Source: Micropruina sonneratiae
Lineage (GTDB): Bacteria > Actinomycetota > Actinomycetes > Propionibacteriales > Propionibacteriaceae
Reading direction: 5' to 3'
NCBI RefSeq assembly: GCF_025972045.1
Contig: NZ_JAPDHX010000003.1
Span: 124,001 to 188,000, forward strand
DNA: 64,000 nucleotides
The position numbers and the translations under genes were made by a program. The notes below the pieces were generated by a model. The model did no database searches, had not been told where the DNA came from, and worked only from the letters and a program-made list of their open reading frames with translations. How positions within the stretch are numbered: the stretch's first letter is position 1; each line of letters starts with the position of its first letter. Below are positions 1 to 64,000 of the stretch, piece by piece.

Positions 1-1
1 C

Positions 2-1606
2 CTGCCGGACGCCCCGGCCGAGTACGTCGACGAGCGCGACCTGCACGACCAGATCCAGGACTGGCGGCACGGCCGCGCGACCCGGTCGATCTGGGACGCC
101 GTCCAGGACGCCTACGTCGCGATCTTCAGCGTGTTGATGATCGGCGCGATGCTGTCCAATCTCGTGCTGAAGGCACAGTCGACCATGGCGTCGTGCACCG
201 CGGTGTCCTGCCTGTCGGCCCGCACGCTGGTGCCGTGGGCGACCTGGTTCGCGGTGCTCGGCCTGGCGCTCGCCGTTGGTCGACTGTTCGGCCCGGTCCT
301 GGTCTCCGCGGCCGAGGGCTTCTGGCTGATGGACGCCCCCATCGAACGCTCCCGGCTGCTGTCCGGACGCCTCCGCCTGGCCCTGATCGCCGGAGGCCTC
401 GTCGGCGCCCTGCTGGGTGCGCTGACCGCGGCGCTGAGCGGTTCCAGCCCCATGGAGATCGGCCTGTGGACCCTGGCCGACGGGGTGGGCGCGGCCGCGG
501 TGCTCGCCTTCGCCGCCGCCGAACAGACCCGGGAGCGCACCGTGGTGACCAGGGTCGTCCAGACCCTGCTCGCCCTGCTCGCGCTGGCCACCCTGCTGCT
601 GACCGTTGCGGTGGCGGCCGGCTGGTGGCAGCTGGCGCTGCCCGAGGGGGTGACCACGCTCGCTCCGGCCGCGGCAGCCGCTCTGGGGCTGGTGTTGCTG
701 GTGGCCGAACTGGTCGTGGCGTCCCGGCGGCTGGGAGAGATCCGGCGCGCCCGGCTCGTCTCCGGCGGCTCGCTGGTGTCCGGCATGGCCGGCGCGATGT
801 ACGCCCTCGACTTCGGCCTGATCCGCGACATCGTGGTCGAGCGGGCCGCCGTGGAACGCGGCCACGTCACCCCCACCGCGGGTCGCGGCCAGGGCCTGCA
901 GTCACTGCTGTGGCGCGACCTGCAACGCCTGGTCAGGTTCCCCCGTCCGCTGGTGCCGCTGGCGGCGTCCGTGGTGGCGCCGTACGCGATGGACGCCCTC
1001 GGCATGACCACCCTCAACCCGTTCATCTCGGGGCTGGTCCTGGTCGTGGTGCTGATCCCGTTCCTGTCGATGCTGCGGGTGCTGTCGCGGACCGGGGGGC
1101 TGGCCCGGCTGTTCCCGTTCCGCACCTCACAGGTGAAGACGGTCACCATGCTGGTGCCGCTGCTGCTCGCGCTGGTCTGGGCGGCCGCCACGGTGCCCGC
1201 ATTCGTCGGGATCACCTCCAGCGGTGCCGAGCGGACGCCCCTGGAGGGCCTGACCGTCGCGCTGGTGACCGCGCTGGCCGGCTGGCTGGGTGCGGTGCGC
1301 TGGGTGACCGCGAAGAAGGTCGACTTCAACACGCCGATGGTGGCGACCGAATCCGGCGCCGTCCCGCCGATGTTGATCCTGAACCTGTTCCGCGGCCTCG
1401 ACATGGTGGCGCTGATCACCGCCCCGGTGATGCTCGGCGGGTCCGCGATGTGGTCGTTCGGGATCGCCTTCGTGGCGTTCATCTTCCTGCGCGGCACGTT
1501 CAACATGGACGAGATGAAGGCCCAGCAGGAGCAGTTGCAGCGAGAGAAGGACGCCGCGAAGGCGCCCGGCGGGCAGAAGATCAGGGTGCAGCGCCCCACT
1601 CGCTGA
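2..1606 (+). CDS. DUF6297-like polytopic membrane protein, 5' end outside window
   Basis: The reading frame is open from the left edge, so the true start lies upstream; at least 534 residues are present. The first 40 visible residues are soluble and charged. They are followed by many hydrophobic segments (about ten or more candidate membrane helices) and end in a charged, coiled-coil-like tail rich in Gln, Glu and Lys. The arrangement resembles the actinobacterial DUF6297 family, which is usually found beside an ABC transporter ATPase and may act as an ABC-type permease. No catalytic motif was seen and the substrate is unknown. The membrane location is solid; the family name comes from memory of similar proteins and is less certain. 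Confidence 0.7.
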   Translation: MPDAPAEYVDERDLHDQIQDWRHGRATRSIWDAVQDAYVAIFSVLMIGAMLSNLVLKAQSTMASCTAVSCLSARTLVPWATWFAVLGLALAVGRLFGPVLVSAAEGFWLMDAPIERSRLLSGRLRLALIAGGLVGALLGALTAALSGSSPMEIGLWTLADGVGAAAVLAFAAAEQTRERTVVTRVVQTLLALLALATLLLTVAVAAGWWQLALPEGVTTLAPAAAAALGLVLLVAELVVASRRLGEIRRARLVSGGSLVSGMAGAMYALDFGLIRDIVVERAAVERGHVTPTAGRGQGLQSLLWRDLQRLVRFPRPLVPLAASVVAPYAMDALGMTTLNPFISGLVLVVVLIPFLSMLRVLSRTGGLARLFPFRTSQVKTVTMLVPLLLALVWAAATVPAFVGITSSGAERTPLEGLTVALVTALAGWLGAVRWVTAKKVDFNTPMVATESGAVPPMLILNLFRGLDMVALITAPVMLGGSAMWSFGIAFVAFIFLRGTFNMDEMKAQQEQLQREKDAAKAPGGQKIRVQRPTR

Positions 1607-1705
1607 TCACGACCACGGGGGAGCGGGCCCGGTGCGCCGCCCCGCGCTGGGACGGCGGAACTCCTCATCGTCCCCGTCGCGTCGGCCCACCCTTCGGGCA
1701 GGCCG

Positions 1706-1736
1706 TTGCGGGTATCGCCGTCGCGCAAGCTACGCT
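1706..1736 (+). promoter_or_regulatory. Candidate promoter of the desaturase gene
   Basis: A TTGCGG box at 1706-1711 and a TACGCT box at 1731-1736 are separated by 19 bases. They lie about 65 bases before the desaturase start, in the only non-coding gap there. The spacing is slightly long, so this is a moderate call. Confidence 0.4.
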
Positions 1737-1800
1737 GGCGTAACCGTTCCCTGAGGCGCCGCCCGGGTTCTTTCGATGGGCCGGTGGAGAAGCGGAGCCG

Positions 1801-2877
1801 ATGACGACCACCCACGCCCCGAACAGGCGCGAACAGTTCGCGAACCGTGCCAGGAGCTTCACCGAACTCGCCGGCCGGGTTCGTGACCAGGGGCTGAACG
1901 CCCGCACCCGCTGGTTCTACTTCTCGATCTTCGGGCTGTTGCTGCTGGCCCTGGGCGGCGCGTTCACCTCTCTGGTGCTGCTGCAGGATTCGTGGTTCAC
2001 GCTGCTGATCGCCGCGGCCCTAGGGATCATCTTCACCCAGTTCGCTTTTCTCGGGCACGAGGCCTCCCACCGGCAGGTGCTGGCGTCCGGCCCGGCCAAC
2101 GACCGGCTCGGCCGGGTGCTGGCCACCTTCTTCGTCGGCATGAGCTACTCCTGGTGGATGAACAAGCACAGCCGCCACCACGGCAACCCGAACAAGGTCG
2201 GCAAGGATCCCGACCTGAAGTCGGACTTCGCCAGCTTCACAAGCGAGGACGCCGCCGCCAGCCGTGGGCTGAGGCGCTGGCTGACCCGCCGGCAGGGCTG
2301 GCTGTTCTTCCCCCTGCTGACCCTGCTCGGGTTGGACCTGCACGGCCAGTCGGTCCGCACGCTGCTGTCCCGCGGGCGGGTCGAAGGCCGCAAGACCGAA
2401 CTCGCGTTGCTCGCCGGCCGCTTCGCGCTGTACCTGGGAGTGGTGTTCTGGCTGCTGCCACTGGGCATGGCGTTCGCGTTCATCGGCGTCCAGGTGCTGG
2501 TGTTCGGGCTGTACATGGGCATCACGTTCTCGCCCAACCACATCGGCATGCGGATCGTGCCCGCCGACTCGAGGCTCGACTTCCTGGACAAGCAGGTACT
2601 GACCTCGCGCAACGTCTCCGGCGGCTGGTTCATGACCGCCTTGATGGGTGGACTGAACTACCAGATCGAGCACCACCTGTTCCCGAGCATGCCGCGCCCG
2701 CACCTGTCCAAGGCGCGCCGGCTGGTGCTCGCGCACTGTCGCGAGCACGGCGTCCCCTACACCGAGACCGGCCTCGGCGAAGCGCTCGCGATCGTCGTGC
2801 GGCACATGAACGACGTCGGCATCGCGGCCGCCCGTCGCTTCAATTGCCCGACCGCCGGCGCCCTGGGACGCGGCTGA
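1801..2877 (+). CDS. Membrane fatty acid desaturase
   Basis: This 358-residue protein is a membrane-bound di-iron fatty acid desaturase that would introduce a double bond into acyl chains (acyl-CoA or lipid-bound). All three histidine boxes are visible: HEASH at residues 86-90, HSRHH at 123-127 and QIEHH at 288-292. Hydrophobic segments lie near residues 38-85 and 205-245, giving the usual four-helix layout with the boxes on the cytoplasmic side. The ATG start is preceded by a purine-rich stretch (GGAGAAGCGGAG). It is convergent with the isochorismate synthase gene, with a palindromic repeat in between. Which lipid is the substrate cannot be told from sequence; such enzymes commonly adjust membrane fluidity. 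Confidence 0.9.
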   Translation: MTTTHAPNRREQFANRARSFTELAGRVRDQGLNARTRWFYFSIFGLLLLALGGAFTSLVLLQDSWFTLLIAAALGIIFTQFAFLGHEASHRQVLASGPANDRLGRVLATFFVGMSYSWWMNKHSRHHGNPNKVGKDPDLKSDFASFTSEDAAASRGLRRWLTRRQGWLFFPLLTLLGLDLHGQSVRTLLSRGRVEGRKTELALLAGRFALYLGVVFWLLPLGMAFAFIGVQVLVFGLYMGITFSPNHIGMRIVPADSRLDFLDKQVLTSRNVSGGWFMTALMGGLNYQIEHHLFPSMPRPHLSKARRLVLAHCREHGVPYTETGLGEALAIVVRHMNDVGIAAARRFNCPTAGALGRG

Positions 2878-2893
2878 CGGTGGCCCGGTGGTT

Positions 2894-2930
2894 CGTCATC
2901 CCGGGCTTGCCCCGGGATCTCGGGTGCAGA
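2894..2930. repeat. Dispersed GTCATCCCGGG palindromic repeat, copy 1
   Basis: The element CGTCATCCCGGGCTTGCCCC followed by GGGATC forms a short hairpin (CCCGGG pairing with CCCGGG around CTTGCC). It lies between the convergent desaturase and isochorismate synthase genes, where it could terminate both. Related copies lie at 23671-23778, 25286-25314 and 58683-58757. Confidence 0.75.
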
Positions 2931-2946
2931 ACCTTGACCGGCCACC

Positions 2947-4188
2947 TCAGCCCAGCAGGGCGTTGACCATCGGCACCAGCTTGGCCTGGGTCTCGGCGAG
3001 TTCCTCGTCGGGGTCGGAGCCCTCGACGATGCCGCAGCCGGCGAACAGGTCGATCCGGGCCGGGTCGTCGGGGTCGATCAGTCCGCAGCGCAGGGCGATG
3101 GCCCACTCGCCGTCGCCGCGGGCGTCGATCCAGCCGACCGGTCCGGAGTAGCGGCCCCGGTCCAGGCCCTCGAGTTCGGCGATCGCCGCACGGGCCGCCG
3201 CCCGCGGCGTGCCGCACACCGCCGCCGACGGGTGCAGCGCCGCAGCCAGGCGAAGCGCGCTCGCCTTCTTGTGCGCCACGGCGGTCACGTCGGTGGCCAG
3301 GTGCAGCACGTTGGGCAGTTCCAGCACGTACGGCGACTCCGGCACGTTCATGCCCGAGCACAGCGGCGCCAGCGATTCGGCCACCGACGCAACGGCCAGT
3401 TCGTGCTCGCCCAGGTTCTTCGACGACCGGGCCAGCGCCGAGGCAAGTTTCAGGTCGGTCTCCTCCGACCCGCTGCGCCGGATCGTCCCGGCCAGGATGC
3501 GCGACGTCGCCAGGCCCCGCTCACGCCGGATCAGCATCTCGGGCGAGGCGCCCACCAGGCCGTCGATCGAGTACGTCCAGCAACTCGGGTACTCGCGCGC
3601 CAGGGTGTCGACCAGGTACCGGGCGTCGAGCGGCCGCCGGGCACGCGCGGTCACCGAGCGGGCCAGCACCACCTTCTCCAGACCGTTGGTCTCGATCCGG
3701 CGGACGGCCTCGGCCACCCGGCGCTTCCAGCGGGCCTGCGCCTCGGTGTCGAGAGTGATCTGCACCCCGTCCGGCTCCTGCACCGAAGGACCCGGCGCGG
3801 GCACCGCCAGGGGACCGTCGCCGAGCACCGTGAGCCACGCCTGGCCCTGCCGGCGTCCGATGATGATGCGTGGAACGACCAGCCGCGACACCGCGGCGGT
3901 GTGCACCGGATCGAAGCAGAACGATCCGAATGCGAGCGGTCCCGCACCGGCCACGCCGTGCACCTCGGAGTCGTGCTCGAGGCCGGCCACGAAGGTGCTC
4001 CACCAGGCGTCCGCCTCGGCCGGGCTGGCCACCTCGACCGAGCTGTGGCAGCCCAGGCCGACCATGCCCTCGCCGCGCCGGATCCAGGCCACCGACGTCT
4101 GATCGACTAGGTATTTTGCCAACGATCCCGGGTCGTTAATAGCGACCGTGCGGGCGAGGGTGGGGGCGGCCGGAGGCGCTGAGATCAC
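2947..4188 (-). CDS. menF: Isochorismate synthase (menaquinone branch)
   Basis: This 413-residue protein belongs to the chorismate-binding family and is best read as isochorismate synthase, converting chorismate to isochorismate at the entry to menaquinone synthesis. The catalytic domain covers roughly residues 150-405 and shows family motifs such as GLEKVVLARS, ILAGTIRR, the segment YSGPVGWIDARGDGEWAIAL, and the metal-binding end GCGIVEGSDPDEE. The start is GTG at 4188, six bases after a TAAGCT box, so the mRNA is probably leaderless. It is divergent from the quinone-tail reductase and complex I operon, which supports a menaquinone rather than siderophore or salicylate role. An anthranilate or aminodeoxychorismate synthase is less likely because no glutaminase partner is nearby. 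Confidence 0.85.
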   Translation of the reverse strand: MISAPPAAPTLARTVAINDPGSLAKYLVDQTSVAWIRRGEGMVGLGCHSSVEVASPAEADAWWSTFVAGLEHDSEVHGVAGAGPLAFGSFCFDPVHTAAVSRLVVPRIIIGRRQGQAWLTVLGDGPLAVPAPGPSVQEPDGVQITLDTEAQARWKRRVAEAVRRIETNGLEKVVLARSVTARARRPLDARYLVDTLAREYPSCWTYSIDGLVGASPEMLIRRERGLATSRILAGTIRRSGSEETDLKLASALARSSKNLGEHELAVASVAESLAPLCSGMNVPESPYVLELPNVLHLATDVTAVAHKKASALRLAAALHPSAAVCGTPRAAARAAIAELEGLDRGRYSGPVGWIDARGDGEWAIALRCGLIDPDDPARIDLFAGCGIVEGSDPDEELAETQAKLVPMVNALLG

Positions 4189-4194
4189 CCGGGA

Positions 4195-4200
4195 AGCTTA
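4195..4200 (-). promoter_or_regulatory. -10 box TAAGCT of menF (leaderless)
   Basis: On the minus strand TAAGCT ends six bases before the GTG start at 4188, which places transcription start at or next to the start codon. Confidence 0.55.
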
Positions 4201-4248
4201 GCCACCGCCCAGGGGTGGGCTCGAATGGCTGTCGTGTCATTTCGTGCC

Positions 4249-4254
4249 TAGACT
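4249..4254 (+). promoter_or_regulatory. -10 box TAGACT for the reductase-nuo operon
   Basis: TAGACT lies 45 bases upstream of the favoured reductase start at 4300. Because the reductase stop and nuoA start are only 16 bases apart, this may be the promoter of the whole reductase-nuo transcript. No convincing -35 box was found. Confidence 0.45.
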
Positions 4255-4299
4255 GGCCGTGCCCGACGGGCAATGAGCAAGAATTCGACGAGGAGTGAC

Positions 4300-5562
4300 A
4301 TGTCCGAGGAACAGGCGGACGTCATCGTCGTCGGGGCCGGCCCCGCGGGCGCAACCACTGCCTGCTGGCTCGCCGATCGGGGTCTGACGGTGGCCCTGTT
4401 GGAGAAGAGCCGGTTCCCGCGCGACAAGGTGTGCGGTGACGGCCTGACCCCCCGAGCGACCAAGCAGTTGCTGCGGTTGGGCATCGACGTGTCCGAAGAG
4501 GCCGGCTGGCTGCACAACAAGGGCCTGCGCGTCTACGGAGGTCGCACCGAGCCGTTCGAACTGCCCTGGCCCGAACTGGCCGAGTTCCCGTCGTTCGGCC
4601 TCGTCCGCAAGCGCGCCGACTTCGACGAACTGCTGGCCCGCCGCGCCGTCGAGCGCGGCGCCACTTTGTACGAGCAGGCGAACGTCACCGGGGCCGTGAT
4701 CGACGACCGCAGCGGACGGGTGACCGGGGTGACCACCAAGGACGGCCGCACGTTCAACGCGCCGCTGGTGGTCGCCGCCGACGGCAACTCCTCACCGGTG
4801 GCCAAGTCGATGGGCCTGCTCAAGAACGCCAAGCGCCCCATGGGCGTCGCCTGCCGCACCTACTTCACCTCGCCGCGCAGCGACGACGAATGGATGGAGT
4901 CCTGGCTGGAGTTGTGGGACGGCAAGCCGGGGGAGTCCAACCTGCTGCCCGGCTACGGCTGGATCTTCGGCATGGGCGACGGCACCTGCAACGTGGGGCT
5001 GGGCACGGTGGCGTCCACGGCGACCTCGCAGAAGCTGAACTACCGCGAACTGCTGCAGACCTGGCTCGCCAACACTCCCGAGCAGTGGGGTTTCACTCCC
5101 GACAACCAGGTCGGCGGCATCGCCTCCGCCGCCCTGCCGATGGCCTTCAACCGCAAGCCCGCCTACACCCGTGGGCTGCTGCTGGTCGGCGACTCCGGCG
5201 GCATGGTCTCGCCGTTCAACGGCGAAGGCATCCCCTACGCCATGGAGGCCGGCGAGCTGGCGGCCGACGTCGTCGCCCGCGCCCACGCCGAGGGGGTCGG
5301 GACGCCGGCCGCCGAGAAGGCGCTGGCGTCCTATCCGGCACAGCTGGCCCACGAGTGGGGCGGGTACTTCCGGCTCGGCCAGATCTTCGTGAAGCTGATC
5401 GAGCACCCGCAGGTGATGCGGGTGTGCACCCGCTACGGGTTGCCGCGGCCCGCGCTGATGCGCTTCACCATCAAGTTGCTGGCCCACCTTTATGACACCA
5501 AGGAAGGTGATTGGATGGATCGCGTGATCCACACCGTATCGAGGGTGGTTCCCGCAGCATGA
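4300..5562 (+). CDS. Geranylgeranyl reductase family flavoprotein (likely menaquinone side-chain reductase)
   Basis: This 420-residue FAD-dependent oxidoreductase has an N-terminal Rossmann motif VVGAGPAGATTA near residue 10 and a second FAD-contact segment (GDSGGMVSPFNGEGI) near residue 305. The family saturates isoprenoid double bonds; in actinomycetes one member (MenJ) partly reduces the menaquinone tail. Its place between menF and nuoA, with a polyprenyl synthase after nuoN, supports that role. The start at 4300 is chosen because AGGAG lies at 4291-4295; the in-frame ATG at 4273 has no comparable ribosome site. A role in archaeal-type lipid or chlorophyll synthesis is not supported here. 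Confidence 0.85.
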   Translation: MSEEQADVIVVGAGPAGATTACWLADRGLTVALLEKSRFPRDKVCGDGLTPRATKQLLRLGIDVSEEAGWLHNKGLRVYGGRTEPFELPWPELAEFPSFGLVRKRADFDELLARRAVERGATLYEQANVTGAVIDDRSGRVTGVTTKDGRTFNAPLVVAADGNSSPVAKSMGLLKNAKRPMGVACRTYFTSPRSDDEWMESWLELWDGKPGESNLLPGYGWIFGMGDGTCNVGLGTVASTATSQKLNYRELLQTWLANTPEQWGFTPDNQVGGIASAALPMAFNRKPAYTRGLLLVGDSGGMVSPFNGEGIPYAMEAGELAADVVARAHAEGVGTPAAEKALASYPAQLAHEWGGYFRLGQIFVKLIEHPQVMRVCTRYGLPRPALMRFTIKLLAHLYDTKEGDWMDRVIHTVSRVVPAA

Positions 5563-5578
5563 CCGGACGGAGGCAATC

Positions 5579-5938
5579 GTGAGTCCCTACATCCCGATCC
5601 TGGGCATCATGCTGCTGGCGCTGGCGTTCCTGGGAGTCTCGGTGGTGCTCAGCCTGCTGGTCGGGCCGCGTCGCTACAACCGGGTCAAGTACGACTCCTA
5701 CGAGTGCGGCATCGACCCGACCCCGGCGGCCGCCGGCGGTGGCCGCTTCCCGGTGAAGTACTACATCACCGCGATGATGTTCCTCGTCTTCGACGTCGAG
5801 GTGGCCTTCCTGTATCCGTGGGCCGTCGCCTTCGACAATCTCGGCGTCTTCGGCTTCGGCGCGATGATGATCTTCCTGCTCGTGCTGGGCGTCGCCTACT
5901 TCTACGAGATCCGTCGCGGAGGCCTGGAATGGGACTGA
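5579..5938 (+). CDS. nuoA: NADH-quinone oxidoreductase subunit A
   Basis: The 119-residue NuoA is a small membrane subunit near the quinone entry of complex I. It has three hydrophobic helices and the conserved loop KYDSYECGIDP after helix one, then FDVEVAFLYPWAV at helix two. The start is GTG, preceded by GGACGGAGG, 16 bases after the reductase stop. It opens a complete nuoA-N operon in canonical order. Confidence 0.97.
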   Translation: MSPYIPILGIMLLALAFLGVSVVLSLLVGPRRYNRVKYDSYECGIDPTPAAAGGGRFPVKYYITAMMFLVFDVEVAFLYPWAVAFDNLGVFGFGAMMIFLLVLGVAYFYEIRRGGLEWD

Positions 5939-5977
5939 CCGCACGCACGACCACGAGCACCTGTCAGGGGGTCCGTC

Positions 5978-6535
5978 ATGGGGCTTGAGGACAAGATTCC
6001 GCAGGGCGTCCTGCTGACCACCGTCGAGGGCATCTTCGGCTGGATGCGGCAGGCGTCGTTCTGGCCGGCCACCTTCGGCCTGGCCTGCTGCGCGATCGAG
6101 ATGATGACCTACGGCGCGCCGCGGTTCGACGCCGGACGCTGGGGCCAGGAGGTGTTCCGTGCCTCGCCGCGGCAGGCCGACCTGATGATCATCTCGGGCC
6201 GGGTCAGCCAGAAGATGGCGCCGGTGCTGCGGCAGGTCTACGACCAGATGCCCAACCCCAAGTACGTGATGGCGATGGGCGTGTGCGCCAGCTCGGGCGG
6301 CATGTTCAACAACTACGCGATCGTGCAGGGCGGCGACCACATCGTCCCGGTCGACATGTACGTCCCGGGCTGCCCGCCGCGCCCGGACATGCTGATCGAC
6401 GCCATGTTCAAGTTGCGCAAGCAGATCGTGATGAAGAGGCCGATCGGCGACCACGAGCTCGAGGAGCTCGAGGCGCAGGAGAAGGCGGCGCTCGAGGCCA
6501 TGGCCACCCACGAGATGAAGGGGCTGATGCGATGA
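5978..6535 (+). CDS. nuoB: NADH-quinone oxidoreductase subunit B
   Basis: The 185-residue NuoB carries the terminal [4Fe-4S] cluster N2 that passes electrons to menaquinone. The cluster cysteines are visible in the tandem pair of [10 protein letters not shown], in GVCASSGG, and in VPGCPPRP. It sits in the peripheral arm at the junction with the membrane arm. The stop overlaps the nuoC start by four bases (ATGA), showing translational coupling. Confidence 0.98.
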
Positions 6536-7334
6536 GCGACGACAAGCCCGCGAGCACTCCGCCCGCCGACGACAAGGCGCCCGGCGAGGAGAAGACCGTC
6601 GACAGCCATGTCGACGACGGCGCCTCGGCGCCCGGTGCCGGCCTGGAACGTGAGGACGCCCAACCCGACGAGCAGCTGGACGCCGTCGCCCAGGTCCCGG
6701 CCGGACCGCTGGTCATCGAGACCCGCCGGGGCATGTGGTCCGACGGTTCCGGCGACACCTCCGGCTACGGCCGGCTGGTGCGCGCCGTGGAACTGCCGAA
6801 TCAGGGGTTGCCGTCGGACGGCTGGTACTCCTCGGTGACCTCGCGCCTGCTGCGGCTGGTGCCCGACGCCCTGGTCCGGGTCGTGTTCGACCGCGGCGAG
6901 CTCACCTTCCTGGTCGCCCGCGAGAAGCTGACCGAGGTGATGGGCCAGCTGCGGGACGACGCCGAGCTGCGCTTCGAGTTCCTGCCGAGCGTGTCCGGGG
7001 TGAACTACCCCGACGACTCCGGTGCCGAGTTGCACGTCGTCTACCACCTGCAGTCGATGACCCACAACCGGCGGCTCCGCGTCGAGACCACGGCGCCGGA
7101 CGCCGACCCGCACGTCCCCAGCGTGGTAGCCATCTACCCCGCCGCCGACTGGCACGAGCGCGAAACCTGGGACATGTTCGGGATCGTCTTCGACGGGCAC
7201 CCGCACCTGACCCGCATCCTGATGCCGGACGACTGGGTCGGGTTCCCTCAGCGCAAGGACTATCCGCTGGGCGGCATCCCGGTGGAGTACAAGGGGGCGA
7301 CCGTCCCGCCGCCGGACGAGCGGAGGATCTACCG

Positions 7335-7338
<4 letters not shown>
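6532..7338 (+). CDS. nuoC: NADH-quinone oxidoreductase subunit C
   Basis: NuoC (268 residues) is the 30-kDa-type connecting subunit of the peripheral arm. The conserved core is at the C-terminal part, with [18 protein letters not shown] and the [11 protein letters not shown] motif. The first 60 or so residues are an acidic, Pro/Ala-rich extension predicted to be disordered, absent from the short enterobacterial protein but common in actinomycetes. The start at 6532 overlaps the nuoB stop; the frame is open further upstream, but that part runs inside nuoB. The stop overlaps the nuoD start. Confidence 0.96.
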
Positions 7339-8686
<1,348 letters not shown>

Positions 8687-8690
<4 letters not shown>

Positions 8691-9451
8691 GCGGTCACGA
8701 GTTCGAGTCCTGGTTCCCCGATTCGGGCGGCATCGACTACGAGGACACCGCCACCGCGATCACCGACGCCACCGTCGAGGAGATGCGGCAGATCGCGGCC
8801 CGGTACCCGCAGCCGCGTTCGGCGCTGCTGCCGATGCTGCACCTGGTGCAGAGCGTCGAAGGCCGGATCAGCCCGGCCGGCGTCCGCGCCTGCGCCGAGG
8901 TGCTCGGCATCACCACCGCGCAGGTGTCGGGGGTGGCGACCTTCTACACGATGTACCGGCGGCGTCCGGGCGGCCGGCACCACGTCGGTGTCTGCACCAC
9001 GGCGCTGTGCGCGGTGATGGGCGGCGACCACCTGCTCGACCGGGTCTGCGACAAGCTGGGCATCCACGAGGGCGAGACCACCGCCGACGGCACCTTCTCG
9101 ATCGAGCGGATCGAATGCAACGCCGCCTGCGACTTCGCCCCGGTGATGATGGTCAACTGGGAGTTCTTCGACAACATGACCCCCGCCAAGGCCGACGAAC
9201 TACTGGACGCCCTGGCCGCGGGTACCGCGGTGAAGTCGCCCCGCGGTGCCACGCTCACCTCGTGGCGCGAGGCCGAGCGGGTGCTGGCCGGTTTCCCCGA
9301 CGGTCGCGCCGACGAGGGCCCGACGGCCGGTGAGGCGTCCACCCTCGGATTGCGGGTCGCCCGGGAGAAGGGCTGGCGGGCGCCGGACGCCCCGCCTCCG
9401 GTCCCCACGCCCACCGACGAGGCCTCGGATAATCAGGGAGGTGCCGCGTGA
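8687..9451 (+). CDS. nuoE: NADH-quinone oxidoreductase subunit E
   Basis: NuoE (254 residues) is the 24-kDa-type subunit with a thioredoxin-like [2Fe-2S] domain. The four ligand cysteines are in VCTTALC and ECNAACDF. An N-terminal helical domain (residues 25-85) precedes this, and a C-terminal extension of about 75 residues rich in Pro, Ala and charged residues follows, which makes it longer than the E. coli protein. The ATG at 8687 overlaps the nuoD stop. Confidence 0.96.
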
Positions 9452-10773
9452 CAGACGTGCTGACCCCGGTGCTCAGTGCCAACTGGGCCGACGAGCGCGC
9501 GTGGAAGCTGACCAACTACGAACGCCGCGGCGGTTACCGTGCGCTGCGGACGGCGCTGGGCCAGAGCCCCGCCGAGGTGATGGAGACGGTGAAGGAGTCC
9601 GGCCTGCGCGGACGCGGCGGCGCCGGCTTCCCGACCGGCATGAAGTGGTCCTTCGTGCCCAAGGACAACCCGAACCCGAAGTACCTGGTGGTCAACGCCG
9701 ACGAGTCCGAGCCGGGCACCTGCAAGGACATGCCGCTGATGCTGGCCAGCCCGCACACGCTGGTCGAGGGCGTGATCATCTCCGCCTACGCGATCGGCTG
9801 CTCCTACGCGTTCATCTACTGTCGCGGCGAGGTGCTGCACGTCGTCCGGCGGTTGCAGCAGGCGGTCCGTGAGGCCTACTCGGCCGGCTACGCGGGCAAG
9901 AACATCCTCGGCAGCGGCTACGACCTCGAGGTCGTCGTGCACGCCGGTGCCGGCGCTTACATCTGCGGCGAGGAGACCGCGCTGCTCGACTCCCTGGAAG
10001 GGCGTCGCGGGCAGCCCCGGCTACGGCCGCCGTTCCCTGCCGTGGCCGGGCTGTACGCCTCGCCGACGGTGGTCAACAACGTCGAGTCGATCGCCTCCGT
10101 GCCGTCCATCATCGACCACGGGGCGTCTTGGTTCTCGTCGATGGGCACCGAGAAGTCCAAGGGCATGACGATCTACTCGCTGTCGGGGCACGTCAAGCGT
10201 CCCGGCCAGTTCGAGGCGCCGCTGGGCGTCACCCTGCGCCAGCTGCTCGAACTGTCCGGCGGCATCCGCGAGGGCCACGAACTCAAGTTCTGGACGCCGG
10301 GCGGCAGCTCGACGCCGATCCTCACCCCCGAGCACCTCGACCTGCCGCTCGACTACGAGTCGATGGCCGGCGCGGGCACCATGCTCGGCACCAAGGCGCT
10401 GCAGTGCTTCGACGAGACCACCTCGGTGGTGCGCACCACGCTGCGCTGGATCGAGTTCTACAAGCACGAGTCCTGCGGCAAGTGCACGCCGTGCCGCGAG
10501 GGCAACTGGTGGCTGGTGCAGATCCTGAAGAAGTTCGAGGCCGGCCGGGCCGAGAGCGGTGACATCGAGAAGCTGCTCGACATCGCCGACGACATCGGCG
10601 GGCGTTCGTTCTGTGCGCTGGCCGATGGGGCGGTCGCCTGCCTGACCAGTGCGATCAAGTACTTCCGGGACGAGTTCGAGGCCGGCATGCACACCCCGGC
10701 CTGGGAACTGTTTCCCTACGGCCGCAGCGCACTGTTCGAGGTCGCCGACGAGCGGGAAGGGGCGCACGCATGA
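9448..10773 (+). CDS. nuoF: NADH-quinone oxidoreductase subunit F
   Basis: NuoF (441 residues) binds NADH and FMN and carries cluster N3. The FMN/NADH loop GRGGAGFPTGMKW is near residue 50, and the [4Fe-4S] motif ESCGKCTPCREG is near residue 350 with its fourth cysteine in SFCALADGA. The start is GTG overlapping the nuoE stop. It works with NuoE and NuoG as the electron-input module in the cytoplasm. Confidence 0.98.
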   Translation: MTDVLTPVLSANWADERAWKLTNYERRGGYRALRTALGQSPAEVMETVKESGLRGRGGAGFPTGMKWSFVPKDNPNPKYLVVNADESEPGTCKDMPLMLASPHTLVEGVIISAYAIGCSYAFIYCRGEVLHVVRRLQQAVREAYSAGYAGKNILGSGYDLEVVVHAGAGAYICGEETALLDSLEGRRGQPRLRPPFPAVAGLYASPTVVNNVESIASVPSIIDHGASWFSSMGTEKSKGMTIYSLSGHVKRPGQFEAPLGVTLRQLLELSGGIREGHELKFWTPGGSSTPILTPEHLDLPLDYESMAGAGTMLGTKALQCFDETTSVVRTTLRWIEFYKHESCGKCTPCREGNWWLVQILKKFEAGRAESGDIEKLLDIADDIGGRSFCALADGAVACLTSAIKYFRDEFEAGMHTPAWELFPYGRSALFEVADEREGAHA

Positions 10774-13166
10774 CGGTCACCGCCAAGCCGGGCGAGGTCG
10801 TCGCCAGCGACCTGATCACGGTCTTCATCGACGGCACCGAGGTGCAGGTGCCGAAGGGCACGCTGGCCATCCGGGCCGCCGAGATGATCGGCGTCGCCAT
10901 TCCACGGTTCTGCGACCACCCGCTGCTCGATCCCGTCGGCGCCTGCCGCCAGTGCCTGGTCGAGGTGCCCGACATGGGCAACGGACGCGGCATGCCCAAG
11001 CCGCAGGCGTCCTGCACCCTGGAGTGCGCCCCGGGCATGAAGATCCTCACCCAGGAGACCTCGGCCACCGCCGCCAAGGCCCAGAAGGGGATGATCGAGT
11101 TCCTGCTGATCAACCACCCGCTGGACTGCCCGATCTGCGACAAGGGCGGCGAATGCCCGCTGCAGAACCAGGCGATGAGCACCGGTGCCGGCGAGAGCCG
11201 CTACGAGGGCGTGAAGCGCACCTTCCCCAAGCCGATCAACATCTCGGCGCAGATCCTGCTCGACCGCGAGCGGTGCGTGCTGTGCGCCCGCTGCACCCGG
11301 TTCTCCGAACAGATCTCGGGCGACCCGTTCATCACCCTGGTCGAGCGGGGGGCGCTGCAGCAGGTCGGCTACTACGAGGATCACCCGTACAACTCCTACT
11401 TCTCCGGCAACGTCATCCAGATCTGCCCGGTCGGGGCGCTGACCAGCGTCTCGTACCGCTTCCAGAGCCGTCCGTTCGACCTGGTCAGCACGCCGACCAC
11501 CTGTGAGCACTGCGCCGGCGGGTGCCAGTTGCGCACCGACCACCGGCACTTCCAGGTGAAGCGCCGGCTGGCCGGCGACGCGCCCGAGGTGAACGAGGAG
11601 TGGAACTGCGACCGGGGCCGGTTCGCCTTCAAATCGGCCCGCGGCGAGGACCGGCTGACCCGTCCGCTGGTGCGCGACAACGGCGTGCTGCGGGTGGCGT
11701 CCTGGCCAGAGGCGATCGACGCCGCCGTGGCCGGGCTCCGGGCCGCCGGCTCGAAGGTGGGCGTGCTGACCGGTGGCCGCCTCACCATCGAGGACGCCTA
11801 CGGCTACAGCAAGTTCGCCCGGCACGTGCTGGGCACCAACAACATCGACTTCCGGGCCCGGCCGCACAGCGACGAGGAGGCCGCCTTCCTGGCCAACCGG
11901 GTCGCCGGCACGGTGCTGGACTCCGACACGTTGAGCTACACCGCGCTGCAGGGCGCCAAGCAGGTCGTGCTGGTCGCCTTCGAGCCCGAGGAGGAGGCCG
12001 CGATGGTCTTCCTGCGGCTGCGTAAGGCGGTGCTCCGCAACGGCACGAAGGTGGTCACCGTCGCCCCGTACGCGTCGAACGGGTCGGTGAAGCTGAAGGC
12101 CGAACTGGTGGCAACCGTCCCCGGTGCAGAGGCCGAGGCGCTGGCCGGCATCGAGGCGGACGCCGACACCATCGTGCTGGTGGGTGAGCGGGCCGCGGTG
12201 ATCCCCGGCCTGCTGACCGCCGCGGCCGAGTTCGCCGACCGCACCGGTGCCCGGCTGGGCTGGATCCCGCGCCGGGCCGGCGACCGCGGAGCGATCGAGG
12301 CCGGTTGCCTGCCCAACCTGCTGCCGGGCGGGCGTCCGGCCGGTGAGGTACTGGCGCGGGTCGACGTCCAGGCGGCGTGGGGAGTCGAGTCGCTGCCCGG
12401 CACCACCGGGCTGGACGCCGACGCGCAACTCGCCGCGGCCCGCGGCGGCGGCCTGGCCTTGGTCGTCGGCGGCGTCGAGCCGGCCGACTTCACCAGCGCC
12501 GACGACGTGCGGGAGAGCCTCGACGAGGCGTCCTTCGTGATCAGCCTGGAGCAGCGGCAGAGCGAGGTCACCGAACGCGCCGACGTGGTGTTCCCGATCG
12601 CGCTGATCGAGGAGCGGCCCGGTCACTTCCTGAACTGGGAGCATCGCCGCGGCCGGGTGAACACGGTGATCAAGCAGCCGAACCAGCCGATGACCGACCT
12701 GCGGGTGCTGGCGGCGCTGGCCGACGCGATGGGCCGGCCGCTCGGCGTCCGGACGGCGCGGCAGGCGCTCGCCGAACTGGACGAGCTGGGCGCCTGGGAG
12801 GGTGTGAAGGTGCCGCTGAACCGCGGCCGTGCGGTGCTCGAGCCGGCCGAGGGCGAGTTGGCCCTCGCGACCTGGCGTGAGCTCATCGACGGTTCGCGCT
12901 CCAACGACGGCGAGCCGGCGCTGCAGGCGACCGCCAAGCCCGTGCTGGCCCGCACCTCGCCCGAGGTGGCCGAGCTATACGGGCTCACCGACGCGGTCAC
13001 CGTCGGCAACGCCGAGGGCTGGCTGACGCTGCCGCTGGAGATCGTCCCCGCGATGGCCCCCGACACCGTCTGGGTGCCGGCCCACGCGCCCGGGACGGCA
13101 CTGTCCGAGCTGGGCCTGGTGCACGGCGCCAGCGTCAGCGTCTCCGTCCCGGGAGGTGAGGCATGA
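10770..13166 (+). CDS. nuoG: NADH-quinone oxidoreductase subunit G
   Basis: NuoG (798 residues) is the largest peripheral-arm subunit. The N-terminal ferredoxin-like domain has cysteines in [16 protein letters not shown]; next come the His-Cys3 ligated cluster site ([16 protein letters not shown]), a ferredoxin pair ([17 protein letters not shown]), and [10 protein letters not shown] with a distal Cys that can hold the extra N7 cluster. The remaining 500 residues form a molybdopterin-oxidoreductase-like fold without evident molybdenum ligation. The C-terminal third is divergent and Ala-rich. Confidence 0.96.
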
Positions 13167-14482
13167 TCCCGCTCGACCTTTCCCTGTTCGGCACCGACCC
13201 GTGGTGGCTGGTGCTCATCAAAGTCGTGGTGCTGTTCGTGGTGCTGCTGGTCTGGACGATCTTCAACGTCTGGTACGAGCGCCGCCTCGTCGGCAAGATG
13301 CAGCATCGCCTGGGACCGATCATGAACGGCCCGTTCGGCCTCGGCCAGGCGCTGGCCGACGGCATGAAACTCCTCATCAAGGAGGATTTCCGGCCCAAAG
13401 CGGCCGACCGGGTGCTATTCACCTTGGCGCCGCTGATCGCCGGCACCGCGGCCTTCGCCGCGTGGGCGGTGATCCCGTTCGGCGGCGAGGTGGAGATCTT
13501 CGGGGTGCGGACGCGCCTGCAGGCCACCGACCTGCCGATCTCGGTGCTGGTCATCCTGGCCGTCGCGTCGGTGGGCATCTACGGGTTCGTGCTGGCCGGC
13601 TGGTCGTCCAACTCGCCCTACTCCCTGCTGGGGGCGCTGCGCAGCTCGGCGCAGATGATCTCCTACGAGCTCAGCATGGGCCTGGCCCTGGTGGCGGTTT
13701 TCCTGTACAGCCGGTCGATGTCGACCTCAGAGATCGTCGACGCCCAGGGCCAGCCGTTCATCATCGACCTGCCCCAGTTCGGCATCCACTGGGATCTGGG
13801 GCTGCAGAACTGGTACTTCCTGCTGCTGTTCCCGTCCTTCGTGATCTATCTGATCTCGATGGTCGGCGAGACCAACCGCGCGCCCTTCGACCTGCCCGAG
13901 TGTGAGTCGGAACTGGTGTCGGGCTACCTGACCGAATACTCCGGCTTCCGCTACGCCATCTACTTCCTGGCCGAGTACATCAACATGGCCACCGTCTCTG
14001 CTGTGGCCACCACCTTGTTCCTCGGCGGCTACCACGCGCCGTGGCCGATCAACGCGCTGTTCCCGGCCGTCGACACCGGCTGGTGGGGACCGTTGTGGTT
14101 CGTGCTCAAGGTGCAGCTGCTGATCTCGGTGTTCGTCTGGTTGCGCGGCACCCTGCCCCGGTTCCGCTACGACCAGTTCATGAACCTGGGCTGGAAGTGG
14201 CTGATCCCGATCTCGCTGGTGTGGGTGATGCTGGTCGCCACGGCGCGGATCGCCCGCGCCGAGGGTTGGTTCACTCCGACCGTGATGGTGATCGCCGGCG
14301 TCGTGGTCGTCGCGCTGTTCGCCCTGTGGTGGCTGCTCGATCGAGAACCCGAACCCGACATCGTCGAGGAGGTCGCCTTCGATCCCTTCGCCGGCGGCTA
14401 CCCCGTGCCGCCGATGCCGGGACAGAAACTGCCCGAACAGGTCGACGTGCTGCCGGCCGAACCGGAAAGGACGGACGCCTGA
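13163..14482 (+). CDS. nuoH: NADH-quinone oxidoreductase subunit H
   Basis: NuoH (439 residues) is the ND1-like membrane subunit that forms the quinone tunnel with NuoB and NuoD. Eight or more hydrophobic helices are evident, and the conserved cytoplasmic loop [12 protein letters not shown] is present. The protein is about 100 residues longer than the E. coli form because of a hydrophilic, acidic, Pro-rich C-terminal tail after residue 400, a common actinobacterial feature. It overlaps nuoG and nuoI at both ends. Confidence 0.97.
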
Positions 14483-15042
14483 TGGCCTCCTTCGCAGATC
14501 AGTGGGCCGGCTTCGGCGTCACCTTTCGGACGATGTTCCGCAAGACCTTCACCCAGGGCTACCCCGAGAAGGGCAAGGTCAAGGTCACCGCGCCGCGGTT
14601 CCACGGCCGGCACCAACTGAACCGCTGGCCCGACGGCCTGGAGAAGTGCGTCGGCTGCGAGCTGTGCGCGTGGGCCTGCCCCGCCGACGCGATCTACGTC
14701 GAGGGTGCCGACAACACCGAAGAGGCCCGCTTCTCGCCGGGCGAGCGGTACGGGTCGGTGTACCAGATCAACTACCTGCGCTGCATCCTGTGCGGACTGT
14801 GCATCGAGGCGTGCCCGACCCGGGCGCTCACCATGACCAACGAGTTCAAGCTGGCCGACACCACCCGCGAGAAGATGATCTACACCAAGGACCGGCTGCT
14901 GGCGCCGCTGCTGCCCGGCATGGAGGAGCCCCCGCATCCGCGCCGGCTCGGCGATGACGAGCAGACCTACTTCCTCGGCCTGCCGAAGACCGGGACGCCC
15001 GACACCCGCACCTCCAGCGTCCCGGCGGGGGAGGGTCGATGA
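14482..15042 (+). CDS. nuoI: NADH-quinone oxidoreductase subunit I
   Basis: NuoI (186 residues) is the two-[4Fe-4S] ferredoxin-like subunit (clusters N6a and N6b). Both motifs are complete: [12 protein letters not shown] and [12 protein letters not shown]. The ATG start is set one base into the nuoH stop (TGATG). It hands electrons from NuoG to NuoB. Confidence 0.98.
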
Positions 15043-15824
15043 ACGTCGTGTTCTGGATCTGCGCCCCGCTGATGGTGCTGGGCGCGCTGGGCCTGGTGCT
15101 GTTCCGCAAGGCCGTCTACTCGGCGTTGTCGATGGCGCTGACCATGGTCAACCTGGCGGTGCTGTACGCCTCGCTGGACGCCCCGTTCCTGTTCGCGATC
15201 CAGATCATCGTCTACACCGGCGCGATCCTGATGCTGTTCCTGTTCGTGCTGATGCTGGTCGGCGTGGACACCCCCGACTCGATCATCGAGACGATCAAGG
15301 GCCAGCGGGTGCTGTCGGCGCTCGGCGCGCTCGGGCTGCTCGGCCTGCTGGTGTTCTCCATCGGTGGCGCGGTGACGGCCCCGGCCGACACCATGGAGGG
15401 CGCGACGGTCGCGGCCGGCGGCAATGTCGAGGGGGTCGCGCAGCTGCTGTTCGGCCGCTACGTGTGGGCCTTCGAACTCACCTCTGCGCTGTTGATCACC
15501 GCCGCGGTCGGCGCGATGATCCTGGCGCACGCGCAGCGCACCAGGCCCAAACTGGGCCAGCGCGAGCTGGCCGATGCCCGGATGCGGGCGTACGCGACCA
15601 GCGGCGCCCACCCCGGCTCGCTGCCCAACTCCGGCGTGTTCGCCACCAGCAACTCGATCGCGACCCCTGCGCTGCTGCCCGACGGCAGCATCGCGCAGGA
15701 GTCGGTGAGCGCGACGCTCACCGAACGCGGTGCCCAGTTGGACAGCGCCCAGTTGAAGGAGCTCACCGCCGAGACCTTCGCCGGCGCCCAACGGGTGAGT
15801 GACGAAGAGGAGGAAGAGCTGTGA
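15039..15824 (+). CDS. nuoJ: NADH-quinone oxidoreductase subunit J
   Basis: NuoJ (261 residues) is an ND6-like membrane subunit with five hydrophobic helices in its first 170 residues, including the conserved [17 protein letters not shown] segment with the pi-bulge helix. A soluble tail of about 90 residues, Ser/Thr/Glu-rich, follows, longer than in proteobacteria. Both ends overlap neighbours. Confidence 0.95.
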
Positions 15825-16117
15825 TCGAGCAGTACCTCTACCTGGCGGCGATCCTGTTCACCATCGGCGCGATCGGCGTCATGGTGCGGCGCAACGCGCT
15901 GGTGGCGTTCATGTCGGTCGAGCTGATGCTCAACGCCGCCAACCTCGCCCTGGTCGCCTTCGCCTGGCACCACGGCAGCTTCGACGGGCAGGTGGCCACC
16001 TTCTTCGTGATGGTGGTGGCCGCCGCCGAGGTGGTCGTCGGCCTGGCCATCATCGTCAGCATCTACAAGACCCGTCGCTCGACCTCGGTCGACAACGCCA
16101 ACCTGCTCAACCAGTGA
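15821..16117 (+). CDS. nuoK: NADH-quinone oxidoreductase subunit K
   Basis: NuoK (98 residues) is the ND4L-like three-helix subunit of the membrane arm. The conserved glutamates of helices two and three are seen in [13 protein letters not shown] and [12 protein letters not shown]. The start is GTG overlapping the nuoJ stop by four bases. Confidence 0.97.
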
Positions 16118-16157
16118 GGCCCGCTGCAATGACTGACCGCATGAATGGGGTGCGCGC

Positions 16158-18062
16158 ATGATCGGCCTGGAGATCGTCGACCCGGTCGCCGCCACCGGCC
16201 TGTTCGGCTACGCCTGGCTGATGATCGCGCTGCCCGCTCTGGGTGCCCTGCTGATCCTCGGTTTCGGGCGTTTCCTCGGCAAGGCCGGGCCGGCACTGGC
16301 GGTGGCCACCATCACCGGCTCGTTCGCGCTGGCGGTGGCGCTGTTCGTCCAGCAACTCGCCGCGCCGGCGGACGCCCGGGCCGTGTCCGTGCCGCTGTAC
16401 ACCTGGTTCTCGACCGGCGCGTGGCAGCTCGACGTGGGCCTGCTGGTCGATCAGCTGTCCATCCTGTTCTGCCTGCTGATCACCGGCGTCGGCGGCCTGA
16501 TCCACGTCTACTCACTCGGCTACATGGCCCACGACGAACGCAAGGGCCGGTTCTTCGGCTACCTGAACCTGTTCGTCGCCGCGATGCTGGTGCTGGTGCT
16601 GGCCGACAACTACCTGGTGCTGTTCGTCGGCTGGGAGGGCGTCGGTCTGGCGTCCTACCTGCTGATCGGGTTCTGGCAGCACAAGCCGTCAGCCGCCGCC
16701 GCGGCGAAGAAGGCGTTCGTGATGAACCGGGTCGGCGACCTGGGCATGGTGCTGGCCATCTCGGCGATGCTGGCCCAGTTCGGCTCGTCCGCCTTCAGCG
16801 AAGTCAATCACGGCGCGGCGAACCTGGTCGGCCCGTGGCCGACCGCGATCGGCCTGCTGCTGCTGCTCGGTGCCTGCGGCAAGTCCGCGCAGGTGCCGCT
16901 GCAGGCCTGGCTGCTGGACGCCATGGAGGGCCCGACCCCGGTGTCGGCACTCATCCACGCCGCCACCATGGTCACCGCCGGCGTCTACCTGGTGGTGCGC
17001 AGCCACGCGATCTTCGAACTCAGCACGGTGGCCGCGACCACCGTCGTGCTGGTCGGCACCGTCACGCTGCTGGCCGGCGCCTGGATCGGCTGTGCCAAGG
17101 ACGACATCAAGAAGGTGCTGGCGGGTTCGACGATGAGCCAGATCGGCTACATGATGCTGGCTGCCGGCATCGGCCCCGCCGGCTACGCCTTCGCGATCTT
17201 CCACCTGCTCACCCACGGTGCGTTCAAGGCCAACATGTTCCTCGGCGCCGGCTCGGTGATGCACGGCATGGACGACGACGTCGAGATGCGGCACTACGGC
17301 GGCCTGTGGAAGTACCTGCCGGTCACCTTCTGGACCTTCGCCTGCGGCTACCTGGCGATCATCGGCTTCCCGCTCACCTCCGGCTACTTCTCCAAGGACC
17401 ACATCATCGAGGCCGCCTTCGGCCAGTCGATGCTGATCGGTTCGCTGGCCCTGCTGGGTGCCGGGGTGACGGCGTTCTACATGACCCGGCTGATGCTGAT
17501 GACCTTCGGCGGCGCGAAGCGCTGGGCCGACGGCGTCCATCCGCACGAGTCGCCGGCGGTGATGACGGTGCCGCTGGTGGTGCTGGCCGTGCTCAGCATC
17601 GGCGCCGGTGCGGTGATGAACTGGTGGATCCAGGAGTGGCTCGAGCCGGCGACGGGCGCGCACGCGCATGAGGTCGACCTGCTGCCCACCCCGATCGGCT
17701 GGGCGACGATGGCCGTGGTGGCGCTGGGGGTGCTGGTCGGCTGGCTGGTCTTCGGACGCCGCGAGGTTCCGGCCACCGCTCCGCAGGGCAACCTGGTGGC
17801 TCGGGCCGGACGCAACGAGCTCTACGGCAACAGCGTCAACGACGTCCTGGTGGTGCAGCCGGTGCTGGCCATGTCCCGGGCCGCGGTGACTACCGACGCC
17901 AAGGGCATCGACGGCTTCGTCGGTACGTTCACCGACGCCATCGGCGGGTTGAGCGTGGCCGGCCGCAGGGCGCAGAACGGCTACGTCCGCAGCTACGCGC
18001 TGACCATGGTGCTCGGCGTCCTGGCGGTGGGCGCGGTGTTGATCCTCGGCCTGGTCGGCTGA
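16158..18062 (+). CDS. nuoL: NADH-quinone oxidoreductase subunit L
   Basis: NuoL (634 residues) is the distal antiporter-like proton-pumping subunit. Multiple helices and core motifs such as LFVGWEGVGLASYLLIGFW and QVPLQAWLLDAMEGPTPVSALIHAATMV carry the conserved pumping Glu and Lys. The long C-terminal region fits the lateral helix. It starts 40 bases after nuoK, the largest gap within the operon; a ten-codon reading frame (16129-16161) bridges it and overlaps the nuoL start, so coupling may still occur. Confidence 0.97.
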   Translation: MIGLEIVDPVAATGLFGYAWLMIALPALGALLILGFGRFLGKAGPALAVATITGSFALAVALFVQQLAAPADARAVSVPLYTWFSTGAWQLDVGLLVDQLSILFCLLITGVGGLIHVYSLGYMAHDERKGRFFGYLNLFVAAMLVLVLADNYLVLFVGWEGVGLASYLLIGFWQHKPSAAAAAKKAFVMNRVGDLGMVLAISAMLAQFGSSAFSEVNHGAANLVGPWPTAIGLLLLLGACGKSAQVPLQAWLLDAMEGPTPVSALIHAATMVTAGVYLVVRSHAIFELSTVAATTVVLVGTVTLLAGAWIGCAKDDIKKVLAGSTMSQIGYMMLAAGIGPAGYAFAIFHLLTHGAFKANMFLGAGSVMHGMDDDVEMRHYGGLWKYLPVTFWTFACGYLAIIGFPLTSGYFSKDHIIEAAFGQSMLIGSLALLGAGVTAFYMTRLMLMTFGGAKRWADGVHPHESPAVMTVPLVVLAVLSIGAGAVMNWWIQEWLEPATGAHAHEVDLLPTPIGWATMAVVALGVLVGWLVFGRREVPATAPQGNLVARAGRNELYGNSVNDVLVVQPVLAMSRAAVTTDAKGIDGFVGTFTDAIGGLSVAGRRAQNGYVRSYALTMVLGVLAVGAVLILGLVG

Positions 18063-18075
18063 GGGAGGAGACGAG

Positions 18076-19584
18076 ATGACATTCCCCTGGCTCACCGTCC
18101 TGGGCCTGCTGCCCCTGGTGGGGGCGCTGGTGCTGGCGCTGCCGCTGCGCCGGGCCGCCCGCCCCGTCGGCCTGGCCTTCGCGCTGCTCACCTTCGCCGT
18201 CTCGGTCGCCGTGACCGTGCTGTACCTCGGCGGGACGGACCTGGCCGTGCGGCAACCCTGGATCCGCGCCTTCGGCGCCTACTGGGCCCTCGGCCTCGAC
18301 GGCATGGGGCTGGTGATGGTGCTGCTCACCACCTTCCTCGTGCCGGTGGTGATGATCGCCGAATGGGACGTCGCGGGCCACGGTCGGTGGGATGCGCAGG
18401 GCTACTTCGCGATGGCGCTGGCGCTGCAGGGCACCGCGCTGTTCACCTTCCTGGCCGACGACGTACTGCTGTTCTACGTGTTCTTCGAGGCCACCCTGAT
18501 CCCGATGTACTTCCTGATCGGCGGCTTCGGCGGCGCCCGGCGCCGGGTCGCCGCGGTGCAGTTCCTGATGTTCAACCTGATCGGTGGGTTCATCCTGCTC
18601 GCCTCGGTGATCGGGCTGTTCGCGACCTCGGCGTCGCTGGGCGGGACGCCCAGCTACCTGCTGGCCGACCTGGCCGCGCTGCCGATGCCGACCGAACTGG
18701 GCCGCTGGCTGATGATCGGCTTCCTGATCGCCTTCGTGGTCAAGGCGCCGATGGTGCCGGTGCACACCTGGCTGCCGCTGGCCGCCGAACAGGCCACGCC
18801 GGGCTCGTCCACGATGATGGTCGGCATCCTCGACAAGATCGCCACCTTCGCCATGATCAAGTTCTGCATCGGGCTGTTCCCCGAGGCGAGCGCGTGGGTG
18901 GCGCCGGTGATGATCGTCCTGTCGCTGGTGTCGATCATCTACGGGGCGGCGGCCGCGATCGCGTCCACGAATCTGCTGCGGCTGGTCTCCTACACCTCGG
19001 TCAGCCACTTCGGCTTCATGGTGCTCGGCATCTACGTGTTCACCACCCAGTCGATCAACGGCTCGATCTTCTTCATGGTCAACCACGGCTTCTCGACCGC
19101 CGCGCTGTTCCTCGCCGTCGGGTACCTGATCAAGCGCCGTGGCTCGGCCGACATCAACGACTTCGGCGGTGTCGAGAAGGTCGCACCGGTGCTGGCCGGT
19201 TCGGTGCTGCTGGCCGTGCTGTCGGCGATCTCACTGCCCGGCATGTCGACCTTCGTCAGCGAGTTCCTGGTGATCGCCGGCACCTGGTCGCGGACGCCGT
19301 GGGTGGCCGCGATCGCCGCCACGGGCATCATCCTGGCCGCCACCTACGGGCTGCGGCTCTACCAGCGCACGATGACCGGCCCGGTGACCGAGTCGACGCA
19401 GCGGCACATCACCACCGACCTCGACGGCCGCGAGAAGGCCGTGCTGGTGCCGGTGATCGGCTTGATGCTGCTGTTCGGCTTCCTGCCGGGGCCGGTGATG
19501 GCCGTGACCGAACCAACCGCGCAGGCGGCGATGCAGCGGATGCAGCTGACCGACCCGGTCGCGCCCGCGAAGGGAGAGAAGTGA
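18076..19584 (+). CDS. nuoM: NADH-quinone oxidoreductase subunit M
   Basis: NuoM (502 residues) is the second antiporter-like pump subunit. Conserved segments include FFEATLIPMYFLIGGFGG with its essential Glu and VKAPMVPVHTWLPLAAEQATPGSSTMM with its Lys. About fourteen helices are apparent. The start follows GAGGGAGGAGACGAG, a strong ribosome site, 13 bases after nuoL. The stop overlaps the nuoN start by one base. Confidence 0.97.
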   Translation: MTFPWLTVLGLLPLVGALVLALPLRRAARPVGLAFALLTFAVSVAVTVLYLGGTDLAVRQPWIRAFGAYWALGLDGMGLVMVLLTTFLVPVVMIAEWDVAGHGRWDAQGYFAMALALQGTALFTFLADDVLLFYVFFEATLIPMYFLIGGFGGARRRVAAVQFLMFNLIGGFILLASVIGLFATSASLGGTPSYLLADLAALPMPTELGRWLMIGFLIAFVVKAPMVPVHTWLPLAAEQATPGSSTMMVGILDKIATFAMIKFCIGLFPEASAWVAPVMIVLSLVSIIYGAAAAIASTNLLRLVSYTSVSHFGFMVLGIYVFTTQSINGSIFFMVNHGFSTAALFLAVGYLIKRRGSADINDFGGVEKVAPVLAGSVLLAVLSAISLPGMSTFVSEFLVIAGTWSRTPWVAAIAATGIILAATYGLRLYQRTMTGPVTESTQRHITTDLDGREKAVLVPVIGLMLLFGFLPGPVMAVTEPTAQAAMQRMQLTDPVAPAKGEK

Positions 19585-21125
19585 TGACGGTCGAGTGGCG
19601 GGCGATCGCACCCGTGCTGCTGGTGCTGATCGCGGCGATCCTGGGCATCCTGGCCGAGGCCGTGGTGCCCCGGGCGCAGCGGTTCTTCGCGCAGGTGTTC
19701 CTGACCGTCGCCAGCATCGTCGTCGCCGGCGTCCTGCTCGTCACCAACTGGCGGGCCGGGTTGGGCGGTCCGGTCGCGATGGGCTCGATGATGCTGGACG
19801 CCCCCACCTACTTCATGTGGGGCGCCCTACTGGTGTTCGGGCTGATCTCCATCCTGGTCTTCGCCGAGCGTGAACTGAACGGCGGGGTGAGCGCCTTCGC
19901 GGCGTCCGCCGCGACCGTGCCGGGCAGCCGGGCCGAGGCGGAGGCGTCCGCCGCCCGGCTCGAGCACACCGAGGTCTTCCCGCTGGCGCTGTTCGCCCTC
20001 GGCGGCATGATGGTGTTCCCGGCCTCCGCCGACCTGATCACCATGTTCGTGGCGCTCGAGGTGCTGTCGCTGCCGCTGTACCTGATGTGCGGCATGGCGC
20101 GCCGGCGCCGGCTGCTGTCGCAGGAGGCGGCGCTGAAGTACTTCCTGCTGGGCGCCTTCAGTTCGGCCTTCTTCTTGTTCGGGGTCGCGCTGCTCTACGG
20201 CTACGCGGGCTCGTTCGATCTCAGTGCCATCGCCACCGCCGTGCAGAACCCGACGATGGGTTCGGGCGTGCTGTACGCCGGCATGGGCCTGCTGGCCGTC
20301 GGGTTGCTGTTCAAGGTGGGCGTGGTGCCTTTCCACAACTGGACGCCGGACGTCTACATGGGCGCCCCGACGCCGGTGACCGGCTTCATGGCGATCTGCA
20401 CCAAGCTGGCCGCGGTCGGCGCGACGCTGCGGGTGTTCTACGTGGCGCTGTCGGGCGAGCGCTGGTCGTGGCAGCCGCTGCTCGCGGTGCTCGTGGTGGC
20501 GACGATGGTGGTGGGCGCGGTGTGGGGGCTGACCCAGACCGACATCAAGCGCACCCTGGCCTACAGCTCGATCGCGCACGCCGGCTTCATCATGACCGCC
20601 GTCGTCGGCGCCTACGCCGGCTCTCCGACCAGCCCACTCGACAGCGTCGGCTCGGCACTGTTCTACCTGGTGGTCTACGGCCTGGCCAGCGTCGGGGCGT
20701 TCGCCGTCATCACGATGGTGCGCAACGCGTCCGGTGAGGCCAACGCGATCGCCAGCTGGTCGGGGCTGGGACGCACCAGCCCGCTGCTGGCCGGCATCTT
20801 CGCGCTGTTCATGCTCAGCTTCACCGGCATCCCGCTGACGGCTGGCTTCATCGGCAAGTGGGCGGTGTTCGCCGCCGCGTGGCGTGGCGGGTTCGAGTGG
20901 CTGGTGATCGTCGCCGTCCTGCTCAGCCTGGTGGCTGCAGTGTTCTACCTGCGGATCATCGTGGTGATGTTCTTCGGGGAGCCGGTCGACGGTGTGGTGG
21001 TCGGCCGGGCCAGCGCGTTCACCTGGTTGCCGATCGCCGTGGCCGCGATCGGGGTGGCCGTGCTGGGCGTGTTCCCGGGCCCGGTTCTCGACCTGGCGAC
21101 CGCTGCGAGCACCTTCCTGCGCTGA
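19584..21125 (+). CDS. nuoN: NADH-quinone oxidoreductase subunit N
   Basis: NuoN (513 residues) is the third antiporter-like pump subunit. Key segments are FVALEVLSLPLYLMCGMARR and FKVGVVPFHNWTPDVYMGAPTPVTGFM. The ATG at 19584 is preceded by AGGGAGAGAAGTG. The frame is open far upstream inside nuoM, but family length and the ribosome site support this start. It completes the 14-gene operon; a polyprenyl synthase follows after a gap of under 90 bases. Confidence 0.96.
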   Translation: MTVEWRAIAPVLLVLIAAILGILAEAVVPRAQRFFAQVFLTVASIVVAGVLLVTNWRAGLGGPVAMGSMMLDAPTYFMWGALLVFGLISILVFAERELNGGVSAFAASAATVPGSRAEAEASAARLEHTEVFPLALFALGGMMVFPASADLITMFVALEVLSLPLYLMCGMARRRRLLSQEAALKYFLLGAFSSAFFLFGVALLYGYAGSFDLSAIATAVQNPTMGSGVLYAGMGLLAVGLLFKVGVVPFHNWTPDVYMGAPTPVTGFMAICTKLAAVGATLRVFYVALSGERWSWQPLLAVLVVATMVVGAVWGLTQTDIKRTLAYSSIAHAGFIMTAVVGAYAGSPTSPLDSVGSALFYLVVYGLASVGAFAVITMVRNASGEANAIASWSGLGRTSPLLAGIFALFMLSFTGIPLTAGFIGKWAVFAAAWRGGFEWLVIVAVLLSLVAAVFYLRIIVVMFFGEPVDGVVVGRASAFTWLPIAVAAIGVAVLGVFPGPVLDLATAASTFLR

Positions 21126-21127
21126 GG

Positions 21128-21133
21128 CTAAGC
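21128..21133 (+). promoter_or_regulatory. -10 box TAAGCT before the polyprenyl synthase gene
   Basis: TAAGCT lies three bases after the nuoN stop and about 77 bases before the favoured synthase start. It could drive the synthase separately from the nuo transcript. No clear -35 box was seen. Confidence 0.35.
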
Positions 21134-21209
21134 TGAGAACCCGGTCGAGCCGGCGGCCCCGCGCCACACGGATCCGTCCGTGCGTACCCCGCTAGTGCAA
21201 GGAAGAAGT

Positions 21210-22190
21210 GTGACTCTCGAGATCGGCGTCGACTCCTCGTTCGCGCAGTCGATCAGCGAGCGCCTGCAGTCGATCGAAGCGCGGCTGTCGGCGTCCGCCT
21301 TCGGCCAGACGCCGTTCGTGACCGAGGTGGCGTCGCACATCATCAACGCCGGCGGCAAGCGGTTCCGGCCGCTGCTGGTGGCACTGGCCTCGCAGCTGTA
21401 TCCGGGGGCCGACGACGACGCGATCGAGCGGGCGGCGATGGTGGTCGAGCTGACCCACGTCGCCAGCCTGTACCACGACGACGTGATGGACGATGCCGAG
21501 CTGCGTCGCGGTGCCGACAGCGCCAACCACCGGTGGGGCAACTCGGTGGCGATCATGATCGGCGACTTCCTCTTCGCGCGGGCGTCCTCGATCGTGGCGA
21601 CCCTGGGCGTCGAGTACGTCACGCTGCAGGCGGAGACCTTCGCCCGGCTGGTGCAGGGCCAGATCGCCGAGACGCGGGGGCCCGCCGCGGACGACGACCC
21701 GGTGGGCCACTACCTGCAGGTGGTGGCCGACAAGACCGGCTCGCTGATCGCCGCGTCGGCGGTGTTCGGCGGCATGGTGTGCGGCGCCCCCCAGCCCGTG
21801 CTGCAGGCGCTGGCAGCCTTCGGTGAGGAGATCGGCGTCGTGTTCCAGCTCAGCGACGACATCATCGACATCGCCAGCGACTCCACCGGCAAGACGCCCG
21901 GCACCGATCTGCGCGAGGGCGTCTGGACGCTGCCGACCTTGCTGGTGCGCTCCGCCGACGACCCCGCGGACGCCCGGCTGCGTGAACTGATCGGTCGGCC
22001 GCTCGACGATTCCGACGAGCTGGCCGAGGCGCTGGGGTTGATGCGCTCGCACGACGCGCTGGCCAAGGCGCGGGCCGAGGTCGACCGGCGGGCCCAGGTG
22101 GCGAAGGACCACCTGTCGCGACTGCCGGCGTCGGTCGCCCGCGAGGCGCTGTACGAGTTGTGCGATCAGATCGTCTCGCGCAGCGCCTGA
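21210..22190 (+). CDS. Polyprenyl diphosphate synthase (menaquinone side chain)
   Basis: This trans-polyprenyl synthase (326 residues) would build the long isoprenoid tail of menaquinone from IPP. The first aspartate-rich motif DDVMD is at residues 90-94 and the second is in LSDDIID. The GGKRFRPLL segment near residue 50 is also typical. The GTG at 21210 is favoured because AGGAAG lies just upstream; a GTG at 21180 would add ten residues without a good ribosome site. Placement after nuoN and near menF points to quinone synthesis. Chain length cannot be read reliably from sequence. Confidence 0.88.
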   Translation: MTLEIGVDSSFAQSISERLQSIEARLSASAFGQTPFVTEVASHIINAGGKRFRPLLVALASQLYPGADDDAIERAAMVVELTHVASLYHDDVMDDAELRRGADSANHRWGNSVAIMIGDFLFARASSIVATLGVEYVTLQAETFARLVQGQIAETRGPAADDDPVGHYLQVVADKTGSLIAASAVFGGMVCGAPQPVLQALAAFGEEIGVVFQLSDDIIDIASDSTGKTPGTDLREGVWTLPTLLVRSADDPADARLRELIGRPLDDSDELAEALGLMRSHDALAKARAEVDRRAQVAKDHLSRLPASVAREALYELCDQIVSRSA

Positions 22191-22285
22191 GCCGTCCCAC
22201 AGAGCGTTCACGCTTGCCAGCATTCCGCACGGGCGGCAGACTCGACCCGAGACAGCCGCCGTTCGACAGTTCCCTGGAGTAGCCC

Positions 22286-23644
22286 ATGCCACGTCCCCAC
22301 GTCGTCATCATCGGCTCCGGTTTCGGTGGCCTGTTCTCAGCGCGCGCCCTGGCCCGGGCCGACGTGGACGTGACGCTCATCAGCAAGACCACCGCCCACC
22401 TGTTCCAGCCGCTGCTGTACCAGGTGGCGACCGGCATTCTCTCCAGCGGCGAGATCGCACCCGCCACCCGCGACATCCTGCGCAATCAGAAGAACGCGCG
22501 GGTGCTGCTCGGCGATGTCAGTTCGATCAACCTGAACAGCCGCATCGTGGTGGGCGAGAAGCTGTCGAAACAGATCATCCTGCGGTACGACCATCTCATC
22601 GTCGCCGCCGGCGCCGGCCAGTCGTACTTCGGCAACGACCACTTCGCGACCTTCGCGCCCGGCATGAAGAGCATCGACGACGCGCTCGAGCTGCGCGCCC
22701 GCATCTTCGGCGCGCTCGAGATGGCCGAGCTCAGCCAGGACGCCGCCGAGCGCCGCTCGCTGATGACGTTCGTCATCGTCGGCGCCGGCCCCACCGGGGT
22801 CGAGCTGGCCGGTCAGATCGTCGAGCTGTGCCACAAGACGCTGGTCGAGTCGTTCCGGAACATCGACACCCGGCAGTGCCGGGTGCTGCTGCTCGACGCC
22901 GCCCCGGTGGTGCTGCCGCCGTTCGGTCCGAAGCTGTCCGCGGCCGCGCAGAAGGAGTTGGAGCGGATCGGCGTCGAGGTGAAGCTCAACGCGATGGTGA
23001 CCAACCTCGACGCGACCGGCCTCGACATCAAGAACCCCGACGGCAGCACCGAGCGCATCGACGCGATCTGCAAGGTGTGGGCCGCGGGCGTCCAGGCCAG
23101 CCCGCTGGGTCGGACGCTGGCCGAGCAGTGCGGCATCGAGACCGACCGGGCCGGGCGGGTGCCGGTGCAGCCCGACCTGACCCTGCCCGGACACCCGGAG
23201 GTGTTCGTGATCGGCGACATGATGGCGCTGGACCGGCTGCCCGGCGTCGCGCAGGTGGCCATCCAGGGCGCCAAGTACGCCGCGAAGAAGATCATCGGCG
23301 AGCACAACGGCACCCCGGTCACCGAGAAGTTCAGCTACTTCGACAAGGGCTCGATGGCGGTCATCAGCCGCTTCGGGGCGGTCGCCAAGATCAGCGACAA
23401 GGTGCAGTTCAGCGGCTTCATGGCCTGGCTGGCCTGGCTGGGATTGCACCTGATCTACGTGGTCGGCTTCAAGAACCGGATCACCACCCTGCTGCACTGG
23501 ACGATCACCTTCCTGGGCAGTGGGCGTTCCGAACGGGTCACCACCGACCAGCAACTGGTCGGCCGCCTCGCGGTCAAGCAGCTCGGCCCCGCGTTCGAGC
23601 CGACCATCTCGGGCATCCTCGACCCCAAGAAGATCCAGGACTGA
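22286..23644 (+). CDS. ndh: Type II NADH dehydrogenase
   Basis: This 452-residue flavoprotein is a non-pumping NADH:quinone oxidoreductase. The FAD motif VVIIGSGFGGLFSAR is at the N-terminus, the NADH Rossmann motif VIVGAGPTGVELAG is near residue 165, and a C-terminal amphipathic region with Trp-rich hydrophobic residues (MAWLAWLGLHLIYV) would hold it on the membrane. The start follows CTGGAGTAGCCC. Its proximity to the nuo operon gives the cell both pumping and non-pumping NADH entry points to the menaquinone pool. Confidence 0.93.
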   Translation: MPRPHVVIIGSGFGGLFSARALARADVDVTLISKTTAHLFQPLLYQVATGILSSGEIAPATRDILRNQKNARVLLGDVSSINLNSRIVVGEKLSKQIILRYDHLIVAAGAGQSYFGNDHFATFAPGMKSIDDALELRARIFGALEMAELSQDAAERRSLMTFVIVGAGPTGVELAGQIVELCHKTLVESFRNIDTRQCRVLLLDAAPVVLPPFGPKLSAAAQKELERIGVEVKLNAMVTNLDATGLDIKNPDGSTERIDAICKVWAAGVQASPLGRTLAEQCGIETDRAGRVPVQPDLTLPGHPEVFVIGDMMALDRLPGVAQVAIQGAKYAAKKIIGEHNGTPVTEKFSYFDKGSMAVISRFGAVAKISDKVQFSGFMAWLAWLGLHLIYVVGFKNRITTLLHWTITFLGSGRSERVTTDQQLVGRLAVKQLGPAFEPTISGILDPKKIQD

Positions 23645-23670
23645 GTCCTCGCTGTCGCTAGTACGGCCTC

Positions 23671-23778
23671 CTAGATCCCGGCGTGCGCCTGGATGACGTG
23701 AGGTCACGTCATTCCCGCGCTTGACCCGGGACCTGCGGGCGGTGCGGGCCACGTCATCCCGGCTTGACCCGGGATCTC
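23671..23778. repeat. Cluster of GTCATCCCGGG palindromic repeats, copy 2
   Basis: Three related units lie in the gap after ndh: an inverted, degenerate one (TAGATCCCGGCG to GGATGACG, 23671-23699), a unit GTCATTCCCGCGCTTGACCC from 23707, and CGTCATCCCGGCTTGACCCG from 23752. The last is a clean copy of the element at 2894 and 58683. The cluster separates ndh from the amidase gene. Confidence 0.7.
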
Positions 23779-23836
23779 TGGTCGGTGCGACGCCACCTCC
23801 CGGTCGTGACCGCCGGGGCAGGGCGGAGGTGACAGG

Positions 23837-25273
23837 ATGGCGGCCATGCTGGACGCCTCCACCTACACCTCGCTGTCCGCCCTGGACATCGCCCGGGAGG
23901 TGAATGCCGGGCAGCTGTCGGCCGTCGAGGTGGCCGAGGCCGCCCTTGCCCTCGCCGAGCAGCGCGGGCCGCAGTTCGGTGCGTTCACCCACGTCGCCCC
24001 GGCGCGGGCGCTCGAAGACGCCCGGCACACCGACCGGCGGATCCGCGCCGGCGAACGGCTCCGGCTCGCCGGCGTGCCGTGCCCGATCAAGGACCTCAAC
24101 CAGGTCGCCGGGTTGCCGTGGGCGGCCGGCAGCGCCGCGCTGCAGGGGGTGGTGGCCGAGACGGACGACCCCATCGTGGGCTGGTTCGCCGACGCCGGCA
24201 CCAGCATGATCGGCAAGACGAACGTCCCGGAGTTCGGATTGCCCTGCTACACCGAACCCGACACCGGCCCGCCCGCCGTGACGCCGTGGGATCCGACCCG
24301 TTCGGCGGGCGGCTCCAGTGGGGGAGCGGCCGCCGCGGTGGCGTCCGGTATCGCGCCGATCGCCCACGCCTCGGACGGCGGCGGCTCGATCCGCATCCCG
24401 GCGTCCGCCTGTGGGCTGGTCGGGTTCAAGGCCAGCCGCGGCCTGATCTCGTCGGGCAACCGGCCGCCGGGCCCGGGACTCGGCACCGACGGTGTGCTCA
24501 GCCGGACGGTCCGGGACACGGCGCTGGCCCTGGACGTGCTCGCCGGGCCACACCCCGGCGACACCTACTGGGCCCCGACCGCGCCGGGCGGCTACCTGGC
24601 CGCCTGCGGCCGCACCCCGGCGCGGCTACGGGTCGGCCTGCTCACCACTCCGGTGATCGCCGACGACGCCGACGTGCACCCCGCCTGCCTTGACGCCGTC
24701 GCCAGGGCCGCGCTCCTGCTCGAGGGGCTGGGGCACGATGTCACCGAGGCGGCCGTCCCGTTCGCCGCCGAGCAGTGGCAGGCCTTCGCCTCGGTCTGGT
24801 CGCTGGGGGCCTTGAGCATCCCACTGCCGCCCGGGGCCGAGCCGCTGCTCACCCCGCTGACCCGCTGGCTGCGCGACGCCGGACGCCGGGCGAGCGCGCT
24901 CGAGTTCGCCGGCGCGCTGGCGTCCATCCAGTTGCTGACCCAGCAGGTGGCGCGGGCGTGGGAGCGGTTCGACGTGGTGCTGTCGCCGACCTTGGCGCAG
25001 CCGCCGGCCGTGCTGGGCAGCCTGCGCGACGATGCAGACCCGGCAGGGGACTTCGCCGCCCAGACCCGTTTCACGCCGTGGACGTCGGTGTACAACCTGA
25101 CCGGACGACCCGCCGTCAGCCTGCCGTTGCACACCGCCACCGCCGCGGGCGCCGGCTCGCCGGAACTGCCCATCGGGGTGATGCTGGGCGGCACCTTCGG
25201 CCGCGAGGACGTGCTGCTCGGGCTGGCCGCGGCCCTCGAAGAGGTCGCCCCCTGGCACGGACCCGCACTCTGA
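23837..25273 (+). CDS. Amidase signature family enzyme
   Basis: This 478-residue enzyme belongs to the amidase signature family (Ser-cisSer-Lys). The glycine/serine-rich motif AGGSSGGAAAAVASG near residue 155 holds the catalytic serines, and the lysine is in CPIKDLNQVAG near residue 80. The substrate cannot be told; the family covers aliphatic and aryl amides, 6-aminohexanoate oligomers and the GatA transamidase subunit. No gatB or gatC is nearby, so it is probably a stand-alone amidase. The start at 23837 has GGAGGTGACAGG before it; an ATG at 23846, seven bases after CAGGAT, is an alternative leaderless start. Confidence 0.85.
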   Translation: MAAMLDASTYTSLSALDIAREVNAGQLSAVEVAEAALALAEQRGPQFGAFTHVAPARALEDARHTDRRIRAGERLRLAGVPCPIKDLNQVAGLPWAAGSAALQGVVAETDDPIVGWFADAGTSMIGKTNVPEFGLPCYTEPDTGPPAVTPWDPTRSAGGSSGGAAAAVASGIAPIAHASDGGGSIRIPASACGLVGFKASRGLISSGNRPPGPGLGTDGVLSRTVRDTALALDVLAGPHPGDTYWAPTAPGGYLAACGRTPARLRVGLLTTPVIADDADVHPACLDAVARAALLLEGLGHDVTEAAVPFAAEQWQAFASVWSLGALSIPLPPGAEPLLTPLTRWLRDAGRRASALEFAGALASIQLLTQQVARAWERFDVVLSPTLAQPPAVLGSLRDDADPAGDFAAQTRFTPWTSVYNLTGRPAVSLPLHTATAAGAGSPELPIGVMLGGTFGREDVLLGLAAALEEVAPWHGPAL

Positions 25274-25285
25274 GCACGCCGGGTC

Positions 25286-25314
25286 CGTCATCCCGGGCCT
25301 GCCCCGGGATGACG
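25286..25314. repeat. GTCATCCCGGG palindrome, copy 3, between convergent genes
   Basis: CGTCATCCCGGG, a five-base loop CCTGC, then CCCGGGATGACG is a perfect 12-bp inverted repeat. It sits 12 bases after the amidase stop and 7 before the end of the peptidase gene, so it probably acts as a bidirectional terminator. Confidence 0.75.
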
Positions 25315-25321
25315 GGTGCCG

Positions 25322-27238
25322 CTACCAGATCTTCACGCGTTCCTCGGGCGGCAGCCACAGCTCGTCGTCGCCGGTGACGCCGAACGCGTCGTAGAACTCG
25401 GGCAGGTTGCGCACCACCTGGTTGCAGCGGAACTCGTCGGGAGCGTGCGGGTCGTTGGTGAGCTGGGTGATCAGCGCCTCGGGCCGGATCTTCTGCTGCC
25501 AGGCCCGCGCCCAGGCGAAGAAGAGCCGCTGCGCACCACTGAGGCCGTCGATGGGTTCGGGTTCCTCGTCGCCGATCGCCAGCCGCCAGGCCTGGTAGGC
25601 GATGGCGAGCCCGCCCAGGTCGCCGATGTTCTCGCCCAGGGTGAGTTCGCCGTTGACGTCGTGCCCGGGGGTCTCGGCCGGGCTCAACGTGTTGTACTGC
25701 TCGACTAGGGCCCGGGTGCGCTCCTCGAAGGCGGCCTTGTCCTCGGGCGTCCACCAGTCCCGAAGCTTGCCGTCGCCGTCGCAGGTGGCGCCCTGGTCGT
25801 CGAATCCGTGCCCGATCTCGTGGCCGATCACAGCCCCGATCGCGCCGTAGTTGACGGCCTCGTCGGCGTCCGCGGTGAAGAACGGCGGCTGCAGGATCGC
25901 GGCCGGGAAGACGATCTCGTTGCGCAGCGGGTGGTAGTAGGCGTTCACCGTTTGCGGCGTCATCAACCACTCGTGCCGGTCGATCGGGCCGCCGAGCTTG
26001 GCGAGTTCGTAGGCGGCCTCGAACTCCGCCGAGCGCAGCACGTTGCCCAGCAGGTCGTCCGCGCGGATCTCGAGCGCGGTGTAGTCCCGCCACCGGTCCG
26101 GGTAGCCGATCTTGGGGATGAACTTGGACAGCTTGTCCAACGCCTGCGCGCGGGTGGTCTCGGTCATCCAGTCCAGTTCGCTGATCGAGATCCGGTACGC
26201 CTCGACCAGGTTGGCCACGAGTTCATCCATGCGCTGCTTCGCCACCGGCGAGAAGTGCCGTTCGACGTACAGCCGGCCGACCGCCTCGCCGAGGCAACGC
26301 TCGACCAGGGCGATGCCGCGTCGCCACCGCTCCCGGTTGGTCGGGATGCCGTGCAGCACGGTGCCGTAGAAGGCGAACCGGGCGGCGACGAACTGCTCGG
26401 GCAGGTACGGCGACAACGCCGAGATGAGGTGGAAGCGGGCCCAGGCCCGCCAGGCCGGCAGGCGCTCGGCGCCCAGCAGGTCGGCCAGTTCGACGGCGAA
26501 CGACGGCTGCGCGTCGATCAGCTGATCGATCGGTCCGACCCCGGCGGCGGTGAACATCCGCAGCCAGTCCACGGTGCGCGCGAACGACGAGGGAGCGACC
26601 GGGTTGTACATCTGCACGAGGTCGCGGGTGCGCACCTTGTCCCAGTGCCGGGCGGCGATCTCGGTCTCCAGTTCGACCACCGAGCCCGCCCCGGTGGCGT
26701 CCAGGCCGGCCAACTCCAGGGTCGTGGCGACGTGCTCGCGATAGCGGGCCAGCACGTCGGCGAAGCGCTCGTCGCGGTAGTACTCCTCGTCGGGCAGGCC
26801 GAGCCCGGACTGGCCGACGAACAGCGCGTACCGGGTCGGGTCGCCCGGATCCGAATCGACATCGACATCGAGCGGCGATCCGGTGCGGCGCCGGACGCTG
26901 CGGCCGAAGTAGTCGAGCAGCGCCGGCAGGTCGTCGATGGCGTCGATCTCGGCGAGCAGCGGCGCCAGCGGCGCCAGGCCGCGGCGCTCGACGGTTTCGG
27001 TGTCCATGAACGACGAGAACAGGTCCTGCACCTTGGCGGCATCGGTGCCCGGCTCGGCGCCGGTCAGGCCGGTGACGATGTCGCGCACCGCGTCCTCGGC
27101 GGCGTCCCTGAGCACCGTGGTCGTGCCGTAGGAGGGCTTGTCGTCGGGTATCGCCGTGCTGGCCAGCCACGGGCCGTTGACGTGTCGGAACAGGTCGTCC
27201 TGGGCCCGGACGCCAGGGTCGAGATCGAACGCGGTCAC
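25322..27238 (-). CDS. pepO: M13 family zinc metallopeptidase (neprilysin-like)
   Basis: This 638-residue protein is an M13 oligopeptidase. The zinc motif HEIGH is at residues 473-477 with the third-ligand motif ENIGDLGG about 60 residues later, and NAYYHPLRNEIVFPAAILQPPFF precedes the zinc site as in neprilysins. No signal peptide or anchor is evident, so it is probably cytoplasmic like bacterial PepO. The start is GTG at 27238, six bases after a TAGGAT box, suggesting a leaderless mRNA. It stands alone and is convergent with the amidase gene. Confidence 0.93.
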   Translation of the reverse strand: MTAFDLDPGVRAQDDLFRHVNGPWLASTAIPDDKPSYGTTTVLRDAAEDAVRDIVTGLTGAEPGTDAAKVQDLFSSFMDTETVERRGLAPLAPLLAEIDAIDDLPALLDYFGRSVRRRTGSPLDVDVDSDPGDPTRYALFVGQSGLGLPDEEYYRDERFADVLARYREHVATTLELAGLDATGAGSVVELETEIAARHWDKVRTRDLVQMYNPVAPSSFARTVDWLRMFTAAGVGPIDQLIDAQPSFAVELADLLGAERLPAWRAWARFHLISALSPYLPEQFVAARFAFYGTVLHGIPTNRERWRRGIALVERCLGEAVGRLYVERHFSPVAKQRMDELVANLVEAYRISISELDWMTETTRAQALDKLSKFIPKIGYPDRWRDYTALEIRADDLLGNVLRSAEFEAAYELAKLGGPIDRHEWLMTPQTVNAYYHPLRNEIVFPAAILQPPFFTADADEAVNYGAIGAVIGHEIGHGFDDQGATCDGDGKLRDWWTPEDKAAFEERTRALVEQYNTLSPAETPGHDVNGELTLGENIGDLGGLAIAYQAWRLAIGDEEPEPIDGLSGAQRLFFAWARAWQQKIRPEALITQLTNDPHAPDEFRCNQVVRNLPEFYDAFGVTGDDELWLPPEERVKIW

Positions 27239-27244
27239 CGGGCG

Positions 27245-27250
27245 ATCCTA
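27245..27250 (-). promoter_or_regulatory. -10 box TAGGAT of the M13 peptidase (leaderless)
   Basis: On the minus strand TAGGAT ends six bases before the GTG start at 27238, which fits leaderless transcription. Confidence 0.5.
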
Positions 27251-27369
27251 TGCGCTGCGCCGTCGCCTCGGCCTCGCCGTATCGTGTGCTGCCACCCGTT
27301 CGGGGGTTGTGCTCGCCGAGCCGCCCGGCGAGGCTTGCCGACAACGATCAAACCGGAAGGCGAATCACC

Positions 27370-27528
27370 ATGTCCGAGCAGCAGCACGAGAGTGACACCG
27401 ACGCCGGTGTCACCGAGCAGGACTTCGGCAACCTCTCCGTCGAGGACGACCCGCAAGGCACCACCGATCCGGCCGACCTGGCCGACACGGCCGGCCCCGA
27501 CGACGACGGCGGGCGCCAGGACCCCTGA
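27370..27528 (+). CDS. Small acidic protein, 52 residues
   Basis: A short frame starts at ATG 27370 with CCGGAAGG eight bases upstream and ends at a terminator-like hairpin 12 bases downstream. The product is very acidic and rich in Asp, Thr, Gly and Pro, with no hydrophobic core, so it is probably disordered in the cytoplasm. No known family was recognised. The ribosome site, terminator and coding-like GC bias support it being real. Function is unknown. Confidence 0.6.
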   Translation: MSEQQHESDTDAGVTEQDFGNLSVEDDPQGTTDPADLADTAGPDDDGGRQDP

Positions 27529-27540
27529 GCTCCACCCTGC

Positions 27541-27569
27541 GACCCCCGGACGCCGCGCGTCCGGGGGTC
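27541..27569 (+). terminator. Hairpin after the small acidic gene
   Basis: GACCCCCGGACG pairs perfectly with CGTCCGGGGGTC across a five-base loop. There is no run of T after it, so it is a GC-rich terminator of the actinobacterial type. Confidence 0.7.
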
Positions 27570-27624
27570 GTGCTCTGGTCGGACGTCGGCGTGAGCGGGC
27601 GGCCGCCCGGCAGGCGTCGACCCA

Positions 27625-27630
27625 TAGACT
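27625..27630 (+). promoter_or_regulatory. -10 box TAGACT before the DoxX-like gene
   Basis: TAGACT lies 42 bases upstream of the ATG at 27673, leaving a short leader that contains the ribosome site GAGAGGAAC. It separates this gene from the terminated upstream small gene. Confidence 0.45.
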
Positions 27631-27672
27631 GATTCGGGCGGCTCCGGCCGCGACGATCGAGAGGAACAACCG

Positions 27673-28059
27673 ATGTCTCTGCTCTCCGCACTGGCGCGAG
27701 TCGCGCTGGGCACCCCCTTCATCGTGCTGGGCTACCAGGCCGCGAAGGAACCCGGCGGCCGGACCAAGGCCGCCGCCGCGTTCGGCATCCCCGAGGAGTA
27801 CGCGGACCAGGCGGTACGGCTCAACGGCGGCGCGATGGTCGCCGGTGGCCTGGCCATGGCCCTGGGGATCGCTCCGCGGCTCGGTGCGCTGACCGTCGCC
27901 GGCGCGTTGCTGCCGACCACCCTCGCGGGCCACCCGTTCTGGAAGGGTGACGAGCAGGCCAAGGCCGCCAACCAACTGCAGGCGCTGAAGAACCTGGGCC
28001 TGCTGGGTGGACTGCTGGCCGTCGCTGCCACGCCTCGCGCCGGTTCCGACCAGGACTGA
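27673..28059 (+). CDS. DoxX-like small membrane protein
   Basis: This 128-residue protein has four hydrophobic segments and the DoxX family pattern: an N-terminal helix ending in GxPFIVLGYQAAKEPGG, a small-residue helix (GGAMVAGGLAMALGIAPRLGAL), and a third with HPFW. The family is membrane-embedded with poorly defined roles; some members act with redox enzymes. Nothing in the neighbourhood fixes its role. The korAB genes downstream are on the opposite strand. Confidence 0.75.
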   Translation: MSLLSALARVALGTPFIVLGYQAAKEPGGRTKAAAAFGIPEEYADQAVRLNGGAMVAGGLAMALGIAPRLGALTVAGALLPTTLAGHPFWKGDEQAKAANQLQALKNLGLLGGLLAVAATPRAGSDQD

Positions 28060-28081
28060 TCCGCTACCGCCGGCGGTCGGC

Positions 28082-29131
28082 TCAGTTGACCGTCCAGGTG
28101 TCCGAGCCGTTCAGCAGACCCTGCAGCGCCGTCAGTCTCTCGGCGGGCGAGGGCATCTCGACCTGCTCGCGGACGCCGTCGTCGAACGACGGCCGGTCCA
28201 CGTCGCGGAAGATGCCGATCGGCGCCTGCTGCAGGACGCCGGTGTCGGTCAGCCGCGACAACGCGAACGCCGCGGTCGGGTCGTCGGCCCGGGCGTCGTG
28301 GACGACGACCCGAGCGGGGTCGGCGTCGGCGGTGTCCACCACCTCGAGCGAGCCGTCCGTGCGCCGCACCACGGACCTAGCGCCGTCCGGCCCGAACGTC
28401 ACCGGCTGGCCGTCGACCAGCCGGATCACGCCCGGCGCCTTGGGCCCCTTCAGTTCGAGGAACGCGTCGTCGTTGAAGATCGGGCAGTTCTGGTAGATCT
28501 CCACCAGGGCCGCACCACGGTGGGCGACGGCGGCGGTCAGCACCTCGGTCAGGTGCGCCCGGTCCGAGTCGATCGTCCGCGCGACGAACCCGGCCTCTGC
28601 GCCGAGCGCCAACGAGATCGGGTTGAACGGGTAGTCCACCGAGCCGACGGGGGTCGACTTGGTCACCTTGCCCAGCTCGGACGTCGGAGAGTACTGACCC
28701 TTGGTGAGACCGTAGATGCGGTTGTTGAACAGCAGGATGGTGATGTTCACGTTGCGCCTCAGCGCGTGGATCAGGTGATTGCCGCCGATGCTGAGGGCGT
28801 CTCCGTCACCGGTGATCACCCACACGGCCAGGTCGTCGCGGGCCGTGGCCACGCCGGTCGCGATCGCCGGCGCGCGGCCGTGGATCGAGTGCATCCCGTA
28901 GGAGTCCACGTAGTACGGGAAGCGTGACGAGCAGCCGATCCCGGACACGATCACGGTGTTCTCGCGCCTGATACCCAGCTGCGGCATCAGCCCCTGGAAG
29001 GCGGCCAGCACGGCGTAGTCGCCGCAGCCCGGGCACCAGCGCACCTCCTGGTCGGAGGTGAAGTCCTTGCGGTTCAGCGGGGTCAGTGCCAGCGGCACCC
29101 CGGACAGCCCGGAGGAGGTGGTCGCGGTCAT
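28082..29131 (-). CDS. korB: 2-oxoacid:ferredoxin oxidoreductase, beta subunit
   Basis: KorB (349 residues) is the thiamine-diphosphate subunit of a 2-oxoacid:acceptor oxidoreductase, most likely 2-oxoglutarate:ferredoxin oxidoreductase. Motifs are WCPGCGDYAVL near residue 35, GIGCSSRFPYY near 65 and the TPP/Mg motif GDGDALSIGGNH near 110. The ATG at 29131 overlaps the korA stop by four bases. The C-terminal 60 residues after the core are variable. The pair provides a CoA-dependent, ferredoxin-linked alternative to 2-oxoglutarate dehydrogenase, as in mycobacteria and streptomycetes. Confidence 0.93.
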   Translation of the reverse strand: MTATTSSGLSGVPLALTPLNRKDFTSDQEVRWCPGCGDYAVLAAFQGLMPQLGIRRENTVIVSGIGCSSRFPYYVDSYGMHSIHGRAPAIATGVATARDDLAVWVITGDGDALSIGGNHLIHALRRNVNITILLFNNRIYGLTKGQYSPTSELGKVTKSTPVGSVDYPFNPISLALGAEAGFVARTIDSDRAHLTEVLTAAVAHRGAALVEIYQNCPIFNDDAFLELKGPKAPGVIRLVDGQPVTFGPDGARSVVRRTDGSLEVVDTADADPARVVVHDARADDPTAAFALSRLTDTGVLQQAPIGIFRDVDRPSFDDGVREQVEMPSPAERLTALQGLLNGSDTWTVN

Positions 29132-30978
29132 CGTCCGTCCTTTCCGTCGATGATGGCGATCAGGTCCTCGGCCAGTTCCGACAACGAGATCGGCAGGCCG
29201 CGGACCCGGGAGTAGCTTTCGCAGTCGACCAGGTACCTGGCGCGCAGGATCATCGCCAACTGTCCCAGGTTCATCTCCGGCACGATCACCCGGTCGTAGG
29301 AGCGCAGGATCGCGCCCAGATCGTGCGGCAGCGGGTTCAGGTGCCGCAGGTGCAGCGTCGCCACCGGACGACCGCTCAGCCGGACGCGGCGGGCGGCGGC
29401 CGAGATCGGGCCGTAGCTCGAGCCCCAGCCGACCACCAGCACCCGGGCGGCCTCGCTGGGATCGTCCACCTGGAGCGGGGCCAGGGTGTCGGCGATCCCC
29501 TCCACCTTCGCCTGCCGCAGTCGCACCATGTGCTCGTGGTTGTCGGGGTCGTAGCTGACGTTGCCGGTGCCGGCCGCCTTCTCGATGCCGCCGATGCGGT
29601 GCTCCATTCCCGGGGTGCCGGGGACCGCAAGCGGCCGGGCCAGCTTGTCGTCGCGGCTGTAGGGCAGGAACTCGCCGTCCGCCGGCACCTCGGTGGCGAA
29701 CCCTGGGTCGATGGCGGGCAGGTCGGCCAGGTTCGGCACCGCCCACGGCTCGGCGCCGTTGCCCAGATAGCCGTCCGACAGCAGGATCACCGGGGTGCGG
29801 TAAGTGAGCGCGATCCGCACCGCCTCCACCGCGGTGTCGAAGCAGTCGCCGGGGGACTGGGCGGCGATCACGGGCAGCGGGGCCTCGCCGTGGCGTCCGA
29901 AGACCGCCTGGAACAGGTCGGCCTGCTCGGTCTTGGTCGGCATGCCGGTCGCCGGCCCCGCCCGCTGCACGTCGCAGATCACCAGCGGCAGCTCGAGCAT
30001 CACCGCCAGCGAGATGGTCTCCATCTTCAGCGCCATGCCGGGGCCGGACGTGCTGGTGACGCCCAGCGCGCCGGCGTACGAGGCGCCCAGCGCCGCCCCG
30101 ACGGCGGCGATCTCGTCCTCGGCCTGGAAGGTGATCACCCCGTGGTCCTTGGTCCGGGACAGGATGTGCAGCACGTCGGAGGCCGGGGTGATCGGGTAGG
30201 CGCCCAGGAACAGCTGCAGCCCGGCCTTCGCCGCGCCGGCCATCAGCCCGTACGCGAGCGCGGTGTTGCCGGTGATCTGCCGGTAGGTACCCGGCGGGGT
30301 CGGCGCCGGCGCCACCTGGTAGCGGGCGGTGAACACCTCGGTGGTTTCCCCGTACGCGTAGCCGGCCTTGAAGGCGGCCACGTTGGCGTCGCGGATGTCG
30401 GGCTTGCCGGCGAACTTGCGGGCCAGGAAGTCCAGCGTGCCCTGCTCGGGGCGGCTGTACAGCCAGGTGAGCAGGCCCAGCGCGAACATGTTCTTGGTGC
30501 GCGCGGCGTCCTTGCGGCCCAACCCGAACGGTGCGACGGCGGCGACGGCCAGGCCGGTCAGGTCGAGGGCGTGCACCTCGTAGGCGTCGAGTGTGCCGTC
30601 GGTGAGCGGGTCGGCGGGGTAGCCGACCTTGGCCAGGTTGCGGGTGGTGAAGTCGGCGGTGTCGGCCAGGATCACCGCCCCGCGGGGCAGGTCGTGCAGG
30701 TTGGCCTTCAGCGCGGCCGGGTTCATCGCGACCAGCACGTCGGGCCGGTCGCCCGGGGTGCGGATGTCGAAGTCGGCGAAGTGCACCTGGAAGCTGGAAA
30801 CCCCGGCCACGGTGCCGGCGGGCGCCCTGATCTCGGCCGGGAAGTTCGGCAGGGTCGAGAAGTCGTTGCCCAGCTGTGCGGTGTCTGAGGTGAACCGGTC
30901 TCCGGTCAACTGCATGCCGTCGCCGGAGTCACCGGCGAAACGGATGACGACCCGGTCGACGCTGCGAACCTCGCTCAT
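29128..30978 (-). CDS. korA: 2-oxoacid:ferredoxin oxidoreductase, gamma-alpha fusion subunit
   Basis: KorA (616 residues from this start) joins a gamma domain (about residues 8-190, beginning VVIRFAGDSGDGMQLTG) to an alpha pyrimidine-binding domain (about 220-440, with GAYPITPASDVLHIL and the GVTSTSGPGMALKMETISLA segment) and a C-terminal transketolase-like domain. The start at 30978 has AGGGAGG upstream and matches the family N-terminus. An ATG at 31047 would add 23 residues and overlap the chelatase stop by eight bases, but lacks a ribosome site. It forms an operon with korB. Confidence 0.93.
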   Translation of the reverse strand: MSEVRSVDRVVIRFAGDSGDGMQLTGDRFTSDTAQLGNDFSTLPNFPAEIRAPAGTVAGVSSFQVHFADFDIRTPGDRPDVLVAMNPAALKANLHDLPRGAVILADTADFTTRNLAKVGYPADPLTDGTLDAYEVHALDLTGLAVAAVAPFGLGRKDAARTKNMFALGLLTWLYSRPEQGTLDFLARKFAGKPDIRDANVAAFKAGYAYGETTEVFTARYQVAPAPTPPGTYRQITGNTALAYGLMAGAAKAGLQLFLGAYPITPASDVLHILSRTKDHGVITFQAEDEIAAVGAALGASYAGALGVTSTSGPGMALKMETISLAVMLELPLVICDVQRAGPATGMPTKTEQADLFQAVFGRHGEAPLPVIAAQSPGDCFDTAVEAVRIALTYRTPVILLSDGYLGNGAEPWAVPNLADLPAIDPGFATEVPADGEFLPYSRDDKLARPLAVPGTPGMEHRIGGIEKAAGTGNVSYDPDNHEHMVRLRQAKVEGIADTLAPLQVDDPSEAARVLVVGWGSSYGPISAAARRVRLSGRPVATLHLRHLNPLPHDLGAILRSYDRVIVPEMNLGQLAMILRARYLVDCESYSRVRGLPISLSELAEDLIAIIDGKDGR

Positions 30979-31039
30979 GCGGGCGTCGCCCTCCCTCTGT
31001 TGTGACAATCCGAGCCAGCTTACTGGTTGGTCGAGAACT

Positions 31040-31741
31040 TCAGTCATTGACGGCTTTCAGTCGGGACGGGGCCTGGTCGGGGGTGCCGGCGATGCGCCAG
31101 CGTTGAACGATCTCCTCGACGAGCAGGGGGTGGACGCCGACCGGTTCGCTGACCGCGTCGGCACCGGCGTCCTGCAGGCGTTCGCTGAACAGTCCGGGGG
31201 CGAGCAGGTACGACGCGATCGCCACCCGGCGGTGGCCGGCGGCGCGCAGTTCGGCGACCGCTTCGGCCACGGTGGGGGACGCGGCGGTGACGAAGCCGGC
31301 CCGCGCGGGGCGTCCGACCGCCCGGGACAGAGCCTGCGCCGCCGCCTGCACCTCGCCGACCGCGCCGGGCCGCAGCGAGCCGGCGCCGGCCAGCACCACG
31401 GCGTCGACGTCGCCGAGTGCGCGCAGGTTCTCCAGTACCGCGGGCAGCACGTCGGCGCCGATCAGCGGGGTGGCGCTCGACCGGCCGCCGGCCGCGGCGA
31501 TGGCGGCCGGGATGTCGGAGGTGACGTGGTAGCCGCTGGTCAGGAACACCGGCACCACCACGGCGGCCGGCAGGGCCCGCAGCGTGTCGGTCAGGGTGGG
31601 CCGGTGGATGTCCACCCAACCCAGGTGCACCTCGGCGCCGCAGGCGGCGGCGACCGCCGCGGCCAGCTGCTGCGAGGTGCGGGTGCCGGCGGCCGAGCGG
31701 GTGCCGTGCACGGCCAGGACCAGGGGATTCGCGGTCGTCAC
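31040..31741 (-). CDS. CbiX/SirB-type chelatase (sirohydrochlorin ferrochelatase-like)
   Basis: This 233-residue protein has two CbiX repeats, the first beginning VLAVHGTRS with the conserved catalytic His and a second metal-binding His in TSGYHVTSDIP. Members insert iron or cobalt into sirohydrochlorin. Its place directly downstream of sulfite reductase and cysH implies that it makes siroheme for that reductase. The GTG start at 31741 has GGAGGGCGC before it and overlaps the stop of a 24-codon frame bridging from cysH. Metal choice cannot be decided from sequence alone. Confidence 0.85.
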   Translation of the reverse strand: MTTANPLVLAVHGTRSAAGTRTSQQLAAAVAAACGAEVHLGWVDIHRPTLTDTLRALPAAVVVPVFLTSGYHVTSDIPAAIAAAGGRSSATPLIGADVLPAVLENLRALGDVDAVVLAGAGSLRPGAVGEVQAAAQALSRAVGRPARAGFVTAASPTVAEAVAELRAAGHRRVAIASYLLAPGLFSERLQDAGADAVSEPVGVHPLLVEEIVQRWRIAGTPDQAPSRLKAVND

Positions 31742-31812
31742 GCGCCCTCCGTGACCGGCCTGGTGCGCTCCACAGGGTCGGACGCCACGGCGGTCTGCGT
31801 CACGGGTCGCAT
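31738..31812 (-). CDS. Possible 24-codon coupled microORF between cysH and the chelatase gene
   Basis: An ATG overlaps the cysH stop (TGATG at 31810-31814), and the frame runs 24 codons to a TGA that overlaps the chelatase GTG start (GTGA). It fills the whole gap between the two genes exactly. The peptide (MRPVTQTAV... ending VTEGA) has no recognisable domain. It may keep ribosomes on the transcript and couple chelatase translation to cysH, or be a remnant of a lost gene. Evidence is only positional. Confidence 0.35.
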   Translation of the reverse strand: MRPVTQTAVASDPVERTRPVTEGA

Positions 31813-32615
31813 CAGGCGGCTCCCGTGCCCCGGCCGGGCGTCAGCTTCAACTCCTGCAACACGGTGCCGAAGCGGGGCGCCGGGGCGGCGTCCTCGTCAT
31901 GCACGTGCAGCCCGCACTCGGTCTTGTTCTGACCGGCCCAGCGCCCGGAGCGGGGATCCTCGCCCGGGGCGACCGGACGGGTGCAGGGCGCGCAGCCGAT
32001 CGACGGATAGCCCTGCTCGAGCAGCGGATTGGTGGGCACGTCGTGGTCGCGGGCATAGCCGACCAGTTCGTCGTGGGTCCAGGCCGCGATCGGGTTGATC
32101 TTCACCATCTGGTGGCTCTCGTCCCACTCCACCAGCGGGGTGTTGGCGCGCAGCGCGTTGTCCTCACGCCGCACCCCGGTCACCCACGCCTCGTACTCGC
32201 CGAGGGTGGAGTTGATCGGGTCGACCTTGCGCAACTGGCAGCACAACGTGGGGTTCCGGTCGTGCAGCCGGGCGCCGTAGGTCACGTCCTGCTCGGCGAC
32301 GGTCTGCTCGGGCAGCACCTCCACGATCCGCACCGGCGCGGCCGCGGCCAGCGCATCACGGGTGGCGATGGTCTCGGGGAAGTGGTAGCCGGTCTGCAGG
32401 AACAGTACGTCGACGCCCGGCAGCTGCCGGGCGACCAGGTGCGGCACGACCGTGTCGCCGGCCATCGAGCAGGCCACCGCGACCCGGCCGGCGAAGTGCT
32501 CCGCGGTCCAGGCGGCGACGTCGTCGGCGCTCCAGTCGGCGCCGTGCCGTTGTGCCGACTCGACCAGCGCCTTCAGCTCCTCGACGCTGCGCCGCTCGAT
32601 CGTGCCGGCGCTCAC
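31812..32615 (-). CDS. cysH: Adenylylsulfate/phosphoadenylylsulfate reductase
   Basis: CysH (267 residues) reduces activated sulfate (APS or PAPS) to sulfite with thioredoxin. The nucleotide-binding PP-loop region is near residue 40 (VACSMAGDTVV), and the catalytic-Cys motif ECGLH is near the C-terminus. The pairs CC (NPTLCCQLRK) and CAPC are the [4Fe-4S] ligands, so the enzyme is probably the APS-using type. The GTG start at 32615 overlaps the sulfite reductase stop and has GAGGAGG upstream. It is the second gene of the sulfate reduction operon. Confidence 0.93.
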   Translation of the reverse strand: MSAGTIERRSVEELKALVESAQRHGADWSADDVAAWTAEHFAGRVAVACSMAGDTVVPHLVARQLPGVDVLFLQTGYHFPETIATRDALAAAAPVRIVEVLPEQTVAEQDVTYGARLHDRNPTLCCQLRKVDPINSTLGEYEAWVTGVRREDNALRANTPLVEWDESHQMVKINPIAAWTHDELVGYARDHDVPTNPLLEQGYPSIGCAPCTRPVAPGEDPRSGRWAGQNKTECGLHVHDEDAAPAPRFGTVLQELKLTPGRGTGAA

Positions 32616-34309
32616 CGCAACACCTCCTCGTCGCTGCGCTTGGCCCAGGCCGAGAAGGTCTCGCCGGCGTCGGCGTCCGCGGCGTAGCGGCGGACCACCC
32701 GCTCGACGTAGCCGGGCAGTTCCTCGGCGCTCACCTTGAGCCCGCGCACGGTGCGGCCCAGGCCGGGCTCCTCGCGGTTGTCGGAGGCGAGTCCGCCGCC
32801 GAGATGCACCTGGAAGCCGAACTCGGGCTCGCCGTCCGCGCCGGTCAGGATCTGGCCCTTCAGCCCGATGTCTGCGGTCTGGATGCGCGCGCACGAGTTG
32901 GGGCAGCCGTTGAGGTGCAGGCTGATCGGCAGGTCGAGCGTGACGTCGGCGAGCCGGCGCTCCAGCTCGTCGATGGTGGCGGTGGCGGTGTCCTTGGTGT
33001 CGACGAAGGCCAGCTTGCAGTACTGGATGCCGGTGCAGGCCATGGTGTGCCGCCGGAACGGGCTCGGGTCGGCGTGCAGGCCGAGTGCCTTGAGCTCCTC
33101 GGTCAGGCCGGCGACCTGGTCGCCGGGGACGTCCAGGACGAGCAGCTTCTGGTGCGGGGTGAACCGTACGCGCTGCGACCCGACACGCTCGGCGGCCTGC
33201 GCCACGGCGTCCAGGATGGGCCCGGACACCCGGCCGACGGTGGGCGCGAAGCCGACGTAGAAGAGGCCGTCCTTCTGCGCGTGGACGCCGACGTGGTCGC
33301 CGGCGTCGGTGGCCGGCGCCGGGGCGGGGCCGTCGGGCAGTGCGTAGCCGAGGTACTCGTTCTCGAGCACCTCGCGGAACTTGGCCGGCCCCCACTCGGC
33401 GAGCAGGAACTTCAGCCGGGCCTTGTTGCGCAGCCGCCGGTAGCCGTAGTCGCGGAAGATGCCGACCACGCCCGCCCACACCTCGGGAGCCCGATCCTGG
33501 CTGACGAAGGCGCCGAGGCGTTCGGCGAGCCGGGGGGCGACACTCAGGCCACCGCCGACCCACAGGTCGTAGCCGGGGCCAAGTTCGGGATGCACAACGC
33601 CGACCAGCGAGATGTCGTTGATCTCGTGCACGACGTCCAGGCTGGGGTGGCCGGTGATCGCCGTCTTGAACTTGCGCGGCAGGTTGGCCAGGTCGAGTTC
33701 GCCGATGTACCGCTCGACGATCGTCTCGATCACCGGGGTGGGGTCGATGATCTCGTCGGCGGCGATACCGGCCACCGGCGAGCCCAGGATGACCCGGGGG
33801 CAGTCGCCGCACGCCTCGGTGGTGATCAGCCCGACCGACTCCAACCGGCGCCAGATCTCGGGCATGTCCTCGATGCGGATCCAGTGCAGCTGGATGTTCT
33901 GCCGGTCGGAGATGTCGGCGCTGTCGCGTCCGAACTCGCGGCTGATGCCGCCGATCACTCGCAACTGGTCGGTGCTGACCGCACCGCCGTCGATGCGGAT
34001 GCGCAGCATGAAGTACTTGTCCGAGAGTTCCTCGGGGCCGAGCGAGGCCGTCCGGCTGCCGGGGATGTCCTGGCGGCGCTGGGTGTACAGCCCCATCCAG
34101 CGGAACCTGCCGTGCAGGTCGTCCTCGGGGATCGAGTCGAAGCCCTGCTGGGCGTAGACGGTCTCGATCCGCTGCCGCACGTTGAGCGGGTTGTCCTCGG
34201 CCTTGAACTCCTCGTTGTGGTTGAGCGGCGTCGTGCCGTCGACCAGCCACTGGCCGTTGCTACGGCCCTCGCGCGGGGGTCGCACTCGGGCGGGCGCAGA
34301 TGTGTTCAT
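32612..34309 (-). CDS. Ferredoxin-dependent sulfite reductase
   Basis: This 565-residue siroheme/[4Fe-4S] reductase makes sulfide from sulfite (the family also includes nitrite reductases). Cluster and siroheme ligation motifs are ACTGIQYCKLA and LNGCPNSCAR in the C-terminal half; the two half-repeats typical of the family are present. The start at 34309 is chosen because AGGAG lies six to ten bases upstream; an ATG at 34366 would add 19 residues without such a site. Linkage to cysH and a siroheme-type chelatase identifies sulfite as the substrate. A cysteine-containing leader ORF lies 58 bases upstream. Confidence 0.93.
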   Translation of the reverse strand: MNTSAPARVRPPREGRSNGQWLVDGTTPLNHNEEFKAEDNPLNVRQRIETVYAQQGFDSIPEDDLHGRFRWMGLYTQRRQDIPGSRTASLGPEELSDKYFMLRIRIDGGAVSTDQLRVIGGISREFGRDSADISDRQNIQLHWIRIEDMPEIWRRLESVGLITTEACGDCPRVILGSPVAGIAADEIIDPTPVIETIVERYIGELDLANLPRKFKTAITGHPSLDVVHEINDISLVGVVHPELGPGYDLWVGGGLSVAPRLAERLGAFVSQDRAPEVWAGVVGIFRDYGYRRLRNKARLKFLLAEWGPAKFREVLENEYLGYALPDGPAPAPATDAGDHVGVHAQKDGLFYVGFAPTVGRVSGPILDAVAQAAERVGSQRVRFTPHQKLLVLDVPGDQVAGLTEELKALGLHADPSPFRRHTMACTGIQYCKLAFVDTKDTATATIDELERRLADVTLDLPISLHLNGCPNSCARIQTADIGLKGQILTGADGEPEFGFQVHLGGGLASDNREEPGLGRTVRGLKVSAEELPGYVERVVRRYAADADAGETFSAWAKRSDEEVLR

Positions 34310-34367
34310 GGGATCTCCTGGACGTGTGGGGGGACCGGGCCGGGGAACTCGATCGTGGTGAGACAAC

Positions 34368-34454
34368 TCAGGCGCAACACATCGCGCGGCCGCACCGGCG
34401 CGACCGGCAGCGGTGACGGCGGGTCACCCTGTGCGGTGCGATGTGGCGCAACAT
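34368..34454 (-). CDS. Leaderless cysteine-containing leader peptide of the sulfate reduction operon, 28 codons
   Basis: An ATG at 34454 lies exactly seven bases after a TAATTT box (34462-34467), so transcription should begin at the start codon. The 28-residue product is rich in Arg and His and has Cys at positions 16, 21, 26 and 27, the last two as adjacent codons (MCCA, then stop). It ends 58 bases before the sulfite reductase start. Short leaderless Cys-containing upstream ORFs that attenuate cysteine-synthesis operons are known from mycobacteria. Here ribosome stalling at the Cys codons under cysteine shortage would expose the downstream ribosome site. The role is inferred from position and content. 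Confidence 0.65.
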   Translation of the reverse strand: MLRHIAPHRVTRRHRCRSRRCGRAMCCA

Positions 34455-34461
34455 GGGGGCG

Positions 34462-34467
34462 AAATTA
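34462..34467 (-). promoter_or_regulatory. -10 box TAATTT of the sulfate reduction operon
   Basis: On the minus strand TAATTT ends seven bases before the leader peptide ATG. A weak -35-like CCGAAC lies about 17 bases further upstream. Confidence 0.55.
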
Positions 34468-34643
34468 CCCCGCACCCCGGGGTGGTTCGGCATCCGGGCG
34501 GCGATTCTCGCATATTGGTACTACTAATCGGCGTGGGAATGGCTCTATCAGTGGTCAGCCGACGCTGTGGGGCGCTAAGGCGGTTCGGCGGGTCCACCGT
34601 TACGCTGAGCTGGGCACATCGGGGGCACGGACGAAGGATCACG

Positions 34644-36149
34644 GTGAGAGAGCTGGAGCAGGCGTCGGCCGTGCCGAGGCTGCGGTGGCCCACCCGGGAG
34701 GTGCTGGCGGGCTACTGGCACGATATCGTCACCGCGTGGCGCGTGCCGGCCGTCAGGCGTGGACTGCTGGCCACCACCTTGTTGTTCGTGGGCTCGCTCA
34801 CCCCGGCCTACCTGCCGCAGAACAGTCCCTGGTGGGCGCCGATCCGGGCGCTGGGCTGGGACACCTGGCCGGCGAAGGTGATCGGCACCGCTCTGGTGGT
34901 GGCCGCGGTGGTGTTGCTGGTCGACGCCTGGTTTCGGCTCCGGCCCGGCCTCTACCTCGACTTCAAGCACTGGGCCGTCGGCCTGCTGTGGAGCCTGCCG
35001 CTGCTGTTCGCACCGCCGATCTTCAGCCACGACGCCTACTCCTACGCGGCGCAGGGCTGGCTGCTGCACAACGGGCTGAATCCCTATGACACCCCGGTCA
35101 GCGTGCTTCCGGGCGCGTTCGCCGACCAGGTCGCCTGGGTGTGGCGCTACACAGCCGCCCCCTACGGCCCGCTCAGTCTGCAGATCTCCCACCTGATGGT
35201 GGTGCTGGGCGGGCTGAACCCGTACTACTCGACCCTGCTGATGCGCATCCCCGCGTTGATCGGCGTGGTGCTGATCGTGTACTTCCTGCCCCGCCTGGCG
35301 GCCCGGCTCGGCACCGACGTCCAGCTCGCCGCCTGGTTCTCGACGATCAACCCGCTGCTGATCATCGACCTGGTCGGCGGCATGCACAACGACGGGCTGA
35401 TGATCGGGCTGATCATCCTCGCGCTGTACCTGACCCTGCAGCGTCCGCAACGGGTCTGGCTGGGCGCGATCATCGTCGGGGTGGCGGCCGCGGTGAAACA
35501 GCCGGCTCTGCTGGCCGCCTATCCGGTCGCCCTGATCGGGCTGCCCTGGCAATGGAACACCCAGCACGTACTGAACAAGCTGGGCCGGGCGGTGCTGTCC
35601 TCGGCGATCGCTGTGGCCACCTTCGTCGCGATCTCGCTGGCCACCGGGCTGGGTTTCGGCTGGATCAACGCCCTCGACGTGCCCGGCCGGGTGGTCACCC
35701 TGGCACCGCTGTCGCTGATCGGCGAGGGCGTCCGGCTGCTGCTGGTGGCCGCCGGGTACCCGGCTCTGGGCAGCCAGATCGCCGGCGGCCTGCTGGTCGC
35801 CGGGGTGGTGGCGTCCGCGCTGATCGTGGCCTACCTCGCGGTCACCGTCGCCCGGCGCAAACCGGTGACGTTCCTGGCCTGGTCGTACCTGGTGGTCGCG
35901 CTGCTGGGCCCCGCCATGCATTCCTGGTACCTGCTCTGGGGTGGGCTGCTGCTGCCGCTGACCCGGCCCACCGAACGGGTGCAGCGGGTCGCGGTGGCGG
36001 TCACCAGCGTCCTGCTCGGCTACGGCGCCGGCAACCTGGCCTGGCGCAACGACACCGGAATCGCACTCGGCCTGGCGGGGCTGGCGCTGATCATCACCCT
36101 GCTGGTCCGCTACTTCGACGAGCACCGAACGATGGGAGTACACCGATGA
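34644..36149 (+). CDS. MptB-like polyprenol-phosphomannose-dependent alpha-1,6-mannosyltransferase
   Basis: This 501-residue protein is a GT-C fold glycosyltransferase with about 13 membrane helices. The first external loop contains FSHDAYSYAAQGWLLHNGLNPYD, typical of the MptA/MptB mannosyltransferases that extend lipoglycan mannan from polyprenol-phosphomannose. HSWYLLWGGLLLPL near residue 425 is another family segment. The start at 34644 (GTG) has AAGGA upstream; the frame is open for 77 more codons through non-coding-like sequence. It is coupled by ATGA overlap to the following hydratase-like gene, whose link to it is unclear. Confidence 0.8.
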   Translation: MRELEQASAVPRLRWPTREVLAGYWHDIVTAWRVPAVRRGLLATTLLFVGSLTPAYLPQNSPWWAPIRALGWDTWPAKVIGTALVVAAVVLLVDAWFRLRPGLYLDFKHWAVGLLWSLPLLFAPPIFSHDAYSYAAQGWLLHNGLNPYDTPVSVLPGAFADQVAWVWRYTAAPYGPLSLQISHLMVVLGGLNPYYSTLLMRIPALIGVVLIVYFLPRLAARLGTDVQLAAWFSTINPLLIIDLVGGMHNDGLMIGLIILALYLTLQRPQRVWLGAIIVGVAAAVKQPALLAAYPVALIGLPWQWNTQHVLNKLGRAVLSSAIAVATFVAISLATGLGFGWINALDVPGRVVTLAPLSLIGEGVRLLLVAAGYPALGSQIAGGLLVAGVVASALIVAYLAVTVARRKPVTFLAWSYLVVALLGPAMHSWYLLWGGLLLPLTRPTERVQRVAVAVTSVLLGYGAGNLAWRNDTGIALGLAGLALIITLLVRYFDEHRTMGVHR

Positions 36150-37084
36150 CCGACGAGGTCACCTTCGACGTGGCGGACGGCGTCGGCCTGATCACGTTGA
36201 ACCGGCCGCGGGCGATCAACGCGTTGAGCGTGGCGATGCTGATCGCGATCGGCGAACGGTTGAGCGACTGGCTCGACGACGACGGTGTCGAGCGCGTGCT
36301 GCTGCGCGGCGCGGGGGAGCGCGGACTGTGTTCGGGTGCCGACATCCGCGCCCTACGCGCCGAGTTGGTCGAGCGCGGTGCGGCTGCCGCCGAGGCGTTC
36401 TTCACCATCGAGTACGCCGTCGACGCGCTGATCGCCAACTACCCCAAGCCGATCCGGGCCGAGATGTTCGGCATCACGATGGGCGGCGGCATGGGGCTGT
36501 CGGCGCACTGCCCCGAGCGGGTCGTCCGCTCCGACAGCCGGCTGGCGATGCCCGAGGCGATCATCGGCATCTTCCCCGACGTAGGTGTGCTGTACGAGCT
36601 CTCCCGGGCGCCCGGCGAGCTGGGCACCCACCTGGCGTTGACCGGCGGCAGCGTGGGTGCGGCGGACGCCGTGGCGATCGGCCTGGCCGATCGTGCCGAG
36701 GGTGCGGTCCCGCCGGCACTGCTGCCGCCTCGTCGGCACTGGATCGACGAATGCTACGCCGGTGACGACCCCTTGCTGATCGTCACCCGGCTCGAGCAGC
36801 ACGCGGACGCCGAGGCTCGCGCCACCGGGGCAGAGCTGCGGCAGCGCTGCCCGTTCTCGGTGGCGGTGAGCCTGGCGGCGATCCGGCGGGCGGCCACCCT
36901 GCCCGACGTGGCCGCCGTGCTCGGCCAGGATCTGGCGCTGGCCGTGCCGATGGTGCTGCGCCCCGACTTCCGCGAGGGCGTCCGGGCCCAGGTGGTCGAC
37001 AAGGACCGCAACCCGTCCTGGAGTCCGGCCCGCCTCGAAGAGGTCGACCCCGCCGAGGTGGACGCGCTGTTCGCCGGTCTCTGA
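36146..37084 (+). CDS. Enoyl-CoA hydratase/isomerase family protein (3-hydroxyisobutyryl-CoA hydrolase-like)
   Basis: This 312-residue crotonase-fold protein shows GERGLCSGADIRAL (oxyanion-hole segment) near residue 55 and GITMGGGMGLSAHC near residue 110, followed by LAMPEAIIGIFPDVG, the pattern of 3-hydroxyisobutyryl-CoA hydrolases with a conserved Glu and Asp. Those enzymes act in valine breakdown. At 312 residues it is shorter than the usual 340-350. A plain enoyl-CoA hydratase is the alternative. It overlaps the mannosyltransferase stop by four bases. Confidence 0.75.
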   Translation: MTDEVTFDVADGVGLITLNRPRAINALSVAMLIAIGERLSDWLDDDGVERVLLRGAGERGLCSGADIRALRAELVERGAAAAEAFFTIEYAVDALIANYPKPIRAEMFGITMGGGMGLSAHCPERVVRSDSRLAMPEAIIGIFPDVGVLYELSRAPGELGTHLALTGGSVGAADAVAIGLADRAEGAVPPALLPPRRHWIDECYAGDDPLLIVTRLEQHADAEARATGAELRQRCPFSVAVSLAAIRRAATLPDVAAVLGQDLALAVPMVLRPDFREGVRAQVVDKDRNPSWSPARLEEVDPAEVDALFAGL

Positions 37085-37093
37085 CGGCGCCGG

Positions 37094-37924
37094 TCACCAG
37101 GCGTAGTCGACGACCACGGGCGAGTGGTCGCTCATCCGCGCCTCGTAGGACGCCTCGCGATCCGTCCCCGCCGCCACGGCCGCGGCGGCCAGGCCGGGGG
37201 AGGCGAGCTGGTAGTCGATCCGCCACCCGGTGCCCCGATCCCACGCCTGGCCGCCCCACCGCCACCACGTGTAGGGCCCCTTCACCCCGGGATGCAGCGC
37301 CCGGACGACGTCGGTCAGCGTCCGCGGCGTCAGCAGGGTGCCGAACCAGTCGCGCTCGTCGGGCATGAAGCCTGGGTAGCGTCGGTTGGCGCCCGGGTTG
37401 GCCAGGTCGTCGGTGGTGTGGGCGATGTTGAAGTCGCCCATCACCAGGAACTCCCGTCCCTGCCGCAAAGCCGTGCGCCGCGCGGTGGTCAGGTACCGCC
37501 TGAACGAGGCCATGAAGCGCAGCTTGCGGCGCTGCTTCGCGGCGAAGGACGGGCCGTCCTCGGGGCGTCCGCCCTTGGGCAGGTACAACGAGCCCACCGT
37601 CAACGGCGCCATGTCCGGCGGTTCGACGTCGATCTCCAGGTAGCGGCCCTCGTGGTCGAAGGCCTGGCTGCCGAAACCCATCCGCACCGCCGACGGCGTC
37701 CACCGGCTGAGCACCGCGACCCCGTTGCGGCCGGCCAGCAGCCCCGGGTGGTAGGCCCACTGGTGCTCCGGCCACGCCTGCACCGGCAGTTCATCGACCG
37801 GGCAGCGCAGTTCCTGCAGCGCGACGATGTCCGGGCGCCGATCGGCCAGCCAATCGCCGAACCCCCGGCGGACGGCGGCGCGAACGCCGTTCACGTTCGC
37901 CGTCGCGACCCGCAGCCTGCTCAC
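37094..37924 (-). CDS. xthA: Exodeoxyribonuclease III family nuclease
   Basis: This 276-residue AP endonuclease/exonuclease belongs to the ExoIII family of base excision repair. Catalytic motifs are ALQELRC (metal Glu), GDFNIAHT (Asp/Asn) and MSDHSPVVVDY (Asp-His) at the C-terminus. The GTG start at 37924 is eight bases after TACCCT, so a leaderless or near-leaderless start is likely. Its 5' end abuts the truncated 3' end of the enolase pseudogene on the same strand. Confidence 0.9.
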   Translation of the reverse strand: MSRLRVATANVNGVRAAVRRGFGDWLADRRPDIVALQELRCPVDELPVQAWPEHQWAYHPGLLAGRNGVAVLSRWTPSAVRMGFGSQAFDHEGRYLEIDVEPPDMAPLTVGSLYLPKGGRPEDGPSFAAKQRRKLRFMASFRRYLTTARRTALRQGREFLVMGDFNIAHTTDDLANPGANRRYPGFMPDERDWFGTLLTPRTLTDVVRALHPGVKGPYTWWRWGGQAWDRGTGWRIDYQLASPGLAAAAVAAGTDREASYEARMSDHSPVVVDYAW

Positions 37925-37954
37925 AGCCCGCCAGGGTAGCGGCAGCCGACGACG

Positions 37955-38743
37955 GGAGTTGGCTGGTGCAGAACTTGTCGTCGCCGACCAGTTGCACGCG
38001 GTCGCCGAGTTCCGCGGTCAGCCGCTGCCAGCCGGTCGGCTCCTGCTCGCCGAGGCCGTCCTCGATGCTCCAGATCGGGAACGCGTCGATCATGGCGGCG
38101 TAGCGGGCGATCATGTCGTCGCTGCTCAACTGCTGGCCGTTCACCTTGTAGCCGCCGTCGCTGAAGAACTCCGAGGCGGCCGGGTCGAGCGCGATTCCCA
38201 CGCCCTGGCGTCCGGTCGGGTAGCCCGCGTCGTCGATGGCGTTGACGATCACCTGCAGCACCTCCTCGGGTTCGGCGAGCTTGGGCGCGAAGCCGCCCTC
38301 GTCGCCCAGCCCGGTGGAGTGGCCTTCCGCCGCCACGCTGGCGGCCAGTGCCCGGACCAGGGCCATCGAGGTGCCGATCAGCGCGTTGGCGCCCAGGCGC
38401 GCCTTGTTGGGCGTGCCGTCGAGGTCGCGCATCGCCTGGTCCACCTCGGCCAGGTCGCTCCAGGACCGCGCGCTCAGGTGCTCGTTGAGCTCGCCGTTGA
38501 CGTTGCCGACCGCCTTGGTCACCCGGCGCCTCCGAAGCGGGCCGGGTCGCCGTCGCGCAGTTCGACGGCCTCACGGGTTCCGGTGGACGCTCCCGACGGC
38601 ACACCGGCCTCGGCCGTCGCGCCATCGGCCAAGGTGAGGCTGACCGTCAACGTCGGTCGCCCCCGCGAGTCCAGCACCTCCAGGGCGTGCACGGATTCGA
38701 TTTCGAATGCCAGTGGGATTTTTTCGCGTCGCGGCCGACCCAC
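37955..38743 (-). pseudogene. eno: Enolase pseudogene with frameshift, internal deletion and 3' truncation
   Basis: Enolase sequence is clear but damaged three ways. The first 74 codons (38743 to 38519; [22 protein letters not shown]) end in a stop because one G is missing in the run at 38522-38524; the next frame resumes at once with [12 protein letters not shown]. About 78 codons are then absent around 38330-38345, joining LVRALAASVAAE to GHSTGLGDEGGFAP. This removes the residues matching E. coli His159 and Glu168. The frame continues through ALDPAASEFF and SIEDGL but loses homology after LVGDDKF near 37975, so the catalytic Lys342 and Lys393 equivalents are missing. A working enolase must be encoded elsewhere. 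Confidence 0.88.
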
Positions 38744-39018
38744 CGTGGGTCGGAGGTGCGCGCAACCGGTGGGGCGATGCGGTCACCCCACCGTCATGCT
38801 GCGCACGAGGTAGGGACCGTTGGTCGCCGAGGCGACGGTTGAATGTGGGCGAGCCCCTCCGCCCACCTACGACCCCAGTGCGCGAAAGGCGTTCGCGGTA
38901 TGGGTTTCACCCGTGAGGAGGTGCGGCATTTTTCGGGGCGAGGTCCGGTCGGGCCCGGCCGCGCAACGACCGCGCCCCCGATGCCGAACCCTGCTGTGGG
39001 CGGCCCTGCCGCGGGCGC

Positions 39019-39510
39019 TCACCGGTAGTTGGCGAACTGGACCGCGAAGTCGTAGTCGGCCTCGCGGATCAGCTTCTGGCAGGCCTGCAGGTCGTCGCGC
39101 TTCTTGCTGGAGACGCGCAGTTCGTCGCCCTGCACCTGCGTCTTGACGCCCTTGGGCCCGGAGTCGCGGATCAGCTTGGCGATCCGCTTGGCGTCCTCGG
39201 TGGCGATGCCCTGCTGCATGGTGGCGGTCAGCTTCCAGATCTTGCCGCTGATCCGCGGGTCGCCCGGCTTGAGCGCCTTGAGGTCGATCTTGCGGCGCAC
39301 CAGCATGGTCTGCAGCACGTCGAGGATCGCCTTCACCCGCTCCTCTCCGGAGGCCTCCATGTCGATCACGTCGCCGGACACCCGGATCGCGGCCTCGGTG
39401 CCCTTGAAGTCGTAGCGGTTCCGGATCTCCTTGGCGGTCATGTTGACCGCGTTCTCCAGTTCCTGCTGGTCGAATTTGCTCACCACGTCGAAGGAGCTGT
39501 CGCCCGCCAT
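39019..39510 (-). CDS. YajQ family nucleotide-binding protein
   Basis: This 163-residue protein is a YajQ-family member, cytoplasmic, with two ferredoxin-like subdomains. It starts with the family signature [19 protein letters not shown] and ends with [11 protein letters not shown]. Some members bind cyclic di-GMP and act as regulators, while others have been linked to tRNA or GTP; the role here is not known. The ATG is 84 bases from the divergently placed tRNA-Tyr gene. Confidence 0.93.
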
Positions 39511-39593
39511 CGTCCGTCCTCACCTCACGTTCGTCTCGATTGGTCCGCGCCCCGTCGGACTTGCTATCTTGTTCCTCGGCCCACACCACCAAC

Positions 39594-39675
39594 GGCAGGT
39601 TGCCCGAGCGGCCAAAGGGAGCGGTCTGTAAAACCGTCGGCATCGCCTACGTAGGTTCGAATCCTACACCTGCCA
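39594..39675 (+). tRNA. tRNA-Tyr (GTA)
   Basis: The acceptor arms GGCAGGT and ACCTGCC pair fully, and the anticodon loop CTGTAAA gives GTA. The long variable arm is the class II type expected for bacterial tRNA-Tyr. The discriminator is A and CCA is not encoded. A TATCTT box at 39565-39570 is a plausible -10. Confidence 0.95.
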
Positions 39676-39681
39676 CCCGTT

Positions 39682-39729
39682 GGAAGCCATCCTGACTAGG
39701 CCATATGGCCTGGATCACGGATGGCTTCC
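39682..39729. repeat. Nested perfect palindromes after tRNA-Tyr
   Basis: GGAAGCCATCC (39682-39692) pairs perfectly with GGATGGCTTCC (39719-39729). Inside lies a second perfect palindrome AGGCCATATGGCCT (39698-39711). It begins six bases after the tRNA and may terminate its transcript, but the double structure is unusual and could also be a recombination or binding site. Confidence 0.6.
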
Positions 39730-39849
39730 GTCGTCTGGGGGAATGTGGTGGGATCCCCGGCGCCGGGGCCGCGAGGCGGCAGCGGCACACCATGTCGCCG
39801 GATTGCGACACCGCCGCGACACCCCCGACACCACGCCCCGAAACGGTTG

Positions 39850-39915
39850 GACAGCAAGGACAATCCCGCGGGCCGCCAACTCAACCGCCGGGTGGAGATC
39901 TTCGTGCGGGCCTGA
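39850..39915 (+). pseudogene. Possible remnant of an OmpA-family C-terminus
   Basis: In the 300-base gap between the tRNA-Tyr hairpin and the acetyltransferase gene, the last 20 or so codons before a TGA at 39913-39915 read KDNPAGRQLNRRVEIFVRA. This matches the conserved end of OmpA/MotB-type peptidoglycan-binding domains (GRxxNRRVEI). Nothing OmpA-like is seen upstream of about 39850, so it looks like the tail of a deleted gene. The match is short and this is tentative. The rest of the gap (39730-39849) holds nothing I recognise. Confidence 0.4.
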
Positions 39916-39963
39916 GCGGCGACCCGCGCCCCCGGCTTGCGCCCCGGGCTACGCGAAACGACC

Positions 39964-39969
39964 TAGAAT
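39964..39969 (+). promoter_or_regulatory. -10 box TAGAAT of the acetyltransferase gene (leaderless)
   Basis: TAGAAT ends seven bases before the GTG at 39977. This decides the start in favour of 39977 over the ATG at 39968, which lies within the -10 box. Confidence 0.55.
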
Positions 39970-39976
39970 GGGCGCC

Positions 39977-40483
39977 GTGTTGATGCAGCGCAGCCTCCCA
40001 CTCACCCAGCCGGACGTCCCGGCCGGGGTGCGCCTGCGTCCCCAGGCTCCCGACGATGCCGACGCCCTGGGCGCGCTGTACTGGGATTCCTACCCCAAGG
40101 GTGTCGCTGCGGTCGACCTCGAAGATGCCGTGGAAGAGATGGAGGGGGTCTTCGCCGGCGAGTACGGCACGCCCGTCGAGCAGGCTTCGCTGGTGGTCGA
40201 GGACGCCGACGGCACACTGCTCGGGTGCGTCCAGACCGTGACCAGCCCGCCGTGGGAGGGCATTCCCGCGGTGCCGTTCGTGATCGAGCTGTTCGTCCAT
40301 CCCGACCATCGTCGGCGTGGGCTGGGCACCCTGCTGCTGTTGTCGGCCGCCGAGGCCTGCCATCGGCTCGGGTGGGAGAGCATCGCGCTGAACGCCCAGG
40401 AGGAGACGTCGGCCGACGCGTTCCACCTGTACCGCCGGCTCGGATTCACAGAGATCAGCCCGGTCGGAGCCGTCGACGGCTGA
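39977..40483 (+). CDS. GNAT family N-acetyltransferase
   Basis: This 168-residue protein has the GNAT fold: motif A with the acetyl-CoA loop is PDHRRRGLGTLLLLSAAEAC (HPDHRRRGLG, the R/Q-x-x-G-x-G/A type) and motif B ends in ADAFHLYRRLGF. The acceptor substrate is unknown. The GTG start follows a TAGAAT box by seven bases, so the mRNA is probably leaderless. It stands alone between tRNA-Tyr and the tRNA-Thr/tRNA-Met pair. Confidence 0.85.
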   Translation: MLMQRSLPLTQPDVPAGVRLRPQAPDDADALGALYWDSYPKGVAAVDLEDAVEEMEGVFAGEYGTPVEQASLVVEDADGTLLGCVQTVTSPPWEGIPAVPFVIELFVHPDHRRRGLGTLLLLSAAEACHRLGWESIALNAQEETSADAFHLYRRLGFTEISPVGAVDG

Positions 40484-40507
40484 GTGCCGCGCGGGCCGTC
40501 CCTCGAT

Positions 40508-40537
40508 TTGAGGACGAGACGATCGGTCGTGTAATGT
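40508..40537 (+). promoter_or_regulatory. Promoter of the tRNA-Thr/tRNA-Met/rpmG unit
   Basis: TTGAGG at 40508-40513 and TAATGT at 40532-40537 are 18 bases apart. The predicted start is about eight bases before tRNA-Thr. Confidence 0.65.
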
Positions 40538-40551
40538 TTCACGCGGTCCAG

Positions 40552-40624
40552 GCCCCTATAGCTCAGTCGGCAGAGCGTCTCCATGGTAAGGAGAAGGTCT
40601 GCGGTTCGATTCCGCATGGGGGCT
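40552..40624 (+). tRNA. tRNA-Thr (GGT)
   Basis: The acceptor arm GCCCCTA pairs with TGGGGGC (one G-T wobble), the anticodon stem is TCTCC/GGAGA and the loop ATGGTAA gives GGT. The T arm is GCGGTTCGATTCCGC. CCA is not encoded. It begins the conserved actinobacterial thrT-metT-rpmG unit. Confidence 0.95.
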
Positions 40625-40682
40625 CTGCGTTTGGGGTGATGGAACAAACCGCCCATCGTGCCCGTTGGGTACTCCGAACGGG

Positions 40683-40758
40683 GGCGGGATAGCTCAGGCG
40701 GTAGAGCAAGCGGCTCATAATCGCTGTGTCGCGGGTTCGAGTCCCGCTCCCGCTACCA
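40683..40758 (+). tRNA. tRNA-Met (CAT)
   Basis: The acceptor arm GGCGGGA pairs with TCCCGCT (a terminal G-T wobble), the anticodon loop CTCATAA gives CAT, and CCA is encoded at 40756-40758. A terminal pair is formed, so it is not an initiator; its place before rpmG matches elongator tRNA-Met in other actinomycetes. A lysidine-type tRNA-Ile is the less likely alternative. Confidence 0.93.
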
Positions 40759-40793
40759 CGGACCGGCAACGGTGAAAGAGAGAGAGCAAGGCG

Positions 40794-40964
40794 ATGGCCA
40801 AGAAGCAGTCGGAAGTTCGTCCGAAGATCACCTTGGCGTGCACGCAGTGCAAGGAGCGCAACTACATCACCAAGAAGAACCGGCGCAACGACCCGGATCG
40901 TCTTGAGCTGAAGAAGTTCTGCCCCAAGTGCCACCTGCACACCGCGCACCGCGAAACCCGCTGA
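40794..40964 (+). CDS. rpmG: 50S ribosomal protein L33
   Basis: This 56-residue ribosomal protein is short and easily missed. It begins [18 protein letters not shown] and has two CxxC pairs (CTQC and CPKC), so it is the zinc-binding C+ type. The ATG follows GAGAGAGAGCAAGG. It is 35 bases downstream of tRNA-Met and probably on the same transcript, ending at a strong terminator. Confidence 0.95.
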
Positions 40965-40987
40965 GCGCAGCACCCCAGAACGCGACG

Positions 40988-41015
40988 AGCCGCCCGCAGC
41001 GTCGGGCGGCTTTTT
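40988..41015 (+). terminator. Rho-independent terminator after rpmG
   Basis: AGCCGCCCG pairs perfectly with CGGGCGGCT across CAGCGT, followed directly by a run of T (TTTTT with the last stem base). This is one of the few classic T-tailed terminators in the window. Confidence 0.9.
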
Positions 41016-41069
41016 CGCGCACCCGCTCCCCGGAGCGTCCGGCCGCTGTGGGGCGCCGGGGCCACGCAC

Positions 41070-41075
41070 TACCCT
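41070..41075 (+). promoter_or_regulatory. -10 box TACCCT of the MaoC pair (leaderless)
   Basis: TACCCT ends six bases before the ATG at 41082, consistent with a leaderless transcript for the dehydratase pair and murB. Confidence 0.5.
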
Positions 41076-41081
41076 GACGTC

Positions 41082-41516
41082 ATGATCAGCGAGAGCCACA
41101 TCGGCCGCAGCTATCCGCCCACCCCGCCGTACGTGGTGAGCGCGGCGAAGGTGGCCGAGTTCGCCGCGGCCCTGGGCGAGCGTGACAACCCGCACTACGC
41201 CGGAGCGGACGCCGTGGCACCGCCCACCTTCGCGGTGGTGCTGTCGTCGGCGGCCTGGAGGGCGATGTTCGACGACCCCGAGCTGGAGCTGTCGCTGAGT
41301 CGCACCGTGCACACCGACCAGCGGTTCGCCTGGCGGCGTCCGTTGCGGGTGGGGGACGCCGTGACGGCCTCGCTGACCATCGAGAAGTTCCGGGCGCGCG
41401 GCTCCAGCGCCTTCATCACCGTGGTGGTCGGCCTGGACGCCGACGGTGAGCGGGTCTGCGACGCCACCTCCACACTGCTGCACACCTGGCCCGACGCACC
41501 CGGGGAGGACGCATGA
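41082..41516 (+). CDS. MaoC-like dehydratase, HadA-type N-terminal half
   Basis: This 144-residue protein has a hot-dog fold of the FAS1-type MaoC N-terminal family, beginning IGRSYPPTPPYVVSAAKVAEFAAALGE. It lacks the catalytic Asp-His pair and so is likely the structural or substrate-binding partner of the next gene product, as HadA is to HadB in mycobacteria. HadAB dehydrate (3R)-hydroxyacyl-ACP in fatty-acid elongation. The location between rpmG and secE matches Rv0635-Rv0637. The acyl chain served here is unknown, since mycolic acids are not expected in this group. Confidence 0.82.
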   Translation: MISESHIGRSYPPTPPYVVSAAKVAEFAAALGERDNPHYAGADAVAPPTFAVVLSSAAWRAMFDDPELELSLSRTVHTDQRFAWRRPLRVGDAVTASLTIEKFRARGSSAFITVVVGLDADGERVCDATSTLLHTWPDAPGEDA

Positions 41517-41913
41517 CCACGCTCGAGGTCGGCACCGAACTGCCGAGCATCACCACCAGCTTCACCCGGGCCACCCTGGTCCGCTACGCCGGGGCGTCCA
41601 CCGATTTCAATCCGATCCACTGGTCCGAGCGCAAGGCGCACGAGGTGGGCCTGCCCACGGTGATCGCGCACGGCATGCTCACCATGGGCACCGCGCTGCG
41701 GGTGGTCACCGACGCTGTCGGCGACCCGGCGCGGGTGCTCAGCTACTACGTCCGCTTCACCAGGCCGGTGCCGGTGGAGGACACCGACGACGGGTCCACC
41801 GTCACCTTCTCGGGCACGGTGACCAAGGTGGCCGACGGCGTCGCCACCATCGCCCTGCAGGCATTGTTCGGCGACACCAGGGTGCTCGGCGCCGCCACCG
41901 CGGAGGTCCGGCT

Positions 41914-41917
<4 letters not shown>
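41513..41917 (+). CDS. MaoC-like (3R)-hydroxyacyl dehydratase, HadB-type catalytic half
   Basis: This 134-residue hot-dog protein carries the R-hydratase motif YAGASTDFNPIHWSERKAHE followed by GLPTVIAHGMLTMG, giving the catalytic Asp and His. It should form a heterodimer with the preceding protein. Start and stop overlap the neighbours by four bases each. It could also serve beta-oxidation-type hydration. Confidence 0.85.
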
Positions 41918-42984
<1,067 letters not shown>

Positions 42985-42989
42985 GCGCC

Positions 42990-44192
42990 ATGTCCTCGCT
43001 GTTCGCTGCAGTTCCGCTTGCCCCGCGCGACCCCATCCTCGGCCTCACCGAGGCGTTCCAGGCCGACACGAACCCGGACAAGGTCAACCTGGGCGTCGGC
43101 GTCTACCAGGACGCCACCGGCAAGCTGCCCCTGCTCGAGTGCGTCCGGCGCGCCGAACAGCGACTCGCCGAGGATCCCAAGCCGCGCGGCTACCTGCCGA
43201 TCGACGGGCTGCCCGGCTACGTGCGGGCCGTCCAGGAACTGGTGTTCGGGGCCGATTCGCCGGCACTGGCCGAGCGTCGGGTGGTCACGGTCCAGGCCCT
43301 GGGCGGGACTGGTGCGCTGAAGATCGGTGCCGACTTCCTGCGCCGGCTCTCGCCGGAGGCGAAGGTGCTGATCTCTGACCCGTCGTGGGAGAACCATCAG
43401 GCGCTGTTCACCCGGGCCGGGTTCACCGTCGAGAGCTACCGCTACTTCGACGCCGCCGCCAACGGGGTCGACGTCGAGGGCATGCTGGCCGATCTGGCCG
43501 CCGCGCCGGCGGGCACGATCGTGGTGCTGCACGCCTGCTGTCACAACCCGACCGGCTACGACCTGACCGAGCAGCAGTGGGGCCGCGTCATCGACACGGT
43601 GACCGCCGCCGGCCTGGTGCCCTTCCTCGACATGGCCTACCAGGGCTTCTCCGAATCGTTGGACGCCGACGGCGCGGTCGTGCGCCGTTTCGCCGCCACC
43701 GGCCTGCCGTTGCTGGTCTCGACCTCGTTCTCCAAGAGCCTCAGCCTGTACGGCGAGCGGGTCGGCGCCCTGTCGATCGTCTGCGCGGACGCCGACGAGG
43801 CGTCCCGGTTGTTGAGCCAGGACAAGATCGTGATCCGCACCAACTACTCCAACCCGCCCACCCACGGTGCACAACTGGCGGCCACCGTCCTCACCGACCC
43901 GGAATTGCGGGCGCTGTGGGTCGACGAACTGGGAGTCATGCGCGACCGGATCAAGGCCATGCGGCACAGGTTGGTGGCCGGGCTCGAGGCCGCCGGCGTC
44001 GACGACATGGGCTTCATCGCCACGCAGGTGGGCATGTTCAGCTACTCGGGACTGACCCGGGACCAGATGGTGGCGCTGCGGGAGAAGCACGGCGTATACG
44101 GCACCGACAAGGGCCGGATCTGCGTCGCCGCCCTCAACGAGGGGAACATCCAGCACGTCTGTGCGGCCATCGCCGACGTTCGACGCTCCTGA
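42990..44192 (+). CDS. Class I aromatic/aspartate-type aminotransferase
   Basis: This 400-residue PLP enzyme belongs to the AspC/TyrB (class Ia) group. Landmarks are NLGVGVYQDATGKLPLL near residue 30, CCHNPTGYD near residue 180, the PLP lysine in SFSKSLSLYGERVG near residue 250, and the carboxylate-binding Arg in KGRICVAALNEGN. It transfers amino groups between aspartate or aromatic amino acids and 2-oxoglutarate; specificity cannot be told. The start at 42990 follows a TAGACT box by seven bases. Confidence 0.88.
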   Translation: MSSLFAAVPLAPRDPILGLTEAFQADTNPDKVNLGVGVYQDATGKLPLLECVRRAEQRLAEDPKPRGYLPIDGLPGYVRAVQELVFGADSPALAERRVVTVQALGGTGALKIGADFLRRLSPEAKVLISDPSWENHQALFTRAGFTVESYRYFDAAANGVDVEGMLADLAAAPAGTIVVLHACCHNPTGYDLTEQQWGRVIDTVTAAGLVPFLDMAYQGFSESLDADGAVVRRFAATGLPLLVSTSFSKSLSLYGERVGALSIVCADADEASRLLSQDKIVIRTNYSNPPTHGAQLAATVLTDPELRALWVDELGVMRDRIKAMRHRLVAGLEAAGVDDMGFIATQVGMFSYSGLTRDQMVALREKHGVYGTDKGRICVAALNEGNIQHVCAAIADVRRS

Positions 44193-44314
44193 CCACGCCC
44201 GGTTCGACTCGGCTCGTGAAGGCCGGTACACTCCTTGTCTTGGTGATCTCACCCGGATCGGCCATGCCCATCGCGCCCACAAGGCACGGGTAGCCTCGGC
44301 AGAGTTCACCACGA

Positions 44315-44387
<73 letters not shown>

Positions 44388-44417
44388 CTGGGACCGACCG
44401 AGTGCGAAGGATCGTTT

Positions 44418-44795
44418 GTGGCGCAGGAGAAGGACGACGTCGATGGCGACAACGACGTTGAGGCTGCCCAGGATCCGGCGCGCACGGTAGCGCAGGCCGC
44501 CGCGGACAACCGTCCGAAGCGGAAGGCTGCCGAGTCCGAGCCGGAAGCGGCCCCCAGTGGCAAGGGCAAGGCGACGCGGCGCCGCCGTGCGTCGGAGTCC
44601 CACGCCAGGAAGCGCACCACCCCGGTCGCCTTCGTCCGCGAATCGGCCGGCGAACTGCGCAAGGTGGTCTGGCCGACGGCCACCCAGCTTCGCCAGTACT
44701 TCATCGTGGTACTGGTGTTCGTCCTGCTGGTGATCCTCTACGTGAGCGCACTGGACCTGCTGTTCGGCTGGGGTCTGCTGCAGATCTTCGGCTGA
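44418..44795 (+). CDS. secE: Preprotein translocase subunit SecE
   Basis: SecE (125 residues) is the small essential subunit of the SecYEG channel. The conserved core is at the C-terminus: VAFVRESAGELRKVVWPTATQLRQY followed by one membrane helix. The first 70 residues are a charged, Ala/Lys/Arg-rich extension typical of high-GC actinomycetes. The GTG at 44418 has GAAGGA upstream and follows tRNA-Trp by 30 bases. Confidence 0.95.
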   Translation: MAQEKDDVDGDNDVEAAQDPARTVAQAAADNRPKRKAAESEPEAAPSGKGKATRRRRASESHARKRTTPVAFVRESAGELRKVVWPTATQLRQYFIVVLVFVLLVILYVSALDLLFGWGLLQIFG

Positions 44796-44824
44796 GGCGA
44801 GAGAGTCAACGAGAGAGCAACACT

Positions 44825-45625
44825 GTGTCTGATACGCATGCCACCAACGAGCCCGAGTTCGAGATCGACCTCGGGCCGGCCGACGAGCCCACCCCGTCGG
44901 ACGACTTCGAGGTTGACCTGGGCGTCCCCGAAACCGAGGAACCCGACGACGACGGCCTGTCGATCGATCTGAGCGAGCCTGAGGCGGCCACCGAGGAGTC
45001 CGACGAGACCGATCCCGGCGACGAGGCCGTCCTGGAGGAGTTGCGCGAGAAGCTGCGCAGCCAGTTCGGTGACTGGTACGTCATCCACACCTACTCCGGC
45101 ATGGAGAACCGGGTGAAGCAGAACCTCGACTCCCGGGTGAAGACCCTGGGCATGGAGGAGCTGATCTTCGAGTCCGTCGTTCCCACCGAGGAGGTCGTCG
45201 AGACCCGCAACGGCACCCGCAAGACCGTCACCCGGACGCGGATGCCCGGCTACGTGCTGGTGCGCATGGAGCTGACCGACGAGTCGTGGGCCGCCGTGCG
45301 GCACACCCCCTCGGTGACGGGCTTCGTCGCGCACGCCAACGCCCCCGTGCCGCTGTCGCTGCAGGAGGTCGAGGACCAGCTCGCCCCGGCCGCTCTGGCC
45401 GCGGCAGCCGCCGCGAGCAGCGGCCCGAAGAAGCGCACCCGCAAGGTCGAGGTCGCCGACTTCAAGGTGGGCGACTCCGTCATGGTCGTCAACGGCCCCT
45501 TCTCGGGGGTGCACGCGACGATCACCGAGATGAACGCGAACAGCCAGCGGCTCAAGGCGCTGGTGGAGATCCTGGGTCGGGAGACCCCGGTCGACCTGAC
45601 CTTCAACCAGATCGCCAAGGTCTAG
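44825..45625 (+). CDS. nusG: Transcription termination/antitermination protein NusG
   Basis: NusG (266 residues) binds RNA polymerase and modulates pausing, termination and coupling to ribosomes. An acidic extension of about 75 residues precedes the NGN domain (DWYVIHTYSGMENRVKQNL), and the KOW motif (VGDSVMVVNGPFSGVHATITEMN) is near residue 215. The acidic extension is common in actinomycetes. The start is GTG preceded by GAGAGAGCAA, 29 bases after secE. Confidence 0.96.
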   Translation: MSDTHATNEPEFEIDLGPADEPTPSDDFEVDLGVPETEEPDDDGLSIDLSEPEAATEESDETDPGDEAVLEELREKLRSQFGDWYVIHTYSGMENRVKQNLDSRVKTLGMEELIFESVVPTEEVVETRNGTRKTVTRTRMPGYVLVRMELTDESWAAVRHTPSVTGFVAHANAPVPLSLQEVEDQLAPAALAAAAAASSGPKKRTRKVEVADFKVGDSVMVVNGPFSGVHATITEMNANSQRLKALVEILGRETPVDLTFNQIAKV

Positions 45626-45664
45626 TTCGCGAACCAGTTACACAACCAGTAAGGACCCACAGAA

Positions 45665-46096
45665 ATGCCTCCCAAGAAGAAGGTAGCGGCCATCGTCAAG
45701 GTCGCCCTGAACGCGGGTGCGGCGACCCCGGCCCCGCCGGTCGGCACCGCGCTCGGCCCGCACGGCGTGAACATCATGGAGTTCTGCAAGCGGTACAACG
45801 CAGAAACCGAAGCCATGCGTGGCAACGTCATCCCCGTCGAGATCACCATCTACGAGGACCGCACGTTCACGTTCATCACCAAGACCCCTCCGGCCGCGGA
45901 ACTGATCAAGAAGGCCGCCGGAGTGAAGAGTGGCTCGGCGCGTCCGCACAGCGACAAGGTCGGCAGCATCACCGCCGCCCAGGTGCGTGAGATCGCCACC
46001 ACCAAGCTGCCCGACCTGAACGCCAACGACGTCGAGGCCGCCGCCAAGATCGTCGAGGGCACCGCCCGCTCGATGGGCATCACCGTCGAGGGCTGA
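45665..46096 (+). CDS. rplK: 50S ribosomal protein L11
   Basis: L11 (143 residues) forms the GTPase-associated centre on 23S rRNA and is the thiopeptide target. The proline-rich N-terminal segment ([23 protein letters not shown]) and C-terminal RNA-binding domain are intact and of normal length. The ATG follows AGTAAGGACC. It is separated from rplA by 136 bases. Confidence 0.97.
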
Positions 46097-46232
46097 GCCC
46101 GCCCGGCATCCGCCGGTCGAGCCTGGCTTGACCGCGGAGCCACAACCGAACCACCCAACCCAGCGGCAGGGCACCCGCCCGCACCGCGCCTGGCAGATCG
46201 GCCACACGGGGCCGACGAACAAGGAGACCAGC

Positions 46233-46931
46233 ATGAAGCGCAGCAAGGCCTACCGGGCCGCGGCCGACAACCGCGACGCCGATCAGCAGTACACCCCGGA
46301 GGAGGCCCTGGCGATCGTCAAGAACAACGCCAGTGCCAAGTTCGACGAGACCGTCGAGGTCGCGATGCGGCTCGGCGTCGACCCGCGGAAGGCGGACCAG
46401 ATGGTCCGCGGCACCGTGAACCTTCCCAACGGCACCGGCAAGACGGCAAGGGTCCTCGTCTTCGCCACTGGTGAGAAGGCCGCGGACGCCACCGCCGCGG
46501 GTGCCGACGAGGTCGGCGCCGACGATTTGATCGAGAAGATCAGCGGCGGCTACCTCGACTTCGACGCCGTCGTGGCCACCCCGGACATGATGGGCAAGGT
46601 CGGACGCCTGGGCCGCGTCCTCGGCCCGCGCGGGCTGATGCCGAACCCCAAGACCGGCACCGTGACCATGGACGTCGCCAAGGCGGTCAGCGACATCAAG
46701 GGCGGCAAGATCGAGTTCCGCGTCGACCGGCACGCCAATCTGTGCTTCGTGGTCGGCAAGGCCTCGTTCACCCCCGAGCAGCTGACCCAGAACTACTTCG
46801 CCGCCCTGGACGAGGTGTTGCGGCTCAAGCCGTCGTCCTCCAAGGGCCGGTACCTGAAGAAGGTCACCGCCTCGTCGACGATGAGCCCCGGCGTGGCCAT
46901 CGACCCCACCCGGGTCAAGCCCGCCGAGTGA
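46233..46931 (+). CDS. rplA: 50S ribosomal protein L1
   Basis: L1 (232 residues) forms the mobile stalk at the ribosomal E site. Family segments such as [22 protein letters not shown] and [11 protein letters not shown] are present. The start at 46233 has AAGGAGACCAGC before it; upstream in-frame codons in the rplK-rplA gap look non-coding. L1 commonly represses its own operon by binding mRNA, but no obvious binding hairpin was traced here. Confidence 0.96.
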
Positions 46932-46972
46932 ACTGACAGCGGCGCCGGACGCAACCGCCGCCGCCGCGACCG

Positions 46973-47008
46973 ACCAGCGCCCACGATCATTCGTGGGCGC
47001 TGGTTCGT
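46973..47008 (+). terminator. Terminator after rplA
   Basis: ACCAGCGCCCACGA pairs perfectly (14 bp) with TCGTGGGCGCTGGT across a four-base loop and is followed by the T-rich TTCGTTC. It separates the rplKA unit from the rplJL unit. Confidence 0.85.
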
Positions 47009-47090
47009 TCTGGGCGGGCCCGTGCGCACACCGCTGCCCGGCGCCCGGCCGATCGTCAGCTCGATCGCACCCTCCCGAGCGGCCGGCGAT

Positions 47091-47120
47091 TTGGTCGGCG
47101 CCGGTGGCCTCGCGTATCCT
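47091..47120 (+). promoter_or_regulatory. Promoter of rplJ-rplL
   Basis: TTGGTC at 47091-47096 and TATCCT at 47115-47120 are 18 bases apart. Transcription should start about seven bases on, at the first base of the conserved L10 leader. Confidence 0.65.
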
Positions 47121-47126
47121 TGTCAG

Positions 47127-47282
47127 TGCCGAAGACCGCTGGTGACACCGCCTGGTGTCCTAAGGATCAACGATCGCCCGCGCAGGTACACCTGAACAGC
47201 TCCTCAGAGTTCGCCCCGGGTCGCCTGCGTGCGCCGGGGTTTTTCCACGTCTGAGGCATCGACGGAAGTGGGAAGGAGACTC
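47127..47282 (+). promoter_or_regulatory. L10 leader RNA of rplJL with attenuator-like hairpin
   Basis: The leader opens with GCCGAAGACCGCTGGTGACA, the form of actinobacterial L10 leaders, where L10(L12)4 binds to repress its own synthesis. Near its end CCCCGG (47214-47219) pairs with CCGGGG (47234-47239) and is followed by TTTTT, giving a terminator. A competing pairing (CGCGCAGG near 47180 with CCTGCGTG near 47225) would open that hairpin, so attenuation is plausible. The ribosome site GGGAAGGAGACTC follows. Confidence 0.75.
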
Positions 47283-47870
47283 ATGGCGAGGGACGACAAG
47301 GTCGCCGCCGTGGCGGAGCTGAAGGATAGCTTCACCAACGCGGCTGCCGCCGTACTGACCGAGTACCGCGGTCTCACCGTGAAGGACCTGCAGGATCTGC
47401 GCAGGTCGCTGGGTGGGAACGCCAGCTACGCCGTCGCGAAGAACACGCTGACGACGATCGCCGCCCGTGAGGCGGGCATCGAGGGACTGGACGCCCAGCT
47501 GTCCGGCCCGACGGCGATCACCTTCATCTCCGGGGACGTCGCCGACGTCGCCAAGGGGTTGCGTGATTTCGCGAAGGCGAACCCGCATCTGGTCATCAAG
47601 GGTGGCGTCATGGACGGTCGTGTCCTGGACGCCGAAGGGGTCAAGAAGCTCGCCGACCTCGAGTCTCGCGAGGTGCTCCTTGCGAAGCTCGCCGGCGCGA
47701 TGAACGGCAACCTGGCGAAGGCCGCGGGCCTGTTCGCCGCCCCGCTCAGCCAGGCCGCTCGCGTCCTGGCCGCGCTCACCGACCAGAAGCAGGCCGGGGA
47801 CGCCCCGGCAACCGATGCAGCGCCCGCTGCGGAGGCCACCGAAGACGCGGCTGACGCTGCATCGAAGTAA
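47283..47870 (+). CDS. rplJ: 50S ribosomal protein L10
   Basis: L10 (195 residues) anchors the L7/L12 stalk. The N-terminal rRNA-binding part ([25 protein letters not shown]) is typical, and the C-terminal helix that holds L7/L12 dimers is followed by an Ala/Asp/Glu-rich tail. The start has GGGAAGGAGACTC before it. Expression is likely controlled by the leader RNA just upstream. Confidence 0.97.
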
Positions 47871-47888
47871 TACGAAAGGAACACCATC

Positions 47889-48287
47889 ATGGCGAAGATC
47901 AGCACCGACGAACTCCTTGACGCCTTCAAGGAGATGACCCTGATCGAGCTCTCCGAGTTCGTGAAGCAGTTCGAGGACACCTTCGGCGTGACCGCCGCGG
48001 CCCCGGTTGCCGCTGCTGCCGCTCCGGCCGCCGCCGCCGGCGGCGAGGGCGGCGAGGCCGCCGCCGAGGAGGAGTCCTCCGAGGTCGACGTCATCCTCGA
48101 GTCCGCGGGTGACAAGAAGATCCAGGTCATCAAGGAGGTGCGCGCGCTCACAAGCCTGGGCCTCAAGGAGGCCAAGGATCTGGTCGAGGCCGCCCCGAAG
48201 CCGGTCCTGGAGAAGGTCGCGCGCGACGCGGCCGCCAAGGCGAAGGAGGCCCTGGAGGCCGCCGGCGCCAGCGTCACCATCAAGTGA
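47889..48287 (+). CDS. rplL: 50S ribosomal protein L7/L12
   Basis: L7/L12 (132 residues) is the multicopy stalk protein that recruits translation factors. The N-terminal dimerisation domain ([21 protein letters not shown]) is followed by an Ala/Gly-rich hinge (residues 38-58) and the C-terminal factor-binding domain ([24 protein letters not shown]). It lies 18 bases after rplJ and shares its transcript. Confidence 0.97.
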
Positions 48288-48306
48288 GCTGACACCAGCT
48301 ACACCA

Positions 48307-48340
48307 ACGACGGCGGCACCCGAACGGGTGCCGCCGTCGT
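48307..48340 (+). terminator. Terminator after rplL
   Basis: ACGACGGCGGCACCC pairs perfectly (15 bp) with GGGTGCCGCCGTCGT across GAAC. No T run follows. Confidence 0.8.
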
Positions 48341-48426
48341 GCTGTGCCGGGACGCCTTCCGCAACCTGGCCCGGACGTCCCAGTCGGGCGGCGGACGGCT
48401 CACCGTGGCGGTCGGCGAGGGAGATG

Positions 48427-48474
48427 GCACACAGAATCGGCGGCGGAACGCGAGGTTCCGCCGCCGATTGTGCC
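48427..48474. terminator. Strong hairpin after the small secreted peptide gene
   Basis: AATCGGCGGCGGAAC (48435-48449) pairs perfectly with GTTCCGCCGCCGATT (48455-48469), and outer arms GCACA/TGTGC extend the stem past a small bulge. It lies 34 bases beyond the stop of the minus-strand peptide gene and probably terminates it; it could also back up the rplL terminator from the other side. Confidence 0.7.
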
Positions 48475-48507
48475 TACGGGGGTGGGAGGCTGGATCAGGT
48501 GGAAGGA

Positions 48508-48651
48508 TCAGCGGTTGGAGATGATCCTGCTCACAGGCCACTCGCCGAACCCGCCCAATGCCTGGGTCGACTCGTTGGAGGCGACGGGCACGGTCGAGAT
48601 GGCGAGTAGCGCCGCGACGGCCACGAGGGCTTTGCGGAAGGTCTTGTTCAT
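48508..48651 (-). CDS. Small secreted peptide precursor, 47 residues (candidate signalling peptide)
   Basis: A short frame from ATG 48651 has GGGGGAACC as ribosome site and a TTGACA/TAGCGT promoter (18-base spacing) upstream. The product begins MNKTFRK, continues with a hydrophobic stretch (ALVAVAALLAISTVPV) and has a likely signal-peptidase site after PVA, leaving about 23 residues ending EWPVSRIISNR. It is transcribed divergently from an XRE/TPR-like regulator, 106 bases between starts. That pairing resembles signal-peptide genes next to RRNPP receptors in Firmicutes. No homologue was recognised, so the pheromone role is inference; a secreted antimicrobial or envelope peptide is possible. 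Confidence 0.7.
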   Translation of the reverse strand: MNKTFRKALVAVAALLAISTVPVASNESTQALGGFGEWPVSRIISNR

Positions 48652-48685
48652 GGTTCCCCCGGAAGTGTGCTGTATCTGTTGACAA

Positions 48686-48715
48686 ACGCTACTGCAGACT
48701 TGACGGACGTGTCAA
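48686..48715 (-). promoter_or_regulatory. Promoter of the small peptide gene overlapping a palindromic operator
   Basis: On the minus strand TTGACA (48715-48710) and TAGCGT (48691-48686) are 18 bases apart. The -35 box is the first half of the palindrome at 48700-48715, so a protein bound there would control this promoter. Confidence 0.6.
48700..48715. promoter_or_regulatory. Palindromic operator TTGAC-N6-GTCAA, copy 1
   Basis: TTGACGGACGTGTCAA has perfect five-base arms around six bases. It lies between the divergent peptide and regulator genes. A further half-site GTTGACAAA lies at 48678-48686. A near-identical palindrome ends the regulator gene at 50046-50061. Confidence 0.6.
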
Positions 48716-48757
48716 CTAAAGGTCAGACTGGCTGGAAAAGCCCCTAGGAGGTGCGAC

Positions 48758-50065
48758 TTGACCGCTTCGCTGACCCAGGACGGGTTTGGCGCACGGCTTC
48801 GCGCTACCCGGAAAAGGATGGGTCTCTCTCAGACCGAGTTGGGTGGCGACCGGTACAGCGGCAGCTACATCTCGCACCTGGAGAGCGGCCGGCGTGCCGC
48901 CTCAGCCGAGGTCATCGAGTTTCTGGCCATGCGTTTGGGCGTGACGGCTGACGAGCTTGGCATGGAGCCGAGCCTGCCCGAGCCCATTGACAGCCTTGAC
49001 AACAACACCCACGCGCTCGAACACCTGCTCGTCGCCGAGCGGGCCTGGTACGACCGTGACTGGGCCACCGCCGGTGAGCTGGCGACCCGAGCGGCGGCCT
49101 CTGCGCTGCAGGCCGGGCAGCTCGAGCGGCACTGGCAGGCCCTCTACGTTCAGACCCAGGCCGCGCTGGCCGAGGGCGACTACGCCGACGCCATTCATTT
49201 CGCCGAACTGCTGGCGACCCACCAGGTCGCGCTGTCGTCGCCGACCCTGCGGGCCCAGGCGCTGTGCCTGTCCGCCACCGCGCACCGGGTCGGTGACGAA
49301 TTGCCGATGGCGCTGGTGCACGCCGGGCAGGCCGTCGAGTTGTCGACCGATGCGCCCCCGATCGTGCTTGCCGACGCCCTGATGTGCCTTATCAGCACCG
49401 CTTTGGAGGCCGGCCGTCCCACCGCCGAGACCGATCGGTTGTGCCAACGCCTCGAGGACGTCTCGCTGCACGTCGAGTCGGGCCACGCCCGGGGCGTCAT
49501 CTACTGGGCGCTGGGCACGGCGTCCTACAAGTCGGGCAACATCAGCAAGGGTCTGGAACTGCACGACCTGGCGATGGAGCTACTCAGCCCGCGGCGTGAC
49601 CTGCGGTTGTGGCTGCGCCTCAACCGCTCCGCCGCCACCTGTCGCCTGGACGCCGGCATCACCGACGGCGTGAAAGAGATGCTCGACGCGTCGCGTGGCG
49701 GGCTGAACCTGATCGGCAGCGTGTTCGACGTGTTCGAGCTGCGTCACGCGGAGGCCAAGCTGCAGCTTCTCGACGGTCAACCGCAGCGCGCCCACGACCT
49801 GGTGACAGCACTGCTCGCCGACGAGGCGATGCGGCCGGCCGTCATCAGCAACGGCCGCGGCGAGGAACTCCTAGCCGAGATCGAACTCGACCTGGGTCGC
49901 ACCGAGCGGGCCCGCAGCGCCTACGTCCGCGCCGCAGGACTGTATGGCAAGCAGGAACAGTTCCGTCAGGCCAACGAGTGCTGGCAGCGTGCTGCAAACC
50001 TGGAAGCGGCAACGTCCACGATATGGACAGTGTCGCATCCGTTAGTTGACAGGCGTGTCAAGTGA
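48758..50065 (+). CDS. XRE-family transcriptional regulator with TPR-like C-terminal domain
   Basis: This 435-residue protein has an XRE helix-turn-helix at residues 8-66 (LRATRKRMGLSQTELGGD, SYISHLESGRRAAS) and a long all-helical region (about 80-425) with Ala-rich paired helices typical of TPR repeats. That is the domain layout of RRNPP peptide-responsive regulators. The start is TTG at 48758, set by AGGAGG at 48746-48751. It is divergent from a signal-peptide-bearing small peptide gene, with a TTGAC-N6-GTCAA palindrome between them and a second copy forming its last codons. It probably controls both its own region and the peptide gene; peptide binding is not proven. Confidence 0.85.
   Translation: MTASLTQDGFGARLRATRKRMGLSQTELGGDRYSGSYISHLESGRRAASAEVIEFLAMRLGVTADELGMEPSLPEPIDSLDNNTHALEHLLVAERAWYDRDWATAGELATRAAASALQAGQLERHWQALYVQTQAALAEGDYADAIHFAELLATHQVALSSPTLRAQALCLSATAHRVGDELPMALVHAGQAVELSTDAPPIVLADALMCLISTALEAGRPTAETDRLCQRLEDVSLHVESGHARGVIYWALGTASYKSGNISKGLELHDLAMELLSPRRDLRLWLRLNRSAATCRLDAGITDGVKEMLDASRGGLNLIGSVFDVFELRHAEAKLQLLDGQPQRAHDLVTALLADEAMRPAVISNGRGEELLAEIELDLGRTERARSAYVRAAGLYGKQEQFRQANECWQRAANLEAATSTIWTVSHPLVDRRVK
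50046..50061. promoter_or_regulatory. Palindromic operator TTGAC-N6-GTCAA, copy 2, inside the regulator 3' end
   Basis: TTGACAGGCGTGTCAA encodes the last residues of the regulator and matches copy 1 in 14 of 16 positions. A TTGACA box follows at 50074-50079. It may control transcription of the structured region downstream or feed back on the regulator. Confidence 0.55.
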
Positions 50066-50216
50066 TGGTGTGATTGACACATCGACGGCACAACCCCCCG
50101 ATAGCGTCGTTGATGGGCACTGCTGATCGGTGTTCGCCTTGTGAGTTTCCTCCCGTTGCCCGAGGCGAACACCGATTCAGTGATTACAGGGGCTGCTCCC
50201 CCAGAGCGGCCCCTTT
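50066..50216 (+). ncRNA. Candidate structured RNA or 3' UTR with two hairpins
   Basis: After the regulator stop there is no convincing gene for 508 bases. Within the first 151, ATCGGTGTTCGCCT (50126-50139) pairs perfectly over 14 bp with AGGCGAACACCGAT (50163-50176). An 11-bp hairpin (50188-50214, AGGGGCTGCTC with GAGCGGCCCCT) followed by TTT looks like an intrinsic terminator. TTGACA at 50074 with TAGCGT at 50102 repeats the boxes of the peptide promoter but with 22-base spacing. The stretch may be a small RNA controlled by the upstream palindrome, or just the regulator's 3' end. Confidence 0.4.
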
Positions 50217-50444
50217 GCCGTGTCCGGGCCCCCGTCGTCACCGCGGGGTCGCAGTCGTCATTGGTCATATCCAACTCCTGGTCAATGGTCAGTCGCCGCA
50301 CGGTCGGCTCGGTGGGGCCTGCGCAGTACCTCCACCGACTCGATGCAGGTGCAGTAGGCTGCGATCGTCGGCTCACCGTTGCGCCGGCGCGAACAACCGC
50401 CAAGCATCAGCCCCACGGGGGCTGTCTCGACAGCACCGGCCGAG
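50217..50444. other. Non-coding gap before the rpoB promoter
   Basis: I see no supported gene, repeat or RNA here. Frames on both strands exist but lack coding character. A minus-strand ATG at 50268 with AGGAG upstream opens a 100-codon frame that runs antisense into the regulator gene; I do not accept it as a gene. Confidence 0.5.
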
Positions 50445-50473
50445 TTGAAGACTTGTAGCCGGTGTACTATAGT
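50445..50473 (+). promoter_or_regulatory. Promoter of rpoBC
   Basis: TTGAAG at 50445-50450 and TATAGT at 50468-50473 are 17 bases apart, the best promoter match in the gap. It gives a leader of about 95 bases before rpoB. Confidence 0.65.
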
Positions 50474-50573
50474 GCTTGTTTGCCCATCGCTCACCCACGA
50501 CCCGTGATTTGACGCGGGCCGTTTCGCGTGCAAAGAACCGGCTGACGCCGGGTTTCTTGGAAGGACCATCACC

Positions 50574-54047
<3,474 letters not shown>

Positions 54048-54105
54048 GTTCACAGCTCAGTCGCAACAACTCAGATCAGTTTTCGAAAGAAGAGAGAAAA
54101 CACAC

Positions 54106-57987
<3,882 letters not shown>

Positions 57988-57999
57988 GCTGACCGCTGA

Positions 58000-58033
58000 C
58001 GAACGGCCTCGGGGGATTCCCCGGGGCCGTTCG
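58000..58033 (+). terminator. Terminator after rpoC
   Basis: CGAACGGCCTCGGGG pairs with CCCCGGGGCCGTTCG over 15 bp (one T-G wobble) around a four-base loop, 13 bases after the rpoC stop. No T run. Confidence 0.85.
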
Positions 58034-58115
58034 GCATGCCAGGCGGGTGCGCCGCGACCCGCGGGTCCTCCGCTGGCTGTGCGGCGGTCGGTGACCCCGG
58101 TGACGACGTCTGACC

Positions 58116-58121
58116 TAGGGT
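58116..58121 (+). promoter_or_regulatory. -10 box TAGGGT of rpiB (leaderless)
   Basis: TAGGGT ends six bases before the ATG at 58128. Confidence 0.5.
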
Positions 58122-58127
58122 GGGGCC

Positions 58128-58616
58128 ATGCGCATCGTTGCTCACAGTGATCACGCCGGGGTGGCTCTCCGGCTCGAGATGGTCGAACAAGCCCGCGAAC
58201 TCGGTCACGAGGTGGACGACCTTGGCCCCGCGGTGGGCGAGAAGGTCGACTACCCCTACGCCGGCGCGGTCGTCGGCCACAAGGTGTCGGCGGGGGAGTA
58301 CGACCTCGGCATCCTGGTCTGCGGCACCGGCGTGGGCATTTCGATGGCGGCCAACAAGATTCCCGGCGCCCGCGCCGTGGTGTGTTCCGAGCCGTACACG
58401 GCCCGGCTGTCGCGACAGCACAACGCGTCCAACATCGTGGCGGTCGGCGAGCGGGTGGTCGGGCCCGGTGAGGCGCGGATGATCGTCGAGGCCTTCCTGA
58501 CCACCGAGCCCGCCGGCGGCCGGCACGCGCAGCGGGTCGAGATGCTCAAGGCGCTCGACAACCAGAACCTGGCGCTGGAGGACCTGCGCAGGATGGGTCC
58601 CGCCTGCACCGGCTGA
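58128..58616 (+). CDS. rpiB: Ribose-5-phosphate isomerase B
   Basis: This 162-residue RpiB/LacAB-family sugar isomerase interconverts ribulose 5-phosphate and ribose 5-phosphate in the pentose phosphate pathway. It starts RIVAHSDHAGVALR with the conserved DH, and has the active-site segment ILVCGTGVGISMAANKIPGARAVV with its Cys, and RQHNASNIVAVGERVV. The conserved length and Cys favour RpiB over a LacA/B role. The -10 box TAGGGT six bases upstream implies a leaderless mRNA. It stands alone, and palindromic repeats follow. Confidence 0.92.
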   Translation: MRIVAHSDHAGVALRLEMVEQARELGHEVDDLGPAVGEKVDYPYAGAVVGHKVSAGEYDLGILVCGTGVGISMAANKIPGARAVVCSEPYTARLSRQHNASNIVAVGERVVGPGEARMIVEAFLTTEPAGGRHAQRVEMLKALDNQNLALEDLRRMGPACTG

Positions 58617-58682
58617 TCGGGCGCTGGGCGAGCTCGTCGAGCCCATCGCCTGAGCCCGACAGCTTCGATCCGGGCAAGTCTC

Positions 58683-58757
58683 CGTCATCCCGGGCTTGCC
58701 CCGGGATCTACGAGTGGTGGGGTGCGGTCGCAGATCCCGGCGTCCGCCGGGATGACG
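58683..58757. repeat. Paired GTCATCCCGGG repeats, copy 4
   Basis: CGTCATCCCGGGCTTGCCCC with GGGATCT (58683-58709) is followed by an inverted unit AGATCCCGGCGTCCGCCGGG with ATGACG (58732-58757). Together they form a long inverted pair between rpiB and the mod operon. The first unit is nearly identical to the element at 2894. Confidence 0.75.
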
Positions 58758-58809
58758 GGTCGGTGGGTTCGCGGGGCCCTGGCGGTGACCGCGCCTGAGC
58801 GGTGAATGC

Positions 58810-58856
58810 ATCCGCAGTTGCGGTGATACAGTCCCGCGCATGACGCAACTGCGGAT
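58810..58856. promoter_or_regulatory. 13-bp perfect inverted repeat over the modE-like promoter and start codon
   Basis: ATCCGCAGTTGCG (58810-58822) and CGCAACTGCGGAT (58844-58856) are exact reverse complements, 21 bases apart. Between them lie the -10 box TACAGT (58827-58832) and the ATG (58840). This suits autoregulation by the encoded helix-turn-helix protein, or an RNA hairpin hiding the start. Confidence 0.65.
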
Positions 58857-59244
58857 CCGCGAGGCGGCTGTGCTGCTGGGCGTGAGTGATGACACAGTCC
58901 GCCGATGGGCCGAGGCCGGACGCCTCGCCACGAGTCAGGACGCCGCCGGCCGGCAGGTGGTCGAGGGTGCCGACCTGGTGGCTCTCGCACAGGACCTTGC
59001 CGCCGGCCGCACCGATGCGCTGGACGGCGCAGCCGGCGTCCGCTCGGCGCGCAACCACTTCACCGGGCTGGTCACCCGGGTGGTGTCGGACGCCGTGATG
59101 TCGCAGGTCGACCTGCAGTGCGGGCCGTTCCGGGTGGTGTCGCTGATCTCGACCGAGGCCGTCCAGGATCTGGGCCTCGAGGTCGGATCGCTGGCCACGG
59201 CAGTGGTGAAGGCCACCAACGTCACAATCGAGACCGCGCGATGA
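58840..59244 (+). CDS. ModE-like regulator: helix-turn-helix plus TOBE molybdate-binding domain
   Basis: This 134-residue protein joins an N-terminal MerR/excisionase-type helix-turn-helix (residues 4-50, IREAAVLLGVSDDTVRRWAEAGRL) to a C-terminal TOBE/molbindin domain (about 67-132). TOBE domains bind molybdate or tungstate oxyanions, so it probably senses molybdate and represses the mod genes that follow. The ATG is seven bases after TACAGT, giving a leaderless start, and a 13-bp inverted repeat brackets that promoter. The stop overlaps modA by four bases. It could also be a molybdate storage protein, but the DNA-binding part argues for regulation. Confidence 0.85.
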   Translation: MTQLRIREAAVLLGVSDDTVRRWAEAGRLATSQDAAGRQVVEGADLVALAQDLAAGRTDALDGAAGVRSARNHFTGLVTRVVSDAVMSQVDLQCGPFRVVSLISTEAVQDLGLEVGSLATAVVKATNVTIETAR

Positions 59245-59987
59245 GGCGGCTGCGCCTCGCCCTGGCGGCGCTGGTGGTCGGCGCTTTGGTGCTGGCCGGC
59301 TGCACCGGGACCTCCGAGCGACGGCTGACCGTCTTCGCCGCGGCGTCCCTCACCAAGGTCTTCACGGCGTTCGGCGACCAGTTCGAGTCGGACCACCCCG
59401 GCGTCACGGTGGCGTTCACCTTCGACGGCTCCTCGGGGCTGGTCGACCAGCTCAGGGGCGGAGCCAAGGCGGACGTGTTCGCGTCCGCCGACGAGGCAAA
59501 CATGACCAAGGCGGTGGATGCCGGCCGGACCGCCGGCGAGCCGGAGGTGTTCGCACGCAACGTGCTCACCCTGGTGGTGCCGCCTGGCAACCCCGGCGAG
59601 GTCACCGGCCTGGACGACTCGCTGAACGGGCGCAAGCTCGTCGTGTGCGCCGCCCAGGTGCCCTGCGGCGCGGCCACGAGCGCCCTCGCCGAGAAGCTCG
59701 GCGTGAGGCTGAAGCCGGTCTCGGAGGAGTCCAAGGTGACCGACGCGCTCGGCAAGGTCACCGCGGGCGAAGCCGACGCCGGCATCGTCTACGTGACCGA
59801 CGCCGCCGGAGCGGGCGACGCCGTGGAGAGCATCGAGATTCCCGGAGCCGACCAGGTGGTGAACAACTACCCGATCGTGCAGGTGGAAGGAGCACCCGAG
59901 CCGCAACTTGCCGCCGACTTCATCGCCCTCGTCCGCTCCGAACAGGGCCGGACGGTATTGACCGGGGCGGGCTTCCGGACGCCGTGA
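59241..59987 (+). CDS. modA: Molybdate ABC transporter substrate-binding lipoprotein
   Basis: ModA (248 residues) is the extracytoplasmic molybdate-binding protein. A lipoprotein signal ends in LVLAGC with Cys21 as the lipid-attachment site. The oxyanion-binding segments TVFAAASLTKVF and FTFDGSSGLVDQLRGGAKADVFASAD are typical. It would be tethered to the outer face of the membrane and hand molybdate to ModB. The start overlaps the regulator stop, and the stop overlaps modB. Confidence 0.92.
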   Translation: MRRLRLALAALVVGALVLAGCTGTSERRLTVFAAASLTKVFTAFGDQFESDHPGVTVAFTFDGSSGLVDQLRGGAKADVFASADEANMTKAVDAGRTAGEPEVFARNVLTLVVPPGNPGEVTGLDDSLNGRKLVVCAAQVPCGAATSALAEKLGVRLKPVSEESKVTDALGKVTAGEADAGIVYVTDAAGAGDAVESIEIPGADQVVNNYPIVQVEGAPEPQLAADFIALVRSEQGRTVLTGAGFRTP

Positions 59988-60814
59988 CCCGCACCGTGCC
60001 GGGCTGGGTGGCGGCGCTGGCGAGCGTCGGCGCCCTGCTGATCGGACTGCCGTTGATCGGCCTGCTGCTGCGGGTGCCCTGGGTCAGGGTGCCCGCGCTG
60101 CTGACCGAACCAGCCGCGCGGGATGCGCTGTGGCTGAGCCTGCGTACGTGCCTGGCCAGCACGGTCCTGAGCGTGCTGCTCGGCCTGCCGCTGGCATTGG
60201 TTCTGGCCCGGCTGCGAGGGCCGTGGGCCGCGCTGGGCCGGGTGGTGGCGACGGTCCCGATGGTGCTGCCGCCCGTGGTGGGCGGCCTGGCTCTGCTCGT
60301 CACGCTCGGACGCCGGGGCCCGGTCGGCCGGCTGCTCAGCCTGGGTGGGGTCGAGATCGGCTTCACCACCGCCGCGGTGGTGATCGCGCAGGCGTTCGTG
60401 GCGATGCCGTTCCTGGTGGTCGCGGTCGAGGGGGCGCTGCGCAGCCTGGACGCCGACGCCGAGCTGATGGCGGCCACGCTCGGTGCCGGGCCCAGCCGGG
60501 TGCTGTGGCGGATCACGCTGCCCTCGCTGCTGCCGGCGATCGTGTCCGGGACGAGCCTCGCCGCGGCACGTTCGCTCGGCGAGTTCGGGGCCACCGTGAC
60601 GTTCGCCGGGTCGCTGCAGGGCGTCACCCGCACCCTGCCGCTGGAGATCTACCTGCAGCGCGAGGTCGACACCGACACCGCACTCGCGCTGGCCGCTGTG
60701 CTGTTGGTGCTGGCCGCGTTGCTGGTACTCGGCACGGGACTGCTCGGACGCCGACGCCCGGCCCGGGTCAGGGCGACCGCGAGCGCCGCCACGACGCCCG
60801 GGGGTGCGGGGTGA
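59984..60814 (+). CDS. modB: Molybdate ABC transporter permease
   Basis: ModB (276 residues) has six to seven hydrophobic helices and the permease EAA-type loop (ELMAATLGAGPSRVLWRITLPSLLPAIVSG) that contacts the ATPase, followed by LGEFGATVTFAGS. The GTG start at 59984 overlaps the modA stop. It should form a homodimeric channel with ModC. Confidence 0.93.
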   Translation: MTRTVPGWVAALASVGALLIGLPLIGLLLRVPWVRVPALLTEPAARDALWLSLRTCLASTVLSVLLGLPLALVLARLRGPWAALGRVVATVPMVLPPVVGGLALLVTLGRRGPVGRLLSLGGVEIGFTTAAVVIAQAFVAMPFLVVAVEGALRSLDADAELMAATLGAGPSRVLWRITLPSLLPAIVSGTSLAAARSLGEFGATVTFAGSLQGVTRTLPLEIYLQREVDTDTALALAAVLLVLAALLVLGTGLLGRRRPARVRATASAATTPGGAG

Positions 60815-61869
60815 CCGGCCTGCTGATCGACATCGACCTGCCCGGCCGGGGCGTCCGGATCGAGCTTGCGGTGCCGGCCGGCCAGACCTGTGCGCTGATC
60901 GGTCCCAACGGTGCGGGCAAGTCGTCGGTGCTGGAGGCGGTGATCGGGGTGCTGCCGCCGGCGTCCGGCCGGATCGAGCTGGCCGGGCGCGCCCTGGACG
61001 CCCCGGGGGTGCGGGTGCCGGTGCACCGGCGACGGATCGGCTGGCTGGCGCAGCGTCCGCTGCTGTTCGAGCACATGGACGTCGCCGCGAACGTCGCCTT
61101 CGGGTCGCAGGGCCACGGCCGGGGCCGCGCCGCGGCGCGGCGGCGGGCGGCGTCCGAACTGGAACGCGTCGGGGCTGCTGAGCTGGCCGACCGGTTGCCC
61201 TGGCAACTGTCCGGGGGGCAGGCGCAACGGGTCGCGATCGCCCGGGCGCTGGCGTCCGACCCCGGGGCGTTGTTGCTCGACGAGCCGCTCGCCACGATCG
61301 ACGTGCAGGGCGCGGCGGAGATCCGCCAGGTGCTCGCTGAGCGCCTGCAGCAGGCCGGGCGGCCCGCGCTGCTGGTCACCCATGACCTGGTCGACCTGTG
61401 GCGACTGGCCGACCGGGTGGTGGTGCTCGAGCGGGGCCGGGTGGTCGCCGACGGCGCGGTCGCCGACGTGCTGCGCCGGCCGCGGCACCAGTTCCTGGCC
61501 AGCCTGGGCGGCCGCAACCTGCTGGCCGGCCGGGCCGTTGACGCCGAGGCGTTGCGGGCCGGGGACCTGGTGGTGCAGGGACTGGCGGCCGCCCCGCTTC
61601 GCGTGGGGACGGCCACCCTCGGCCTGATCGATCCGGCGGCGATCGCGGTGCACCTGCGGCATCCCGAGGGCAGCCCGCGCAACGTGTGGCCGGCTGTGGT
61701 GCGGGTGGTCGAGCGGCGCGGCGACGGCGTCCGGCTCGGCTGCCTCGCCGGCGGGCAGACGCTGGCCGTCGACCTCACCCTGGCCGCGGTCGCCGAGCTC
61801 GGCCTGGTACCAGGCCTGGAGGTCTTTCTGTCGGTCAAGGCCAGCCAGGTGCAGCTGTACCCGCGCTGA
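60811..61869 (+). CDS. modC: Molybdate ABC transporter ATP-binding protein
   Basis: ModC (352 residues) is the ATPase. Walker A is GPNGAGKSS near residue 35, the signature is QLSGGQAQRVAIARALA near residue 133, and Walker B is ALLLDEPLATID; the switch His is in LLVTHDL. A C-terminal TOBE domain (about residues 290-350) can bind molybdate and inhibit transport. The GTG start overlaps the modB stop. Apparent specificity for molybdate follows from the operon. Confidence 0.93.
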   Translation: MTGLLIDIDLPGRGVRIELAVPAGQTCALIGPNGAGKSSVLEAVIGVLPPASGRIELAGRALDAPGVRVPVHRRRIGWLAQRPLLFEHMDVAANVAFGSQGHGRGRAAARRRAASELERVGAAELADRLPWQLSGGQAQRVAIARALASDPGALLLDEPLATIDVQGAAEIRQVLAERLQQAGRPALLVTHDLVDLWRLADRVVVLERGRVVADGAVADVLRRPRHQFLASLGGRNLLAGRAVDAEALRAGDLVVQGLAAAPLRVGTATLGLIDPAAIAVHLRHPEGSPRNVWPAVVRVVERRGDGVRLGCLAGGQTLAVDLTLAAVAELGLVPGLEVFLSVKASQVQLYPR

Positions 61870-61976
61870 CCGCAGCGGGGGAGGGCGGGCGGACGGGCCT
61901 GCCGGGCTGGTCGAGCAGCGGCGGGCACGGCTGAGGGGACGCTCCGCACGGTCGCTGCCTACCGGAACCCCTCTTT

Positions 61977-62005
61977 TTGCGATCCTGCGGGCCAAACGGT
62001 AATCT
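61977..62005 (+). promoter_or_regulatory. Promoter of the rpsL-rpsG-fusA operon
   Basis: TTGCGA at 61977-61982 and TAATCT at 62000-62005 are 17 bases apart. They leave a leader of about 130 bases before rpsL, in which I recognised no known leader RNA. Confidence 0.6.
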
Positions 62006-62140
62006 TGGTGGTTGTGTTCGGGCGACCGGACCATCGTGTGTGCCCGCCGCGACGATTACGTCAGCGACGACGCGACACCCCACAGCGAATCACGTTCGCG
62101 AGAACGTGCCTCCAACCACGACGGAAAGTGATACCAGCCG

Positions 62141-62512
62141 GTGCCCACCATCCAGCAGTTGGTCCGCAAGGGCCGCACTGACAAGGTCAGCAAGAACAAG
62201 ACGCCCGCGCTCAAGGGTTCCCCGCAGCGGCGCGGCGTGTGCACGCGTGTGTACACCACCACCCCGAAGAAGCCGAACTCCGCGCTGCGCAAGGTGGCCC
62301 GCGTCCGGCTGTCCTCCGGTGTCGAGGTGACCGCGTACATCCCCGGTGTGGGTCACAACTTGCAGGAGCACTCGATGGTGCTGGTTCGCGGTGGCCGGGT
62401 GAAGGACCTGCCCGGCGTCCGTTACAAGATCATCCGCGGTTCGCTCGACACCCAGGGCGTCAAGAACCGCAAGCAGGCTCGCAGCCGTTACGGCGCGAAG
62501 AAGGAGAAGTAA
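62141..62512 (+). CDS. rpsL: 30S ribosomal protein S12
   Basis: S12 (123 residues) sits at the decoding centre. The loops [12 protein letters not shown] and [12 protein letters not shown] carry lysines at the usual streptomycin-resistance positions, so the allele is of the sensitive type. The start is GTG at 62141. The stop shares one base with the rpsG start. Confidence 0.98.
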
Positions 62513-62982
62513 TGCCGCGCAAGGGCCCCGCACCGAAGCGCCCGGTCGTCGTTGACCCCGTCTACGGCTCGCCGCTGGTTTCGCAACTGGTCAGCAAGAT
62601 CCTGCTCGACGGCAAGAAGACCGTTGCGCAGAACATCGTCTACTCCGCTCTTGAGGGCACCCGGGCCAAGACCGGCGTTGATCCCGTGCAGACCCTCAAG
62701 AAGGCCCTGGACAACATCCGCCCCGCGCTCGAGGTGAAGAGCCGCCGCGTCGGCGGTGCGACCTACCAGGTGCCCGTCGAGGTGAAGCCCAACCGGGCCA
62801 ACACCCTGGCGCTGCGCTGGCTGGTCAGCTTCTCGCGGCAGCGTCGTGAGAAGACCATGACCGAGCGGCTGATGAACGAGCTGCTGGACGCGTCCAACGG
62901 CCTGGGTGCCTCGGTGAAGCGTCGCGAGGACACGCACAAGATGGCCGAGGCCAACCGCGCCTTCGCCCATTACCGCTGGTGA
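62512..62982 (+). CDS. rpsG: 30S ribosomal protein S7
   Basis: S7 (156 residues) nucleates assembly of the 30S head. It begins [19 protein letters not shown] and ends [13 protein letters not shown], the full family length. The ATG at 62512 overlaps the rpsL stop (TAATG), with AAGGAGAAG as ribosome site inside rpsL. Confidence 0.98.
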
Positions 62983-63072
62983 TCTGAGGCTCTCCACCCG
63001 GGCGATCCCCGGGGGAGGGCTTCTCGCCTGCCCGCCCACAACTGGAATCAAGAATTTCGAGGAGCCTCACAA

Positions 63073-64000
<928 letters not shown>

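Follow-up and report, generated by a model that had tools for sequence, protein, structure and literature searches.

A putative peptide-signalling circuit with an XRE-TPR receptor and a C-loop RNA in Propionibacteriaceae, and its likely relatives in other Actinobacteria

Results and Discussion

Our analysis of a 64,000-nucleotide stretch of Micropruina sonneratiae DNA (hereafter the window) indicates, with a probability that we put at about 0.8, that the region between rplL (47889-48287) and rpoB (50574-54047) holds a self-contained, RRNPP-like peptide-signalling circuit whose conserved output is an RNA with C-rich loops. The pairing of a peptide gene with a regulator gene, the peptide motif, its repeats, the selection on its codons, the TPR fold, the two operators, the structure of the RNA and the strict co-occurrence of RNA and regulator could be established from the sequences. 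Export, processing, import and binding of the peptide, action of the RNA in trans and the sign of regulation are inferred, and there are no wet-laboratory data. We also hold as probable, with rather less assurance, a broader reading: a class-wide family of peptide pheromones (WP and CC types) with XRE-TPR receptors, present on Streptomyces plasmids too, together with a two-operator circuit in Propionibacteriaceae whose sole other target is the C-loop RNA and which is convergent with agr-RNAIII.

The peptide gene and its flanking signals

The first-pass annotation had placed a 47-codon ORF on the minus strand of this region, and both the sequence and the ORF listing agree with its coordinates (Table 1). 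The ORF is divergent from the regulator gene, at a distance of 106 bp. By hydropathy only, without SignalP or secretome data, its product has a positively charged n-region followed by a hydrophobic core, which is compatible with the signal sequence proposed earlier. The ribosome site, promoter and terminator hairpin claimed for this gene were all found, with some reservations. The ribosome site is the G-rich GGGGGA (48660-48655) and not the canonical AGGAGG, the promoter combines a perfect −35 box with a poor −10 box, and the hairpin has no T-run. Judged by its sequence, the inverted repeat after the stop codon is a probable terminator lacking a T-run; a comparable hairpin is present in L031, L032, L004 and L005. 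Two palindromic operators and a structured RNA element had gone unnoticed.

When a caller for signal peptides with a WP or CC ending was run on the whole window, the 47-codon ORF was the sole call. This ORF is therefore more than chance, as no other ORF was picked out. The position between rplL and rpoB, also pointed out before, is conserved: at least one of these two neighbours was seen at 31 of the 34 family loci.

Table 1. Positions of the features at the peptide/regulator locus, numbered from the first letter of the window.
Feature	Position	Strand	Description
Inverted repeat after the peptide stop codon	48435..48469	minus	perfect 15 bp (48435-48449/48455-48469), loop GCGAG, no T-run
Signal-peptide ORF	48508..48651	minus	47 aa, ATG start; product MNKTFRKALVAVAALLAISTVPVASNESTQALGGFGEWPVSRIISNR; predicted pro-pheromone, C-terminal core GGFGEWP
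Peptide promoter	48686..48715	minus	−35 TTGACA (48715-48710), 18 nt, −10 TAGCGT (48691-48686); consensus reading, no transcript data
Operator O1	48700..48715		TTGACGGACGTGTCAA; divergent intergenic region; predicted, no binding data
Regulator	48758..50065	plus	435 aa; XRE-HTH (residues 7-67) and TPR (79-426); predicted cytoplasmic peptide receptor
RNA promoter	50046..50074	plus	−35 TTGACA (50046-50051), 17 nt, −10 TGTGAT (50069-50074); no transcript data
Operator O2	50046..50061		TTGACAGGCGTGTCAA; overlaps last regulator codons and RNA promoter −35; predicted, no binding data
Structured RNA element	50080..50182	plus	two hairpins with C-rich loops; fold and covariation
RNA hairpin 1	50080-50115	plus	loop with CCCCCC 50094-50099
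RNA hairpin 2	50118-50182	plus	loop with CCUCCC 50149-50154

Pairing of peptide and regulator in Propionibacteriaceae

At all 34 Propionibacteriaceae loci examined, the regulator has beside it a divergent ORF for a signal peptide with a (G)GxGxWP-like motif. A strict caller detected such a motif-bearing ORF at 31 of the 34, against 7 of 1,700 dinucleotide shuffles; these and the other shuffled controls make no correction for relatedness. The three loci missed by the caller carry the motif on inspection. The L039 peptide has a 1-nt frameshift within a G-run, the L056 peptide reads GGQGSYP, in which SYP replaces WP, and the L062 peptide reads GGGEGHWTP (HWTP). L064 was also missed by the ORF filters, on ribosome-site strength, and L039, L056, L062 and L064 were all judged by eye. 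At L065 the caller picked the wrong ORF, and the true peptide is ..GGGGDHGVWP.

Of the changes that separate the peptide codons of L041 and L042, 14 are synonymous and 2 nonsynonymous. When the three closest Micropruina relatives are compared with one another, the pN/pS ratio of the peptide lies at 0.45-0.49; it is 0.34 in g7 and near 1 for some distant pairs, as is expected where constraint falls only on the core. Measured by these substitutions, the peptide codons are under purifying selection. Regulator homologues without an adjacent small ORF, or peptide codons not conserved in relatives, would each have refuted the proposed peptide-signalling pair. Neither was the case, since the small ORF is present at all of the family loci and at about half or more class-wide, and the codons are conserved as just described.

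Several precursors contain tandem repeats: five AGGGIWPK units in L044, three AGGGIWYK in L066, three GEGIWY in L043, three GNWPDPM in L081, three GGSWPT in L122 (also written as three PTVGGSWPT) and three DISWP in L088. There are synonymous codon differences between the units in L044, L066, L081 and L122, and the spacers vary in residues. Repeat units of this kind mark the released peptide or active core. The pattern fits a precursor from which cleavage would release the same signal several times over, a processing that is inferred from the repeats. The genome that contains L043 has a second regulator-peptide pair (L024, G021:C77, 659-877) with three ADRGIWY units as against GEGIWY; the two pairs in one genome suggest diverged specificity, with two pheromone types.

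The regulator

The regulator gene starts with TTG and has AGGAGG at 48746-48751. An XRE helix-turn-helix had been assigned to the N-terminus of its product, and Pfam confirms it (HTH_31, E 5e-10). The Pfam TPR matches are weak, and no NCBIfam family matched at 1e-5. The AlphaFold model, built from 61 homologues with a pLDDT of 93.3, has paired helices throughout residues 79-426 and confidently predicts an all-helical TPR superhelix of about eight TPRs. Foldseek search of this model against the PDB found TPR superhelices, including LGN, MalT domain III (TM 0.71 by target), NprR (TM 0.57 by target) and PlcR with PapR7 and DNA (E 2.6e-4, TM only 0.22/0.31). A C-terminal domain other than a TPR fold would also have refuted the proposed peptide-signalling pair, and both AlphaFold and Foldseek gave a TPR fold. 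A profile match to PlcR (E 5.7e-8) covers the HTH and some TPRs; generic TPR proteins score higher.

W250 and R287 are 98% conserved among the 61 sequences; like R177, W285 and D324, each lies on the first helix of a TPR unit. In TPR proteins, the first helices of the units usually line the concave, ligand-binding face. The genome has six SBP_bac_5 (Opp-type) proteins, whose presence proves little because such proteins are almost universal. Together, these six proteins and the conserved A-helix residues are only compatible with Opp import and TPR binding, both of which are inferred.

The nearest named relatives are Micropruina MAGs (82-84% identity of the regulator), and a homologue search of genome contigs gave no more than the two nearest loci of Micropruina. 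By regulator profile, homologues are present in 35 of 199 Propionibacteriaceae genomes. Searches of phages and IMG/VR viral contigs found no relatives, so no arbitrium-like viral version was seen.

Operators

The exact sequence TTGACN6GTCAA occurs at two sites only in the 3.5-Mb genome, both of them at the peptide/regulator locus. A promoter −35 box (TTGACA) falls within each of them, that of the peptide gene in O1, where the box is an operator half-site, and that of the RNA in O2. TTGACN5-7GTCAA was found within 200 bp upstream of the regulator at 29 of the 34 family loci and, by the strict pattern, at the 3′ end of the regulator at 22 of the 34, against 0.0004 per shuffle. O2 is conserved as DNA, because it is retained outside the coding sequence where the regulator ends earlier, past the stop codon (L035, L038, L039). 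The layout of the RNA promoter is repeated in relatives. Both operator-linked promoters were read by eye; the automatic promoter scan demands a better −10 and lists only a site before rpoB (50445-50473).

A wider regulon was considered and rejected, as other TTGACN5-7GTCAA sites in the relatives are no commoner than those of a reversed-pattern control. The recurrent sequence TTGACTGGGGGTCAA in family genomes (L121 about 1145, G000:C10:316645) was likewise discarded as an operator, since it reads as a tRNA gene. The site TTGACAGACTTAGTCAA (N7; L120 about 1190, G000:C11:86190), on the same contig as the locus and about 86 kb upstream of it, is possibly an extra target or chance.

The structured RNA element

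The element downstream of O2 folds with an MFE z of −4.8. In the 21 loci compared, compensatory changes affect 8 of the 13 pairs of hairpin 2, and there were 53 double-change cells against 17.1 ± 4.4 in shuffled data (score 0.547 against 0.295), a covariation signal that is destroyed by sliding the pairing partners. The RNA model R1 matches the element of the window at E 5e-17. Strong R1 matches (E<1e-10) were found in 22 of 198 family genomes, all 22 regulator-bearing and matched at the regulator locus; the rest were few and weak. R1 was built from regulator-adjacent loci, so the informative part of this search is the absence from regulator-less genomes. At distant loci (g7, L049), a CCCCC loop is kept on unrelated stems.

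An RNA acting on its own is not the only possible reading of this element, which might be the 5′ leader of rpoB. The peptide circuit would then set rpoBC expression, with no free regulatory RNA. The linkage to rplL and rpoB given above fits such a leader, the lack of a T-run after either hairpin makes read-through possible, and the rpoB start is only about 390 nt further downstream. However, rpoB has the separate promoter-like site ahead of it, the roughly 160 family genomes without the regulator, which must all have rpoB, gave no strong R1 match, and L043 and L044 are rpoB-linked yet without O2 and the RNA. We therefore consider an rpoB leader unlikely, though not negligible.

Loop 1 of the Micropruina RNA pairs with the peptide ribosome site at −14.5 kcal/mol, against −5.5 kcal/mol for shuffled leaders (L037). 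This pairing is absent in the sister genus g9; it was rejected as a conserved feature and kept only as a hint. The RNA loops could pair with G-rich ribosome sites, and action in trans is an inference.

Proposed circuit

In the peptide-signalling circuit that we prefer, with the C-loop RNA as its output, the 47-codon precursor would be exported via Sec and cut back to a short peptide roughly centred on G-G-F-G-E-W-P, which an oligopeptide permease would bring back into the cytoplasm. There the regulator may bind the peptide on the concave side of its TPR superhelix. A regulator dimer is predicted to occupy the 16-bp palindromes TTGACN6GTCAA, which contain the −35 hexamers of the two promoters. 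O1 would control the peptide gene's own promoter, shared with the regulator gene, and O2 the downstream RNA promoter. Peptide binding would switch both promoters, so that the signal feeds back on itself and the RNA with two C-rich loops is expressed. For the regulatory sign, which is inferred, we lean towards repression relieved by the peptide given that a perfect −35 box falls under the operator. Peptide-dependent activation remains open as a serious possibility because the −10 boxes are poor. The earlier inference of an RRNPP-analogous system in an actinomycete gains support from the adjacent ORF, the codon conservation and the TPR fold, while secretion, import and binding are still inferred.

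Comparison with known systems

Like the RRNPP systems (PlcR-PapR, NprR-NprX, Rgg-SHP, ComR-ComS, PrgX), the locus has an XRE HTH and TPR receptor of 250-500 aa, a small neighbouring ORF, whose export signal at the window locus is inferred from hydropathy only, and palindromic operators at the pheromone promoter. Those systems belong to Firmicutes, whereas the present one is found in Actinobacteria, has about eight TPRs and has WP- or CC-ending cores that are often tandemly repeated. In addition, the regulon in this genome seems limited to the locus itself, with a structured RNA as its conserved second target. The architectural features, namely the size of the HTH-TPR receptor and the adjacent propeptide gene, are present, and on these the locus would work like an RRNPP system, with import and binding inferred.

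In Staphylococcus, the secreted-peptide circuit agr has as its output RNAIII, a structured RNA whose loops are C-rich, and in this respect the locus is similar. Unlike agr, it has no histidine kinase, no AgrB-type processing and no sequence relation, but a one-component cytoplasmic receptor; no AgrB, AgrC or AgrA genes are next to the locus, where the neighbours are rplL and rpoB. The 6C RNA of Actinobacteria (Rfam) likewise has two hairpins with C-rich loops. The RNA of the window gave no Rfam match at gathering or permissive E-values, 6C included, which rules out 6C RNA, and it differs also in being found only beside the regulator. The NsdA family TPR-like regulatory protein (NCBIfam NF053720) weakly matches 10 of the 61 receptor relatives (best E 2.5e-9), whereas the protein of the window has no match at 1e-5 and the model has no peptide partner.

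Peptide signalling through cytoplasmic receptors has been treated as a Firmicutes trait. The largest RRNPP survey (RRNPP_detector) covers Firmicutes and viruses only and describes the signals of Actinobacteria as small molecules (PMC10075063). We found no description of RRNPP-like systems in Actinobacteria in the literature searched. A prior description cannot be excluded because preprints and most subscription journals were outside that search. It looks as if a sludge-type actinomycete and many other Actinobacteria, including Streptomyces, have a peptide "language" so far described only in Firmicutes. If so, a phylum that counts for much in industry and medicine would gain signals that are encoded in genes and can be synthesized, and for dozens of species the receptor, the operator and the predicted core of the peptide would be named. 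The locus would also be an uncommon instance of a peptide circuit coupled to a structured RNA. The family would likewise supply candidate receptors for the question of how Streptomyces responds to imported oligopeptides such as the BldK signal. In Streptomyces coelicolor, this signal is an extracellular oligopeptide imported by an Opp-type transporter (PMC11303876). No test links its cytoplasmic receptor and gene to the XRE-TPR family, and it is a lead only.

Spread beyond the family

Receptor homologues occur in many families outside Propionibacteriaceae. A signal peptide tagged WP or with a C-terminal CC was found for 52 of the 98 entries outside the family, against 2 of 490 partly shuffled controls; about a dozen of the 98 are second copies of single loci. 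About half of these distant homologues have no peptide by the strict caller, which may mean a looser pairing in those groups or peptides that escape the caller. Among 16 other XRE loci only two were tagged, both being members of the receptor family themselves, such as the paralogue L024 with its triple ADRGIWY. The receptor tree splits into a WP clade (54 entries) and a CC clade (65 entries), and the peptide type follows the tree. Class-wide, the peptide gene may be upstream or downstream of the regulator and divergent, convergent or on the same strand, and it keeps its place next to the receptor. The part made up of the O1/O2 operator and the RNA is found in Propionibacteriaceae alone. Families outside it have the pair too, mostly without this operator.

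The small peptide could instead be an output, that is, a bacteriocin-like, toxin-like or surface peptide, with the regulator answering another ligand and the TPR region not sensing the peptide. Adjacent regulation alone could explain the linkage, small secreted peptides beside XRE regulators are common among bacteriocins, and MalT domain III, a good structural match, comes from a sugar-responsive regulator. We nevertheless find an output peptide improbable. Peptide type tracks receptor phylogeny, and the gene changes position yet stays beside the receptor. Only about 6-9 residues are conserved, and the tandem repeats have variable spacers, which fits a processed signal and not a bacteriocin; at the window locus, moreover, there are no immunity or export genes alongside.

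A type I toxin-antitoxin-like module, with the peptide as membrane toxin, the C-rich RNA as antisense and the XRE protein as accessory repressor, would agree with the good loop 1 pairing in Micropruina but is scarcely credible, as that pairing is lost in g9, the peptide C-termini are polar and repeat-bearing, unlike membrane toxins, and the pair is found without the RNA outside Propionibacteriaceae.

To return to the predicted pheromones, the CC-type peptides of f3 (..WCC; L069-L079, L151-L166) are mostly convergent and downstream of the regulator. The peptides of f23 (L093-L101, L171-L174, L183, L189) are divergent, start with GTG or ATG and end with WPxMCC or xCC, and these ends sit about 12 residues after an AxA-like site. 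In f36, L126 and L127 have TGTCAA-TTGACA half-sites at the corresponding position 5′ of the regulator, though no peptide ORF was found there.

The pair is also carried by Streptomyces plasmids, in S. globisporus C-1027 (SGLP1), S. parvus and Streptomyces sp. NBC_01178. On SGLP1, the peptide is WP_158514079.1 (...GEDVEWP...DDEVEWP), with two VEWP units, and the regulator is WP_010056305.1. The two are located at 2313-2480 and 3498-4733 of L192, with an acyl-carrier-protein gene between them. On a plasmid of S. goshikiensis (L196), a hypothetical protein ending with KDIPLCC (5083-5298) is encoded just 3′ of an XRE regulator, and this protein is possibly a CC-type partner.
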